64,000 nt of DNA from positions 764,001-828,000 of the forward strand of contig NZ_CP031167.1 in NCBI RefSeq assembly GCF_004346925.1, in the 5' to 3' direction. This stretch comes from Stenotrophomonas sp. ASS1 (GTDB lineage Bacteria; Pseudomonadota; Gammaproteobacteria; Xanthomonadales; Xanthomonadaceae). Shown here in pieces: positions 1 through 64,000 of the stretch (within the stretch, counting starts at the first letter, position 1; every line of letters starts with the position of its first letter). The notes under the pieces were generated by a model. That model searched no databases, had not been told where the DNA came from, and saw nothing but the letters and a program-made list of their open reading frames with translations. A program made the position numbers and the translations under genes.

Positions 1-2
1 CC

Positions 3-1253
3 TTCGGCGGCAGCCTGCTGCTCGGCGGGCGCGCCGCCGACCTGATCGGCCGCCGCCGCTTCTACCGGCTGGGCATGCTGCTGTTCGCGCTGGCCTCGCT
101 GCTCGGTGCGCTGGCGCCGAACGCCACGCTGTTGATCATCGCGCGCGCCGCACAAGGCGTCGGGGCGGCGCTGCTGTTCCCGGCCACGCTGGCGCTGATC
201 AACACGCTGTACGCCGAAGGCCCGGTACGCAATCGTGCGCTGGCGATCTGGAGCATGGCCAGCGCGGTCGGCCTGGCGCTGGGCACGCTGCTCGGTGGCG
301 TGCTGACCCAGGCGTTCGGCTGGCCGGCGGTGCTCGCGGTGATCGTGCCGCTGGCCACGGCGTGCGCGGTCGCGGCCGGTACATGGCTGCCGGCCGATGG
401 TCCACGCGTGCAGGGCCGTTCCTTCGATCTGGCCGGTTGTCTCACTGTCACCGCTGGCGGCAGCCTGCTGGTCACCACTCTGGTGCAAGGGCCGGAGTGG
501 GGCTGGACGGCGCCGGCTACGCTCATCTGCCTGCTGCTTTCAGCCGTATTGTTGACGGTGTTCGTACAGATCGAAAAGCGCAGCCGTGACCCGCTGATGC
601 AGTTTTCGCTGTTGCGCCTGCCCGGCCTCCGCGCCGCGCTGGGTCTGACCTTCGCTTTCATGAGCAGCTATGGCGTGCAGTACTACTTCCTGGCGCTTTA
701 CTTCCAGGATGGCTATGGCTGGAGCCCGCTGCAGGCCGGTATGGCCTTCCTGCTGCCGACATTGGTGTGCACCTTCGGCATCCGGATTGCCGAACGCATG
801 CTGCGGCGCCGTTCGCCACGGCAGGTGCTGGCCTGGGGCTTCGCCGCAGGTGCCGTCGGCATCGCCGCGGTTGCGTTGGCGATGCCGCATGGCGCCAGCT
901 ACTGGCCGCTGTTGCCGGGCATCGTGGTGCTCAGCATCGGCCAGGGCATGAGCTGGACGGCGATGTGGATCGTGGCCGGGCAGGGCGTGCCGGGTCCGCA
1001 GCAAGGCGTCGCGTCCGGCATGGCGGCCACCGCCCAGCAGATCGGCGGCGCCTTGGGATTGGCGGTACTGGTGATGGTCGCCAACGCCGCGCGCGGCACG
1101 CAGGCGGCAACCAGCCCTGATGCGTTGCAGGGCATGGTCAATGCACAGTACGGCGCCGCGCTGTTCGCCGCGCTCGGCGTGGTGATCGCGCTGGGCCTGC
1201 GCCCGGCGCCGGTAGACTCGGCAGCGACTGCCTGCCTGAGCACCGACGCATGA
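3..1253 (+). CDS. MFS drug efflux transporter, DHA2-like (5' end outside window)
   Basis: Partial gene; its start lies before the window and about 416 codons are visible. The first visible residues include GGRAADLIGRRR, the conserved loop (motif A) between transmembrane helices 2 and 3 of the major facilitator superfamily. About a dozen hydrophobic segments follow, and the length after motif A suits the 14-helix DHA2 (EmrB/QacA) proton-driven exporters. It would act in the inner membrane; the substrate cannot be read from sequence. The stop TGA overlaps the ATG of the next gene (ATGA at 1250), so the two are probably translated together. MFS membership is firm; the DHA2 subclass is inferred. 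Confidence 0.85.
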   Translation, partial: FGGSLLLGGRAADLIGRRRFYRLGMLLFALASLLGALAPNATLLIIARAAQGVGAALLFPATLALINTLYAEGPVRNRALAIWSMASAVGLALGTLLGGVLTQAFGWPAVLAVIVPLATACAVAAGTWLPADGPRVQGRSFDLAGCLTVTAGGSLLVTTLVQGPEWGWTAPATLICLLLSAVLLTVFVQIEKRSRDPLMQFSLLRLPGLRAALGLTFAFMSSYGVQYYFLALYFQDGYGWSPLQAGMAFLLPTLVCTFGIRIAERMLRRRSPRQVLAWGFAAGAVGIAAVALAMPHGASYWPLLPGIVVLSIGQGMSWTAMWIVAGQGVPGPQQGVASGMAATAQQIGGALGLAVLVMVANAARGTQAATSPDALQGMVNAQYGAALFAALGVVIALGLRPAPVDSAATACLSTDA

Positions 1254-1921
1254 TCGAACTGCTGGACCTGCAACAGACCCTGCATGCCTTCGCTGCCTGC
1301 AACGATGACGATGAGGTGTGGAACGCCTTCGGCTGGGTGATGGCCAGCAACGAGGACCTGCTGGCTGCGCGGTTGTGGTTGCCGTCATCCAGTGATGAAG
1401 CGCTGGATGACGACGGCGAGCGATCGGCCGCTTCGGCAGCGATGGGGCTGTTCCCGTATCTGGAGCCGGCCACGTTTGCCGACGTGCTGGATGTGCAGAA
1501 GCGGCAACGCCCGCTGTCGTCGCTGCAGGACTACGCGCAGGCGCTGGCGTACTACACCGAGTACGACGCATTCCAGCAGGTCGAAGGTATCGACGAGGCC
1601 CTGGGCGAAGCGGGTGCTGAGGAACAAGCGGAGGCGCGCGAGGCAGGGCTGGGCGCAGGCATCTTCGCTTCCTTCGATCTGACGCTGAAGGCGTGCTCGG
1701 AGGGGCAGATCAAAGCCGCAGCGCAGCGCGTGGCGCGCCTGCTGGAGATGCCGGTGGGCGAGGCGTTGGCGCGCTGCCGTGCGTTGCCGCTGGTGCTGGG
1801 TGAAGCGCTGGATCGTCGCCGCGCGCAGGCGATCAAGGATGATCTCGAAGCGATCGGTGCGACCGTGCAGGTGCACGGGTTCAAGCCGTTCCCGTGGATG
1901 GATGCGCCCGTATTGCGGTAG
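1250..1921 (+). CDS. Hypothetical protein with ribosomal L7/L12-like C-terminal domain
   Basis: This 223-residue soluble protein is not one I recognise as a whole. Residues about 142-208 line up with the C-terminal domain of L7/L12 encoded in this same window (45563-45931). Both start with a strand of the type FxxTLK. Both then have IK-A--V--L/I as the first helix and a final helix ending [13 protein letters not shown] in RplL and IKDDLEAIGATVQV here. The N-terminal 110 residues are acidic and rich in aromatics, without a known motif. The start overlaps the MFS stop by 4 bp. The stop TAG is formed by the first bases of a SMAG repeat. Function is unknown. Confidence 0.75.
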   Translation: MIELLDLQQTLHAFAACNDDDEVWNAFGWVMASNEDLLAARLWLPSSSDEALDDDGERSAASAAMGLFPYLEPATFADVLDVQKRQRPLSSLQDYAQALAYYTEYDAFQQVEGIDEALGEAGAEEQAEAREAGLGAGIFASFDLTLKACSEGQIKAAAQRVARLLEMPVGEALARCRALPLVLGEALDRRRAQAIKDDLEAIGATVQVHGFKPFPWMDAPVLR

Positions 1922-1990
1922 TGCCGGCCGCTGGCCGGCAACCTCAGGTTCGTTGGATCATTGCAGTTGCCGGCCAGCGGCCGGCACTAC
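1918..1990. repeat. SMAG palindrome pair (inverted)
   Basis: Two oppositely oriented copies of a 25-bp GTAG-headed palindrome lie at 1918-1942 and 1966-1990, with 23 bp between them. Each contains the stem GCCGGCCGCTGGCCGGC. This is the S. maltophilia GTAG repeat (SMAG) family. The first GTAG supplies the stop codon of the preceding gene. The pair sits between two converging genes and could also act as a bidirectional transcription barrier. Confidence 0.85.
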
Positions 1991-2004
1991 CAAGCCTGGG
2001 TAAA

Positions 2005-2802
2005 TCACCCGGCGGCCAGCAACTGCGGTTGCAGCGCGCTGAAGATCCGCGCCAGCCGCTGCGCCCATGCCAGCTGCCCGGCGGCATCGGCGATCAGGTC
2101 CTGGCGGATCTCCAGTTCCACGTGCACCAGCCCGCGGCCTTCGCCATGCACCGGCACCGCGTAGTCGCTGGTACTGCTGACCGAATACGGTTCGTTGTCG
2201 CCCACCACCAGGTCGCCTTCGTCGCGCAGTGCCTGCAGCAGTGCATGCGCAAAGCGCGTGTCCTGGTGGTACAGCACGCCGGCATGCCACGGCCGCTGCG
2301 TGCCGTTCATCGCCGGGGTGAAGCTGTGCATCATCACCAGCAGGGTGGGGCGACCGGCATCGCGGCGTGCGTCCAGTTCGGCGTCGATGCGTGCGTGGTA
2401 CGGCGCATGGATCGCATCAATGCGCTGTTGCCGCTGCGCCGCCGACAGACCGGCATTGCCCGGGACCACGGTGTGGTCGCTCACCTCCGGAATCAGCGTC
2501 GGCGAGGCCAGTGGGCGGTTGCAGTCGATCAGCAGCCGCGAATAGGTCTGTTCGATCGCCCAGGCATCCAGCCGTTCGGCCAGTGCGCGGGTGGTGCCGG
2601 CAATGCCGATGTCCCAGCCGATGTGGCGATCCAGTTCGGCCTGTGGCAAGCCCAGGCCGGCGAGGGCACGCGGTACCTGCTGGCCGGCGTGGTCGGCCAG
2701 CAGCAGGTACGGCGACGCGCCCTGCGCCCGGTGGATCGCGTAGATTGCCGGATCATCGGCGCCAAGCAGCGCCGGCAGTGCATGCAGGTCGGCGTCAGCC
2801 AC
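2005..2802 (-). CDS. N-formylglutamate amidohydrolase family protein
   Basis: The product is 265 residues and matches the predicted N-formylglutamate amidohydrolase family (COG3931-like). Visible family features are an early LLADHAGQ segment, a GWDIG motif, the LIDCNRP motif and MMHSFTP in the middle, and an acidic VHVELEIRQDLI segment near the C-terminus. Members are metal-dependent amidases, but the true substrate of this stand-alone type is usually unknown. The start is GTG at 2802, lying inside the end of the upstream NUDIX gene (8 bp overlap). It is the last gene of a four-gene minus-strand operon with very tight overlaps. Confidence 0.8.
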   Translation of the reverse strand: MADADLHALPALLGADDPAIYAIHRAQGASPYLLLADHAGQQVPRALAGLGLPQAELDRHIGWDIGIAGTTRALAERLDAWAIEQTYSRLLIDCNRPLASPTLIPEVSDHTVVPGNAGLSAAQRQQRIDAIHAPYHARIDAELDARRDAGRPTLLVMMHSFTPAMNGTQRPWHAGVLYHQDTRFAHALLQALRDEGDLVVGDNEPYSVSSTSDYAVPVHGEGRGLVHVELEIRQDLIADAAGQLAWAQRLARIFSALQPQLLAAG

Positions 2803-3349
2803 GCGGGCGCCCGTCCAGGTGGTGCTCGATCATCCACAGGCCGGCCCACAGCTTGGCATCCAGCTCGTAGCCTTCGCCCATCTTCTGCACCAGCCAGGCC
2901 GCGGCCTCACTGCGTGGAATCTCGTGCACGGTGATGTCCTCGCTGTCATCACCGCCACCTTCGCCGATCCGGCGCAGGCCGGTAGCGCGTACGAAGGCGA
3001 TCTTCTCGCTGCTGGCGCCGGACGACGTCGGGCCGATCATCAGCACTTCGGCGTGATCGGCGGTCCAGCCGGTTTCTTCTTCCAGTTCGCGCACGGCCGA
3101 GACTTCAATCGATTCGCCGGCGTGGATGTCGCCGACCAGGCCGGCCGGCATCTCGATGGTGGGTGCCTGCAGCGGCACGCGGAACTGCTCGACGAACAGC
3201 ACCTTGTCCTCCGGGGTGACGGCGATGATGATCGCGGCCAGGCCACCGGCGTGGGTACGTTCGCTGTATTCCCAGGTGCCGCGCACCAGCATGCGCTGGT
3301 ACTTGCCTTCATAGACGACACGCGGGGCTTCGGTGTTGCGCTGGCTCAT
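2795..3349 (-). CDS. NUDIX hydrolase, ADP-ribose pyrophosphatase-like
   Basis: A 184-residue protein with a perfect Nudix box, Gx5Ex7RELxEExGW, at residues 73-95; the RELEEETG core binds the metal and catalyses pyrophosphate cleavage. The MPAG segment just before the box is typical of the ADP-ribose/ADP-sugar pyrophosphatase branch (NudF/NudE). I infer hydrolysis of a nucleoside diphosphate linked to another moiety in the cytoplasm. The chosen start at 3349 gives an ATGA overlap with the stop of the upstream nuclease gene. A longer open frame upstream only shadows that gene. The 3' end overlaps the amidohydrolase start, so the two are translationally coupled. Confidence 0.9.
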   Translation of the reverse strand: MSQRNTEAPRVVYEGKYQRMLVRGTWEYSERTHAGGLAAIIIAVTPEDKVLFVEQFRVPLQAPTIEMPAGLVGDIHAGESIEVSAVRELEEETGWTADHAEVLMIGPTSSGASSEKIAFVRATGLRRIGEGGGDDSEDITVHEIPRSEAAAWLVQKMGEGYELDAKLWAGLWMIEHHLDGRPRG

Positions 3350-4296
3350 GCGGGCTCGCCGGAATTGGAAAAGGATGGAGTGGGAACGGGGTCGGCCACA
3401 CCGGCGGCATCGAACAGCCGGCGGCGGGTCATCGGGCCGAAGCGCAGGGTCTGGCACAGGCCACCGAGCAGCTCCGGATCGGCTGCCTGGCGCAGCAGCC
3501 CGGGCTGGCTGCCTTCCAGCGGCGCGTCCAGCGCGATGGTGGTCAGCTGGCGCCAGAGCTGGGCGTGCTCGCGCTGTTCGCGCAGGCGCACCGCCATCTG
3601 TGCCGCGCCGCGCAGGCGCAGGAACGGCACTTCGTCCAGGCGTTCGTACAGCGCATCCATGCTGCCGAAGTGGGCCAGCAGCACGGCGGCGGACTTGCTG
3701 CCGACACCACTGACACCGGGAATGTTGTCCACCGCATCGCCGCACAGTGCCAGGTAATCGGCGATCTGGTGCGCGTGCACGCCGTGCCGCGCCTTCACTC
3801 CGGCTACGTCCCAACGCTGGTTGCGTGCGTAGTCCCACTGCTCGTCGTGATCCAGCAGCAGCTGCGACAGGTCCTTGTCGGCGGAGATGATCACCCCGCG
3901 GTGGCTGCCACGGTGCACGTGCAGGGCGCTGCCGATCAGGTCATCGGCTTCGTATTCGTGGTGGGCAAGCACCGCAAGGCCCAACGCCGCGCACAGCGCC
4001 TTGCAGTGTACGAACTGGCGCTTGAGCGCTTCCGGCGCCGGGTCCCGATTGGCCTTGTAGGCCGGATACAGCCGGTGGCGGAAGCCGCTGTCGAGTGCTT
4101 CGTCGAAGGCGATGGCGATGTGCCGCGGGCGCTCGCGTTCGAGCAGATCGAGCAGGAAGCGGGCGAAGCCGTGCACGGCGTTGGTCGGCCAGCCCTGCGC
4201 GTCCTGGAACTGGTCCGGCAGCGAGTGCCAGGCGCGGAACACGTAGATGCTGGCGTCGACCAGATACAGCGATGGCGGTGGTGCCGGCAGGCTCAT
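3346..4296 (-). CDS. 5'-3' exonuclease / flap endonuclease (Xni-like)
   Basis: A 316-residue protein of the FEN family, equivalent to the N-terminal exonuclease domain of DNA polymerase I but stand-alone. Acidic metal-binding motifs are visible: YLVDAS near residue 10, AFDEALDSGFR, EADDLIG and SADKDLSQLL. They are followed by the helix-3-turn-helix DNA-binding segment around DAVDNIPGVSGVGSKSA. It should cleave 5' flaps or act as an exonuclease in repair and Okazaki-fragment processing. It overlaps the upstream nitroreductase gene by 4 bp and the downstream NUDIX start by 4 bp. Confidence 0.88.
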   Translation of the reverse strand: MSLPAPPPSLYLVDASIYVFRAWHSLPDQFQDAQGWPTNAVHGFARFLLDLLERERPRHIAIAFDEALDSGFRHRLYPAYKANRDPAPEALKRQFVHCKALCAALGLAVLAHHEYEADDLIGSALHVHRGSHRGVIISADKDLSQLLLDHDEQWDYARNQRWDVAGVKARHGVHAHQIADYLALCGDAVDNIPGVSGVGSKSAAVLLAHFGSMDALYERLDEVPFLRLRGAAQMAVRLREQREHAQLWRQLTTIALDAPLEGSQPGLLRQAADPELLGGLCQTLRFGPMTRRRLFDAAGVADPVPTPSFSNSGEPA

Positions 4297-4895
4297 GCCG
4301 GTGGCGTCCAGTCGCGCAGCAGGGCCGCCGGATCGGGGCGCTCGCGCTCAGGTACATCGGCCTTGGGTGTACCGATGTGGATGAAGCCGGCGATGCGTTC
4401 GCCTTCGGCCAGGCCCAGATGTACCTGCACGACCGGGTCGAAGGCCATCCATGCAGTCAGCCACTGCGCACCGAAGCCCAGCGCCTGCGCGGCCTGCAGC
4501 AGGGCGAAGCAGACGCAGCCGGCGGTCATCAGCTGTTCCTGCTCGGGCACCTTCGGGTCCGGCCGCGGGCTGGCCACCACCACGATCACCAGCGGCGCAT
4601 GGCTGAAACGCTGGCGGTCCTTCTCGAATACCGCCTCGCCCGCATGCGGGTCGCGCTGGCGGCTGCGCTCGGCCAGGAAGTCGCCCAGAGTGTGACGTGC
4701 ATCGCCGGCGATCTTCAGGAAGCGGAACGGTACGCGCTTGCCGTGGTCGGGCACGCGCACGGCCGAGGCCAGCATGCGCTGCAGGGTGGCTGGATCCGGT
4801 CCGGGCTCGCCCAGTTGCCGCGAGGGCACCGAGCGGCGGGCATCCAGGGCAAGCAGGGCAGCGGGGTCGGGCATGGAATCTGAACCGGTCATCAC
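4293..4895 (-). CDS. Nitroreductase family protein (YdjA-like)
   Basis: A 200-residue FMN-dependent nitroreductase family protein of the small YdjA type. Visible features are the N-terminal DARRSVPSRQL segment (family RRS motif binding FMN phosphate), the VPDHGKRVPFRF segment, a central AGCVCFALLQAAQALG helix at the dimer interface, and a C-terminal FIHIGTP strand. It probably reduces quinones or nitro compounds with NAD(P)H. It is the first gene of the four-gene minus operon. Two other in-frame ATGs (4892, 4874) are possible starts, and none has a clear ribosome-binding site. Confidence 0.85.
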   Translation of the reverse strand: MMTGSDSMPDPAALLALDARRSVPSRQLGEPGPDPATLQRMLASAVRVPDHGKRVPFRFLKIAGDARHTLGDFLAERSRQRDPHAGEAVFEKDRQRFSHAPLVIVVVASPRPDPKVPEQEQLMTAGCVCFALLQAAQALGFGAQWLTAWMAFDPVVQVHLGLAEGERIAGFIHIGTPKADVPERERPDPAALLRDWTPPA

Positions 4896-5205
4896 GGGTG
4901 TTTGATTATAGTCGGGGTGGTCAATGACGCCGTCTGTGTCGCGTCCCGCCCCTGAATATCAAACTGTGATGAACGTCATGCCACTGGCGGGAAACGGACG
5001 ACCGCTTCCCCTCGCCTCGCAGGCCTTGCACGGCTTACGATATCTATCTTGCCGGGCCGCCGGTCATGAGGTTTGAAGTGAGGACTGTTTCACTGTCCGC
5101 GACGGGCTGGCCGGCCTACCATCGACATACCGGTACATGGGGTGTACCGGTCGTCGCGATGTCCATGCTGTCTGTCGTACCAGAGAAGGTGGGGAGCCTT
5201 CCCGA
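4896..5205. other. Divergent intergenic region upstream of the nitroreductase operon and DUF1631 gene
   Basis: This 310-bp gap holds no gene. It must contain the promoters of two divergent transcripts. A TATAAT on the minus strand (4905-4910) lies unusually close to the nitroreductase start. A perfect 8-bp inverted repeat at 5129-5151 lies 55 bp before the DUF1631 start. A second small inverted repeat is visible around 5075-5097 (AGTGA...TCACT). Confidence 0.5.
5129..5151. promoter_or_regulatory. Palindrome, possible operator upstream of DUF1631 gene
   Basis: ACCGGTAC at 5129-5136 and GTACCGGT at 5144-5151 are separated by 7 bp, with flanking CGAC/CGTCG extending the symmetry imperfectly. 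The site lies 55-77 bp before the ATG, where a repressor or activator could act. It could also be a small RNA hairpin in the leader. Confidence 0.4.
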
Positions 5206-7527
5206 ATGATGAGCGTGCCCACACCGATGGGATCGCCGGGGCGTGACCCGGCCCAGCTCCAGCGTGCCCGGGACATGGTCCTGCCGGCGCTGTGCCAGGC
5301 GTTCGGGGCCGCACTGGCGCGCTTCGACGATGCCCTGTTCGACCGCGCCGGCAATGCTGGCTCGTCGCAGCTGCTGTTCCTGGATGCAATGCGCGAACTG
5401 CGCCGCCGCCGCGAGGACATCGCCGCCGCCTTCGCCGGCCACCTGCAGCGGGCCTGGGAGGCGCTGGCTAGCGGTGAACCGTTGTCGGCCGAAGCGACCC
5501 TGTCCGGTCCGGCCGAGGACGGCCTGAGCCTGCTGGCGGAACACGTGCTGGAATCGCGGCTGGCGGTACGCAACTTCGCCACCGTGCTGCTGCGTGACTT
5601 CAAGCCGGTGCTGGCGCGGCTGGACCGCCGCCTCGGCCGCCTGATCGGCGGCGCCGAGCTGGATGCCGATCACAACCCGGTCAGCCCCGAACATCTGGGC
5701 GTGGCCATCCATGAGGCCTTTGCCGGCTGCGAACTGGCGCCGGAAGTGCACCTGGTGCTGATCAAGCTGTGTGAGCGCGACCTGCGCGCGCCGGTGGGCC
5801 GCATCTACGAGAAGCTGGACGAGCAGCTGGCCGCCGCTGGCGTGATGTCGCAGATGGGGGCGCCGCGGCGTCCATTGTCGGCCGCGCCCGACCCGCGCAT
5901 GGCGCCCGGGTCGGACGATCTGGTCGAGCCGCGCCACGCGGCGGGCTTCGAATCCGAATTCAGCGATGATGAACAGGCCGCGCCGGCCTGGGCACAGCGC
6001 TTCGCTGCGCGCTGGTCCGAGCGCCGTGGCCACATGCAGCAGCACCTCGGGAGCGAGGATGCCGGCAACGGCGAGGCGTATGCCGGCCAGCAGGGAATGC
6101 TGCTGGAGGCCCTGCATGAGCTGCTGCAGCAGACCCGTCATGTCCGCGAAGACGCCACCTCGGCAGCGCAGGTCGCGGTTGGCCAGCACCGCCCGTTGAG
6201 CCAGCGCGAGATGATGTCGGTGCTGTCGCTGCTGCAGGCCACGCCCAGCGCCACCCTGCGTGCGGCCATCGGCGAGGACGGCGAATCACTGGCGCAGCGG
6301 CTGAAGAGTGAAGTGCTGTCCAGCGCCACCCGTCTCGGCGTCGATCCTGGCCAGACCCGGCTGGACCCGCAGGACGAAGATGCGATCGATCTGGTCGGCA
6401 TGCTGTTCGACGTGATGCTGGACGAACGCGAGCTGGAGGGCCGTTCGCGCGAGCTGATCGGCCGCCTGGTGGTGCCCTTCGTCAAGGTGGCGATGCTCGA
6501 CCGCCGCATGTTCGTGCAGAAGACCCACCCGGCCCGCAAGCTGCTCAACTCGCTGGCCGAAGCCTGCGAGGGCAATACCGGCGAAAGCCAGGCCGAGCGC
6601 ATGCTGATGGCCAAGGTCGAGGAAATCATCGAGCGCCTGGTTGCCGAGTTCAACGAGAACCTGGCGATCTTCCTGACTCTGGAAGAAGAATTCCGCGAAT
6701 TCCTTGTGCAGCATCGCCGCCGTGTGGAGATCGCCGAGCGCCGCGCCGCCGAAACGCAGCGCGGCCAGGAGAAGCTGGAAATGGCCCGCAGCCGGGCGGG
6801 TGCCGAACTGGATCGCCGCATCGGCGATGCCACCCTGCCGCCGGCCATCGCCGAGTTCCTGCGCCAGCCATGGCAGCACCACCTGACCCTGGCGCTGCTG
6901 CGCGAGGGCGAGGAGGGCGCGTCGGTGGCCGAGGCACTGAGCCTGGCTGACGGCCTGCTGGAGGAAGTGGCCGAGGCCCGCCGCCAGATCGTCGGCAAGC
7001 CGTGGCTGCAGGCCTGGCAGCCGGTGCTGGCCAAGGTATTTGCCAGTGTCGGCGTGCACGGCGATGCCGCCACCGGTGCCATCGACGCCCTGCACGACAC
7101 CCTGCAGGGCATTGCGGAATCGCGACCGGAACTGCAGCGCGCGCTGCCGGAGCTGCCGCAGGTCGCCTTGCCGGCGCCGCCGGTGGCTGAGTCGCCAGCG
7201 GTGGAGCTCGGCGGGCAGATCGACGCCGACGATTTCGACAACGCCGACGCCGACCGCTTCCGACGCATGGAAATCGGCAACTGGCTGGACTTCGTCGACA
7301 AGGACGGCAAGGTGCAGGCCGGCAAGCTGTCCTGGGTCAGCCCGATTTCCTCGCGCCTGCTGTTCGTCAACCGCCGCGGCGTGCGCTTCTGCGTGGCCTC
7401 GCCGGAAGAACTGGCAGTGATGGTGCGGCTGGGCCGCCTGCGCGCCCACGTCGACGATGGCGCCTTCGACAGCGCGATGCAGGGTGTGATCGATCGGCTG
7501 GACCCGGGCAGCGCAACACTGCACTGA
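5206..7527 (+). CDS. DUF1631 domain protein with PilZ-like C-terminus
   Basis: A 773-residue, largely helical cytoplasmic protein of the DUF1631 family. It is rich in leucine, arginine and acidic residues, with a likely coiled coil around residues 475-560 (LEEEFREFL...AERRAAETQR). The C-terminal stretch (about residues 690-760) contains LSWVSPISSRLLFVNRRG, which resembles the beta-barrel core of PilZ-related domains and suggests nucleotide signalling; the canonical RxxxR c-di-GMP motif is not evident to me. The start at 5206 is chosen because AGGTGGGGAG precedes it by about 10 bases. It is transcribed alone, divergent from the nitroreductase operon. Exact function is unknown. Confidence 0.8.
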   Translation: MMSVPTPMGSPGRDPAQLQRARDMVLPALCQAFGAALARFDDALFDRAGNAGSSQLLFLDAMRELRRRREDIAAAFAGHLQRAWEALASGEPLSAEATLSGPAEDGLSLLAEHVLESRLAVRNFATVLLRDFKPVLARLDRRLGRLIGGAELDADHNPVSPEHLGVAIHEAFAGCELAPEVHLVLIKLCERDLRAPVGRIYEKLDEQLAAAGVMSQMGAPRRPLSAAPDPRMAPGSDDLVEPRHAAGFESEFSDDEQAAPAWAQRFAARWSERRGHMQQHLGSEDAGNGEAYAGQQGMLLEALHELLQQTRHVREDATSAAQVAVGQHRPLSQREMMSVLSLLQATPSATLRAAIGEDGESLAQRLKSEVLSSATRLGVDPGQTRLDPQDEDAIDLVGMLFDVMLDERELEGRSRELIGRLVVPFVKVAMLDRRMFVQKTHPARKLLNSLAEACEGNTGESQAERMLMAKVEEIIERLVAEFNENLAIFLTLEEEFREFLVQHRRRVEIAERRAAETQRGQEKLEMARSRAGAELDRRIGDATLPPAIAEFLRQPWQHHLTLALLREGEEGASVAEALSLADGLLEEVAEARRQIVGKPWLQAWQPVLAKVFASVGVHGDAATGAIDALHDTLQGIAESRPELQRALPELPQVALPAPPVAESPAVELGGQIDADDFDNADADRFRRMEIGNWLDFVDKDGKVQAGKLSWVSPISSRLLFVNRRGVRFCVASPEELAVMVRLGRLRAHVDDGAFDSAMQGVIDRLDPGSATLH

Positions 7528-7579
7528 GCCGTGGCCGCCTGCTAGGATCGGGAAAACTCACCGATCAGCGGGGACCTGC

Positions 7580-8659
7580 ATGGCCGTGGCGTTGCTGGGG
7601 ATCAAGGAGACCGCGCCGGGCGAACGGCGCGTGGCGTTGACGCCGGAAACCGCGCGCAAGCTCGGTGCCTTGGGCATCACTGTCTGGTATGAGGCCGGCG
7701 CCGGTCTGGCGGCGGGATTTACCGATGCTGCCTATGACGACGCCGGTGCACGTGTGTTCGATGTAGGTCGCTGGGCCGAGATCGATATCCTGCTGTGCGT
7801 GCAGGCACCGCCGGTGGCGGTGCTGGAGCAGCTCAAGCCCGCTGCCAGCGTGGTCGGCCTGCTGACTCCGGCCAGTGATCCGGCGCTTGCGGCATTGGCC
7901 GCTGGCGACCGCCTGCACCTGTTCCCACTGCAGCAGCTGCCGCGCACCACCCGCGCGCAGGCGATGGATGTACTCAGCTCGCAGGCCGGCATGGCCGGTT
8001 ACAAGGCGGCACTGATCGCGGCCGAGCGTGCGCCGCGTTTCTTCCCGATGCTGACCACCGCCGCCGGTACCGTGCGCCCAGCCAAGGTGCTGGTGATCGG
8101 TGCCGGTGTGGCCGGTCTGCAGGCCATCGCCACCGCGCGTCGTCTCGGTGCACAGGTGGAAGGTTTCGACGTGCGCCCGGAAACCCGCGAGCAGATCCAG
8201 TCGCTGGGCGCGCGCTTCCTTGATCTTGGTGTGAGTGCAGCCGGTGAAGGCGGCTATGCGCGTGCGTTGACCGATGAGGAACGCGCCGAGCAGCAGCGCC
8301 GGCTGGCCGACCACCTGCGCAGCGTGGATGTGGTGATCTGCACGGCAGCGGTACCGGGGCGACCGGCGCCGACGATCGTGACTGCCGCGATGGTGGAAGG
8401 CATGGCCACCGGCAGCGTCATTGTCGATCTGGCGGCAGAGAGCGGCGGCAACTGCGCACTGACCCAGCCGGGGCAGTGCATCGAACATCAGGGCGTGACC
8501 ATCGATGGCCCGCTTGGCCTGGCCAGCCGCGGCGCGACCCAGGCCAGCGAGATGTACGCGCGCAACCTGCTCAACTTCGTCGCCTTGTTCGTGCGCGAAG
8601 GGGAGCTCAGTTTCGACTGGGACGACGAGTTGCTGGCGAAGACACGCTGGCAGGCGTGA
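7580..8659 (+). CDS. pntAa: NAD(P) transhydrogenase subunit alpha, part 1
   Basis: A 359-residue NAD(H)-binding component (domain I) of the proton-translocating transhydrogenase, which moves hydride between NADH and NADP+ at the inner membrane. The N-terminal half matches the alanine dehydrogenase/PNT N-domain (IKETAPGERRVALTPE). The Rossmann motif VLVIGAGVAGLQA lies near residue 175, and the following GFDVRPETREQ is typical. The subunit ends without membrane helices, as in organisms where the alpha subunit is split. Unusually, pntAb and pntB are about 1.6 kb downstream beyond three opposed genes. GGGGA lies about 7 bases before the ATG. Confidence 0.95.
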   Translation: MAVALLGIKETAPGERRVALTPETARKLGALGITVWYEAGAGLAAGFTDAAYDDAGARVFDVGRWAEIDILLCVQAPPVAVLEQLKPAASVVGLLTPASDPALAALAAGDRLHLFPLQQLPRTTRAQAMDVLSSQAGMAGYKAALIAAERAPRFFPMLTTAAGTVRPAKVLVIGAGVAGLQAIATARRLGAQVEGFDVRPETREQIQSLGARFLDLGVSAAGEGGYARALTDEERAEQQRRLADHLRSVDVVICTAAVPGRPAPTIVTAAMVEGMATGSVIVDLAAESGGNCALTQPGQCIEHQGVTIDGPLGLASRGATQASEMYARNLLNFVALFVREGELSFDWDDELLAKTRWQA

Positions 8660-8684
8660 GCCGGTAGCGCCGATTGCCTTCCCG

Positions 8685-8739
8685 GTAGATCCACGCCATG
8701 CGTGGAGGAACGGCCCAGCGTGCGGACCAGGGTCCGCAC
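8685..8739. repeat. SMAG-type palindromes
   Basis: A GTAG-headed palindrome at 8685-8707 (GTAGATCCACGCCATGCGTG...) is followed by a second stem GTGCGGACCAGGGTCCGCAC at 8720-8739. Both are of the SMAG class. They separate pntAa from the converging DUF3106 gene and may act as a transcript end. Confidence 0.8.
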
Positions 8740-8759
8740 CCACCCTGCGGATGCCGGCG

Positions 8760-9221
8760 TTACCGCGGCTTCGCCGGCGGCGGGTTGTCGCGCACCCAGT
8801 CCTTGCGTTGTTCCGGCGTCATCTGCGACCAGCGCTCGCGCAGGGCGTCGCGCTGTTCCGGCGGCATGTTCCGCATCTGACCGAACAGGGCCCGGGCCTG
8901 CTCACGCTGTTCCGGGTTCATGTGCTCGAAGCGGCGCAGGCCACGGCGGGCCTTGTCGCGCTCCTCCGGGCTCATCGATTGCCAGCGCTGGCCATGCGAA
9001 AGCATGCGCTGGCGCTGGCCGGCATCGGCGCTGTTCCAGCGGTCGCGCAGCGGCGCCAGCAGGGATTCGCGCTGCGCTTCGCTGAGGTGTTCCCACGCCG
9101 GCAGCGGTGCGGCCGGCGCAGGGCGTGCGGCAGGGGCGGGCGCGGCGCTCTGCGCCAGGGCCGGGAAGGCCGGCAGCAGCAACAGGGTCATCAGCAGGGG
9201 CAGGGTGTGCAGTCGGGACAT
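8760..9221 (-). CDS. Periplasmic DUF3106 protein
   Basis: A 153-residue protein with a clear signal peptide (MSRLHTLPLLMTLLLLPAF, then ALAQ as cleavage site) and an Ala/Pro-rich linker. Four or more copies of a short helical unit of the type M(S/N/P/T)PEQR-x-A-R follow, spaced by about 15-20 residues. This matches DUF3106 and resembles periplasmic helical proteins such as CpxP/LTXXQ, though homology to those is not shown. It is the third gene of an ECF sigma-membrane protein-DUF3106 operon, starting 3 bp after the stop of the membrane gene. A role as periplasmic sensor or effector of the sigma system is inferred from position only. Confidence 0.8.
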   Translation of the reverse strand: MSRLHTLPLLMTLLLLPAFPALAQSAAPAPAARPAPAAPLPAWEHLSEAQRESLLAPLRDRWNSADAGQRQRMLSHGQRWQSMSPEERDKARRGLRRFEHMNPEQREQARALFGQMRNMPPEQRDALRERWSQMTPEQRKDWVRDNPPPAKPR

Positions 9222-9224
9222 GAT

Positions 9225-9551
9225 TCACTCCATCGCCAGGTCGGTATCGCCCAGCCACAGGTACAGATCGGGATTTTCGTCGTAGAGCGCGCTGTTGTCT
9301 TCCGCCGAGGCAAGCACAGGTGCCGGCGCAGGGCCCGTCAGGGTGCCGTGGCCGGTGAACTGCAGGCCGATACCCAGTGCCACCACCAGTGAACAGGCAC
9401 TGGCCAGCCACCAGCGCCAGCGCCCGCGATGGGCGGCCGTGGCGCCGTGGCGAGCCTGGCGCAGCCGGGCCAGCGTTGCCGGCGACAGCGCGTGCAGCGA
9501 CTGCGCGTGCAGGCTGCGCAGGGTGTCATCGGAAGGCAGGGAGCGGTTCAC
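9225..9551 (-). CDS. Small single-pass membrane protein, candidate anti-sigma factor
   Basis: A 108-residue protein with one predicted transmembrane helix at about residues 48-66 (WLASACSLVVALGIGLQF), an N-terminal cytoplasmic part rich in Leu, Arg and His, and an acidic C-terminal tail containing NPDLYLWLGDTD. The start is GTG at 9551, overlapping the stop of the upstream sigma gene (GTGA). Size, topology and tight coupling to an ECF sigma gene are those expected of an anti-sigma factor. No zinc-binding HxxxCxxC motif is visible, so this is not the ZAS type. Function is inferred from context. Confidence 0.65.
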   Translation of the reverse strand: MNRSLPSDDTLRSLHAQSLHALSPATLARLRQARHGATAAHRGRWRWWLASACSLVVALGIGLQFTGHGTLTGPAPAPVLASAEDNSALYDENPDLYLWLGDTDLAME

Positions 9552-10138
9552 GGATGGGTCTCCAGATAATCCTGCAGCGCCTGGCGGGCGCGTGCCAGAT
9601 GGGTTTTTACCGCGCCTTCGCTGCAGCCCATGGCGCGGGCGGTGGTGGCCCCGTCCAGGTCCTGCAGCACGCGCAGGGTGAAGGCCTCGCGCTGGCGGGC
9701 GGGCAGGCGGCGCAACGCGTCCACCAGCTGTTGGTACTGCTGGCGCTGTTCGTGCGCCTGTGCCGGGTCCGGGCCGGGGTCGGCCCAGTCGATCTCGCCG
9801 CCGTCGGCGTCCTGGTTGTCGCGCCAGAACGGCAGTCGGAAGCGGCGCCGGCGCTGCACGTCGATCACGCGCCGGCGCAGGATGCTCCAGAACAGCGGGG
9901 CCCATTCGGCAGCCGGCTTGTCGGCGTAGTCCAGCATGCGCAGCAGCGCGTCCTGCACCGCGTCCATGGCGTCTTCGCGCTGGCGCAGGCCGGCCTCGGC
10001 GAAGCGGAACGCGCGCGGGCCAACACTGGCCAGGAACGCCTCCAGCGACGCCGGCAGGGCATCGGTCTCGGCGCTCGGGGGGACGGGGCTGCTCACCAGC
10101 ACAGGGTACGGTTCCTCGCTCGGGGTCACCATCGACAA
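9548..10138 (-). CDS. ECF-type RNA polymerase sigma factor
   Basis: A 196-residue sigma-70 family protein with region 2 (about residues 35-95, including EDAMDAVQDALLRML and a basic RRRVIDVQRRRR stretch) and region 4 (about 135-190). The region 4 part includes LPARQREAFTLRVLQDL and the helix-turn-helix ATTARAMGCSEGAVKTHLARA. It should direct RNA polymerase to a small stress or envelope regulon. It leads a three-gene operon with a one-helix membrane protein and a secreted DUF3106 protein. A start six bases later (10132) is equally possible. The regulon cannot be read from sequence. Confidence 0.9.
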   Translation of the reverse strand: MSMVTPSEEPYPVLVSSPVPPSAETDALPASLEAFLASVGPRAFRFAEAGLRQREDAMDAVQDALLRMLDYADKPAAEWAPLFWSILRRRVIDVQRRRRFRLPFWRDNQDADGGEIDWADPGPDPAQAHEQRQQYQQLVDALRRLPARQREAFTLRVLQDLDGATTARAMGCSEGAVKTHLARARQALQDYLETHP

Positions 10139-10230
10139 CGCGTGAGCGCGGCTTCGGTTGACGCCGGGCGCGCACCGGGTTCAGCCCATGGTTATGATGG
10201 GACGACGAAGACAGAGCAGGAGCGTTGCCG

Positions 10231-10551
10231 GTGAGTGACGGGTTCGTAGCGCTGTACATCTTCATGCTGGCAGCCATCGCCGGTCACGTGATCATTTCGC
10301 GGGTGCCGGTGATCCTGCATACCCCGCTGATGTCGGGCTCCAACTTCATCCACGGCATCGTGCTGATCGGTGCAATGGTGGTGCTGGGGCACGCGCAGAC
10401 ACCGCTGGAGAAAGCTCTGGGCTTCCTCGCCGTGGTGCTTGGTGCCGGCAACGCCGCCGGTGGCTACGTGGTCACCGCGCGCATGCTGGAAATGTTCAAG
10501 CCGAGCGCGCCCAAGGGCGGCAAGGACGAGCCGAAGGAGCCGCAGGCTTGA
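10231..10551 (+). CDS. pntAb: NAD(P) transhydrogenase subunit alpha, part 2 (membrane)
   Basis: A 106-residue membrane subunit with three hydrophobic helices (LYIFMLAAIAGHVIIS, NFIHGIVLIGAMVVLG and LGFLAVVLGAGNAAGGYVV) and a charged C-terminus, matching the split alpha2 subunit that forms part of the proton channel. I choose GTG at 10231 because CAGGAG lies 9 bases upstream. The in-frame TTG at 10225 would leave only 3 bases. The stop overlaps the TTG start of pntB. It is separated from pntAa by the opposed ECF sigma operon, so it needs its own promoter; a TATGAT at 10193-10198 is a candidate -10. Confidence 0.93.
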   Translation: MSDGFVALYIFMLAAIAGHVIISRVPVILHTPLMSGSNFIHGIVLIGAMVVLGHAQTPLEKALGFLAVVLGAGNAAGGYVVTARMLEMFKPSAPKGGKDEPKEPQA

Positions 10552-12008
10552 ACATCAGCACCGTCGAACTGCTCGATTGGCTGGTCAAGGCCAGCTACCT
10601 CGTCGCCGCCACGCTGTTCCTGCTGGGCCTGCAGCGCATGGCCTCGCCGCTGACCGCGCGCAGCGGCATCCGCTGGGCCGGGCTGGGCATGCTGCTGGCC
10701 ACGGTGGCGACTTTCTTCCTGCCCGAACTGCATAACGTGCCGCTGATCCTGGTGGCGCTGCTGCTGGGCGCGGGCCTGGCCTGGTGGTCGGCCGGCAAGG
10801 TTGCCATCACCGACATGCCGCAGATGGTGGCGCTGTACAACGGCATGGGCGGCGGCTCGGCCGCGGCCATCGGTGCAGTGGAACTGCTGCGCTACGCGTT
10901 CCTCGCCAACCGTGATACCAGCCACTGGAGTGCGCAGGCGTTGGCCGACCTGGCCGCGCGCCAGCCGTCGGGCATGGTGCTGCTGCTGGCGGTGGTCGGC
11001 GCGGCCATCGGTGCGGTGTCGCTGTCCGGCTCGGTGATTGCCTGGGCCAAGCTCGATGGCCGCCTGGACAAGCGGGTGACCTGGCCGGGCCAGCAGGTGA
11101 TGAACCTGCTGGTGGCACTGGCGGTGGTGGTGGTGGCGATCATCGCGGCCAGCACGCTCAACACCTGGGCGATCGTCGCTTTCTTCGTGCTGGCACTGGC
11201 ACTGGGCGTGCTGATGACGCTGCCGATCGGTGGCGCCGACATGCCGGTGGTGATCTCGCTGTACAACGCGTTCACCGGCCTGGCGGTGTCGTTCGAAGGC
11301 TATGTGCTGGGCAACGAGGCGCTGATCATCGCCGGCATGATGGTCGGCGCGGCGGGCATCCTGCTGACCCGGCTGATGGCCAAGGCGATGAACCGGCCGA
11401 TCCGCAACGTGTTGTTCTCCAACTTCGGCGGCGGCGCCGGCGGCGAAGCGCAGGCGATCACTGGCGCGCAGAAGCCGATTGAAGCGTCGGACGTCGCGGC
11501 GATGATGGCCTACGCCGAACGCGTGGTGATCGTGCCCGGTTATGGCATGGCGGTGGCGCAGGCCCAGCACAAGATCTGGGAGCTGGCGCAGCGGTTGGGC
11601 CAGCGCGGGGTGAAGGTGAAGTTCGCGATCCACCCGGTGGCTGGGCGCATGCCTGGGCACATGAACGTGCTGCTGGCCGAAGCGGGTGTGCCCTACGACC
11701 TGATCGCCGACATGGACGACATCAACCCGGAATTTGCCAACACCGATGTGGTGCTGGTGATCGGTGCCAACGACGTGGTCAATCCGGTGGCACGTACCGA
11801 CCCGGCCAGCCCGATCTACGGCATGCCGGTGCTGGATGTGGTCAACGCGCGCAACGTGGTGGTGATCAAGCGCGGCAAGGGCACGGGCTTCGCGGGCATC
11901 GAGAATGCGCTGTTCTACGCCGACAACACCCGCATGCTGTATGGCGACGGTGCCGAAGCGGCAGCCTCGCTGGTGAGCGAACTGAAGGCGCTCGACGGCG
12001 GGCATTGA
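10548..12008 (+). CDS. pntB: NAD(P) transhydrogenase subunit beta
   Basis: A 486-residue beta subunit. Around nine transmembrane helices occupy the first 280 residues or so. The NADP(H)-binding domain III follows, with the motif VPGYGMAVAQAQ near residue 332, then HPVAGRMPGHMNVLLAEA and VLVIGANDVVNPVA, and lysine-rich KRGKGTGFAG near the end. With PntAa and PntAb it couples hydride transfer to proton entry and supplies NADPH. It starts with a rare TTG at 10548, overlapping the pntAb stop (TTGA). AAGGAG lies 8 bases upstream, so the start is well supported and translation is probably coupled. Confidence 0.95.
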   Translation: MNISTVELLDWLVKASYLVAATLFLLGLQRMASPLTARSGIRWAGLGMLLATVATFFLPELHNVPLILVALLLGAGLAWWSAGKVAITDMPQMVALYNGMGGGSAAAIGAVELLRYAFLANRDTSHWSAQALADLAARQPSGMVLLLAVVGAAIGAVSLSGSVIAWAKLDGRLDKRVTWPGQQVMNLLVALAVVVVAIIAASTLNTWAIVAFFVLALALGVLMTLPIGGADMPVVISLYNAFTGLAVSFEGYVLGNEALIIAGMMVGAAGILLTRLMAKAMNRPIRNVLFSNFGGGAGGEAQAITGAQKPIEASDVAAMMAYAERVVIVPGYGMAVAQAQHKIWELAQRLGQRGVKVKFAIHPVAGRMPGHMNVLLAEAGVPYDLIADMDDINPEFANTDVVLVIGANDVVNPVARTDPASPIYGMPVLDVVNARNVVVIKRGKGTGFAGIENALFYADNTRMLYGDGAEAAASLVSELKALDGGH

Positions 12009-12024
12009 GCGGCGGCTGCATCGG

Positions 12025-12076
12025 GTAGGTGCGGACCTTGGTCCGCACGCTTCTGCCGGCCAGCGGCCGGCACTAC
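12025..12076. repeat. SMAG-type palindromes (two different stems)
   Basis: GTAGGTGCGGACCTTGGTCC... at 12025-12048 is followed by an inverted copy of the TGCCGGCCAGCGGCCGGCA type ending CTAC at 12076. The pair lies between converging pntB and a small membrane protein gene and may serve as a bidirectional transcript end. Confidence 0.8.
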
Positions 12077-12087
12077 CTGCCGGTGGG

Positions 12088-12507
12088 TCAGCGCGCCAGC
12101 CAGGCGCCCACGGCCACGCCCAGGGCCAGCCAAAGCCATTCCATCGCGCCATTGGCGAGGGTGATCAGGGTCCAGGCCAGGTGCGGGCCCATCCGCAGGG
12201 TGGCGTCCCACAGGTCCAGCCCGATCGAGCCGCCCATCCACGCGCTGGCGATGGCCCAATTGGCCACGGCCGCCACCAGCACGGTGCCCAGCACGACCAG
12301 GGCGATGCGCAGCCGGCCCGGGCCCAGCGTGCCCATGCGCAGCATGAACACCAGTTCCAGGGCGGTCAGTACCGCCATCCAGCCGACCTGCCGGCCGGTC
12401 ATCAACGCCAGCATCATCCAGGCGAGGGGAGCAACAAGCAGACCCAGCAACAGCATGATGGGCCAGAGCCAGGTCACGGTCCTGGCACGCGCGGCATTGG
12501 AGGACAT
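12088..12507 (-). CDS. Hypothetical inner-membrane protein
   Basis: A 139-residue hydrophobic protein with about four transmembrane helices: LWPIMLLLGLLVAPLAWMML, GWMAVLTALELVFML, LRIALVVLGTVLVAAVANW and a C-terminal WLWLALGVAVGAWLA. I do not recognise the family. The start at 12507 is chosen because AGGGAG precedes it by 5-6 bases; an upstream in-frame ATG (12558) lacks such a site. It is divergent from sufT and convergent with pntB. No function can be inferred. Confidence 0.7.
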   Translation of the reverse strand: MSSNAARARTVTWLWPIMLLLGLLVAPLAWMMLALMTGRQVGWMAVLTALELVFMLRMGTLGPGRLRIALVVLGTVLVAAVANWAIASAWMGGSIGLDLWDATLRMGPHLAWTLITLANGAMEWLWLALGVAVGAWLAR

Positions 12508-12629
12508 CGAAGCTCCCTGAAGATCACCGACAGGATACTGTGGTTTGCCGCAGTGCACCGGCGGCGGCAGGGCGGCTGGGCTAGAATGCCGTCTTGCGTG
12601 GCCTTGGCCACGGCCCCATATCGGTCCCC

Positions 12630-13181
12630 ATGTATTCCCGTAGCAGCGAACCTGTCCACTTCGAACGCGATTGCGAGGCCGTGATGGTCCCGCAGGGCGA
12701 CACCGTGACCCTGCCCGCCGGCAGCTATGGGTACATCACCCAGGCGCTGGGCGGCAGTTATTCGGTGTTCGTCGAGGGCAACCTGTTCCGCATCGCCGGC
12801 AAGGACGGCGACGCCATCGGCAAGGAGGCACCGGCACCGCTGGAACTGCCGGCCGACGCCACTGATGAACAGGTGGAACAGCTGGTGTGGCAGCAGCTGC
12901 GCACCTGCTTTGATCCGGAAATTCCGGTGAACATCGTCGAACTGGGCCTGGTCTACGAGGTCGAGATCAAGCACCTGGACGAAGGCAAGCGCGAGATCGA
13001 CGTGAAGATGACCCTGACCGCACCGGGCTGTGGGATGGGCGACATTCTGGTCGACGACGTGCGCAGCAAGCTTGAAATGATCCCGACGGTGGCCGAGGCC
13101 GACGTCGACCTGGTGTTCGACCCGCCGTGGAACCAGCACATGATGTCCGAGGCGGCCCGGCTCGAGACCGGCATGCTTTGA
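12630..13181 (+). CDS. sufT: Fe-S cluster assembly protein SufT (MIP18/DUF59 family)
   Basis: A 183-residue protein whose C-terminal two thirds is the MIP18/DUF59 domain: DPEIPVNIVELGLVYEVEI, then MTLTAPGCGMGD with the conserved cysteine, then VDLVFDPPWN. The N-terminal extension (ERDCEAVMVPQGDTVTLPAG) is typical of SufT proteins that help mature Fe-S proteins. It acts in the cytoplasm. ATG 12630 is used; an upstream TTG at 12594 is unlikely. A TAGAAT at 12582-12587 could be the -10 box. A GC-rich hairpin follows the stop, and ilvE lies 59 bp downstream. Confidence 0.88.
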   Translation: MYSRSSEPVHFERDCEAVMVPQGDTVTLPAGSYGYITQALGGSYSVFVEGNLFRIAGKDGDAIGKEAPAPLELPADATDEQVEQLVWQQLRTCFDPEIPVNIVELGLVYEVEIKHLDEGKREIDVKMTLTAPGCGMGDILVDDVRSKLEMIPTVAEADVDLVFDPPWNQHMMSEAARLETGML

Positions 13182-13185
13182 CCCA

Positions 13186-13207
13186 GGGCCCGCAGTGACG
13201 CGGGCCC
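13186..13207 (+). terminator. Hairpin after sufT
   Basis: GGGCCCGC (13186-13193) and GCGGGCCC (13200-13207) form an 8-bp stem with a 6-base loop, 5 bases after the stop. No T-tract follows, so it may only stabilise the 3' end or weakly separate sufT from ilvE. Confidence 0.5.
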
Positions 13208-13240
13208 GGCACTACCCGCAACCAGAACAGGAATCCTCCG

Positions 13241-14335
13241 GTGTCCCAGTCCATCCCCAGCTTCGCCGTCACCCGTTCGGACCACCCGCGCAGCGCTGAA
13301 GAGCGCGCCCAGATCCTGGAGAAGCCGGGTTTCGGCCTGCACTTCACCGACCACATGGTGGAAGTGCGCTGGGACAAGGACACCGGCTGGCACAACGCCA
13401 ACGTGCGCGCCTATGGCCCGCTGCAGCTGGACCCGGCCGCGGCCGTGCTGCACTACGGCCAGGAAATCTTCGAGGGCATCAAGGCCTACCGCCATGCCGA
13501 CGGTTCGATCTGGACCTTCCGCCCGGATGCCAACGGCCGTCGCCTGCAGCGTTCGGCGCAGCGCCTGGCGCTGCCGGAACTGCCGGTGGAGATCTTCGTC
13601 GAATCGCTGAAGCAGCTGATCGCCGTCGACAGCGCCTGGGTGCCGTCGGCCGATGAGTCGAGCCTGTACTTCCGTCCGTTCATGATCGGCGACGAAGCTT
13701 TCCTCGGCGTGCGCGGCGCGCACAAGGCCGGCTACTACGTGATCGCCAGCCCGGCCGGCCCGTACTTCGCCAAGGGCGTCGCCCCGGTGTCGATCTGGCT
13801 GTCCACCGAATACGCGCGTGCGGCCAAGGGTGGCACCGGTGCCGCCAAGTGCGGTGGCAACTACGCCGCCTCGCTGCTGCCGCAGCAGAAGGCACAGGCA
13901 CAGGGCTGCTCGCAGGTGCTGTTCCTCGACCCGGTCGAAGGCAAGTACCTGGAAGAACTGGGTGGCATGAATGTGTTCCTGGTCTACAAGGACGGCACGC
14001 TGGTTACCCCGCAGCTGTCCGGCAGCATCCTCGAAGGCATCACCCGCGAGAGCATCCTGCAGCTGGCCCGCGACCGCGGCATGAAGGTCGAAGAGCGCAA
14101 GGTCAGCATCGACGAGTGGAAGGACGGCGTTGCCTCCGGCGAGATCACCGAAGTGTTCGCCTGCGGCACCGCGGCGGTGGTCACCCCGATCGGCCAGCTG
14201 AAGGGCGAGGGCTTCTCGGTGGGCGACATCAACGCACCGGCCGGCGAAGTGACCATGTCGCTGCGCAAGGAACTGACCGACATCCAGTACGGCCGCCTGC
14301 CGGACCGCCACAACTGGCTGGTCAAGCTGGGCTGA
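13241..14335 (+). CDS. ilvE: Branched-chain amino acid aminotransferase
   Basis: A 364-residue fold-type IV PLP enzyme of the longer, mitochondrial-like BCAT class. It transfers amino groups between glutamate and the keto acids of Leu, Ile and Val. Visible are GQEIFEGIKAYR near residue 73, YFRPFMIG near 143, the PLP lysine K203 within AAKCGGNYAAS, and EEFGGMN-type EELGGMNVFLVY near 240. The start is GTG at 13241 with AGGAATCC upstream. It is monocistronic, followed by a SMAG repeat and a clear intrinsic terminator. Confidence 0.95.
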   Translation: MSQSIPSFAVTRSDHPRSAEERAQILEKPGFGLHFTDHMVEVRWDKDTGWHNANVRAYGPLQLDPAAAVLHYGQEIFEGIKAYRHADGSIWTFRPDANGRRLQRSAQRLALPELPVEIFVESLKQLIAVDSAWVPSADESSLYFRPFMIGDEAFLGVRGAHKAGYYVIASPAGPYFAKGVAPVSIWLSTEYARAAKGGTGAAKCGGNYAASLLPQQKAQAQGCSQVLFLDPVEGKYLEELGGMNVFLVYKDGTLVTPQLSGSILEGITRESILQLARDRGMKVEERKVSIDEWKDGVASGEITEVFACGTAAVVTPIGQLKGEGFSVGDINAPAGEVTMSLRKELTDIQYGRLPDRHNWLVKLG

Positions 14336-14352
14336 TCGCCCGCGTTGAACCG

Positions 14353-14379
14353 GTAGCGCCGGGCCATGCCCGGCGGCGC
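14353..14379 (+). repeat. SMAG-type palindrome
   Basis: A GTAG-headed unit with a GCCGGGCCATGCCCGGC stem lies 17 bp after the ilvE stop and just before the ilvE terminator. Confidence 0.75.
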
Positions 14380-14385
14380 TTCTTG

Positions 14386-14415
14386 AAAGCCCGTCCCAGT
14401 GACGGGCTTTCTGCG
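14386..14415 (+). terminator. Intrinsic terminator of ilvE
   Basis: AAAGCCCGTC (14386-14395), loop CCAGT and GACGGGCTTT (14401-14410) form a perfect 10-bp stem with A/T-rich ends, followed by CTGCGTT. This is a convincing rho-independent terminator. Confidence 0.8.
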
Positions 14416-14497
14416 TTGTGGGCCCGCCCGTCGACCGCAGCAGACGGGCGCTTGACGCAAATAGGTTTGCAATGCAAACTAAATTCAGGCGACCCCG

Positions 14498-15166
14498 ATG
14501 GAGCGTGTCATGCAGCAGCCGTCCGTCATTGATCCTTCCTCGCGCCTGCAGGCGCTGACCCGTGAATATTCGCGGTACTCGCGAAGTGCCGGGGGCCTGT
14601 CGGCGATGGCAGGCGGCATTGCCTGCCTGGCCTCGTTCCTTGCCGGCGCGCTGCTGCCGACCACCCTGGCGCTGCGCATCGTGCTGATTGCCGTGCCGGT
14701 GCTGTGGATCGTCGGCAAGCAATGGCTGGCACGCCGTTACTACCAGCGGCTGGGCCAGGTCGAGGAGCAGGTCACGCCGGTCGAGCGCAATTTCCAGCGC
14801 TTCTTCATTGCCTTCACCGCGCTGGTAAGCGTGCTGGTGATCGGCAGCGTGCTGACCCGGCTGGCGCCGATGGGCGAGCTGCCCTGGGACCTGCGCGCCA
14901 TCGGTTACCTGGCCGTGGTGGCGCTGCTGCCCTGGGTGGTGTGGCGCTGGCTGCGTACACCGCTGGAGTTCATCGTGGGCGTGTTCCTGTTGTGCCAGGC
15001 CGCGCTGGCCTTCACCGGGCAGGCGTATGGCTTCGGTCCGAGCACCGCCGTGTTCCCGCTGGCATCCATCGCACTGATCGTGGTCGGCTGGCGCGACCAT
15101 CAGCGCTTCCAGCGGCTGCAGGTGGAGATGCGCGCGTTCATGGCGGCGCGGACGAACGCCGAATGA
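14498..15166 (+). CDS. Hypothetical inner-membrane protein, first of a three-gene operon
   Basis: A 222-residue protein with roughly six hydrophobic segments (LSAMAGGIACLASFLAGALL, LRIVLIAVPVLWIVG, FFIAFTALVSVLVIGSVL and others) and a basic C-terminus (WRDHQRFQRLQVEMRAFMAA). I do not recognise the family. The stop overlaps the ATG of a winged-helix regulator, which in turn abuts a secreted M23 peptidase gene, so the three are probably co-transcribed. A second ATG at 14510 is an alternative start. The membrane protein-regulator pairing suggests the membrane protein may respond to, or be controlled by, the regulator; this is inference. Confidence 0.75.
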   Translation: MERVMQQPSVIDPSSRLQALTREYSRYSRSAGGLSAMAGGIACLASFLAGALLPTTLALRIVLIAVPVLWIVGKQWLARRYYQRLGQVEEQVTPVERNFQRFFIAFTALVSVLVIGSVLTRLAPMGELPWDLRAIGYLAVVALLPWVVWRWLRTPLEFIVGVFLLCQAALAFTGQAYGFGPSTAVFPLASIALIVVGWRDHQRFQRLQVEMRAFMAARTNAE

Positions 15167-15498
15167 CCCAGCTGCCTGATTCCAGAGCGCTGCTCCAGCT
15201 CGACCGCTTGATCCACGAGCCGGCACGCCTGCTGATCCTGTCGATCCTGGCAGGTGCCGAATCCGCCGAGTTCGGCTTTGTCGAACATCTCAGCGGGTTG
15301 AGCAAGGGCAACCTCTCCAGCCATCTGAGCAAGCTGGAGGCTGCTGGACTGGTCGCCATCGACAAGTCGTTCCGCGGCAAGCGCCCACTGACCACCCTGC
15401 AGTTGACGCCGATGGGCCGCACTGCCCTGGCCGAGTACCGCACGCAGCTGGCGGCGATCGTTGCCGGCATTCCCGATCCGGATCGAAAGGACGCCTGA
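15163..15498 (+). CDS. Winged-helix transcriptional regulator (MarR/ArsR-like single domain)
   Basis: A 111-residue DNA-binding protein that is essentially one winged helix-turn-helix domain. Visible parts are helix 1 (LDRLIHEPARLLILSIL), the recognition helix in GLSKGNLSSHLSKLEAAGLV and the wing with FRGKRPLTTLQLTPMGRTAL. This is the short form (HTH_34-like) that acts as a dimeric repressor or activator. It overlaps the membrane gene upstream (ATGA) and ends 1 bp before the ATG of the M23 peptidase. Autoregulation of the operon is likely from context, but no operator is obvious in 14411-14497. Confidence 0.88.
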   Translation: MTQLPDSRALLQLDRLIHEPARLLILSILAGAESAEFGFVEHLSGLSKGNLSSHLSKLEAAGLVAIDKSFRGKRPLTTLQLTPMGRTALAEYRTQLAAIVAGIPDPDRKDA

Positions 15499-15499
15499 C

Positions 15500-16522
15500 A
15501 TGACATTGCTCCCGCGCCTGTTTGCAGTTCTGGTTGTTTCCTTCTCTGCCCTCATCGGCGCGGCTGCGGCTGCAGATCCGCGCCAACAGGGAGCTGCGCT
15601 GACCACGCAGTTCTACGAAGGGCACATCGACGCACTGTGGGAACGGATGACGCCGCAGATGCAGGCGGGGCTGCAGTCCCCGCAGAACCTGGTGGCGCTG
15701 CGCGAGCAGGTGCTGGCGGGCTGGGGCGCAGAAACCGAGCTGGTCAGTGAGAAGGTCGAGAAGGTTGATGGATTCGACACCTATCTGCGGCAGGCGCGCT
15801 TCGCCAGGAGCCCGGACCTGATCCAGGTGCTGTGGGCCATCGATGCCGACGGGCGGATTGGCGGCTTCTACATCCGCCCGCTACAGACCACGCCGCCGCA
15901 GGCCGCAGCGAGCGGGTTCCTCGACTACCAGACCCGCACACGGCTGCAACTGCCGTTCGACGATGAGTACTTCGTGTTCTGGGGCGGGCGCAGTGTCGAA
16001 CAGAACTACCATGCGGCCCATGCCGGCCAGCGCTTCGCGCTGGATCTGCTGGTGGTCCGCGATGGCCGCTCGCACCGTGGCGATGGCCTGCGCAACGATG
16101 ATTACTACTGCTTCGGTCGCCCGATCCTCGCGCCCGCCGACGGCACGGTGGTGGAGGTGATCGACGGAGTCGCCGACAACGTGCCGGGCCAGATGAATGC
16201 CGCCCAGCTCACCGGCAACCGCGTCATCCTCGACCACGGCAACGAGGAATACTCGGTGCTGGCGCACCTGCGCCAGGGCAGTGTGCGTGTGGCGCAGGGA
16301 CAGGCTGTCCGCAGCGGCGCGCACCTCGGTGACTGTGGCAACAGCGGCAACTCCTCCGAGCCGCACCTGCACTACCAGCTGCAGGCCGGGCCCGTGTTCG
16401 GTGTCGGCGAAGCGCTCCCGGCACAGTTCTCCGGTTATGTGGCCGATGACCAGCCGGTTGCACGCGGCGAGCCGGTCAAAGGTCAGCGGATCCGGCCGGC
16501 GCGCCTCCCGCAGGCAAAGTAG
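15500..16522 (+). CDS. Secreted M23 family metallopeptidase
   Basis: A 340-residue protein with a signal peptide (MTLLPRLFAVLVVSFSALIGAAAAA). The N-terminal domain of about 100 residues resembles periplasmic DUF3887-type folds and precedes a C-terminal LytM/M23 peptidase domain. Zinc ligands can be placed at the histidine of HAGQRFALD (Hx6D variant) and at HLH in EPHLHYQLQ. ILAPADGTVVEV and LDHGNEEYSVLAHL are family strands. It likely cleaves peptidoglycan cross-links or secreted peptides in the periplasm. AAAGGA lies 8 bases before the ATG. Third gene of the operon with the membrane protein and winged-helix regulator. Confidence 0.85.
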   Translation: MTLLPRLFAVLVVSFSALIGAAAAADPRQQGAALTTQFYEGHIDALWERMTPQMQAGLQSPQNLVALREQVLAGWGAETELVSEKVEKVDGFDTYLRQARFARSPDLIQVLWAIDADGRIGGFYIRPLQTTPPQAAASGFLDYQTRTRLQLPFDDEYFVFWGGRSVEQNYHAAHAGQRFALDLLVVRDGRSHRGDGLRNDDYYCFGRPILAPADGTVVEVIDGVADNVPGQMNAAQLTGNRVILDHGNEEYSVLAHLRQGSVRVAQGQAVRSGAHLGDCGNSGNSSEPHLHYQLQAGPVFGVGEALPAQFSGYVADDQPVARGEPVKGQRIRPARLPQAK

Positions 16523-16900
16523 TCAGCGCGTCCGACGCGATGGGCAGGCACGCCGCGGGCACGCTGCGCCGTCGTTGGTGTCAGCAGTGCACGCCGATGT
16601 CGGCAAAGTCATCGCAGGACACGTGATGACCCAGTCAGGTGCGTGCAGGGCAGGAGAAAGTTCCTTCACCTTCACAAACCCTCGACCCGAAAAGTCTCAG
16701 AACGAACATTTCATCTTGCTGAAAAGACGCTGAAAATCTTGTGGTGTCCGGTTTTGGTCATTAGCGTCATCTGCACGGCGGATCGTTAGGGGGATCCGCT
16801 GGCTCGCCGGACTTCGAACCTCGCCAACGCAAGCCAGCCCAGGGTTCGGGCCGGTGCTTCTGCCGATTCCGGCATTCACACCACAAGAAAGGGAAATACG
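16523..16900. other. Intergenic leader region before the S8 protease
   Basis: This 378-bp stretch has no convincing gene and is more A/T-rich in its middle (16660-16770) than its neighbours, as expected for a regulated promoter. A hairpin with arms GCGGATC (16778-16784) and GATCCGC (16793-16799) lies about 100 bp before the protease start. AAGGGA is the ribosome-binding site 7 bases before the ATG. I could not place a confident -35/-10 pair. Confidence 0.5.
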
Positions 16901-18640
16901 ATGTCCCAGGTAACGCAACCGCGTGTGCGTCGAGTGTGGGTGGTCCTTGGTGCGTCCGTTCTGTCATCGCTGCTGCTGGCCACGCCTGCGCTGGCCGGTG
17001 ATGTCCAGCTCAGCGGCCTGCAGTCCGCACAGACCCACCAGCGTTTCATCGTGAAGTACCGCGACGGCAGCGCGCCGGTGGCCAACACCACCGCACTGGC
17101 CTCTTCGCTGAAGAGTGCCGCCGCCGGCCTGGCCAGCAGCCAGGGCCGCGCGCTGGGCCTGCAGCAGGTCCGCAAGCTGGCCGTCGGCCCGACCCTGGTC
17201 AAGACCGATCGTCCGCTCGACCAGGCCGAATCCGAGCAGCTGATGCGCAAGCTGGCCGCCGACCCGAACGTGGAATACGTTGAAGTCGACCAGATCATGC
17301 GTGCCACCCTGACCCCGAACGACACCCGCTTCAGCGAGCAATGGGGCTTCGGCACCTCCAATGCCGGCATCAACATCCGCCCGGCCTGGGACAAGGCCAC
17401 CGGCACCGGTGTGGTCGTGGCGGTGATCGACACCGGCATCACCAACCACGCCGACCTCAATGCCAACATCCTGCCGGGCTACGACTTCATCAGTGATGCG
17501 GCGATGGCGCGCGACGGCAACGGCCGCGACAACAACCCGAACGATGAGGGCGACTGGTACGGCGACAACGAGTGCCAGGCGGGCTACCCGGGTTCCAACT
17601 CCAGCTGGCACGGTACCCACGTCGCCGGCACGGTGGCGGCGGTGACCAACAACAGCACCGGCGTGGCCGGTACCGCGTTCAACGCCAAGGTCGTGCCGGT
17701 GCGCGTGCTCGGCAAGTGCGGCGGTTACACCTCCGACATTGCCGACGCGATCGTGTGGGCGTCCGGCGGCAGCGTCAGCGGCGTGCCGGCCAATGCCAAT
17801 CCGGCCGAGGTCATCAACCTCTCGCTGGGCGGCGGCGGCAGCTGCTCGACCACCTACCAGAACGCGATCAATGGCGCTGTCGGGCGTGGCACCACCGTGG
17901 TGGTCGCCGCCGGCAACAGCAACACCAACGTGTCCTCGTCGGTGCCGGCCAACTGCCCGAACGTGATCGCAGTGGCGGCCACCACCTCGGCCGGTGCACG
18001 TGCCAGCTTCTCCAACTATGGCAACGGCATCGATATCTCGGCACCGGGCCAGGGCATCCTGTCCACCCTCAACAGCGGCACCACCACCCCGGGCAGCGCC
18101 AGCTACGCTTCGTACAACGGCACCTCGATGGCAGCACCGCACGTGGCCGGCGTGGTCGCGCTGATGCAGTCCGTAGCCCCGAGCCCGCTGAGCCCGGCGC
18201 AGGTGGAGAGCATCATCAAGAGCACCGCACGTCCGCTGCCGGGCGCCTGCTCGGGCGGCTGCGGCGCAGGCATCATCGACGCCGACGCGGCCGTGGCTGC
18301 GGCGATCAACGGTGGCGGCCCGAACCCGGGTGGCAACGTGCTGCAGAACAACGTTCCGGTGACCGGCCTGGGCGCTGCCAGCGGCGCTTCGCTGAGTTAC
18401 ACCGTGAACGTTCCGGCCGGCAGCACCCAGCTGCGCGTGGCGATCAGTGGCGGCAGCGGTGATGCCGACCTGTACGTGCGCCAGGGCAGTGCCCCGACCG
18501 ATACCGCCTACACCTGCCGCCCGTACCTGAGCGGCAACAGCGAGACCTGCACCATCAACAGTCCGGCTGCCGGCACGTGGTATGTGCGGGTGAAGGCCTA
18601 CAGCACCTTCTCGGGCCTGACTCTCAACGCCCAGTACTGA
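16901..18640 (+). CDS. Secreted subtilisin-like serine protease (S8) with PPC domain
   Basis: A 579-residue pre-pro-protease. Residues 1-33 are a signal peptide (cleavage after ALA). About 45-140 is the inhibitor propeptide (QRFIVKYRDG...VEYVEVDQIM). The catalytic domain has Asp177 (AVIDTGI), His237 (HGTHVAG), the oxyanion Asn339 (AAGNS) and Ser409 (GTSMAAPHVAG). The C-terminal 95 residues form a pre-peptidase C-terminal domain (SGGSGDADLYVRQG) often removed on secretion. It belongs to the StmPr family of S. maltophilia extracellular proteases exported by type II secretion; position suggests StmPr2, from memory and not verified. Monocistronic with its own terminator. Confidence 0.95.
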   Translation: MSQVTQPRVRRVWVVLGASVLSSLLLATPALAGDVQLSGLQSAQTHQRFIVKYRDGSAPVANTTALASSLKSAAAGLASSQGRALGLQQVRKLAVGPTLVKTDRPLDQAESEQLMRKLAADPNVEYVEVDQIMRATLTPNDTRFSEQWGFGTSNAGINIRPAWDKATGTGVVVAVIDTGITNHADLNANILPGYDFISDAAMARDGNGRDNNPNDEGDWYGDNECQAGYPGSNSSWHGTHVAGTVAAVTNNSTGVAGTAFNAKVVPVRVLGKCGGYTSDIADAIVWASGGSVSGVPANANPAEVINLSLGGGGSCSTTYQNAINGAVGRGTTVVVAAGNSNTNVSSSVPANCPNVIAVAATTSAGARASFSNYGNGIDISAPGQGILSTLNSGTTTPGSASYASYNGTSMAAPHVAGVVALMQSVAPSPLSPAQVESIIKSTARPLPGACSGGCGAGIIDADAAVAAAINGGGPNPGGNVLQNNVPVTGLGAASGASLSYTVNVPAGSTQLRVAISGGSGDADLYVRQGSAPTDTAYTCRPYLSGNSETCTINSPAAGTWYVRVKAYSTFSGLTLNAQY

Positions 18641-18662
18641 GCCCAAGCCCCTCTCCATGGGC

Positions 18663-18690
18663 ACGCCCCGGCTCCGGCCGGGGCGTTTTT
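18663..18690 (+). terminator. Intrinsic terminator of the S8 protease gene
   Basis: ACGCCCCGGC and GCCGGGGCGT arms with a short TCCG loop are followed directly by TTTTT at 18686-18690, 23 bp after the stop. A textbook rho-independent terminator. Confidence 0.92.
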
Positions 18691-18728
18691 GCATGGGGAC
18701 GCGCGGTGATGCGAGCCGCCGCGTCGTG

Positions 18729-18752
18729 GTAGGTGCCGACCTTGGTCGGCAC
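18729..18752 (+). repeat. SMAG-type palindrome
   Basis: GTAG head followed by the stem GTGCCGACCTTGGTCGGCAC, between converging protease and asparaginase-like genes. Confidence 0.8.
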
Positions 18753-18760
18753 GCTGTTCC

Positions 18761-19255
18761 TCAGACCGATTCGAAGCGGTTCGCGGCGACGTTCTTGCGC
18801 ACGTGCTGCGGGTCGAAAATCCGCCCGTTCATCGCGATGTACACGCCGCTCGGCAGCGACTGCACCGCACCGATCGCGCAGCCGATGTTGAACTCCGCAT
18901 CCGAGCCGCGGAAACGCGCCGGGCTCAGCGCGCCGGTCATCACGATGGTCTTGTCCGCGATCGTCGCCAGCACCTTGCCGGTCTGCACCATCGAATCGGT
19001 GCCGTGGGTCACCAGCACGTGGCGGGTCGGCTGTGCGGCGATGGTGGCGCGGATCAGTTCGCGGTCCTCATCGTTGATGTGCAGCGAATCCTTGCGCAGG
19101 ATCGGAATCACGTTGAAGCGGAACGTCACGCCCAGCTCGCGCAGGATCATGCCGATCTGGGGGTCGCCGATCTGGTAGTCCGACTTGTCGTCGAAGTAGA
19201 TCTTGTCGATCGTGCCACCGGTGGTGACGACCAGGAGCTCTTCCATCATGTGCAT
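18761..19255 (-). CDS. Short asparaginase-like protein (N-terminal domain only)
   Basis: A 164-residue protein that matches only the N-terminal domain of bacterial L-asparaginases. It keeps the first catalytic threonine motif TGGTIDK near residue 12 and the second HGTDSM near residue 86, plus MTGALSP. The C-terminal domain of full enzymes (about 330 residues) is absent, and the stop is not followed by a continuing frame. Such short proteins form a recognised subfamily of unproven activity. ATGs at 19249 and 19246 are alternative starts; none has a clear ribosome-binding site. It is transcribed against the S8 protease. Confidence 0.8.
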   Translation of the reverse strand: MHMMEELLVVTTGGTIDKIYFDDKSDYQIGDPQIGMILRELGVTFRFNVIPILRKDSLHINDEDRELIRATIAAQPTRHVLVTHGTDSMVQTGKVLATIADKTIVMTGALSPARFRGSDAEFNIGCAIGAVQSLPSGVYIAMNGRIFDPQHVRKNVAANRFESV

Positions 19256-19325
19256 GCGCGAAACCAGGACAGGTACAGCGGCGCGGGGCCAGGAACACAG
19301 ATGATACGGCCCGGCGGCCGCAGCG

Positions 19326-19661
19326 TCAGCGTCGCTTGCCGAAGCGGGCGCGCAGCCCGGGGAGGCTGGCGCTGAAGATCACCAGCAGGGCCAGCGCGAT
19401 CTCGATCAGCGCCAGCCAGCGTGTTTCCGGGTGGCTCCAGGCACTCATCACCCCGTGGCTGAACCAGCCCAGGGCCAGCACCGAGGCCCAGAAACCGGCC
19501 TTGCGCCAGCCCAGTCGCAGGGCAACGGCCAACGCCAGCGGCGGCGCGGTGAACACCAGCTGGGTGGCCAGCCAGTGCTTGTCATTGATGAACCAGCCGG
19601 CGAACAGCGCGGCCAGCCCCATCAGGGCCAGCAGCAGGACCGTGCGCGGCGCCGCGCTCAT
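19326..19661 (-). CDS. DUF2069 membrane protein
   Basis: A 111-residue protein with four predicted transmembrane helices (VLLLALMGLAALFAGWFI, LATQLVFTAPPLALAVALRL, FWASVLALGWFSHGVMSAW, LALIEIALALLVIFSASL) and a basic tail. The pattern matches the DUF2069 family, which commonly follows wrbA in this group. Its ATG overlaps the stop of wrbA by 4 bp, so the two form a coupled operon. Function unknown. Confidence 0.85.
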   Translation of the reverse strand: MSAAPRTVLLLALMGLAALFAGWFINDKHWLATQLVFTAPPLALAVALRLGWRKAGFWASVLALGWFSHGVMSAWSHPETRWLALIEIALALLVIFSASLPGLRARFGKRR

Positions 19662-20251
19662 CGGGCCAACCGCTGTGCGATGTCGGCCACCCGGCGGCCC
19701 AGCGCGCGCGCCAGCACGGCTTCATCGTCGGTCGGCTGCGGGTCGTCGGCTGCACCGGCCACATGGCTGGCGCCATACGGCGTGCCGCCACTGGTGGTGT
19801 GGCTCAGCGCCGGCTCGGTGAACGGGATGCCGACGATCACGCAGCCATGGTGCAGCAGCGGCACCTGCATCGACAGCAGGGTCGATTCCTGGCCGCCATG
19901 CATCGAGGCGGTGGAGGTGAACACGGCGGCCGGCTTGCCGGAGAGGGTGCCGTTGACCCATTCGGCGCCCAGCCCGTCCAGGAAGTGCTTGACCGGCGCC
20001 GCCATGTTGCCGAAGCGGGTCGGGCTGCCGAGCAGCAGACCCTGGCATTCGACCAGGTCCTGCACGCTCACGTAGGGGGCACCATCGTCGGGGACCGGCG
20101 GCTGTGCGGTCTGGGTCACGGCGGCCACCGGCGGCACTGTGCGCAGGCGCGCGCTCATGCCCGGCACTTCGCCGATGCCCCGCGCGATCTGGCGCGCCAG
20201 CCGTGCCACTGAACCGCCCCGGCTGTAGTACAGCACCAGAATCTCGCCCAT
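19658..20251 (-). CDS. wrbA: NAD(P)H:quinone oxidoreductase, WrbA family
   Basis: A 197-residue flavodoxin-like protein. The N-terminal ILVLYYSRGGSVARLA binds FMN phosphate. GSPTRFGNMAAPVKHFLD and a TASMHGGQESTLLSM segment are diagnostic of WrbA-type two-electron quinone reductases that limit semiquinone and oxidative stress. The start at 20251 places the flavodoxin strand at the N-terminus as in the family; an upstream in-frame ATG (20311) adds an unrelated basic stretch. It is transcribed with the DUF2069 gene and is divergent from the YihY gene 77 bp away. Confidence 0.93.
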   Translation of the reverse strand: MGEILVLYYSRGGSVARLARQIARGIGEVPGMSARLRTVPPVAAVTQTAQPPVPDDGAPYVSVQDLVECQGLLLGSPTRFGNMAAPVKHFLDGLGAEWVNGTLSGKPAAVFTSTASMHGGQESTLLSMQVPLLHHGCVIVGIPFTEPALSHTTSGGTPYGASHVAGAADDPQPTDDEAVLARALGRRVADIAQRLAR

Positions 20252-20328
20252 CGTGCCCGCTTCTCCTCGTCGTGTGGCCACCAGTATGGCTATCCTGCGA
20301 GCATTCCGCATCGGGTACCCTTTCGCCG

Positions 20329-21603
20329 ATGGAACCTTTGGATACGCTCAACCTGTGGATGGAGCGCGCGCGGGATCGCGCACGGGCCATCAGTTTCGGC
20401 CGCTTCCTGTGGCATCGCTTCCTCGACGACCGCCTGTTCCAGGCGGCGGCGGCGCTCGCGTACACCACGGTGTTCGCGCTGGTGCCGCTGGCCATCGTGG
20501 TGTTCGGCGTGCTCTCGGCCTTCCCTGTCTTCGACCGCTGGAGCGACCAGCTCAGCGATTACGTCTTCTCCAACTTCGTGCCCAACGCCGCGCGTGCGGC
20601 CGAAGGCTACCTGCGGCAGTTCTCGGCCAGTGCCGGGCAGCTCACGGCTGCCGGCTTCATCGCACTGGTGGTCTCGTTGCTGATCACCCTGAACAGCGTT
20701 GAAGAGACCTTCAACCAGATCTGGCGGGTCGGCTCGACCCGGCCCAAGCTGACCCGCTTCCTGGTCTACTGGACCGTGCTGACCCTGGGCGCAATGCTCG
20801 CTGCCGCTTCGCTGGCGGTGTCGGCGCGGGTGTTCGCGATGCCACTGTTCGGCACCCAGGAGGGCCGCTGGCTGGCCGAGTTCGCGCTGCGGCTGGCGCC
20901 GATCCTGATCGAGTTCGTCTGCATCACGCTGATGTTCCGGGTGGTGCCGCACCACACCGTGAAATGGCGGCACGCGGTGCCCGGCGCGATTCTCGCGGCG
21001 GTCATCCTGGAACTGGTGAAATGGGGCATCGGCGCCTACCTGGGCAGCTTCCAGTCCTACCAGAAGCTCTACGGCACGGTCGCCTTCGTGCCGATCCTGC
21101 TGCTGTGGATCTACCTGTGCTGGGTGGCGGTGCTGCTGGGCGCGTCGCTGTCCTCGTCGATGGCCGCCTTCCGCTACCAGCCGGTGGAACTGCGCCTGCC
21201 GCAGGGCTACGAGTTCTATGGCCTGCTGCGCCTGCTCGGCCGCTTCCACCATGCCCGAGCCAAGGGCAAGGGCCTGGCCGATGATGAAATCCTGCGGCTG
21301 GAGCCGATGCTGACCGATTCGCTGCTGCAGGACCTGGCCTGCAACCTGCAGGAGATCGGCCTGCTGCGCCGCGATGAACGTGGCGAATGGCTGCTCTCGC
21401 GCGACCTGGACCAGGTCAGCTTGGCCGATCTGTACGAATGTACCCAGTTGCGCATTCCGGTAGCCGAGCAGCATCTGCCATACCGCGACGACACACTGGG
21501 CCGTGCTGCGCTGGCGGCACTGGACGATCTGCGGCTGCCCCTGCGCGAACGCCTCAAGCGCAAGGTCAGCGATATCTACACCGATTCCGGAGACATGCCA
21601 TGA
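20329..21603 (+). CDS. YihY/BrkB family inner-membrane protein
   Basis: A 424-residue protein of the YihY (UPF0761, formerly called RNase BN) family. About six transmembrane helices span residues 35-290. Family motifs include FQAAAALAYTTVFALVPLA, NSVEETFNQIWRV, and KLYGTVAFVPILLLWIYLCW. A soluble C-terminal region of about 130 residues resembles a winged-helix fold. The family is an integral membrane protein of unclear role; the RNase assignment was withdrawn long ago. The stop overlaps the ATG of the next, thioredoxin-like gene (ATGA), indicating co-transcription. Confidence 0.9.
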   Translation: MEPLDTLNLWMERARDRARAISFGRFLWHRFLDDRLFQAAAALAYTTVFALVPLAIVVFGVLSAFPVFDRWSDQLSDYVFSNFVPNAARAAEGYLRQFSASAGQLTAAGFIALVVSLLITLNSVEETFNQIWRVGSTRPKLTRFLVYWTVLTLGAMLAAASLAVSARVFAMPLFGTQEGRWLAEFALRLAPILIEFVCITLMFRVVPHHTVKWRHAVPGAILAAVILELVKWGIGAYLGSFQSYQKLYGTVAFVPILLLWIYLCWVAVLLGASLSSSMAAFRYQPVELRLPQGYEFYGLLRLLGRFHHARAKGKGLADDEILRLEPMLTDSLLQDLACNLQEIGLLRRDERGEWLLSRDLDQVSLADLYECTQLRIPVAEQHLPYRDDTLGRAALAALDDLRLPLRERLKRKVSDIYTDSGDMP

Positions 21604-22172
21604 CCCGCAAGACCCCGTTGCTGCTGCTTCCGCTGGCCCTGCTGCTGGCGCTGTCGGCCTGCAAGCCGGCGCAGGAGCCGCCCCCCGCCAGCAGCCAGCC
21701 GCCGGCACAGGCTCCGACGCCGACCACACCGGCACCGGTCGAAGAGACCCCGGCCGAGCGCACCACTGCCGAGTTCCCCACGCTGAGGATGAAGGCGGTG
21801 GATGGCAGCGACTACGACCTGGCGGCGCACCGCGGCAAGTGGGTGATCGTGAATTTCTGGGCGACCTGGTGTGCCCCGTGCCGCAAGGAGATGCCGGAGC
21901 TGTCGGCGCTGCATGCGATGCGCAGCAACATCGAGGTGGTTGGCCTGGCCTATGAGGATATCGAGGTGCCGGAGATGCAGTCGTTCCTGACCAAGCATCC
22001 GGTGACCTATCCGATCGTGATCGTGGACCCGTTCGATCCGCCGGCGGACTTCGCCACGCCGCGTGGCCTGCCGTTGACGCATCTGCTGGATCCGCAGGGC
22101 AAGCTGGCGCACACCTTCCTCGGCCCGGTGACGGCCGCCGACATCGAAAAGCAGATCGCTGCTGCCAAGTAA
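21600..22172 (+). CDS. TlpA-like thioredoxin-fold lipoprotein
   Basis: A 190-residue protein with a lipoprotein signal (LLLALSAC, lipobox cysteine at about residue 20), a Pro/Ala/Thr-rich linker and a thioredoxin domain of the TlpA/ResA type. The active site is WCAPC in NFWATWCAPCRKEMPEL, and a cis-proline-containing GLPLTHLLD segment follows. It would be membrane-anchored and face the periplasm, reducing disulfides in cytochrome or other protein maturation. It overlaps the YihY gene upstream by 4 bp. Downstream lies a 575-bp repeat island. Confidence 0.9.
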   Translation: MTRKTPLLLLPLALLLALSACKPAQEPPPASSQPPAQAPTPTTPAPVEETPAERTTAEFPTLRMKAVDGSDYDLAAHRGKWVIVNFWATWCAPCRKEMPELSALHAMRSNIEVVGLAYEDIEVPEMQSFLTKHPVTYPIVIVDPFDPPADFATPRGLPLTHLLDPQGKLAHTFLGPVTAADIEKQIAAAK

Positions 22173-22210
22173 TGGGGTTGGGCGGCAGGGCCTGCGGCCC
22201 TGCACCCGCG

Positions 22211-22235
22211 GTAGTGCCGGCCGCTGGCCGGCAAC
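22211..22235 (+). repeat. SMAG palindrome
   Basis: GTAGTGCCGGCCGCTGGCCG..., the same 25-bp unit as at 1918-1942 and 39169-39193. Confidence 0.85.
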
Positions 22236-22282
22236 CCCAGCAACAGCAAAAGCAACAGCCCAAGCGGGGTTTCCTGTGGGTA

Positions 22283-22384
22283 GGCGGGGTGGGTCCGGTG
22301 GCGGGGGGCGCTGCAAGTACGTCCATGTAAGCTCGGTCGCCGCATCCATGCGGCTCACGCCCCCGCCACCGGACCCACCCCGCC
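22283..22384. repeat. 25-bp perfect inverted repeat enclosing a 52-bp core
   Basis: The arm at 22283-22307 (GGCGGGGTGGGTCCGGTGGC...) is matched exactly in reverse complement at 22360-22384. The enclosed core contains TGCAAGTACGTCCATGTAAG and a small CGCATCCATGCG stem. As RNA or single-stranded DNA it would form a very stable long hairpin. Confidence 0.85.
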
Positions 22385-22433
22385 TTCGACAGTTCTCCGC
22401 GATCTGTCGGAATGCATGGCCTGCTCTTGGTGG

Positions 22434-22543
22434 GTGTCGACCTTGGTCGACACGTAGATCCACGCCATGCGTGGATGCTCTTCGTTCAATTGTCGAAATA
22501 ATCGATTTCAATGGAGATTCATCCACGCATGGCGTGGATCTAC
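22434..22543. repeat. Inverted SMAG pair with extra stem
   Basis: GTGTCGACCTTGGTCGACAC at 22434-22453 abuts GTAGATCCACGCCATGCGTG... at 22454-22476. The exact inverse of the latter is at 22521-22543. The 44-bp spacer is A/T-rich. Confidence 0.8.
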
Positions 22544-22570
22544 CTCCGTCACCGGAAATCCGTCGGGAAT

Positions 22571-22668
22571 GGGGCGGTGTGGGTTGGCAGGACCGTTGGC
22601 GCCATGGATGGCGCCATCGAGCCCCCATGGATGGGCTTACGGCGTGTCCTGCCAACCCACACCACCCC
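22571..22668. repeat. 22-bp inverted repeat with nested hairpins
   Basis: The arms 22571-22592 and 22647-22668 pair with one mismatch. The enclosed 54 bases hold two further stems, TGGCGCCATGGATGGCGCCA and GCCCCCATGGATGGGC. Confidence 0.8.
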
Positions 22669-22747
22669 AGCCAACAAGCAAAACTCCCAGAGCCGGCTGT
22701 TGTCGTTGCCTCTGCAGGTGCAGGGCCGCAGGCCCTGCCGACCCACC

Positions 22748-23530
22748 CTAATCCTCGACCGGGAAGTCCTCGATCGGCTTCAGCACATCATAGTGCTCGC
22801 GATGCAGCTTGCCCTTCAGCTTCGGCAGCTCCGGCAACGGTGCATCCACCCGCGTGTCCGGCAACCGGTCCAGCAGGTTGCGCACCAGCGTCAGCCGACC
22901 CAACCGCTGGTCGTTGAAATCCACCAGCGTCCACGGCGCCGCCTCGCGATGCGTCGCGCGCAGCATCGCCTCGCGGGCCTCGGTGTAGGCGCTGTACTTG
23001 CTGCGGGATTTCAGGTCCACCGGGGAGAGCTTCCAGCCCTTCAGCGGATCGAGGTGGCGCTCGGCGAAGCGTTTTTCCTGCTGTTCCTGATCCACGCACA
23101 GCCAGTACTTGAACAGCAGGATGCCGTCGTCCACCAGCAGTTGCTCGAATACCGGCGCCTGATGCAGGAACTGCTGGTACTCGGTTTCGCTGCAGTAGCC
23201 CATCACCCGCTCCACGCCGGCACGGTTGTACCAGCTGCGGTCCATCAGCACGATCTCGCCGGCGGCCGGAAGATGCGAGGCATAGCGCTGGAAATACCAC
23301 TGGGTGGCTTCGCGGTCGGTGGGCCTGGGCAGTGCCACCACCCGGCATTGACGCGGGTTGAGGTGCTGGCTGATGGCCTGGATCGCGCCGCCTTTGCCTG
23401 CGGTATCACGGCCTTCGAACAGCACCAGCAGGCGTTGCCCGCTGTGCTGCACCCAGCGCGCCATCGCGGTCAGTTCCAGCTGCAGCGGCAGCAGCAGTTC
23501 GTCGTAGTCCTTGCGCTTGAGCTTGGCCAT
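22748..23530 (-). CDS. ppk2: Polyphosphate kinase 2 family protein
   Basis: A 260-residue class I PPK2. It transfers phosphate between polyphosphate and nucleoside diphosphates (usually making NDP to NTP) in the cytoplasm. The Walker A motif is EGRDTAGKGG near residue 31, Walker B/DRSWYNRAGVERVMGY near 100, and the lid region includes SPVDLKSRSKYSAY. The start at 23530 (or the ATG three bases earlier, 23533) fits the family N-terminus MAKLKRKDYDELL. It reads away from the OGT-like gene, from which it is separated by 46 bp, and converges on the repeat island. Confidence 0.92.
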   Translation of the reverse strand: MAKLKRKDYDELLLPLQLELTAMARWVQHSGQRLLVLFEGRDTAGKGGAIQAISQHLNPRQCRVVALPRPTDREATQWYFQRYASHLPAAGEIVLMDRSWYNRAGVERVMGYCSETEYQQFLHQAPVFEQLLVDDGILLFKYWLCVDQEQQEKRFAERHLDPLKGWKLSPVDLKSRSKYSAYTEAREAMLRATHREAAPWTLVDFNDQRLGRLTLVRNLLDRLPDTRVDAPLPELPKLKGKLHREHYDVLKPIEDFPVED

Positions 23531-23576
23531 CATCACACCACGCGGGGAGGAAGCCCGAGCGTAGCGCAGGGATCGC

Positions 23577-25283
23577 TCAGGCGATGTCGAGGCCCTGCCA
23601 GCCATGCTCGCCGGCCAGTCGCTGCAGCAGCGCCGACAGGTTGCGGGCGAAGCCGGCCATGTCGAACAGTCCACTGTGGTCGCGTGCCTGGGCCACTTCG
23701 GCGCGCAGCGTGGCCAGCGCCGACGGGTCATTGCCCAGCGTACTGGCGGTGGCGATGAATGCCGCATCGTCGGCGACATTCATCCGTGCCAGCCCCAGAT
23801 GGTGATTGAGGCTGCCGGCCACGCGCGCGGCGAAGGTGTCGCCCGGGCAGGTCAGTACCGGGCAGCCGGCCCACAGCGCATCGGACGCGGTGGTGTGCGC
23901 GTTGTACGGATGCGTGTCGAGGAACAGGTCGGCCAGCGGATAGCGAGCCAGGTACTGCGGATGTGGCAGCTTGGCCATGAACACCAGGCGTTCCGGATCC
24001 AGGCCAGCGGCCTGTGCGGCGCTGCGCAGGCGCGCGTCGGCCTGGCCGGGACCGGACAGCAGCCACAGTACGCTGCCGGGCACCGCCTGCAGCACCGCGA
24101 AGGCGCGGCCCATGCTGCGTGGATTGAGCTTGTAGCTGTTGTTGAAGCAGCAGAACACCACGCCCTGTTCGGGCAGGCCGCACTCGGCCCGGGACGGTGC
24201 CGGTTCGAGCAAGCGGGTGTTGTCCGAGGGCTGGAACGCACGCGGCAGGCGCAGTACGCGCTCGCTGTAGTGGGGTTCCAGTGACGGCGGCAGAACGAAG
24301 CTGTCGCCGATCACCGCATCCATCCACGGCGCACCGGACGTGCCGGGATAGGCCAGCCAGTTCAACTGCAGCGGGGCAGGGCGCATCGCCAGCACTTCCG
24401 GCGTACCGCCGCCGCCCCAGCCGCGCAGGTCGAACAGCAGGTCGATGCCCTGTGCGCGGATGCGTGCAGCAGTGTCTGCATGGCGCAGCGCGGCCACATC
24501 ATGCAGCTGCGTGGCCACCTGCAGGCGCTGGCGGATGCGGCTGCCGTCATCGTGGTTCAACGCGAACAGGTGCAGCTGCAACGCCGGGTCATGACGCAAC
24601 TGCTCGAACAGGGCCACGGTCAACAATCCGGTGGGATGGGCGCCGAAACCATTGGAAAGGAAGCCGACCCGCAGCGGGCCCTGGGAACGCACCTTCACTG
24701 GCGGCAACGGCCGCACTGAAGCGGCAACGGCGGATGCCCGGGCACGCGCGCAGGCCAACTGCTCGGCTGCGCTGGCATCTTCGCTGAGGAACGCGAACGG
24801 TTCGACCACGCCCTGCCCAGAGGCAAGTGCACCACGTACCTGTGCCGCCAGCGCGTCCACGTCCTGCCAGTCGCACAGGCGACGCTGCCAGGCCAGGCGC
24901 TGGGCGGCGATATAGGGTTCGCCCGGCATCAGCGCATGCGCTCGGCGATAGGCTGCCGCCGCGCCTTCGGCATCATCGGCATCTTCCAGCGCATGGCCCA
25001 GCCACAGCGCAATGCCCGGGTGCTGCGGGGCCAACGCCGAGGCTTGGCCGAGCAGTTTCGCCGCATCGGCATGCGCGCCGGCCATCCAGGCCACGCGGCC
25101 CAGCCGCGCCAGCGCTTCAGGGTGGTTCGGGCGCAGCTGCAGTGCACGGCGCGCGGCCTGCTCGCCGGCGGCGATGTCGCCGGCTTCCAGTTCCAGGTCC
25201 GCCAGCATCACCCAGGCGACGAAGTCGCCCGGCTGGCGTGCAATCGCCTGTTGCAGGTGCTGCCGCTGCTGCCAGGCCGACAT
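23577..25283 (-). CDS. O-linked GlcNAc transferase homologue (TPR-glycosyltransferase 41)
   Basis: A 568-residue protein with N-terminal tetratricopeptide repeats (residues about 1-135) and a GT41 catalytic domain, very like the structurally known Xanthomonas campestris OGT homologue. The conserved His216 in GFGAHPTGLL and Lys385 in FNNSYKLNP correspond to the key residues near 218 and 388 in that protein. The UDP-binding segment includes HPYNAHTTASDALWAGCPV. It probably glycosylates proteins in the cytoplasm, but bacterial substrates are not established. It follows prfA on the same strand by 5 bp, so it may be part of the hemA-prfA transcript. Confidence 0.88.
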   Translation of the reverse strand: MSAWQQRQHLQQAIARQPGDFVAWVMLADLELEAGDIAAGEQAARRALQLRPNHPEALARLGRVAWMAGAHADAAKLLGQASALAPQHPGIALWLGHALEDADDAEGAAAAYRRAHALMPGEPYIAAQRLAWQRRLCDWQDVDALAAQVRGALASGQGVVEPFAFLSEDASAAEQLACARARASAVAASVRPLPPVKVRSQGPLRVGFLSNGFGAHPTGLLTVALFEQLRHDPALQLHLFALNHDDGSRIRQRLQVATQLHDVAALRHADTAARIRAQGIDLLFDLRGWGGGGTPEVLAMRPAPLQLNWLAYPGTSGAPWMDAVIGDSFVLPPSLEPHYSERVLRLPRAFQPSDNTRLLEPAPSRAECGLPEQGVVFCCFNNSYKLNPRSMGRAFAVLQAVPGSVLWLLSGPGQADARLRSAAQAAGLDPERLVFMAKLPHPQYLARYPLADLFLDTHPYNAHTTASDALWAGCPVLTCPGDTFAARVAGSLNHHLGLARMNVADDAAFIATASTLGNDPSALATLRAEVAQARDHSGLFDMAGFARNLSALLQRLAGEHGWQGLDIA

Positions 25284-25288
25284 GCGAC

Positions 25289-26348
<1,060 letters not shown>

Positions 26349-26371
<23 letters not shown>

Positions 26372-27632
26372 CGGGTCTCACGGGTGGGTGGCGGTAACCC
26401 GGCGTGGCCGGGAACAGGCGCTCGGCGGCGCGGGTCAGGTCGGCATCGCCACTCAGCGCGGCCGCACGCAGGGCGGCGGTCGGCGGATGCAGCAGGCGGT
26501 TGGTCAGGCCGTGGGCAAGCAGCTCCAGCACTTCGTCGGCCGGCTTGCCGTTGGCCAGTTGCTGGCGTGCGCGCTCCAGCAGCTCGGCACGGGTGGCTTC
26601 GCCGAACGCGCGCAGCTGCCGCAGCGGCGCCTGATGGGCGCTGGCCTGCTGGGTCTCGACGAAGCGCGACACCTGCAGGTCGATGATCGCCTCGGCTTCG
26701 GCGGCGGCCTCGCGGCGGCCACGGCGGTTGTCTTCCACCGCGCGTTCGAGATCGTCCACGGTGTAGAGGAAGGCGTCGTTGAGCGTGCCGACCTCGGCCT
26801 CGATGTCGCGCGGTACGGCCAGGTCGAACAGCAGCATCGGCTTGTGCCGGCGCGCGCGCAGGGCCTTGGCCACCATTTCGCGATGGATCACCGGTTCGCG
26901 CGCAGCGGTGGCCGAGAACACCACGTCGGCCTCACCCAGGTGGCGGTCCAGTTCGGTCAGCGGCAGCGCCACGCCACCATGTCGGCTGGCCAGTTCCTGC
27001 GCGTGGGCGAGGGTGCGGTTGGCGATCAGCAGCCGGCGTACCTTGCCTTCGCTCAGGTGCCGTGCAGCCAGTTCGATGGTCTCGCCGGCACCGACCAGCA
27101 GTACGGTGGAATCGTCCAGCCGCGCGAACGCGTTCTGCGCCAGGCGCACCGCAGCCGACGCCACCGATACCGGGTTGGCGCCGACCTGGGTATCGGTGCG
27201 CGCACGCTTGGCCACCGAGAAGGTCTGCTGGAACAGGCGGTCCAGGCGGTGGCCGAGCAGGCCATGGTCGCGCGCGGTCGACCAGGCATCCTTCACCTGG
27301 CCGAGGATCTGCGGTTCACCCAGCACCATCGAGTCCAGCCCGGTGGCGACCCGGAACAGGTGGCGCACGGCCTCGGCGTCAGCGTGCTGGTACAGGTAGC
27401 CCTGCAGGTCGCCGGCCTGGGTGTGCAGCCACTGGTCCAGCGCCTGTGCCGAATCGGCCACGGCGTACAGCTCGGTGCGGTTGCAGGTGGACAGCAGCAC
27501 CGCCTCGGCGATCTGCGGAGTATCGCGCAGCGAACCGAGCGCGCGCGGCAACGCCTCACCGGCGAAGGCCGCGCGCTCGCGCAGCTCCACCGGTGCGGTC
27601 TGGTGATTCAGTCCGAGCACCCACAGGGTCAT
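26349..27632 (-). CDS. hemA: Glutamyl-tRNA reductase
   Basis: A 427-residue enzyme that reduces glutamyl-tRNA(Glu) to glutamate-1-semialdehyde, the first step of C5-pathway haem synthesis. The catalytic Cys50 lies in [23 protein letters not shown] is the substrate-binding segment, and the NADPH-binding region includes [16 protein letters not shown] near residue 178. It is divergent from the TPR-lolB-ispE operon across only 54 bp, as in many gammaproteobacteria, so the promoters must overlap or lie back to back. Confidence 0.97.
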
Positions 27633-27686
27633 TGTTCAGTTGCTTGCGATAAGCTGCTGGCCATTGGACGACATTTTAAGGCCCCG

Positions 27687-29381
27687 ATGCCGACGATGCC
27701 CGCATTGATTCGCATCCCCAGTGTTCTGCTGCTGTCCCTGGCCTGCAGCCAGGCCCTGGCGGCGGTGCCGGCCAAGGCCCCCGTGCGGGCTGCGGCCACT
27801 GAGGAACTGGCGCTGGAACCGGTGATGGCCGGTGAGTTCGCCCTGCAGGCCGGCAAGCTGGCCGAGGCCGCGCGCTGGTACCTGCAGGCGGCCCAGCAGA
27901 CCGACGGCGACGCCGGCCTGGCCGAGCGCGCGACCCGCATTTCCATGCTCGCCAACGATGATGCCAGCGCCGCCAAGGGCCTGGCCCTGTGGCAGCAGCG
28001 CGCCCCGCGTTCGTTGACCATGCGCAGTGCGGCCGGTGCACTGGCCATGCGCCAGGGCGATGTGAAGGCGGCCCGCACCGAACTGCAGGGCCTGCTGGCC
28101 GACCCCGACGAGCGCGGCTGGAAGTTCGCCCTGGCCGCACTGATCGGTGGCGGCCGTGATCCGGCGGTGCCCGCGCAGGTGCTGGGTGAGCTGGTCGACG
28201 CCAATGCCATTCCGCCGAAGATCGAAGCCTGGCAGGAGTTTGGCCGCCTTGCCCTGCGCATGGAAAAGCCCGAGCTGGCCCGGCGCATGATCGATGAAGT
28301 GGTCAAGCGCTTCCCGGAAGAGCCACGTGTGGCGCTGCTGCGTGCCAGCCAGCTGCAACAGGCGGGCGAGACCGGCAAGGCGTTGTCGCTGCTGCACGAT
28401 GTGGAGCCGAAGACCCGCCAGGACCCGGAGCTGCGCAATGCGGTGGCCATTGCCTATGACAGTCTCGGCCAGCCGTCCGCCGCCGAGCGCGTGCTGGCGT
28501 TCGGCCCGCAGGACGTGCAGACCTGGGGCATGCGCGCCTCGCTGCTGGCCAAGCAGGGCGACAAGGCCGCGCTTTCCAATCTCTACAACGAACTGTCGCG
28601 GCAGGCGGCCAAGCCGGACCCGGCGCAGCGCCTGCTGCTGGGCAAGATCGCCGAGTACCTGAAGCGTTATCCCGAGGCGGTGCAGTGGTACCACAGCGTG
28701 CCCGGTGGCGATGAGCTGAGCGAAGCGCGCCTGCGCGCAGCCAATGCCCAGGCCCTGGCCGGGCGCCTGCCGCTGGCGCTGGAAGAAGTGCATGCGATCC
28801 AGTCCGATGCTGTGGTCGACGACGATGTGCGCCGCGACGCCTACCTGCTGGAAGCCGAACTGCGCCAGCGCGCCGACGACAGCGCCGGTGAACTGGATGC
28901 GCTGGCCCGCGGCCTGGCCGCTTACCCGGATGACAACGGCCTGCTGTACGCCCGTGCGCTCACCTGGGAACGCCGCGACGACATCCCGCGCGCCGAGGCG
29001 GATCTGCGCAAGATCCTGGTGACCGAGCCGGAGAACGTGCCGGCTTTGAACGCGCTGGGTTACACCCTGGCCGATCGCACCGGCCGCCTGCAGGAAGCAC
29101 TGGAGCTGATCGACCGCGCCCGCGTGGCCGAACCGGACAACGCCGCCATCGTCGACAGCTACGGCTGGGTGCTGTATCGCCTGGGCCGCAAGGAAGAGGC
29201 ACTGGTGCAGCTGCGCCGGGCCTGGACCCTGGCCAAGGACCCGGAGATCGCTTCGCACGTTGGCGAAGTGCTATGGGTGCTGGGCAAGCACGATGAGGCC
29301 CGTCATTTCTTCGAGGAAGCGGCCAAGCTCGACCCTGAAAACCGCGCGCTGCTGCGCGCCCGCGAGAAATTCAATCCATGA
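27687..29381 (+). CDS. Secreted/periplasmic tetratricopeptide repeat protein
   Basis: A 564-residue protein with a signal peptide ([20 protein letters not shown]) followed by many tetratricopeptide-type helical pairs across its length. The last and clearest repeats are near the C-terminus ([20 protein letters not shown], then [19 protein letters not shown] and [17 protein letters not shown]). TPR proteins at this position upstream of lolB are conserved in Pseudomonas and relatives and are thought to act in envelope assembly. The ATG at 27687 is chosen; 27696 is an alternative. The stop overlaps the lolB start (ATGA). Confidence 0.88.
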
Positions 29382-30037
29382 GTGTTTCCCTGATCCGGCC
29401 GCTGCTGTTGGCGGCCGCGACCCTGGCGGTCAGCGCCTGCACCAGCGTGGGCACGCAGAAGACCCCGGCGCCGGCGGTGGTCGAGATCGTTTCGGCCGAA
29501 GCGGCGCAGGCCGAGGCCGCACGCGTGGCCGCGCTGCAGGCACAGCCGGACTGGGCCTTCCAGGGCCGGGTCGCGGTCAGCAAGGGCAAGGACGGTGGCA
29601 GCGGTCGCATCGACTGGAAGCAGGAAGGGCGCCGTTATGTGGTCGAGCTGAGCGCGCCGGTGACCCGGCAGAGCTGGAAGCTGACCGGCGATACCCATTC
29701 CGAAGCTGGCCGCCTGGAAGGGCTGGCCGGCGGTCCGCGCGATGGCGAGGACGCCCAGCAGCTGCTGCTGGAGGCGACCGGCTGGGACATTCCGGTCAAC
29801 CAGCTGCCGGAGTGGATCCGTGGCCTGGTGGCCGGCGACGCCGCTGGCCCGGAAAAGGTCGAGCGCGACGGTGAAGGCCGGCCGCGTCGCATGCAGCAGA
29901 TGGGCTGGCAGGTGCAGTACCTAGACTGGTACCCGGCCGAGGCCGGGCACCCGGCGTTGCCGCGCCGGATCGAAGCCAGCAATGGCGACGCCAAGGTACG
30001 CCTGCTGGTGGACCAGTGGGGGCAGGGCGCGCCATGA
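29378..30037 (+). CDS. lolB: Outer-membrane lipoprotein insertion protein LolB
   Basis: A 219-residue lipoprotein. The lipobox cysteine is C21 (LAVSAC), followed by a linker and the LolB beta-barrel: [24 protein letters not shown], then SWKLTG and the C-terminal PRRIEA...VRLLVDQW. It receives lipoproteins from LolA and inserts them in the outer membrane. Overlaps on both sides (TPR gene upstream, ispE downstream, each by 4 bp) show a coupled operon; the lolB-ispE-prs order is conserved across gammaproteobacteria. Confidence 0.94.
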
Positions 30038-30903
30038 GCGGGGCAGTCGACGACGCGGGCTGGTCCTGGTGGCCGGCCCCGGCCAAGCTGAACCTGTTCC
30101 TGCACATCACCGGCCGCCGCGCCGACGGTTACCACGAGCTGCAGACCGTGTTCCGGCTGCTGGACTGGGGCGACCGCATCGGCCTGCGCCTGCGTGAAGA
30201 CGGCCAGGTGCGCCGGCAGGGCGAGGGGCTGGCTGGCGTGGCCGAGGCCGATGATCTGGCGGTGCGTGCCGCGCGATTGCTCAAAGAAGTGGCAAATGTC
30301 GCGCAAGGTGCGGACATCGTCGTTGAAAAGCATGTATCTGCCGGTGGCGGCTTCGGCGGCGGTTCGTCCGATGCCGCCACCGTGCTGGTGGTGCTGAACC
30401 GCCTGTGGCGGGCCGGTCTGGACGAGGACGCGCTTGCCGCGCTGGGCCTGCGCCTGGGGGCGGACGTGCCGGTGTTCGTGCGCGGGCGCAATGCCTGGGC
30501 CGAAGGGGTGGGCGAGCGCCTGCAGCCGATCGCGCTGGAACCGGCCTGGTATGTGGTGGTTGAACCGGGCGTTCATGTTCCCACCCCGGCCCTGTTCGCA
30601 GACCCGGATTTGACGCGCGACAGCCCAGTGGCGAAAATAGAGGACTTCGCTTCCGGAACCCTGGTCGGGAACGCGTTCGAACCGGTGCTGCGCCGCCGTG
30701 AGCCTGCCGTCGAGGCAGCGTTCGCCGCGTTGAGCGATATCGGCACGGCGCGGCTGACCGGTTCGGGAAGTGGTTGTTTCGTCGAGTTCGCATCGCAGTC
30801 TGCCGCAGAGCAGGGACGGTCGAAGTTGCCGAAGGAGTTGCGGGCAAGGGTGGCAGCGGGCGTTGCGCGTTCGCCACTGCTGGATGCACTCGAGCAACAC
30901 TGA
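30034..30903 (+). CDS. ispE: 4-diphosphocytidyl-2-C-methyl-D-erythritol kinase
   Basis: A 289-residue GHMP-family kinase of the non-mevalonate isoprenoid pathway; it phosphorylates CDP-methylerythritol. Motif 1 is [20 protein letters not shown] near residue 14. The ATP-binding glycine loop is [13 protein letters not shown] near 105, and [12 protein letters not shown] near 245 is the third GHMP motif. The start at 30034 overlaps the lolB stop (ATGA). A tRNA-Gln gene begins 11 bp after the stop, so it may be processed from the same transcript. Confidence 0.96.
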
Positions 30904-30914
30904 TTTATCAATGC

Positions 30915-30991
30915 AGGGGCGTCGCCAAGAGGCCCAAGGCACCAGGTTTTGATCCTGGCATTCGTAGGTTCGAATCCTACCGCCCCTGCCA
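30915..30991 (+). tRNA. tRNA-Gln (TTG)
   Basis: A 77-nt tRNA with acceptor stem AGGGGCG/CGCCCCT, discriminator G and encoded CCA (30989-30991). The anticodon arm CCAGG-TTTTGAT-CCTGG places anticodon TTG, reading CAA/CAG. The T arm contains GGTTCGAATCC. It lies between ispE and prs, the same place as in Pseudomonas. Confidence 0.95.
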
Positions 30992-31128
30992 ATAGCGGCT
31001 GTGTCCGCGCCTTCCAGCGCATCGCCCGCGCGGGACGTGGAAACAACCGCGGTGTTGTCAGCAGCAAGGGTCCATCGGGGTCCTTGCCGACTCCGGATCC
31101 CCGCCACTCGTCCCCGCCCGAGACAATC

Positions 31129-32091
31129 ATGATGCAAGAGTCCCCGAACCTGCTGGTCTTTTCCGGCAACGCCAACAAACGTCTGGCGCAGAACATCTGC
31201 AAGGAACTGGGGGTTCGCCCGGGCAAGGCGCTGGTCTCGCACTTCTCCGATGGTGAAGTGCAGGTGGAGATCGAAGAGAACGTCCGCAAGCAGGACGTGT
31301 TCGTGATCCAGCCGACCTGCGCGCCGAGCGCGGAAAACCTGATGGAACTGCTGGTGCTGATCGACGCGCTCAAGCGCGCATCGGTGGCCAGCGTGACCGC
31401 CGTGGTGCCGTACTTCGGTTACTCGCGGCAGGATCGCCGCATGCGTTCCTCGCGCGTGCCGATCACCGCCAAGCTGGCGGCGAAGATGTTCAGCACCGCT
31501 GGCGCTGATCGCGTGCTGACCGTCGACCTGCACGCCGACCAGATCCAGGGCTTCTTCGATATTCCGGTGGACAACGTGTATGCGTCCCCGCTGCTGCTGG
31601 CCGACATCTGGCGTGCCTACGGCACCGAGAACCTGATTGTTGTGTCGCCGGACGTGGGCGGCGTGGTCCGCGCCCGTGCGGTGGCCAAGCGCCTGGATGA
31701 CGCCGACCTGGCGATCATCGACAAGCGCCGCCCGCGCGCCAACGTCTCCACCGTGATGAACATCATCGGTGACGTCGAAGGCAAGACCTGCGTGATGGTC
31801 GATGACATCGTCGACACCGCCGGCACCCTGTGCGCCGCTGCTGCTGCCCTGAAGGCGCGCGGTGCGCTCAAGGTCGCCGCCTACTGCACCCACGCGGTGC
31901 TGTCGGGCCCGGCGGTGGACAACATCACCAATTCCCAGCTCGACGAGCTGGTGGTGACCGACACCATCCCGCTGAAGGACGCGGCGCGGGTGTGCAGCAA
32001 GATCCGCCAGCTGAGCGTGGCGGAAATGCTGGCCGAAACGATGCGCCGCATCGCCTTCGGCGAGTCGGTCAGCTCGCTGTACGTCGACTGA
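31129..32091 (+). CDS. prs: Ribose-phosphate pyrophosphokinase
   Basis: A 320-residue PRPP synthetase, which makes 5-phosphoribosyl-1-pyrophosphate from ribose-5-phosphate and ATP for nucleotide, histidine and tryptophan synthesis. Signature segments are [18 protein letters not shown] near residue 130, [15 protein letters not shown] near 170, and the PRPP-binding loop [13 protein letters not shown] near 222. The start is one of two adjacent ATGs (31129/31132). The long GC-rich frame upstream runs through the tRNA and is not coding. A hairpin follows the stop. Confidence 0.97.
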
Positions 32092-32098
32092 GTTCTTC

Positions 32099-32153
32099 GC
32101 CCCTGCCGGCAACGGCGGGGGCATACCCGGATGCTTCTGGTCGCGGAAGCATC
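32099..32153 (+). terminator. Two hairpins between prs and rplY
   Basis: A GCCCCTGCCG/CGGCGGGGGC stem (32099-32122) is followed by GATGCTTC/GAAGCATC (32130-32153). Neither has a long T-tract. They may partly terminate prs transcripts or form the leader of rplY, which starts 47 bp later. Confidence 0.5.
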
Positions 32154-32200
32154 TTCAACCGCCACGCCGCAGGGCGCGGCAACAACCTGAGTAGTCGAAA

Positions 32201-32818
32201 ATGTCGAAGACCCATGAAATCAAGGTCACCAAGCGTGAACTGCAGCGTAAGGGTGCGAGCCGCCGCCTGCGTCACGCTGGTGTGATCCCGGCCATCGTGT
32301 ACGGCGGCAACGCCGAGCCGGTCGCCATCAGCCTGGACCACAACGAAATCTGGCTGGCCCAGCAGAACGAGTGGTTCTATGCCTCGATCCTGGACCTGAA
32401 CCTGGACGGCCAGGTGCAGAAGGTCCTGCTGCGTGACATGCAGCGCCATCCGTACAAGCAGCTGATCATGCACCTGGACTTCCAGCGCGTGAACGAGAAC
32501 GAAGCCCTGACCGCTTCGGTCCCGCTGCACTTCATCAACGAAGACACCTCGCCGGCCGGCAAGGCTGCCGACGTCGTGGTCACCCACGAACTGAAGGAAG
32601 TGACCATCACCTGCCTGCCGAAGGACCTGCCGGAGTCGATCGAAGTCGACCTGGGCGAGCTGAAGGCCGGTGACGTGGTGTACCTGTCCGACATCAAGCT
32701 GCCGAAGGGCGTGGAAATCCCGGCCCTGGCGCTGGGCAAGGACCACGACGACGCCATCGTCACCGCCAAGGCCGGCAAGGCCGACGCGGCTGACGAAGAA
32801 GCGGCTGCCGCCGAGTAA
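32201..32818 (+). CDS. rplY: 50S ribosomal protein L25 (Ctc form)
   Basis: A 205-residue general stress-type L25. The N-terminal 5S rRNA-binding domain (residues 1-95, RKGASRRLRHAGVIPAIVYG) is joined to the C-terminal beta TL5 domain (VTCLPKDLPESIEVDLGELK) and an acidic Ala-rich tail. This two-domain form is usual outside the Enterobacteria, where L25 is only about 94 residues. It lies between prs and pth, a conserved order. A short hairpin separates it from pth. Confidence 0.96.
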   Translation: MSKTHEIKVTKRELQRKGASRRLRHAGVIPAIVYGGNAEPVAISLDHNEIWLAQQNEWFYASILDLNLDGQVQKVLLRDMQRHPYKQLIMHLDFQRVNENEALTASVPLHFINEDTSPAGKAADVVVTHELKEVTITCLPKDLPESIEVDLGELKAGDVVYLSDIKLPKGVEIPALALGKDHDDAIVTAKAGKADAADEEAAAAE

Positions 32819-32827
32819 TACCGCTAC

Positions 32828-32851
32828 GGTGCCTGCCTCCGGGCAGGCACC
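32828..32851 (+). terminator. Hairpin between rplY and pth
   Basis: GGTGCCTGCC (32828-32837), loop TCCG and GGCAGGCACC (32842-32851) form a perfect 10-bp stem followed by GTATT. It may be a weak terminator or attenuator; pth begins only 15 bp later and its ribosome-binding site GGAAGGA is directly after. Confidence 0.6.
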
Positions 32852-32866
32852 GTATTGGAAGGAACC

Positions 32867-33445
32867 ATGGCAGGACTGCGACTGATCGTCGGTCTGGGCA
32901 ACCCCGGATCGGAACACGCCCGGACCCGGCACAATGCCGGGTTTCATTTCGTTGAGGCCCTGGCGGAAAAAGCCGGTGCACGATGGAATGTGGACAGCAA
33001 GCTGTTCGGTGAGACCGCCAAGGTCGAGATCGCCGGGCAGACGGTGTGGCTGCTCAAGCCCGCCACCTTCATGAACCTCAGCGGCAAGTCGGTCACCGCC
33101 GCACAGCGGTTCTGGAAGATCGAGCCGGAAGAAACCCTGCTGGCCCACGACGAACTGGACCTGGCGCCCGGCGTGGCGCGGCTGAAGTTCGACGGTGGCC
33201 ACGGTGGCCAGAACGGCCTGCGCGACACCATCCGCCTGCTCGGCCACGGCAAGTTCCATCGCCTGCGCGTGGGTATCGGCCATCCTGGCCACAAGGACCG
33301 CGTGGTGGGTTGGGTGCTGGGACGCCCTTCCAAGGATGATGACGTACTGATTTCGCGCGCCATCGACGATGCCATCGACGTGCTGCCGCTGGCAGTGCAG
33401 GGCGACTTCAGCGAAGCGATGAAGCGGCTTCCTACCCCGAAATAG
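32867..33445 (+). CDS. pth: Peptidyl-tRNA hydrolase
   Basis: A 192-residue enzyme that frees tRNA from prematurely released peptidyl-tRNA. Visible are IVGLGNPGSEHARTRHNAGF with the catalytic histidine near residue 22, KPATFMNLSGKSV near 64, the DELDL motif near 93, and GGHGGQNGLRD near 110. ATG 32867 has GGAAGGA about 4-9 bases upstream, whereas an in-frame TTG at 32855 lacks one. It lies upstream of ychF, a common arrangement. Confidence 0.96.
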   Translation: MAGLRLIVGLGNPGSEHARTRHNAGFHFVEALAEKAGARWNVDSKLFGETAKVEIAGQTVWLLKPATFMNLSGKSVTAAQRFWKIEPEETLLAHDELDLAPGVARLKFDGGHGGQNGLRDTIRLLGHGKFHRLRVGIGHPGHKDRVVGWVLGRPSKDDDVLISRAIDDAIDVLPLAVQGDFSEAMKRLPTPK

Positions 33446-33455
33446 CCCGCTTTCG

Positions 33456-33479
33456 GTAGGTGCCAACCTTGGTTGGCAC
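33456..33479 (+). repeat. SMAG-type palindrome
   Basis: GTAG head followed by the stem GTGCCAACCTTGGTTGGCAC, 10 bp after the pth stop and about 84 bp before ychF. Confidence 0.8.
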
Positions 33480-33562
33480 ACAATGATCGACACCGAGATG
33501 GATTGGCCAAGCAGCGCGCGCGCTGTTTCACCAATCACTTTCACCCCAGAGAGCTGTCACCC

Positions 33563-34654
33563 ATGGGTATCAAATGCGGCATCGTCGGCCTGCCCAACGT
33601 CGGCAAGTCGACCCTGTTCAATGCGCTGACCAAGGCGGGTATCGCCGCGGCGAACTTCCCGTTCTGCACCATCGAACCGAACGTCGGCATCGTGCCGGTG
33701 CCGGATCCGCGCCTGAACGAGCTGGCAGCGATCATCAACCCGCAGAAGGTCATCCCGACCGCAGTCGAATTCGTCGACATCGCCGGCCTGGTGGCCGGTG
33801 CCGCCAGCGGTGAAGGCCTGGGCAACAAGTTCCTGGCGCACATCCGCGAAGTCGATGCGATCACCCACGTGGTGCGCTGCTTCGAGAACGCCGACGTCAT
33901 CCACGTCAACAACAAGGTCGACCCGATCTCGGACATCGAAACCATCGATACCGAGCTGGCGCTGGCCGACCTGGACAGCGTCGAGAAGGCGCTGAACCGC
34001 GCCGAGCGTGCGGCCAAGGGGGGTGACAAGGACGCCGCGGCGCGCAAGCCGGTGCTGGCCAAGCTGCAGGCGGCGCTGTCCGACGGCAAGTCCGGCCGTT
34101 CGGTGGGCCTGGACGAGGAAGAGAAGGCGCTGGTGCGCGATCTGTTCCTGCTGACCCTGAAGCCGGTGATGTACATCGCCAACGTGCTGGAAGACGGTTT
34201 CGACAACAACCCGCACCTGGAAGCCGTGCGTGCGCATGCTGCCGCCGAAGGCGCGCAGGTGGTGCCGGTGTCGGCCGCGATCGAAGAGGAGCTGTCCCAG
34301 CTCGATGACGAAGACCGCGATACCTTCCTGGCCGATCTGGGCCTGAGCGAGCCGGGCCTGAACCGCGTGATCAACGCGGCCTACAGCCTGCTCGGCCTGC
34401 AGACCTACTTCACCGCCGGCGTGAAGGAAGTCCGCGCGTGGACCGTGCGCAAGGGCGCCACCGCCCCGCAGGCCGCCGCGGTCATCCACACCGACTTCGA
34501 GAAGGGCTTCATCCGCGCCGAAACCATCGCGTATGACGACTTCATCAAGTACAAGGGCGAAGCCGGCGCCAAGGAAGCCGGTCGCCTGCGCCTGGAAGGC
34601 AAGGAATACCGCGTGCAGGAAGGCGACGTGCTGCACTTCCGCTTCAACGTCTGA
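33563..34654 (+). CDS. ychF: Redox-regulated ATPase YchF
   Basis: A 363-residue Obg-family P-loop protein that binds ATP rather than GTP and associates with ribosomes. Walker A is GLPNVGKST at residues 8-16; the switch region is [18 protein letters not shown], then DIAGLV and a helical hairpin. The C-terminal TGS domain includes [20 protein letters not shown] and [13 protein letters not shown]. The length equals E. coli YchF. The start at 33563 matches the family N-terminus [12 protein letters not shown]. Ends at a strong terminator. Confidence 0.97.
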
Positions 34655-34679
34655 TCCAGCGGCATCGGATCGACCCAGG

Positions 34680-34710
34680 ACGCCCCGCCTTGTGCGGGGC
34701 GTTCGCGTTT
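34680..34710 (+). terminator. Intrinsic terminator of ychF
   Basis: ACGCCCCGC (34680-34688), loop CTTGT and GCGGGGCGT (34694-34702) are followed by TCGCGTTT. Good stem, moderate T-tract, 25 bp after the stop. Confidence 0.8.
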
Positions 34711-34716
34711 CTGGTG

Positions 34717-34818
34717 ATGGACAAAAAAGCACCAGGCTGCGAAACGCTTGCGGTGCGACGTTTGCCGGCACTTGTCCACAGAAAACTCCCATCGCTTTCC
34801 ACGCCGGATGTGGAAAAC
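34717..34818 (+). repeat. 102-bp direct repeat, unit 1
   Basis: It begins ATGGACAAAAAAGCACCAGG and ends GATGTGGAAAAC. Inside are TTGTCCACA at 34772-34780 and, on the opposite strand, TTTTCCACA at 34809-34817, with starts 37 bp apart. The 3' end forms a TTTCCAC/GTGGAAA stem with a 7-base loop. Most diverged of the three units. Confidence 0.85.
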
Positions 34819-34822
34819 CGTG

Positions 34823-34860
34823 GGGGCGGATCCCTTTCCACGGGAAAGGGCTCCGACCCC
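34823..34860. repeat. Long hairpin between repeat units 1 and 2
   Basis: Nested arms GGGG-CGGA-CCCTTTCC and GGAAAGGG-TCCG-CCCC, with a 3-base ACG loop, one internal mismatch and a one-base bulge, give about 16 base pairs. It is absent between units 2 and 3. Confidence 0.75.
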
Positions 34861-34878
34861 GATCAGTGCAGTCGGACC

Positions 34879-34980
34879 GTGGACAGAATTTCACCACGCT
34901 TCGAAACGCCTGCGCTGCAATGCTCGCGCCCACTTGTCCACACCAAGTTCCCATCGCTCTCCACGTCCGGTGTGGAAAAC
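34879..34980 (+). repeat. 102-bp direct repeat, unit 2
   Basis: It begins GTGGACAGAATTTCACCACG and ends GGTGTGGAAAAC. TTGTCCACA lies at 34934-34942 and TTTTCCACA (minus strand) at 34971-34979, again 37 bp apart. In its last 50 bp it differs from unit 3 at only about three positions. Confidence 0.88.
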
Positions 34981-34991
34981 AATCGAAGGAC

Positions 34992-35093
34992 ATGGACAAA
35001 AAATCACCACGTCCGGAAACGCCCGCACTGCAAGCCTCGCGGCCACTTGTCCACACCAAGTTCCCATCGCTTTCCACGCGCGGTGTGGAAAAC
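34992..35093 (+). repeat. 102-bp direct repeat, unit 3
   Basis: It begins ATGGACAAAAAATCACCACG and ends GGTGTGGAAAAC. TTGTCCACA lies at 35047-35055 and TTTTCCACA (minus strand) at 35084-35092. Only 11 bp separate it from unit 2. Confidence 0.88.
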
Positions 35094-35105
35094 CCGCGTG
35101 GCCCG

Positions 35106-35174
35106 CTCTGGTAGTCGCCCACCTTGGTGGGCGCGTGGCAGATCAGTGCCCACCAAGGTGGGCATCTACCAGAG
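35106..35174. repeat. Inverted SMAG pair
   Basis: CTCTGGTAGTCGCCCACCTT... and its near-exact inverse ending ATCTACCAGAG. The two GCCCACCTTGGTGGGC stems are 35117-35132 and 35148-35163. Confidence 0.8.
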
Positions 35175-35183
35175 CCAGGTTCC

Positions 35184-35212
35184 CAAACAACAAGGCCCGC
35201 CAATGGCGGGCC
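35184..35212 (-). terminator. Intrinsic terminator of the TonB-receptor gene
   Basis: On the minus strand GGCCCGCC, loop ATT and GGCGGGCC (35194-35212) are followed by TTGTTGTTT. Good rho-independent terminator about 30 bp after the stop. Confidence 0.85.
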
Positions 35213-35243
35213 CTGTCGTCCACGTTCTGCAATGCGGCGTGCC

Positions 35244-37982
35244 TTACAGCGCGCTGCCACCGAACTTGTGGGTGTACTGCAGGTTGATGGTGCGGCCGAC
35301 GCTGTCGAACCAGGACACGTCGTAGTACGGATACGCGGTGTACGTGGCGTCCTTCGGCGGCATCTTGTTGAACACGTTGACCACCGACAGCGACAGGCGC
35401 GAGTGGTCGTCGAAGCGGTACTGCAGCGACGCGTTGTAGCGGTAGGTTGCCTTGATGTACGGGCTGTCACCGCTGTCCCAGTCGAAGGTCTGGCCGTAGC
35501 TGTCATAGGTTGGCAGCTTGCCAAGTCGTGAACCGTAGACTGTGGCCGACCATGCAGCCTTCTCCCAGGTCACGCTCAGGCTGGTCTTGGTACGCGGGAT
35601 GTCGAAGTTGCTGTTGACCGCGAACTGGTCCTGGATCGGATCACCGGGGTAGCGCTGGAAATCGTGCTTCTTCACCCAGGTGTGGGTGCCGTTGAGGATG
35701 AAGTCGCCGATGCCGGTCTGCAGGCGGTAGCGCAGGCCAATGTCGATGCCGGAGGTGGATTCGCGGGCGACGTTGATCGGGGCGACACGCACGCCGTACA
35801 GGCGGCCATCACTGGTGCGGGTGATGCGGTCGAGCGCGTCCACGCAGGTCGGCGAGTTGATGTCGGCACTGCCGAGGCGGCAGTTCGCTTCGCTGGCCAG
35901 GATCGTGCGCACGTCCATGTCCTGCACCTGCTTGCGCATGTCGATGTCGAACCAGTCCACCGACAGGTCCAGGCCGATCGCCGGCGACCAGACGAAGCCG
36001 GCACTCCACGAGGTGCTGGTTTCCGGGTCGAGCTGGCGGTTGCCGGTGCGGCTGCGGATCAGGTTGTGCTCGTAGTCGGAACAGTCGGCGGCATCGTCGG
36101 CGCGGCAGCTGTACAGGTCCACTGCGCTGGTCTCGTCGTTGCCCGGGCCGGCGAACACGTAGTGGAGGTCCGGCGCACGGAACGCGGTGCCGTATGAACC
36201 GCGGACCAGCAGCGTGTCGATCGGGCGCCATTCCAGGCCACCGCTCCAGGTCGCCTTGCCGATGGTGTGGCCGGAATAGCGGTACTGGTCGTAGCGGCCG
36301 GCCACGCTCAGGTTGACCGTCTCGTGCAGCGGCATGCGCAGCTCCGCAGCGGTCGCCCAGCGGTTGCGCGAACCGTTGCCGTCCGAATCCTTCCAGCTGT
36401 AGTAGTAGTACTCGGTCGCCAGCGGATCGGGGTTCAGCGAGTACGCCTGCTGGCCCACTTCCACGGTCGCGGCGAAGCCGGCATCACCGCCCGGCAGGCC
36501 GAACAGCGCGGAATTGGTCAGCGTGAACGCAGCCGTCTCGGTGCGCGACTTCGGGGTGTAGGTGGTGCGCGCCGCGATCGAATCGTACTCGGCGCGGGTC
36601 AGCGGCCGGTACAGGCGCGACGGGTCGGCGTTGTAGATCGGGAAGCCGTCGTCGTCCACGCCCAGCTGCGGGCCCAGGAACAGGTCATTGGCTTTGGCGG
36701 CGATGATCTGTGCCCAGCTGATCCGCGACTGGTACTGCGAATGGCTCAGGGCCGCTTCGTAGTCCCAGTTGCCGGCCAGGTTGCCCTTGAAGCCGGTGGT
36801 CACGCTGAAGGTCTTCTGCGTGCTGCGCACCATTGCATTGCGCAGGCCACCCATCTCCTCGGGCGAGAACTGGCGCTGCCAGAACTCGATCTCGCCGGTG
36901 GCCTGGTTGTTGAAATAGCCCGACTCATCGCCGTTGGCGTCCATGCGGCCCCACTTGGTGACGTCGCGCATCAGCGACATCGTGTGGTAGCCCAGCTGCA
37001 CATCGGCGAACCACTGCTGGCCGTTGTCGAAGTCGTAGCTCAGCGAGGCGTAGCCATTGGCGCCGCGGCGCTTGCTGAGTATGGTGCCGTAGCCGATCGA
37101 GCTGTCGCTGCCGCAGTAGTAACCGTAGCGCGGGCGGTAGGCGCGGTAGGTGCTGCCCTGGTTCTGCCCGGCCAGCGCTTCGCAGGTGGCCGCGCCCGGA
37201 TCCAGGTAGTCGTCGTTGTAGTCCGTGCGCAGGTAAGCGCGGCGTGCGATGCGTGAGCCCTCGGTGGGGCCGTCCTGGGTCGAATCCTGGATGTCGCGCT
37301 CGTACGCCCACAGCGGGGTCTGCGACTGCAGTTCAACGCTGTACACGGCGTTGAAGTTGCCACGGCTGAAGCCACTGGCCAGGCTCATGTCGAACGACTC
37401 GCCACCGCCTTCGCTGGTGGTGCCCATGCGCATGTCGACGGTGGTGCCGTCGGCCTTCTTCTTCAGGATGAAGTTGACCACGCCGGCGATCGCGTCCGAA
37501 CCGTAGATGGCCGAGGCACTGCCGGTCAGCACTTCGATGCGCTCGATCATGCCCAGCGGGATGTTGGAGACGTCGGTGAAGTTGCTGCGGCCCTTGAACG
37601 GCATCGGGAAGTCGGCGATGCGGCGGCCATTGACCAGCACCAGCGTGTGGTTCGGGCCCAGCCCGCGCAGGTCCACCTGCTGGGCGCCCGGCGAGAAGTC
37701 GGCGCCGCTGGACGACTGCTGGCTCTGCGTCTCACCGCCGTTCTGGGTCATCGAGCGCAGTACGTCGGGCACGCTGGTGAAGCCGCTGGAGCGGATCTGC
37801 TCGGCGCTGATCACCGTGATCGGGGCGGGGCCTTCCACCTGGGCGCGCGGAATGCGCGAACCGGTGACCTGCACCGCATCCAGTTGTTGAACCGAAGAGG
37901 AGGCCGGTGCCTGGGCCGCCGCGGAAGCAGCCACGCCCATCAACGCCAGCTGGATCGACCACGCCATCGCCTTTCTACGCAT
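35244..37982 (-). CDS. TonB-dependent outer-membrane receptor
   Basis: A 912-residue receptor. A signal peptide (MRRKAMAWSIQLALMGVAAS, then AAAQA) is followed by a TonB-box-like LDAVQVTGSRI. The plug domain includes VSAEQIRSSG-type and GPNHTLVLVNGRRIAD segments and the characteristic IERIEVLTGSASAIYGSDAI. A large 22-strand barrel ends in NLQYTHKFGG. It imports an unidentified ligand across the outer membrane using the proton force. The start at 37982 gives a proper signal peptide; the open frame extends upstream without one. It is divergent from the cyanophycinase gene across 170 bp, suggesting a shared substrate such as a peptide. Confidence 0.92.
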   Translation of the reverse strand: MRRKAMAWSIQLALMGVAASAAAQAPASSSVQQLDAVQVTGSRIPRAQVEGPAPITVISAEQIRSSGFTSVPDVLRSMTQNGGETQSQQSSSGADFSPGAQQVDLRGLGPNHTLVLVNGRRIADFPMPFKGRSNFTDVSNIPLGMIERIEVLTGSASAIYGSDAIAGVVNFILKKKADGTTVDMRMGTTSEGGGESFDMSLASGFSRGNFNAVYSVELQSQTPLWAYERDIQDSTQDGPTEGSRIARRAYLRTDYNDDYLDPGAATCEALAGQNQGSTYRAYRPRYGYYCGSDSSIGYGTILSKRRGANGYASLSYDFDNGQQWFADVQLGYHTMSLMRDVTKWGRMDANGDESGYFNNQATGEIEFWQRQFSPEEMGGLRNAMVRSTQKTFSVTTGFKGNLAGNWDYEAALSHSQYQSRISWAQIIAAKANDLFLGPQLGVDDDGFPIYNADPSRLYRPLTRAEYDSIAARTTYTPKSRTETAAFTLTNSALFGLPGGDAGFAATVEVGQQAYSLNPDPLATEYYYYSWKDSDGNGSRNRWATAAELRMPLHETVNLSVAGRYDQYRYSGHTIGKATWSGGLEWRPIDTLLVRGSYGTAFRAPDLHYVFAGPGNDETSAVDLYSCRADDAADCSDYEHNLIRSRTGNRQLDPETSTSWSAGFVWSPAIGLDLSVDWFDIDMRKQVQDMDVRTILASEANCRLGSADINSPTCVDALDRITRTSDGRLYGVRVAPINVARESTSGIDIGLRYRLQTGIGDFILNGTHTWVKKHDFQRYPGDPIQDQFAVNSNFDIPRTKTSLSVTWEKAAWSATVYGSRLGKLPTYDSYGQTFDWDSGDSPYIKATYRYNASLQYRFDDHSRLSLSVVNVFNKMPPKDATYTAYPYYDVSWFDSVGRTINLQYTHKFGGSAL

Positions 37983-38112
37983 GAGGAATTCTCGGAAATG
38001 AAGCCGGCCCGCAGAGGAGGGGCCCTGTCCCCCATTCAGATTTCCGGAATGGGCGCGCGCATTTAACGCCTTTTTCATGCCCTTGACTACTGGGTCCCTA
38101 TCTGGCAAAGAG

Positions 38113-38126
38113 TGAAAACGCTTGCA
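38113..38126. promoter_or_regulatory. LacI-family-type operator in the cyanophycinase/TonB-receptor divergent region
   Basis: TGAAAACGCTTGCA fits the pattern TGNAANCGNTTNCA exactly, the palindromic half-site pair used by many LacI/GalR regulators with a central CG. It lies 27 bp before the cyanophycinase ATG and 131 bp before the receptor ATG, so it could control both genes. No LacI-type regulator gene is in the window. Confidence 0.5.
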
Positions 38127-38152
38127 AGTCGATTTTGTTCAGGGAGATCAAG

Positions 38153-39172
38153 ATGCGACGCCTCCATTGCACCCTGCGTGCCCCCTTCGCCTGGCTGGCG
38201 CTGCTGGTGTTGGACGTGCCGTTGGCCGCCCTTGCGCAGGACCTGCAGGGCCCGGGCTTCGCCTACTACGAAGCCGGGGATCTCGACGCACCCAGGCCCG
38301 GCCCGCGCGCGCCGGCCATGATGCTGATGGGCGGTGGCGAATGGGTGCCGGAGGCCTTTCACTGGTGGCTGAAGCAGGCCGGCAACGGCCGCGTGCTGAT
38401 CCTGCGCGCTTCTGGCAGTGATGAACTGCAGGACCGCCTGTATCGCGAGATTGGCGGGACCACCGCAGTGCAGACGCTGGTCTTCGACAGCCGCCGCGGC
38501 GCCGACGATCCGGCCGTGCTGCGCGTGGTGGCTGCGGCCGATGCCATCTTCATTGCCGGTGGTGACCAGTCGCGCTACATCCGCTTCTGGAAGGGCACCG
38601 CGCTCAACCGCGCGCTCAATGCCCATGTGCGCGCCGGCAAGCCGATTGCCGGTACCAGCGCCGGGCTGGCCATCCTCGGTGGCTACGCCTACGGCGCGAT
38701 GGACGGCGGCAGCATCACCTCCGCCGGTGCGCTGGCCGACCCGATGGGCAGTGCGGTGACCATGGACAGTGGCTTCCTGCAGATGCCCTACCTGCAGCGC
38801 GTGGTCACCGACACCCACTTCGACAAGCGCGATCGGCTTGGCCGCCTGATCGTGTTCGTGGCGCGCGCCGCGCAGGACAGTGGCGACCCCGACATCGTCG
38901 GCATCGGCGTCGACGAGGACACCGCCCTGTGCGTGGAGCCCGATGGCCAGGCGCAGGTCTACAGCGCCGACGGCGAAGGCAAGGTCTGGGTGGTCAGCCC
39001 CGGCCGCGATGCCGACCGTCTGGTCGAGGGCGAGCCGCTGCGCTTCCACGCGGTACCGGTAACGGTGGTCGCCAGCGGCAGCCGCATGCGCCTGGATGAC
39101 TTCCAGGCCGACGCCGACTACCAGGCCGTGGCCGACGTCAGCGACGGCGAGATTGAGTTCACGCTTCGGTAG
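38153..39172 (+). CDS. Secreted cyanophycinase-like peptidase (S51)
   Basis: A 339-residue S51-family serine peptidase with a signal peptide (LRAPFAWLALLVLDVPLAALAQ). The nucleophile serine sits in GTSAGLAIL near residue 169. MMLMGGGEWVPEAFHWWL, FIAGGDQSRYI and TDTHFDKRDRLGRL are typical of cyanophycinases, which cut the Asp-Arg polymer cyanophycin into beta-Asp-Arg dipeptides. The secreted form acts outside or in the periplasm. AGGGAGA lies 5 bases before ATG 38153. The stop TAG is formed by a SMAG repeat. Its neighbour is an isoaspartyl peptidase, the next step of the same pathway. Confidence 0.88.
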   Translation: MRRLHCTLRAPFAWLALLVLDVPLAALAQDLQGPGFAYYEAGDLDAPRPGPRAPAMMLMGGGEWVPEAFHWWLKQAGNGRVLILRASGSDELQDRLYREIGGTTAVQTLVFDSRRGADDPAVLRVVAAADAIFIAGGDQSRYIRFWKGTALNRALNAHVRAGKPIAGTSAGLAILGGYAYGAMDGGSITSAGALADPMGSAVTMDSGFLQMPYLQRVVTDTHFDKRDRLGRLIVFVARAAQDSGDPDIVGIGVDEDTALCVEPDGQAQVYSADGEGKVWVVSPGRDADRLVEGEPLRFHAVPVTVVASGSRMRLDDFQADADYQAVADVSDGEIEFTLR

Positions 39173-39238
39173 TGCCGGCCGCTGGCCGGCAACTCGCCTT
39201 CCCTGATGCGCCCCTTGCCGGCCAGCGGCCGGCACTAC
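39169..39238. repeat. SMAG palindrome pair (inverted)
   Basis: Units 39169-39193 and 39215-39238 are inverse copies of the same palindrome as at 1918-1990. The first GTAG provides the stop codon of the cyanophycinase gene. The pair lies between that gene and the isoaspartyl peptidase gene, which starts 40 bp later. Confidence 0.85.
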
Positions 39239-39277
39239 CCCGCAATCCATTCCCTCGTTCTGCTGGAGACGTACCCG

Positions 39278-40294
39278 ATGAAACTGCGCCTGGCGCTGTC
39301 CGCACTGTTGTCCCTGCCCATGCTTGCCCAGGCCGCACCGGCGGCTTCACCGCTGCTGGTCATCCACGGCGGCGCCGGCGTCGAGCGCAAGGACCTGTCG
39401 CCGGCCGAGGAAAAGGCCGCACGTGACGCGCTGCGGGCGGCCCTGTTGAAGGGGCATGCGGAGCTGGCGGCGGGTCGCCCCGCGTTGGCTGCAGTCACCG
39501 CTGCGATCACCGTCCTGGAGGACGATCCCACCTTCAACGCCGGCAAGGGCGCGGTGTTCACCCATGACGGCCACAACGAGCTGGATGCCGCAGTGATGGA
39601 CGGGGCCACCCAGGCTGCAGGCGCGGTGGCCGGCGTGCAGCGGGTGCGCAACCCGATCCTGCTGGCGCAGACCGTGATGCAGAAATCGAGGCACGTGATG
39701 ATGGTGGGGCAGGGCGCCGAAGCCTTCGCGGTCGAGCAGGGGATGTCTTTGGTCGATCCCTCCTACTTCCGTACGGAGAAGCGTTGGCAGCAGCTGCAGC
39801 GTGCACTCAAAGAAGAGGCCAGTGGCCAGGCGCATGCCGACCTGGAGACTGCAAAGCACTTCGGGACCGTCGGTGCGGTCGCATTGGATGCGCAGGGGCA
39901 CCTGGCCGCCGGTACCTCCACTGGTGGCATGACCAACAAGCGCTATGGCCGGGTGGGTGACTCGCCGATCATCGGTGCAGGCACCTGGGCCGATGCGCGC
40001 TGTGCGGTGTCCGGCACCGGCTGGGGCGAGTACTACATCCGCACCGCGGCCGCGCACGAGATCTGCGCACGCATGCGCTACCAGGGGCAGACGCCGGAAC
40101 AGGCCGGCAAGGGCGTGATCAACGAGACGATTCCGCAGATGGGGGGTGACGGCGGTGCGATCGTGCTCGCTGCAGACGGAAAAATGGGCACGCCATTCAA
40201 CACCCAGGGCATGTATCGGGGCTGGATCGGCGGCGACGGCGTCCCTCATGTCGCAATTTTCGCCAACGAGACCCTGCCGGTTCCCGGGCAATAA
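39278..40294 (+). CDS. iaaA: Isoaspartyl peptidase / plant-type L-asparaginase
   Basis: A 338-residue Ntn hydrolase with a signal peptide (MKLRLALSALLSLPMLAQAA). The precursor matures by self-cleavage before the catalytic threonine in KHFGTVGAVALD near residue 205; GTSTGGMTNKRYGRVGDSPI follows and shapes the active site. LLVIHGGAGVERKDLSP opens the alpha chain. It hydrolyses beta-aspartyl dipeptides, which a neighbouring cyanophycinase would release. Substrate pairing with cyanophycin is inferred from the gene neighbourhood. It ends about 50 bp before the promoter of the tRNA-tuf operon; no clear terminator was seen. Confidence 0.92.
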   Translation: MKLRLALSALLSLPMLAQAAPAASPLLVIHGGAGVERKDLSPAEEKAARDALRAALLKGHAELAAGRPALAAVTAAITVLEDDPTFNAGKGAVFTHDGHNELDAAVMDGATQAAGAVAGVQRVRNPILLAQTVMQKSRHVMMVGQGAEAFAVEQGMSLVDPSYFRTEKRWQQLQRALKEEASGQAHADLETAKHFGTVGAVALDAQGHLAAGTSTGGMTNKRYGRVGDSPIIGAGTWADARCAVSGTGWGEYYIRTAAAHEICARMRYQGQTPEQAGKGVINETIPQMGGDGGAIVLAADGKMGTPFNTQGMYRGWIGGDGVPHVAIFANETLPVPGQ

Positions 40295-40346
40295 CCTTGC
40301 GTATCAATGGGTTTGCGACAGCGTGTGAAAAAAATGGAAAAAAGCG

Positions 40347-40375
40347 TTGACAGCCCCCCGTCCCATCAGCAGAAT
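40347..40375 (+). promoter_or_regulatory. Strong sigma-70 promoter of the tRNA-tuf operon
   Basis: A perfect TTGACA -35 (40347-40352) with 17-bp spacing to CAGAAT (40370-40375). An A-rich stretch of UP-element type lies just upstream (40328-40343). It is about 57 bp before tRNA-Tyr, as expected for a stable-RNA/ribosomal operon. Confidence 0.85.
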
Positions 40376-40431
40376 AAGCGGCTCACCACCACACACCGCA
40401 ACGCTTCGGCGGCAACGGAATGGGGTGGTAA

Positions 40432-40517
40432 GGAGGGATACCCAAGCGGCCAACGGGGGCAGACTGTAAATCTGCTGGCTTACGCCTTCGGTGGTTCGAA
40501 TCCACCTCCCTCCACCA
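40432..40517 (+). tRNA. tRNA-Tyr (GTA)
   Basis: An 86-nt class II tRNA with acceptor GGAGGGA/TCCCTCC, a long variable arm and encoded CCA. The anticodon GTA is at 40466-40468. First gene of the tRNA-tuf operon. Confidence 0.97.
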
Positions 40518-40541
40518 GTTTCACGTTGTGACATTCCCGGC

Positions 40542-40615
<74 letters not shown>

Positions 40616-40664
40616 TTGAATGAACTTTGAATATTATCGAGTTCATGTCATAATGCAAAACTCG

Positions 40665-40740
<76 letters not shown>

Positions 40741-40781
40741 TCTTAAGCATCACCTCTCAGACGAATTCGAGATAAGCAGCC

Positions 40782-41972
40782 ATGGCCAAGGGTAAGTTCG
40801 AGCGCACCAAGCCGCACGTCAACGTCGGCACCATCGGTCACGTCGACCACGGCAAGACCACGCTGACCGCCGCACTGACCAAGATCGGTGCCGAGCGCTT
40901 CGGTGGCGAGTTCAAGGACTACTCCTCGATCGACGCCGCGCCGGAAGAAAAGGCGCGTGGCATCACGATCTCGACCGCGCACGTCGAATACGAATCCCCG
41001 ATCCGTCACTACGCCCACGTTGACTGCCCGGGCCACGCTGACTACGTCAAGAACATGATCACCGGTGCCGCCCAGATGGACGGCGCGATCCTGGTGTGCT
41101 CGGCCGCTGACGGCCCGATGCCGCAGACCCGTGAGCACATCCTGCTGTCGCGCCAGGTCGGCGTGCCGTACATCGTCGTGTTCCTGAACAAGGCCGACAT
41201 GGTGGACGACGCCGAGCTGCTCGAGCTGGTCGAGATGGAAGTTCGCGAGCTGCTGAGCAAGTACGAGTTCCCGGGCGACGACACCCCGATCATCGCCGGT
41301 TCGGCCCGTCTGGCGCTGGAAGGCGACCAGAGCGACATCGGCGTGCCGGCCATCCTGAAGCTGGTCGACGCGCTGGACAGCTGGATTCCGGAGCCGGAGC
41401 GTGCGATCGACAAGCCGTTCCTGATGCCGGTGGAAGACGTGTTCTCGATCTCGGGCCGCGGCACCGTGGTGACCGGTCGTATCGAGCGCGGCGTGATCAA
41501 GGTTGGCGACGAAATCGAAATCGTCGGCATCCGTCCGGTGCAGAAGACCACCGTGACCGGCGTTGAAATGTTCCGCAAGCTGCTGGACCAGGGTCAGGCA
41601 GGCGACAACGCTGGCCTGCTGCTGCGCGGCACCAAGCGTGACGACGTCGAGCGTGGCCAGGTGCTGGCCAAGCCGGGCACGATCAAGCCGCACACCAAGT
41701 TCGAAGGCGAAGTGTACGTCCTGTCGAAGGACGAGGGCGGCCGCCACACCCCGTTCTTCAACGGCTACCGTCCGCAGTTCTACTTCCGCACCACCGACAT
41801 CACCGGCGCCGCCAAGCTGCCGGAAGGCGTCGAAATGGTGATGCCGGGTGACAACGTCAAGATGGAAGTCACCCTGATCAACCCGGTGGCCATGGACGAA
41901 GGTCTGCGCTTCGCCATCCGCGAAGGCGGCCGTACCGTCGGCGCCGGCGTGGTCTCGAAGATCATCGAGTAA
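40782..41972 (+). CDS. tuf: Elongation factor Tu, copy 1 (tufB position)
   Basis: A 396-residue GTPase that brings aminoacyl-tRNA to the ribosome. G1 is GHVDHGKT at residues 19-26, G3 DCPGHADY, G4 NKADMVD and G5 SAR-type GSARLALEG. Domains 2 and 3 follow. The protein is identical to the second copy at 58207-59397. The DNA differs from it at only three sites I can see, near the two ends. The gene sits in the tRNA-tufB-secE-nusG arrangement, here with tRNA-Trp between tuf and secE. Confidence 0.99.
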
Positions 41973-42075
41973 GCCTGCAGTACCGGTGGTTGCATAGCGC
42001 CGCCGGTTACGCGAATGGCGGGCCGGGAACCTCGGTCCGCCTTCGCCGTCTAAGGGAAGGCAAGTTTCAATACGT

Positions 42076-42151
<76 letters not shown>

Positions 42152-42200
42152 TCTGCCCACCTTATCCAGCGGCCTGGGCCGCTAAAGCAGACACAGTCGG

Positions 42201-42614
42201 ATGAATAGCAAGATCGAACACTCCAAGGACAGCTCCGCCAACGGCGGGGATATCGTCAAGTACGTCGCCGCATCGCTGCTGGTGCTGGCCGGTCTGTTCG
42301 TCTGGTTCTGGTTCTCCGCCGACTCCGGTCGCGCCACCCAGCTGGGTGCGTGGGCGGGTCAGCTGCGTGCGTTGGCGGTCGTGGTCGGTCTGGTTGGCGG
42401 TATCGGCGTGTTCATGCTGACCGGCAAGGGGCGCGACACCCGCGAATTCCTCTCCGAGTCGCGCTTCGAACTGCGCAAGGTGGTCTGGCCGACGCGCCAG
42501 GAAGCCATCCGCATGACCTGGGTCGTGATGGTGGTGGTGACCATTCTCAGTCTGTTGCTGGGTGGGTTCGATTACGTCATTCAGTGGCTGGTTCAGTTGT
42601 TCCTGAGCCGCTAA
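42201..42614 (+). CDS. secE: Preprotein translocase subunit SecE
   Basis: A 137-residue membrane protein with three transmembrane helices: [17 protein letters not shown] near residue 30, [17 protein letters not shown] near 58, and the conserved C-terminal helix [18 protein letters not shown]. The amphipathic helix [13 protein letters not shown] before the last segment clamps SecY. The three-helix form matches E. coli. With SecY and SecG it forms the protein channel. It is 10 bp upstream of nusG. Confidence 0.97.
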
Positions 42615-42624
42615 GGAGAATTGC

Positions 42625-43185
42625 ATGAAGCGTTGGTACGTCGTTCACGCCTATTCGGGCTTCGAGAAGTCGGTGGCGCAGGCTCTGCGCGATCGCATCG
42701 TCCGTGACGGCATGGAAGAGCGCTTCGGCGATGTCCTGGTCCCGACCGAAGAAGTGGTCGAGATGCGCGCTGGCCAGAAGCGCCGCTCCGAGCGCAAGTT
42801 CTTCCCGGGTTACGTGCTGGTCCAGATCGAGACCCACGAAGAAGCCGGTATTCCGCGCATCGACAACGAAAGCTGGCACCTGGTCAAGGAAACCCCGCGC
42901 GTGATGGGCTTCATCGGCGGCACCGCCGACCGTCCGCTGCCGATCGCCGATTCCGAGGCCGAAGCCATCCTGAATCGCGTTCAGGAAGGTGTCGAGAAGC
43001 CGCGTCCGAAGGTGCTGTTCGAGCCGGGCCAGATGGTCCGCGTTACCGACGGCCCGTTCAACGATTTCAATGGCGTCGTCGAAGAAGTCAACTACGAGAA
43101 GAGCCGTCTGCGCGTCTCGGTGCTGATCTTCGGTCGTGCCACTCCGGTCGAACTCGAGTTCGGCCAGGTCGAAAAGGCCGTCTGA
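42625..43185 (+). CDS. nusG: Transcription termination/antitermination protein NusG
   Basis: A 186-residue transcription factor. The N-terminal domain opens with [18 protein letters not shown] and binds RNA polymerase. The C-terminal KOW domain ([19 protein letters not shown]) contacts Rho or ribosomal S10. It supports pausing control and coupling of transcription to translation. It is the last gene before a clear terminator and the rplK promoter. AAGGAG precedes the ATG. Confidence 0.98.
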
Positions 43186-43194
43186 TCTGGCCGT

Positions 43195-43218
43195 GGGTCG
43201 AGCAAGCTCGACCGCTAC
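43195..43218 (-). repeat. SMAG-type palindrome (minus orientation)
   Basis: Read on the minus strand it begins GTAGCGGTCGAGCTTGCTCG; the stem is GTCGAGC/GCTCGAC. It lies between the nusG stop and the nusG terminator. Confidence 0.65.
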
Positions 43219-43224
43219 GGGACC

Positions 43225-43255
43225 AGAAACCGGGCGCTGCCCGGTTTCTCTCGTT
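43225..43255 (+). terminator. Intrinsic terminator of secE-nusG
   Basis: AGAAACCGGGC (43225-43235), loop GCT and GCCCGGTTTCT (43239-43249) form a perfect 11-bp stem followed by CTCGTTT. Confidence 0.85.
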
Positions 43256-43288
43256 TACGTGCCGCTTCAGGCATGTGAAGAAAAAACC

Positions 43289-43297
43289 TGATATAGT
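43289..43297 (+). promoter_or_regulatory. rplK: Extended -10 promoter upstream of rplK
   Basis: TGATATAGT is an extended -10 (TG-N-TATAGT) with no good -35 hexamer at the usual distance. About 150 bp separate it from the rplK ATG, leaving a long structured leader. Confidence 0.65.
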
Positions 43298-43444
43298 GCG
43301 CGGCTCCCCGCTGGGAAGCCAGCAGGACGAGGCCGCCGCAAGGTGGCCTTCAGCATGATTTCAAAACGCGATGCCGGGACGCGTGATTCCCGGTCCGATG
43401 GGGAGCCTGTTGTCGAAAGGCGCTAGCACCCGGAGAGTACTCAC

Positions 43445-43873
43445 ATGGCAAAGAAAGTTGTCGGTTACATCAAGCTGCAGGTGAAGGCCGGTCAGGCCAA
43501 CCCCTCGCCGCCGGTCGGTCCTGCGCTGGGTCAGCGCGGTCTGAACATCATGGAATTCTGCAAGGCGTTCAACGCTGCCACGCAGAAGCTCGAGCCGGGC
43601 CTGCCGGTTCCGGTGATCATCACGGCCTACTCGGACCGTACGTTCACCTTCATCACCAAGAGCACCCCGGCCACCACCCTGCTGAAGAAGGCCGCTGGCA
43701 TCTCGTCGGGCTCCAAGCGCCCGAACACCGAGAAGGTCGGCAAGGTCACCCGTAAGCAGCTGGAAGAGATCGCCAAGGCGAAGGAACCGGATCTGACTGC
43801 CGCCGACCTGGACGCCGCCGTGCGTACCATCGCTGGCTCTGCCCGTTCCATGGGCCTCGTGGTGGAGGGTTAA
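43445..43873 (+). CDS. rplK: 50S ribosomal protein L11
   Basis: A 142-residue protein of the GTPase-associated centre that binds 23S rRNA with L10/L12. The N-terminal [20 protein letters not shown] carries the proline-rich thiostrepton-site segment. The C-terminal RNA-binding domain ([19 protein letters not shown]) and the late GSARSMG are conserved. The length equals E. coli L11. It starts the L11 operon, 5 bp before rplA, after a leader of about 150 bases. Confidence 0.99.
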
Positions 43874-43877
43874 TAAG

Positions 43878-44576
43878 ATGGCACAGACCAAGCGTGAGAA
43901 GGCCATCAAGGCCGCCGTCGTTCCGGGCAAGGCATACGCCTTCGAGGACGCGATCAACATCCTGAAGAGCGCCACCAAGGCCAAGTTCGTCGAGTCGATC
44001 GACGTCGCTGTGCGCCTGGGCGTCGATGCGAAGAAGTCCGACCAGCAGGTCCGTGGGTCCACCGTGCTGCCGGCCGGTACCGGCAAGTCGGTCCGCGTCG
44101 CCGTGTTCGCTCCGGCCGGTGCCAAGGCTGACGAAGCCCTGGCCGCTGGCGCCGAAGCCGTCGGTATGGATGATCTGGCCGAGAAGATGCAGGCCGGCGA
44201 TCTGAACTACGACGTCGTCATCGCGACCCCGGACGCCATGCGCGTCGTCGGTAAGCTGGGCACCGTGCTGGGCCCGCGCGGCCTGATGCCGAACCCGAAG
44301 GTCGGCACCGTTTCCCCGAACCCGGGTGAAGCCGTGAAGAACGCCAAGTCGGGTCAGGTCCGTTACCGCACCGACAAGGCCGGCATCATCCACTGCACCA
44401 TCGGCAAGGCCGACTTCGCCGAAGACGCGCTGAAGTCGAACCTGACCGCGCTGCTGCTGGACCTGATCAAGGCCAAGCCGGCCACCTCGAAAGGCACCTA
44501 CCTGCAGAAGGTTTCGGTCAGCTCGACGATGGGCCCGGGCGTCACCGTCGACCAGTCGTCGCTGACCCTGAAGTAA
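43878..44576 (+). CDS. rplA: 50S ribosomal protein L1
   Basis: A 232-residue stalk protein that moves deacylated tRNA out of the E site; in enterobacteria it is the translational repressor of the L11 operon. Signature segments are [20 protein letters not shown] near the N-terminus, [12 protein letters not shown] and the diagnostic [15 protein letters not shown]. It follows rplK by 4 bp and is followed by a hairpin. A regulatory target in the rplK leader is likely from family knowledge but not shown. Confidence 0.99.
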
Positions 44577-44962
44577 TTGTTTCAAGCGGTCACGGTACCT
44601 TCGGTGCCGTGACCGTGACATTTGAAGGCATCGCTGGCCTTACATCGCCCGCGGTAGCCGTCAAAGACCGCAGGCGCGGTCGTGGCAATACCGGCGACGG
44701 GCACGGAAGCTCGATCTGGCAAGGAGTCGCCGCCGGAGCAGTCATGAGCGCTTAATCGATTCCCCGGAATCACCCTGCGTAGATGGTGCCCTTCTGGAGT
44801 TTTTCTGGTTCACGCACGTCTGGGTTTCCCAGGTTGGCCCACTCCAGGTCTAGAACGGCCCACCCCCGGAACATCATCCCGATGTTCCCGGCGTCCAGGA
44901 CGGATGCCGCACAGGACCGCACACGGCAGGAGCCGTAAGCGGAGTTCAATAGGAGGAGTGCA
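44577..44962 (+). promoter_or_regulatory. rplA-rplJ intergenic region and rplJ leader
   Basis: These 386 bases contain no gene. A stable 12-bp hairpin with a GU pair (GGTCACGGTACC/GGTGCCGTGACC, 44588-44614) directly follows rplA and may attenuate it. Farther on are GGAACATC/GATGTTCC (44868-44888, 5-base loop) and other stems before a strong AGGAGG site. In relatives such leaders bind the L10-L12 complex to control rplJL translation; here this is inference. Confidence 0.6.
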
Positions 44963-45499
44963 ATGGCTCTCAATCTGTCCCAGAAGCAAGAAGTAGTCGC
45001 CGAGCTGGCAGACGTCGCCGCCAAGGCCCACTCCTTGATCGCAGCCGAATACGCTGGCACCACGGTCGCCCAGATGACCGCGATGCGCAAGCAGGCTCGT
45101 GAAACCGGTGTTTTCTTGAAGGTTGTCAAGAACACCCTGGCTTCGCGCGCCGTTGAAGGCACCGAGTTCGCAGTCGCCCAGGACCAGATGGTTGGTCCGC
45201 TGCTGTACGCGTTCTCGCTCGAGGAGCCCGGCGCTGCCGGTCGCCTGATCAAGGAAGCCGCCAAGGGCAACGACAAGCTGAAGGCTAAGGTCGTCGCCAT
45301 CGGTGGCGAAGTGTTCCCGGCAAGCCACGTCGAAGTGCTGGCCTCGCTGCCGACCCGCGACCAGGCCCTGGCCATGCTGGCCCGCGTCCTGACCGAGCCG
45401 GTCACGATGTTTGCCCGCGCCATCAAGGCCGTTGGCGAGAAGCAGGGTGGTGGCGACGTCGCCGCCGACGCTGCCGAGCCGGCCGCCGAGACCGCCTGA
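44963..45499 (+). CDS. rplJ: 50S ribosomal protein L10
   Basis: A 178-residue stalk base protein. The globular N-terminal part ([20 protein letters not shown], then [14 protein letters not shown]) binds 23S rRNA. The long C-terminal helix carries L7/L12 dimers. It ends in an Ala/Glu-rich tail. The AGGAGG box just before the ATG is very strong, but a long structured leader upstream suggests autogenous control as in E. coli. rplL follows by 63 bp. Confidence 0.99.
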
Positions 45500-45562
45500 G
45501 TTTCGACTTACCGTGGTTCCTGACGGAACCTCAACCCAGAAAATCATCCAAAGGTATTAATC

Positions 45563-45931
45563 ATGTCCCTTACCAACGAACAGATCGTCGACGCCATCGC
45601 CGAGAAGTCCCTGATGGAAGTGATGGAGCTGGTCAAGGCCATCGAAGAGAAGTTCGGCGTCTCCGCCGCTGCTCCGGTTGCCGTGGCTGCTGCCGCTGGC
45701 CCGGCCGCTGCTGTTGAAGAGCAGACCGAGTTCACCGTCACCCTGAAGTCGGCCGGCGACAAGAAGGTCGAAGTCATCAAGGCCGTCCGCGCCATCACCG
45801 GCCTGGGCCTGAAGGAAGCGAAGGACCTGGCCGAAGCCGGTGGCGTCCTGAAGGAAGGCGCTTCGAAGGACGACGCCGAGAAGATGAAGAAGGACCTGGA
45901 AGCTGCTGGCGCGACTGTCGAAGTCAAGTAA
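45563..45931 (+). CDS. rplL: 50S ribosomal protein L7/L12
   Basis: A 122-residue stalk protein that recruits elongation and initiation GTPases. The N-terminal dimerisation helix pair (residues 1-33) is joined by an Ala-rich hinge (residues 34-50) to the C-terminal domain ([20 protein letters not shown], then [10 protein letters not shown]). Four copies bind one L10 through the N-termini. Its C-terminal domain is a useful comparison for the hypothetical protein at 1250-1921. A GC-rich attenuator-like hairpin follows. Confidence 0.99.
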
Positions 45932-45974
45932 GCAGTTACCTTGCATCGTCACCGATTCACGGCGATGCAGCCAA

Positions 45975-46003
45975 GGCTGGGGGCGTAAGCCCCCGGCCTT
46001 TGG
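45975..46003 (+). terminator. Attenuator-like hairpin between rplL and rpoB
   Basis: GGC-U-GGGGGC and GCCCCC-G-GCC arms (45975-45998) around a GTAA tetraloop, followed by TTTGG. The stem is strong and the T-run short, fitting partial termination that sets the RNA polymerase to ribosomal protein ratio. Confidence 0.65.
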
Positions 46004-46020
46004 TCGTTGTTGCAGTACCG

Positions 46021-46042
46021 GTAGGGTCGACTGTTGGTCGAC
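46021..46042 (+). repeat. SMAG-like short palindrome
   Basis: GTAGGGTCGACTGTTGGTCGAC begins with GTAG and contains two GTCGAC sites that can pair. It is a weak member of the family. Confidence 0.5.
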
Positions 46043-46139
46043 TGTTTCAAAAGCAGAAAAAGCCCAACACGGGCTGCGGTCAGACCCCGGCAGGCCAGCG
46101 CAGAGCGCGGCAGCGGGGGAGTGGATGCAGACGAGTTGG

Positions 46140-46198
46140 CAGTTGGAAGTAGCGGGAGAAGGCGTGCTGGTGCCGGCAATACCAGCGACTTCCAACTG
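46140..46198 (+). promoter_or_regulatory. Long stem-loop in the rpoB leader
   Basis: CAGTTGGAAGT (46140-46150) pairs perfectly with ACTTCCAACTG (46188-46198), and a GCTGGT/ACCAGC inner stem follows. It ends 62 bases before the rpoB ATG. It may be an RNase III processing site or a translational control element. Confidence 0.6.
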
Positions 46199-46259
46199 AC
46201 AATTTCAAGTTCCCTTCGGATCGTGGGCGCACGATCCGCACAACAAGGTGGAAGACCTC

Positions 46260-50414
<4,155 letters not shown>

Positions 50415-50503
50415 TCCATGCCGGCGCGGCGGCCTCTGCCGCCGCGCCGCTGGCAGTGAACTGAAAGCCCATCGACACAGCATTCCTCCTTCTGGAGAAC
50501 ACC

Positions 50504-54727
<4,224 letters not shown>

Positions 54728-54889
54728 GGTATCCGGTCCGGCTGCAAGGCCGGACCACCCCGTCGGTCCATCGATGGGAGTGGGAAAGGGCAGGGAGATC
54801 GTCCGCGATCGACCCTGTCAATCTGAACGGGGTACATGGAGGCCCCCCAGTAACGTCCCGGGATCAGGGACGGGCTTGACAGGAGGCGT

Positions 54890-54919
54890 TTGACTGCTTT
54901 CCTGGCAGGTTGCTACAAT
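54890..54919 (+). promoter_or_regulatory. Promoter of the str operon (rpsL-rpsG-fusA-tuf)
   Basis: TTGACT (54890-54895), 18-bp spacer, TACAAT (54914-54919). The start of transcription would lie near 54926, giving an 85-base leader before rpsL. Confidence 0.75.
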
Positions 54920-54930
54920 CGTCTGTCTCA

Positions 54931-54957
54931 GCAGGCCAGAATTTCGGCCTGCTTTAA
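54931..54957 (+). promoter_or_regulatory. Hairpin in the rpsL leader
   Basis: GCAGGCC (54931-54937), 8-base loop, GGCCTGC (54946-54952), then TTTAAC. It begins right after the predicted transcription start and may be an attenuator or a 5' stabiliser. Confidence 0.5.
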
Positions 54958-55010
54958 CATTTCCGCATCTCTGGTCGGATTTTCCGGCCACCAATCAGAA
55001 GAACCTACTG

Positions 55011-55385
55011 ATGGCGACGATCAACCAGCTGGTCCGCAAGCCGCGGCAAGCGACCACCTACAAGAGTGCCTCGCCGGCGCTCGACAAGTGCCCGCAGCGC
55101 CGTGGCGTCTGCACCCGTGTCTACACCACCACTCCGAAGAAGCCGAACTCGGCTCTGCGCAAGGTTGCCAAGGTCCGCCTGACCAACCAGGAAGAAGTGA
55201 TTTCCTACATCGGTGGTGAAGGCCACAACCTGCAGGAGCACTCCGTGGTCCTGATCCGCGGCGGTCGCGTCAAGGACCTGCCGGGTGTGCGTTACCACAC
55301 CGTTCGTGGCTCGCTCGACGCCGCCGGCGTTGCCAAGCGTCGCCAGGCCCGTTCCAAGTACGGCGCCAAGCGTCCGAAGGCATAA
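55011..55385 (+). CDS. rpsL: 30S ribosomal protein S12
   Basis: A 124-residue decoding-centre protein. The loop [15 protein letters not shown] keeps the lysine equivalent to K43 and [13 protein letters not shown] keeps that equivalent to K88, the positions altered in streptomycin resistance, so the allele looks sensitive. Length equals E. coli S12. It opens the str operon; rpsG follows by 12 bp. The ribosome-binding site (AGAAG) is weak. Confidence 0.99.
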
Positions 55386-55397
55386 GGAGAGAGCACT

Positions 55398-55871
55398 ATG
55401 TCGCGTAAGGGTAATACTCCGCAGCGTTCCGTCCTGCCCGATCCGAAGCACGGAAGCGAAACCATCGCCCGCTTCATCAACATGGTCATGCAGAGCGGCA
55501 AGAAGTCCGTCGCCGAAAAGATCGTGTACGGCGCCATGGACGTGATCACCGAGAAGAACAGCAGCGCCAACGCCATTGAACTGGTGCAGAAGGCTCTGGA
55601 CAACGTCGCTCCGGCGGTCGAAGTCAAGTCGCGCCGCGTCGGTGGTGCCACCTACCAGGTGCCGGTAGAAGTGCGTTCGTCGCGCAAGATGGCCCTGGCC
55701 ATGCGCTGGCTGATCGACTCCGCGCGCAAGCGTGGCGAGAACACCATGCCGAAGAAGCTGGCTGCTGAACTGATCGACGCCTCGGAAAACCGTGGTGGCG
55801 CCATCAAGAAGCGCGAAGAAACCCACCGCATGGCCGAAGCCAACAAGGCATTCGCCCACTACCGCTGGTGA
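55398..55871 (+). CDS. rpsG: 30S ribosomal protein S7
   Basis: A 157-residue assembly protein that nucleates the 3' domain of 16S rRNA and lines the exit site. Conserved segments are [40 protein letters not shown] and the C-terminal [27 protein letters not shown] precedes the ATG. In E. coli S7 represses str operon translation. The 141-bp spacer before fusA holds two GC stems and no gene. Confidence 0.99.
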
Positions 55872-56012
55872 GTTTGACGGCCTTGTAAAACAGGCAGGGC
55901 AGCACCACTTCGGTGCGTGCTGCCTCGCGGTCCCAGAAGGGCTGCGCCAATCCGAAGGCCGCCGAAAGGCGGCGTTCGGCCATCCGAAATCCAAGAAATC
56001 TGAGAGGCTCCC

Positions 56013-58154
56013 GTGGCCCGTTCCACTCCCATCGAGCGTTACCGTAACTTCGGCATCATGGCTCACATCGATGCCGGCAAGACCACCACGTCCGAGCGCA
56101 TCCTGTTCTACACCGGCAAGAGCCACAAGATCGGTGAAGTGCATGACGGCGCCGCCACCATGGACTGGATGGAGCAGGAGCAGGAGCGTGGCATCACGAT
56201 CCAGTCCGCTGCCACCACCGCGTTCTGGAAGGGCATGGACAAGTCCCTGCCGGAGCACCGCTTCAACATCATCGACACCCCCGGGCACGTCGACTTCACC
56301 ATCGAAGTGGAGCGCTCGCTGCGCGTGCTCGACGGTGCCGTCTTCGTCCTGTGCGCCGTCGGTGGCGTGCAGCCGCAGTCGGAAACCGTGTGGCGCCAGG
56401 CCAACAAGTACCACGTGCCGCGCATCGCGTTCGTCAACAAGATGGACCGTACCGGTGCCAACTTCCAGAAGGTCGTCGGCCAGCTGAAGGCCAAGCTGGG
56501 CGCGGTTGCCGTGCCGATGCAGCTGCCGATCGGCGCTGAAGACAACTTCAAGGGCGTCGTCGACCTGCTGAAGATGAAGGCCATCCACTGGGATGAAGCT
56601 TCGCAGGGCATGAAGTTCGAATACGGCGACATCCCGGCCGAACTGCAGGGCCCGGCTGAAGAGGCTCGCCAGTTCATGGTCGAGACCGCTGCCGAAGCCA
56701 GCGAAGAGCTGATGGAAAAGTACCTGGGCGGCGAAGAGCTGGCCGAGGCTGAAATCATCAATGCCCTGCGTACCCGCACCCTGGCCACCGAGATCGTGCC
56801 GATGTACTGCGGCTCGGCCTTCAAGAACAAGGGCGTGCAGGCCATGCTGGATGGCGTGATCCAGCTGCTGCCGTCGCCGGTCGACGTGCCGGACGTGAAG
56901 GGCGTGGACGTTGACGACGACACCGTCGAAATGACCCGCAAGTCGGACGACAAGGCTCCGTTCTCGTCGCTGGCCTTCAAGATCATCACCGACCCGTTCG
57001 TCGGCGCGCTGACCTTCTTCCGTGTCTACTCGGGCACCCTGAACGGTGGCGACACCGTGCTGAACTCGGTGAAGGGCAAGAAGGAGCGCATCGGCCGCAT
57101 CCTGCAGATGCACTCGAACAACCGCGAGGAAATCAAGGAAGTTCTGGCCGGTGACATCGCCGCTGCCGTGGGCCTGAAGGACACCACCACCGGTGACACC
57201 CTGTGCGCCGTGGACGCCCCGATCATCCTGGAGCGCATGACGTTCCCGGAGCCGGTGATCTCGATGGCCGTCGAGCCGAAGACCAAGTCGGACCAGGAAA
57301 AGATGGGCCTGGCCCTGGGCCGTCTGGCACAGGAAGATCCGTCGTTCCGCGTCAAGACCGACGAAGAATCCGGCCAGACCATCATCTCGGGCATGGGCGA
57401 GCTGCACCTGGACATCATCGTTGACCGCCTGAAGCGCGAGTTCAACGTTGAAGCCAACGTTGGCGCGCCGCAGGTGGCCTACCGCGAAACCATCACCCTG
57501 GCTGACGTCAAGTCGGACTACAAGCACGCCAAGCAGTCCGGTGGTAAGGGTCAGTACGGTCACGTCGTGATCGAACTGTCGCCGATCACTGCTGCCGACC
57601 GTGCCGATCCGAAGATCGCTCCGATGATCAAGGACGACTTCCTGTTCATCAACGACATCACCGGCGGCGTGATCCCGAAGGAATTCATCCCGTCGGTCGA
57701 GAAGGGCCTGCGCGAAACCATCACCAGCGGCCCGCTGGCTGGCTTCCCGGTCGTGGACGTCAAGGTGAAGCTGGTGTTCGGTTCGTATCACGACGTCGAC
57801 TCCTCGGAAATGGCGTTCAAGCTGGCTTCGTCGATGGCCTTCAAGCAGGGCTTCGCCAAGGCCAAGCCGGTGCTGCTGGAGCCGATCATGAAGGTCGAGA
57901 TCGTGACCCCGGAGGATTACCAGGGTGACGTGATGGGCGACGTCAGCCGTCGTCGCGGCGTGCTGCAGGGTTCCGACACCACCGGTGACGGTTCGGCCAG
58001 CATCATCAACGCGATGATCCCGCTGGGTGAAATGTTCGGCTACGCCACTGCACTGCGTTCGCAGACCCAGGGCCGCGCCACCTTCACCATGGAATTCGAT
58101 CACTACGAGCCGGCTCCGACCAACATCGCCGAAGCCGTCATGAAGAAGGGCTGA
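56013..58154 (+). CDS. fusA: Elongation factor G
   Basis: A 713-residue translocase GTPase. G1 is AHIDAGKTT near residue 18, G2/G3 include [11 protein letters not shown] and DTPGHVDF, and G4 is NKMDR near 140. Domains II to V follow, with domain IV ending in ARRGKG-like [11 protein letters not shown] and the tail EAVMKKG. The start is GTG at 56013. It follows rpsG by 141 bp and precedes tuf by 52 bp in the classical str operon. Confidence 0.99.
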
Positions 58155-58206
58155 GCCTCGCTCAGCCTCTCTTGAAACCACTTACGAACAATCAAGGTAT
58201 AGAACA

Positions 58207-59397
58207 ATGGCAAAGGGTAAGTTCGAACGCACCAAGCCGCACGTCAACGTCGGCACCATCGGTCACGTCGACCACGGCAAGACCACGCTGACCGCCGCAC
58301 TGACCAAGATCGGTGCCGAGCGCTTCGGTGGCGAGTTCAAGGACTACTCCTCGATCGACGCCGCGCCGGAAGAAAAGGCGCGTGGCATCACGATCTCGAC
58401 CGCGCACGTCGAATACGAATCCCCGATCCGTCACTACGCCCACGTTGACTGCCCGGGCCACGCTGACTACGTCAAGAACATGATCACCGGTGCCGCCCAG
58501 ATGGACGGCGCGATCCTGGTGTGCTCGGCCGCTGACGGCCCGATGCCGCAGACCCGTGAGCACATCCTGCTGTCGCGCCAGGTCGGCGTGCCGTACATCG
58601 TCGTGTTCCTGAACAAGGCCGACATGGTGGACGACGCCGAGCTGCTCGAGCTGGTCGAGATGGAAGTTCGCGAGCTGCTGAGCAAGTACGAGTTCCCGGG
58701 CGACGACACCCCGATCATCGCCGGTTCGGCCCGTCTGGCGCTGGAAGGCGACCAGAGCGACATCGGCGTGCCGGCCATCCTGAAGCTGGTCGACGCGCTG
58801 GACAGCTGGATTCCGGAGCCGGAGCGTGCGATCGACAAGCCGTTCCTGATGCCGGTGGAAGACGTGTTCTCGATCTCGGGCCGCGGCACCGTGGTGACCG
58901 GTCGTATCGAGCGCGGCGTGATCAAGGTTGGCGACGAAATCGAAATCGTCGGCATCCGTCCGGTGCAGAAGACCACCGTGACCGGCGTTGAAATGTTCCG
59001 CAAGCTGCTGGACCAGGGTCAGGCAGGCGACAACGCTGGCCTGCTGCTGCGCGGCACCAAGCGTGACGACGTCGAGCGTGGCCAGGTGCTGGCCAAGCCG
59101 GGCACGATCAAGCCGCACACCAAGTTCGAAGGCGAAGTGTACGTCCTGTCGAAGGACGAGGGCGGCCGCCACACCCCGTTCTTCAACGGCTACCGTCCGC
59201 AGTTCTACTTCCGCACCACCGACATCACCGGCGCCGCCAAGCTGCCGGAAGGCGTCGAAATGGTGATGCCGGGTGACAACGTCAAGATGGAAGTCACTCT
59301 GATCAACCCGGTGGCCATGGACGAAGGTCTGCGCTTCGCCATCCGCGAAGGCGGCCGTACCGTCGGCGCCGGCGTGGTCTCGAAGATCATCGAGTAA
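58207..59397 (+). CDS. tuf: Elongation factor Tu, copy 2 (tufA position)
   Basis: A 396-residue GTPase whose protein sequence is identical to copy 1 (40782-41972). The DNA differs at three synonymous sites that I can see, two in the first 25 bases and one near codon 365. This near-identity over 1.2 kb, with unlike flanks, points to gene conversion between the two copies 17 kb apart. It closes the str operon, 52 bp after fusA, and is followed by a terminator-like hairpin. Confidence 0.99.
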
Positions 59398-59411
59398 TCT
59401 GGTAGTATCTG

Positions 59412-59445
59412 CGCCCCGATGTTGCCTGGGTAGGGCATCGGGGCG
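59412..59445 (+). terminator. Terminator-like hairpin after tuf
   Basis: CGCCCCGATG and CATCGGGGCG arms (10 bp, 14-base loop) lie 15 bp after the stop. Only TATCAAAT follows, so termination may be partial. Confidence 0.6.
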
Positions 59446-59535
59446 TATCAAATGGGAAAGCAGGCACAGGATGTGCCTTGTGTTCCCTGGACCAGGAAGG
59501 GTCAATGCCATTCAGGCGGCGTCAACAGGCGACTG

Positions 59536-59564
59536 TTGACAGCTGCCTTGCGTGCCATTATGCT
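59536..59564 (+). promoter_or_regulatory. S10 operon promoter
   Basis: Perfect TTGACA (59536-59541), 17-bp spacer and TATGCT (59559-59564), about 165 bp before rpsJ. Confidence 0.75.
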
Positions 59565-59673
59565 TCTACGTCTGGGCAGGCCGGGTAACTGGTCTGCCTA
59601 CGTTTTTGAGGTCTATGGAGTGACCTTGGCGGCCTGCAGGACTGCGGGCCGTCCGTATTCAGGAATTTCATGG

Positions 59674-59698
59674 GACAAAGCAACCCAGAGGCTTTGTC
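59674..59698 (+). promoter_or_regulatory. rpsJ: Leader hairpin before rpsJ
   Basis: GACAAAGC (59674-59681), 9-base loop AACCCAGAG and GCTTTGTC (59691-59698), followed by TGTCGCTCTTTTAACG. A stem with a nearby T-run just upstream of the start resembles an attenuator. In E. coli, L4 acts on the S10 leader; whether it does here is unknown. Confidence 0.55.
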
Positions 59699-59729
59699 TG
59701 TCGCTCTTTTAACGAAGGAACCTACCGCC

Positions 59730-60041
59730 ATGGCGGACCAAAAGATCCGGATCCGGCTGAAAGCGTTCGATCATCGTCTGATCGACCGTTCGGCCAGCGA
59801 GATCGTTGAAACGGCAAAGCGGACCGGCGCGCAAGTGCGTGGCCCGATCCCGCTGCCGACCAAGATCGAGCGTTACACCGTTCTCGTTTCCCCGCACGTC
59901 GACAAGGACGCGCGTGACCAGTACGAGACCCGCACGCACAAGCGCGTGCTCGATATCGTTGACCCGAATGACAAGACCGTGGACGCGCTGATGAAGCTCG
60001 AACTGGCTGCCGGCGTCGACGTTCAGATCAAGCTGACCTGA
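59730..60041 (+). CDS. rpsJ: 30S ribosomal protein S10
   Basis: A 103-residue protein, the exact E. coli length, first of the S10 operon. It also acts with NusB in antitermination. Visible are [41 protein letters not shown] (split here for length) and the THKRVLDI loop that enters the head of the 30S subunit. The ATG at 59730 fits the family N-terminus; an upstream ATG at 59670 would read through the leader hairpin. Confidence 0.99.
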
Positions 60042-60052
60042 GGACTACGACC

Positions 60053-60703
60053 ATGACGAAGAAGTATTCGTTGGGCTTCGTGGGCCGCAAGGCTGGCATG
60101 AGCCGCGTGTTCACTGAAGATGGCCGCTCCATCCCGGTGACCCTGATCGAAGCAACCCCGAACCGCATCGCGCAGATCAAGACCGTCGAAACCGACGGCT
60201 ACAGCGCCGTGCAGGTGACCGTCGGCGCGCGTCGCGCTGCCCTGGTCAACAAGCCGGAAGCCGGCCACTTCGCCAAGGCGAAGGTGGAAGCGGGTCGTGG
60301 CCTGTGGGAATTCCGCGTTGAAGACGCGCAGCTCGGCGATTTCGCCGTTGGCGGCGAAGTCAAGGCGGACATCTTCGAAGTCGGCCAGATCGTCGACGTC
60401 CAGGGTGTCACCAAGGGTAAGGGCTTCCAGGGCACCATCAAGCGCCACAACTTCCGTATGGGCGATGCAACCCACGGTAACTCGCTGTCGCATCGCGCGC
60501 CGGGTTCGCTGGGTCAGCGCCAGACCCCGGGTCGCGTTTTCCCGGGCAAGAAGATGTCGGGCCACATGGGCGCGGTGCAGCAGAGCACCCAGAATCTGGA
60601 AGTGGTCAAGGTCGACGTCGAGCGCGGTCTGATCGCCGTTCGCGGCGCCGTTCCGGGCGCGGCGGGTGGCGACGTGATCGTCCGTCCGGCGAGCAAGGCA
60701 TAA
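60053..60703 (+). CDS. rplC: 50S ribosomal protein L3
   Basis: A 216-residue early assembly protein near the peptidyl transferase centre. It opens with [20 protein letters not shown]. The central extension [18 protein letters not shown] and [20 protein letters not shown] reach the active site. The C-terminus ends [12 protein letters not shown]. The glutamine of [10 protein letters not shown] is the conserved methylation site in gammaproteobacteria. It is 11 bp after rpsJ; rplD follows with AAGGAGAG between. Confidence 0.98.
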
Positions 60704-60715
60704 GGAGAGATGACG

Positions 60716-61321
60716 ATGGAACTCGTTATCACGGGTAGCAACAACAAGGTCTCGGTCTCCGACGCCGTGTTCGGTCGCGATTTCAGCGAAGATCTGGTCC
60801 ACCAGGTCGTCGTTGCCTACCGCAACGCCGGTCGCGCCGGCACCAAGGCACAGAAGACTCGCTCCGAAGTGGCTGGTACCACCAAGAAGTCGAAGAAGCA
60901 GAAGGGCGGCGGCGCGCGTCATGGCGCACTGACGGCTCCGATCTTCGTCGGCGGCGGTGTCACCTTCGCGGCCAAGCCGCGCAGCTTCGAGCAGAAGGTC
61001 AATCGCAAGCAGTACCGTGCCGCCATGTGCGCGATCCTGTCCGAGCTGAACCGTCAGGGCCGTCTGACCATCGTGGAGTCCTTCGACGTCGAAGTGACCA
61101 ACACGAAGGGTCTGATCGCCAAGCTGGCCGGCCTGGAAGTGGGCAAGCGCCCGCTGATCGTCACCGAAGAAGCGTCCGAGCACCTGTACCTGTCCGCCCG
61201 CAATCTGCCGTACGTGCAGGTGCGTGACGTCCAGGGTCTGGACCCGGTCTCGCTGGTGGGTGCCGACACGGTCGTCATCACCGCTGACGCGGTCAAGAAG
61301 GTCGAGGAGTGGCTGGCATGA
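60716..61321 (+). CDS. rplD: 50S ribosomal protein L4
   Basis: A 201-residue protein that lines the exit tunnel. It opens [20 protein letters not shown], has the tunnel loop [20 protein letters not shown] and GGGARHG, and ends VEEWLA. In E. coli it is the autogenous regulator of the S10 operon. I choose ATG 60716 over 60710, because AAGGAGAG lies 6-7 bases before the former and abuts the latter. The stop overlaps the rplW ATG. Confidence 0.97.
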
Positions 61322-61617
61322 ACAGCAACGAAAAAATCTTCAGCGTGCTGCGTGCCCCGCGTGTCTCCGAAAAGACCGCGCGCCTGCAGGAACTCTCCAA
61401 CCAGTATGTCTTCGAAGTTTCGAACGAAGCCACCAAGGCCGATGTAAAGGCCGCGGTTGAGCAGCTGTTCGACGTCAAGGTCGAAGCCGTCAACGTGGTC
61501 AACGTCAAGGGCAAGAACAAGTCCTTCCGTAACCGTGCTGGCCGCCGCGGCGATTGGCGCAAGGCGTACGTTCGCCTGGCCGATGGCCAGTCGATCGATG
61601 TAACGGCCAAGGCCTGA
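61318..61617 (+). CDS. rplW: 50S ribosomal protein L23
   Basis: A 99-residue protein at the tunnel exit, the docking site for trigger factor and SRP. It has [18 protein letters not shown], then [20 protein letters not shown] and [20 protein letters not shown]. The length matches E. coli L23. ATG 61318 overlaps the rplD stop (ATGA), showing translational coupling; rplB starts 10 bp after its stop. Confidence 0.98.
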
Positions 61618-61627
61618 GGTACATCCC

Positions 61628-62455
61628 ATGCCATTGATGAAATTCAAGCCCACTTCCCCCGGCCGCCGTTCGGCCGTGCGCGTGGTCACTCCCGACCTGC
61701 ACAAGGGTGCTCCGCACGCTGCGCTGGTCGAGTCGCAGAGCCGCTCGGGTGGTCGTAACCACCATGGCCGCATCACCGTGCGTCACGTCGGTGGTGGTGC
61801 CAAGCAGCACTACCGCATCATCGACTTCAAGCGCAACAAGCTGGGCATCCCGGCGCGCGTGGAACGCATCGAATACGATCCGAACCGCACCGCGCACATC
61901 GCCCTGCTGTGCTACGTCGACGGTGAGCGTCGCTACATCATCGCCCCGAAGGGCCTGAAGGCTGGTGATCAGGTGATCGCTGGTTCGGATGCCCCGATCA
62001 AGGCTGGCAACACCCTGCCGCTGCGCAACATCCCGGTCGGCACCACCATCCACTGCATCGAACTGAAGCCGGGCAAGGGCGCTCAGATCGCTCGCGCCGC
62101 TGGTGCGGCCGTGCAGCTGGTGGCTCGCGAAGGCATCTACGCCACCCTGCGCCTGCGCTCGGGTGAAATGCGTAAGGTTCCGGTCGAGTGCTGCGCCACC
62201 ATCGGCGAAGTCGGCAACGACGAGCACAGCCTGGAAAAGCTGGGCAAGGCCGGTGCCAAGCGTTGGCGCGGCGTCCGCCCGACCGTTCGTGGTGCTGCCA
62301 TGAACCCGGTTGACCACCCGCACGGTGGTGGTGAGGCGAAGGCCGGCCAGGGTAACCCGCATCCGGTCACCCCGTGGGGTGTCCCGACCAAGGGTTACAA
62401 GACGCGCCATAACAAGCGCACTCAGCAGTTCATCGTCCGCGATCGTAGGGGCTAA
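61628..62455 (+). CDS. rplB: 50S ribosomal protein L2
   Basis: A 275-residue protein needed for subunit joining and peptidyl transfer. It has [39 protein letters not shown] and [20 protein letters not shown] with the essential histidine near residue 230. The length is close to the 273 of E. coli. It lies 10 bp after rplW and 6 bp before rpsS. Confidence 0.99.
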
Positions 62456-62461
62456 TCGACC

Positions 62462-62731
62462 ATGGCACGTTCACTCAAGAAGGGCCCGTTCGTCGATCAC
62501 CACCTCGTCAAGAAGGTGGAGGCCGCTGCGGGCAGCAAGAAGCCGATCAAGACCTGGTCGCGCCGTTCGATGATCCTGCCTGACATGGTAGGCGTCACCA
62601 TTGCCGTGCATAACGGCAAGAACCACATCCCGGTTCTCGTCAACGAGAACATGGTCGGCCACAAGCTCGGCGAATTTGCCATCACCCGGACCTTCAAGGG
62701 TCACGGTGGTGACAAGAAGTCGGGCAAGTAA
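62462..62731 (+). CDS. rpsS: 30S ribosomal protein S19
   Basis: An 89-residue head protein that contacts A-site tRNA and S13. It opens [20 protein letters not shown], then [20 protein letters not shown] and [12 protein letters not shown]. The length agrees with the family. It sits between rplB and rplV with short spacers. Confidence 0.99.
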
Positions 62732-62743
62732 GGAGAGATGACA

Positions 62744-63079
62744 ATGGAAGCGAAAGCCATCCTGCGCACTGCGCGCATCTCCCCGCAGAAGGCTCGTCTG
62801 GTCGCTGACCAGGTGCGCGGTCTGCCGGCCGAACGTGCGGTCAACCTGCTGAAGTTCTCGGACAAGAAGGCTGCCCACCTGATCAAGAAGGTGGTGGAGT
62901 CGGCAATTGCCAACGCCGAGAACAACCAGGGCGCCGACGTCGACGAGCTGAAGGTTCAGACCATCATGGTTGATGAAGGTCCGACCCTGAAGCGTTTCAT
63001 GGCGCGGGCGAAAGGCCGCGGTACCCGCATCCTCAAGCGCACCAGCCACATCACTGTGGTTGTGGGCGCCGCCAAGTAA
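62744..63079 (+). CDS. rplV: 50S ribosomal protein L22
   Basis: A 111-residue tunnel protein with [20 protein letters not shown] and the beta hairpin [20 protein letters not shown] that narrows the exit tunnel near the macrolide site. The wild-type hairpin is intact. ATG 62744 is preferred over 62738 because AAGGAGAG lies about 7 bases before it. rpsC follows by 18 bp. Confidence 0.97.
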
Positions 63080-63097
63080 GCGGATAAGGAAAAGACC

Positions 63098-63832
63098 ATG
63101 GGTCATAAAGTTCATCCGATTGGTATCCGCCTCGGCATTTCCAAGGACTGGAACTCCAAGTGGTACGCCAACAAGGCCGAGTTCGCTGGTTACCTGGCAG
63201 CCGACCTGAAAGTGCGCGAAATGCTGCGCAAGAAGCTGGCTCAGGCCGGCATCAGCAAGATCCTGATCGAGCGTCCGGCCAAGACCGCTCGCGTGACGAT
63301 CCACACCGCCCGTCCGGGCGTGGTGATCGGCAAGCGCGGTGAGGACATCGAGAAGCTGCGCAAGGAAGTGAGCGAGATGATGGGCGTCCCGGCGCACATC
63401 AACGTCACCGAAGTGCGCAAGCCGGAACTGGACGCGCAGCTCGTTGCCGAGTCGATCGCCCAGCAGCTGGAGCGTCGCATCATGTTCCGCCGTGCAATGA
63501 AGCGCTCGGTCGGCAACGCGATGCGCCTGGGTGCCCTGGGCATCAAGGTCAACGTCGGTGGCCGCCTCAACGGTGCAGAAATCGCCCGTTCGGAGTGGTA
63601 CCGCGAAGGCCGCGTGCCGCTGCACACCCTGCGTGCCGACATCGACTATGGCTTCGCTGAAGCCAAGACGACCTACGGCATCATCGGCATCAAGGTCTGG
63701 ATCTACAAGGGCGAGGTCTTCGATTTCTCCCAGGTTGGCCAGGAAAAGCAGGACGACACCCCGTCGCGCAACGATCGTCACGATCGCGGCGACCGTGGTG
63801 ACCGTCAGCGCCCGGCCCGTGAAGCGAGGTAA
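63098..63832 (+). CDS. rpsC: 30S ribosomal protein S3
   Basis: A 244-residue head protein with mRNA helicase activity. The N-terminal [20 protein letters not shown] is followed by the KH domain ([18 protein letters not shown]) and the S3 C-domain ([40 protein letters not shown]). A repetitive Arg/Asp tail ([19 protein letters not shown]) extends beyond the E. coli end. rplP starts 5 bp after the stop. Confidence 0.99.
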
Positions 63833-63837
63833 CGACA

Positions 63838-64000
63838 ATGTTGCAACCCAAGCGAACCAAGTACCGCAAGGTACACAAGGGCCGTAACGATGGCCTGAGC
63901 TGGAGCGCCAACGCTGTCAGCTTCGGCGAATACGGCCTGAAGGCAACCGCACACGGTCAGCTGACCGCGCGTCAGATCGAAGCGGCCCGCCGCTCGATCA
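63838..64000 (+). CDS. rplP: 50S ribosomal protein L16 (3' end outside window)
   Basis: The first 54 codons of L16 are visible, starting [20 protein letters not shown] and continuing through [20 protein letters not shown]. This is the A-site proximal region that guides tRNA and binds some oligosaccharide antibiotics. The gene continues past base 64000. It follows rpsC by 5 bp in the S10 operon order. Confidence 0.98.

Follow-up and report, generated by a model that had tools for sequence, protein, structure and literature searches.

The complete chromosome of Stenotrophomonas sp. ASS1 (4.56 Mb, with dnaA at 1-1329) was analyzed in a window of 64,000 nucleotides corresponding to its positions 764001-828000; coordinates below are those of the window unless the chromosome is named. 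The ychF gene lies at 33563-34654, and its product YchF matches TIGR00092 with 522 bits. A TonB-dependent receptor gene on the minus strand ends at 35244 and is thus convergent with ychF, which ends at 34654. The gap between the two genes contains three tandem units of ~100 bp, which form a direct-repeat family (D1, copies at 34718-34818, 34880-34980 and 34993-35093) in which the other two copies are 77% and 85% identical to the middle one. The initial annotation had described three tandem repeats in a convergent intergenic region, each with TTGTCCACA followed 37 bp on by an inverted TTTTCCACA, and all of this was confirmed, the 37 bp being measured from start to start in each of the three units. 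Its inventory of six outer boxes was likewise correct and yet incomplete, since every unit also contains a weak inner box, box II, and an AT-rich dyad. The order within each unit is AT-rich dyad, 37 bp, box III', box II and inverted box I; the starts of boxes III' and II are 23 bp apart in all three units, and those of boxes II and I, which stand head to head, 14 bp. The features are as follows, strands being given where assigned.

34718..34817, plus strand: unit 1, ~100 bp, dyad and DnaA box module (repeat and box scan)
34718..34734: unit 1 dyad TGGACAAAAAAGCACCA, resembling a Fis site; this copy departs from the strict Fis consensus
34772..34780, plus strand: unit 1 distal box III' TTGTCCACA (box scan)
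34795..34803, plus strand: unit 1 box II CTTTCCACG, weak, two mismatches to TTWTNCACA
34809..34817, minus strand: unit 1 box I TTTTCCACA, head to head with box II, starts 14 bp apart
34880..34979, plus strand: unit 2, ~100 bp (repeat and box scan)
34880..34896: unit 2 dyad TGGACAGAATTTCACCA
34934..34942, plus strand: unit 2 box III' TTGTCCACA (box scan)
34957..34965, plus strand: unit 2 box II CTCTCCACG, weak, three mismatches
34971..34979, minus strand: unit 2 box I TTTTCCACA (box scan)
34993..35092, plus strand: unit 3, ~100 bp (repeat and box scan)
34993..35009: unit 3 dyad TGGACAAAAAATCACCA
35047..35055, plus strand: unit 3 box III' TTGTCCACA (box scan)
35070..35078, plus strand: unit 3 box II CTTTCCACG, weak, two mismatches
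35084..35092, minus strand: unit 3 box I TTTTCCACA (box scan)

The pattern TTNTCCACA occurs six times in the 64-kb window against 0.75 expected, a number reached by none of 100 shuffles. The excess of the E. coli consensus TTWTNCACA is weaker, with four occurrences (three of them in the array) against 0.95 expected and three of 100 window shuffles reaching four. The whole chromosome contains 46 copies of TTNTCCACA versus 28 of the reversed pattern; six of the 46 lie in the array, and only two other chromosomal places have two copies within 100 bp. This concentration of strong outer boxes, the densest TTNTCCACA cluster of the chromosome, located 17.5% of the way round from dnaA, speaks for a datA-like or passively titrating locus, in which a nine-box array would bind DnaA-ATP and either stimulate its hydrolysis or hold it, thereby lowering free DnaA after replication of the locus. 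We regard this explanation as possible though unlikely, for reasons of geometry and sequence content given below.

Two repetitive elements are found within and beside the array. A 39-bp REP-like palindrome with many dispersed copies in Stenotrophomonas genomes separates units 1 and 2 (34822-34860), and it is probably the cause of the variable distance between these units in relatives. Just after unit 3 there is a pair of 28-nt inverted repeats (35105-35175), presumably a repetitive palindrome of the SMAG/GTAG type. Their presence lends some plausibility to the main alternative of the initial annotation, namely a Stenotrophomonas-specific extragenic repeat (REP- or SMAG-like) that carries the 9-mers by chance. 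SMAG/GTAG palindromes are described, in the parts of the sources concerned, as short repeats present in high copy number or in clusters (PMC2613905, PMC3733652). The DnaA units are extragenic like them and have similar elements next to them, if the latter are rightly assigned, but they are few and are not palindromic as a whole.

Conservation and distribution of the three-box module

When the 377-bp array was used as query, matches were obtained in 27 of 61 genomes, all 27 being among the 37 of the genus Stenotrophomonas, and none in the 24 genomes of the order outside the genus. Many further short matches, among those listed, corresponded to approximately positions 106-144 of the query, that is, to the separate 39-bp palindrome. 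YchF adjoins 25 of the 27 best array loci; exact box pairs number three in 20 of these ychF loci and two in the other five. One of them (L017) has an enlarged array, in which two exact units are accompanied by three partial ones, so the copy number of the ychF units changes. An alignment of the ychF arrays at 23 of the 25 loci (L017 and L018 were dropped, and the row of L011 contains no array) gave a median pairwise identity of 0.66. The array of L011 is situated outside the 520 bp used for each row, and that of L018, which has three box pairs, outside the 1.1 kb in which modules were counted. Majority identity was 0.922 in the box columns versus 0.682 in the rest of the array, and when the box mask was shifted circularly only one of 377 positions, the unshifted one, reached 0.922. 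The check proposed initially, whether the 9-mers are kept while the rest varies, thus had a clear outcome: the boxes are kept and the remainder drifts.

The three boxes make up a module of 46 bp, which is present in 87 of 91 genus genomes and, across the family, in 50 of 198 genomes and 13 of 54 genera (reversed controls, 0 in both searches); in this strict form it is absent from the other 148 family genomes. Among 252 genomes drawn from the class only three have it, all of them Xanthomonadaceae. Genus genomes carry from 0 to 5 modules each. The ASS1 genome has four, three of them in the ychF array and the fourth solitary, at chromosome positions 2725031-2725076, at the 5' end of a methyltransferase reading frame. 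The 46-mer of the solitary module recurs identically or nearly so in many genus genomes, although the ychF units drift. Since it adjoins a methyltransferase gene at 2.725 Mb, a link to the bioD/bioC neighbourhood of E. coli DARS1 was considered; it was rejected, as the BioC models score 26 bits against cut-offs of 342 and 185.

The distances between boxes were also examined with a search that left box II unspecified and allowed any spacer from 14 to 43 (30 spacers) between the outer boxes. This pattern was found in 58 of the 198 family genomes (reversed control, 0). Among 43 modules in 30 such loci, the spacer was 28 in 38, 29 in four and 41 in one. The box II core TCCAC, which is absent from the query, had the same position in 36 of the 37 unique 46-mers once each had been turned to its better-scoring strand. 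In unique modules with spacer 28, the best inner box lay at 14 from box I in 236 of 245 and elsewhere in nine, and modules with spacer 29 still showed a I-II distance of 14 in 6/6, both counts including many loci that had been selected with box II in the pattern. Across the family, a half-box resembling TTGTCC sits between boxes III' and II, 11 bp from box II; this intermediate half-box is degraded and is poor in the window (AACTCCCAT, AGTTCCCAT).

A scan of named genomes returned at least 119 stretches; the 80 listed include matches in Stenotrophomonas, Xanthomonas, Pseudoxanthomonas, Thermomonas, Luteimonas and Lysobacter, others in Luteibacter, Dyella, Rhodanobacter and Frateuria, and a small number in metagenome bins of other origin. 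Outside the genus, the module shows little other similarity to the Stenotrophomonas arrays. This, together with the ceiling of five modules per genome in the 91 genus genomes and the fact that the boxes are the conserved part, is hard to reconcile with a dispersed repeat carrying the 9-mers by chance; in our view, low copy number and box-specific conservation refute that alternative, and we give it next to no probability.

Elsewhere (L170 and L261), three modules that share an identical 46-mer follow one another in tandem at distances of 137-139 bp beside a LuxR-type response regulator gene; this set is another triplication, at another locus. In two other genera (L262 and L265), the module adjoins a CDP-alcohol phosphatidyltransferase gene and a NUDIX gene. 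These flanking genes were picked mechanically as the longest ORFs, some of which overlap a module. Several neighbours are without a Pfam match, and the Pfam-named neighbours in other genera mostly differ, with one pair of genera having a common neighbourhood. Such variety, and the convergence of both flanking genes on the array at ychF, weigh against a transcriptional element through which DnaA and Fis would regulate a nearby promoter or small RNA. In its favour is the related E. coli-type core discussed in the next section: wherever PriA was found (41 of the 60 loci fetched), this core shares the strand of PriA and precedes the PriA start by 55-193 bp. We consider this explanation improbable in general, and at ychF itself a promoter or RNA element was rejected, given the convergent genes and an Rfam search of the array in which no family reached its gathering score and only sub-threshold matches were seen.

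The AT-rich dyad and the core upstream of priA

The dyad of the units is close to TGGTNAANNNTTNACCA, with a centre of mostly A/T, and in the window its centre lies 69 bp before box II. As this consensus was read off the units themselves, their own dyad scores are partly circular. In 90 units less than 60% alike upstream, the mean score was 9.38 of 12 at the expected place versus 4.64 at a control offset. Within a set of 134 divergent 46-bp modules, 105 had a score of at least 9 (53 of them at 71 bp and 22 at 69 bp), and 104 of these 105 had the dyad centre at 68-72 bp before box II, whereas shuffled upstream sequences reached 9 anywhere in only 44 of 2680 cases. The strict Fis consensus, in the form given in a passage of PMC8682772, was found at the dyad in only 77 of 298 unique upstream sequences versus two of 298 in the adjoining stretch. 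The ASS1 genome encodes DnaA, Hda (above the curated cut-off) and a Fis homologue that is 50% identical to the E. coli protein over residues 22-97 of the latter, and binding of Fis at the dyad is plausible. An additional minus-strand DnaA half-box ~56 bp before box III', which falls on the dyad's left arm, was rejected as a general feature, being present in 50 of 121 ychF units versus three of 176 others. IHF sites were likewise rejected as part of the element: the IHF sequence consensus gave one stray match in the 90 divergent units and occurred at no fixed place.

A core with the strict E. coli-type spacing (III-12-II-14-I) was found in 173 of the 196 genomes of the family, nearly always as a single copy, and in 105 of 274 genomes of the class (reversed controls, 0 in both). 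Of the loci examined, 29 of 30 from the family and 12 of 30 from the class have PriA encoded next to the core. In ASS1 the core is found at chromosome position 4035728, before priA, with a II-III distance of 12, and the whole element occupies 4035656-4035757. Divergent priA-type elements of the family had a dyad score of at least 9 in 16 of 19 cases; in all 16 of these well-matching elements the dyad preceded box II by 70-72 bp, and in 12 by exactly 71 bp. For class-wide cores the corresponding figures were 13 of 27, with 70-71 bp in 12 of the 13 well-matching cores and 71 bp in 11. Shuffled upstreams scored at least 9 anywhere in 11 of 380 (priA-type) and 43 of 540 (class cores) cases. Counted within -73 to -69, 12 of 30 class loci reached 9 (4 of 12 linked to priA and 8 of 18 others). 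The recurrence of the dyad at the same distance indicates a common layout for the ychF units and the priA element, with box III as the main difference between them. The strict whole pattern, in which the dyad and an E. coli-type core are separated by a single exact distance, is found in only six of 252 class genomes, two of which belong to the genus (reversed control, 0), and the dyad is therefore degenerate or partial across the class. In E. coli itself, priA has no such core, since a scan of 270 bp around the start of the gene showed only one box, with one mismatch, and DARS1 and DARS2 have no dyad at the corresponding place.

Comparison with known DnaA control loci

The recharging of DnaA by DARS sites has been worked out in E. 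coli, where DARS2 needs IHF and where Fis-binding sites in the DARS2 regulatory region are needed for activity. We scanned MG1655 at the places of DARS1 and DARS2, and found boxes at 2108(+), 2122(-) and 2134(-) of L036 for the former and at 1136(+), 1150(-) and 1162(-) of L037 for the latter; both measure 14 bp from I to II and 12 bp from II to III. As far as the relevant parts of the sources go, both sites have the same box spacing and a box I oriented against II and III, DARS1 has a stated length of 101 bp and a regulatory region of ~50 bp (PMC5742627), and the head-to-head arrangement of I and II is essential (PMC10380432). The units of the array resemble DARS in having three DnaA boxes, of which box I runs opposite to the other two (box II being weak in the window), in a size of ~100 bp, and in I-II starts 14 bp apart in all three, so that the module carries the E. 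coli I-II pair. On the box III side they also have the dyad, a possible Fis site, where E. coli DARS2 has one exact Fis consensus. Several differences exist, however. First, box III' is 23 bp from box II instead of 12, which places it 11 bp, or about one helical turn, further out than the E. coli box III. In addition, the dyad 68-72 bp before box II is absent from that place in E. coli, and the units are without an IHF consensus at a fixed place. Besides, they are three in tandem and lie in another chromosomal neighbourhood. Given the II-III distance and the lack of the IHF site, a DARS2 feature, the array was not classed as a member of DARS. The core upstream of priA shares the I-II pair with the units and, at many loci, also the dyad, which lies ~71 bp before box II, giving a total length of ~102 bp; it differs in its box III, 12 bp from box II, in being nearly always single in the family, and in its gene-proximal position co-oriented with priA.

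With datA the array has in common that it is an intergenic cluster of DnaA boxes away from oriC. The minimal datA, according to part of PMC10380432, includes an IHF site, and the distance between this site and the essential boxes is important, whereas the units have none at a fixed place and differ in their box distances. In E. coli datA we saw one close head-to-head pair among boxes with at most one mismatch, and its members are 12 apart, not 14; with no matching spacing in its box list, datA was rejected as the closest relative. Titration alone would have no need for a near-invariant 14-bp head-to-head pair or a near-fixed dyad distance. On the other side, the ASS1 genome already has an E. 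coli-type DARS core upstream of priA, and the array could for that reason serve the opposite arm of the DnaA cycle. Weighing DARS-like, datA-like and titrating loci against each other, we favour the DARS-like reading. The earlier proposal that the array resembles datA or DARS more than a coding or promoter element is supported, its box order and I-II distance being those of E. coli DARS.

Taken together, these comparisons point with moderate confidence towards a chromosomal DnaA control locus of the DARS type, composed of three tandem units that very probably bind DnaA. Judging from the geometry, our best guess is that they would act by nucleotide exchange, from ADP to ATP, rather than by hydrolysis or titration. 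DnaA-ADP, produced by Hda-dependent inactivation after each initiation, would bind boxes II and I head to head, and the resulting dimer would be stabilised both by DnaA on box III', which is displaced outward by about one helical turn relative to the E. coli box III, and by a DNA-bending protein bound to the dyad. The stabilised dimer would then release its ADP, and the freed DnaA could take up ATP and become able to start replication again; three units would provide three such sites per chromosome copy. It is tempting to speculate, as a more tentative proposal, that a class of ~100-bp DnaA recharging stations exists throughout the Gammaproteobacteria, with a Fis-like dyad centred ~71 bp before box II, followed by III, II and inverted I. 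An old copy upstream of priA might tie replication restart to DnaA recharge, the Xanthomonadales might have evolved a long-armed version with box III one helical turn further out, and Stenotrophomonas might have tripled it behind ychF.

DARS-like sequences are described as conserved in many proteobacteria (PMC10380432), and the DARS2 core as conserved in species related to E. coli (PMC4245941, PMC5742627), in the parts of these sources that deal with conservation. The open-licence literature gave no account of DARS in Stenotrophomonas, Xanthomonas or the order Xanthomonadales. By title, papers found for DnaA boxes with Stenotrophomonas concern other matters, and those for DARS homologues with Vibrio and Pseudomonas are unrelated; in one paper combining DnaA box, priA and DARS, the passages on DARS mention no such priA site. 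The priA element may already have been noted in the first description of DARS in 2009.

If the units are DARS-like, the system would extend to the Xanthomonadales, and its geometry there could be read off the sequence. Setting the box III design with 12 bp against that with 23 bp would test which construction the DnaA oligomer requires. Because the layout is close to that of the E. coli DnaA-recharging sites, the units may help to time chromosome replication, and, as the E. coli DARS sites affect fitness and colonisation according to the portion of PMC4585315 concerned, the same question opens for Stenotrophomonas.
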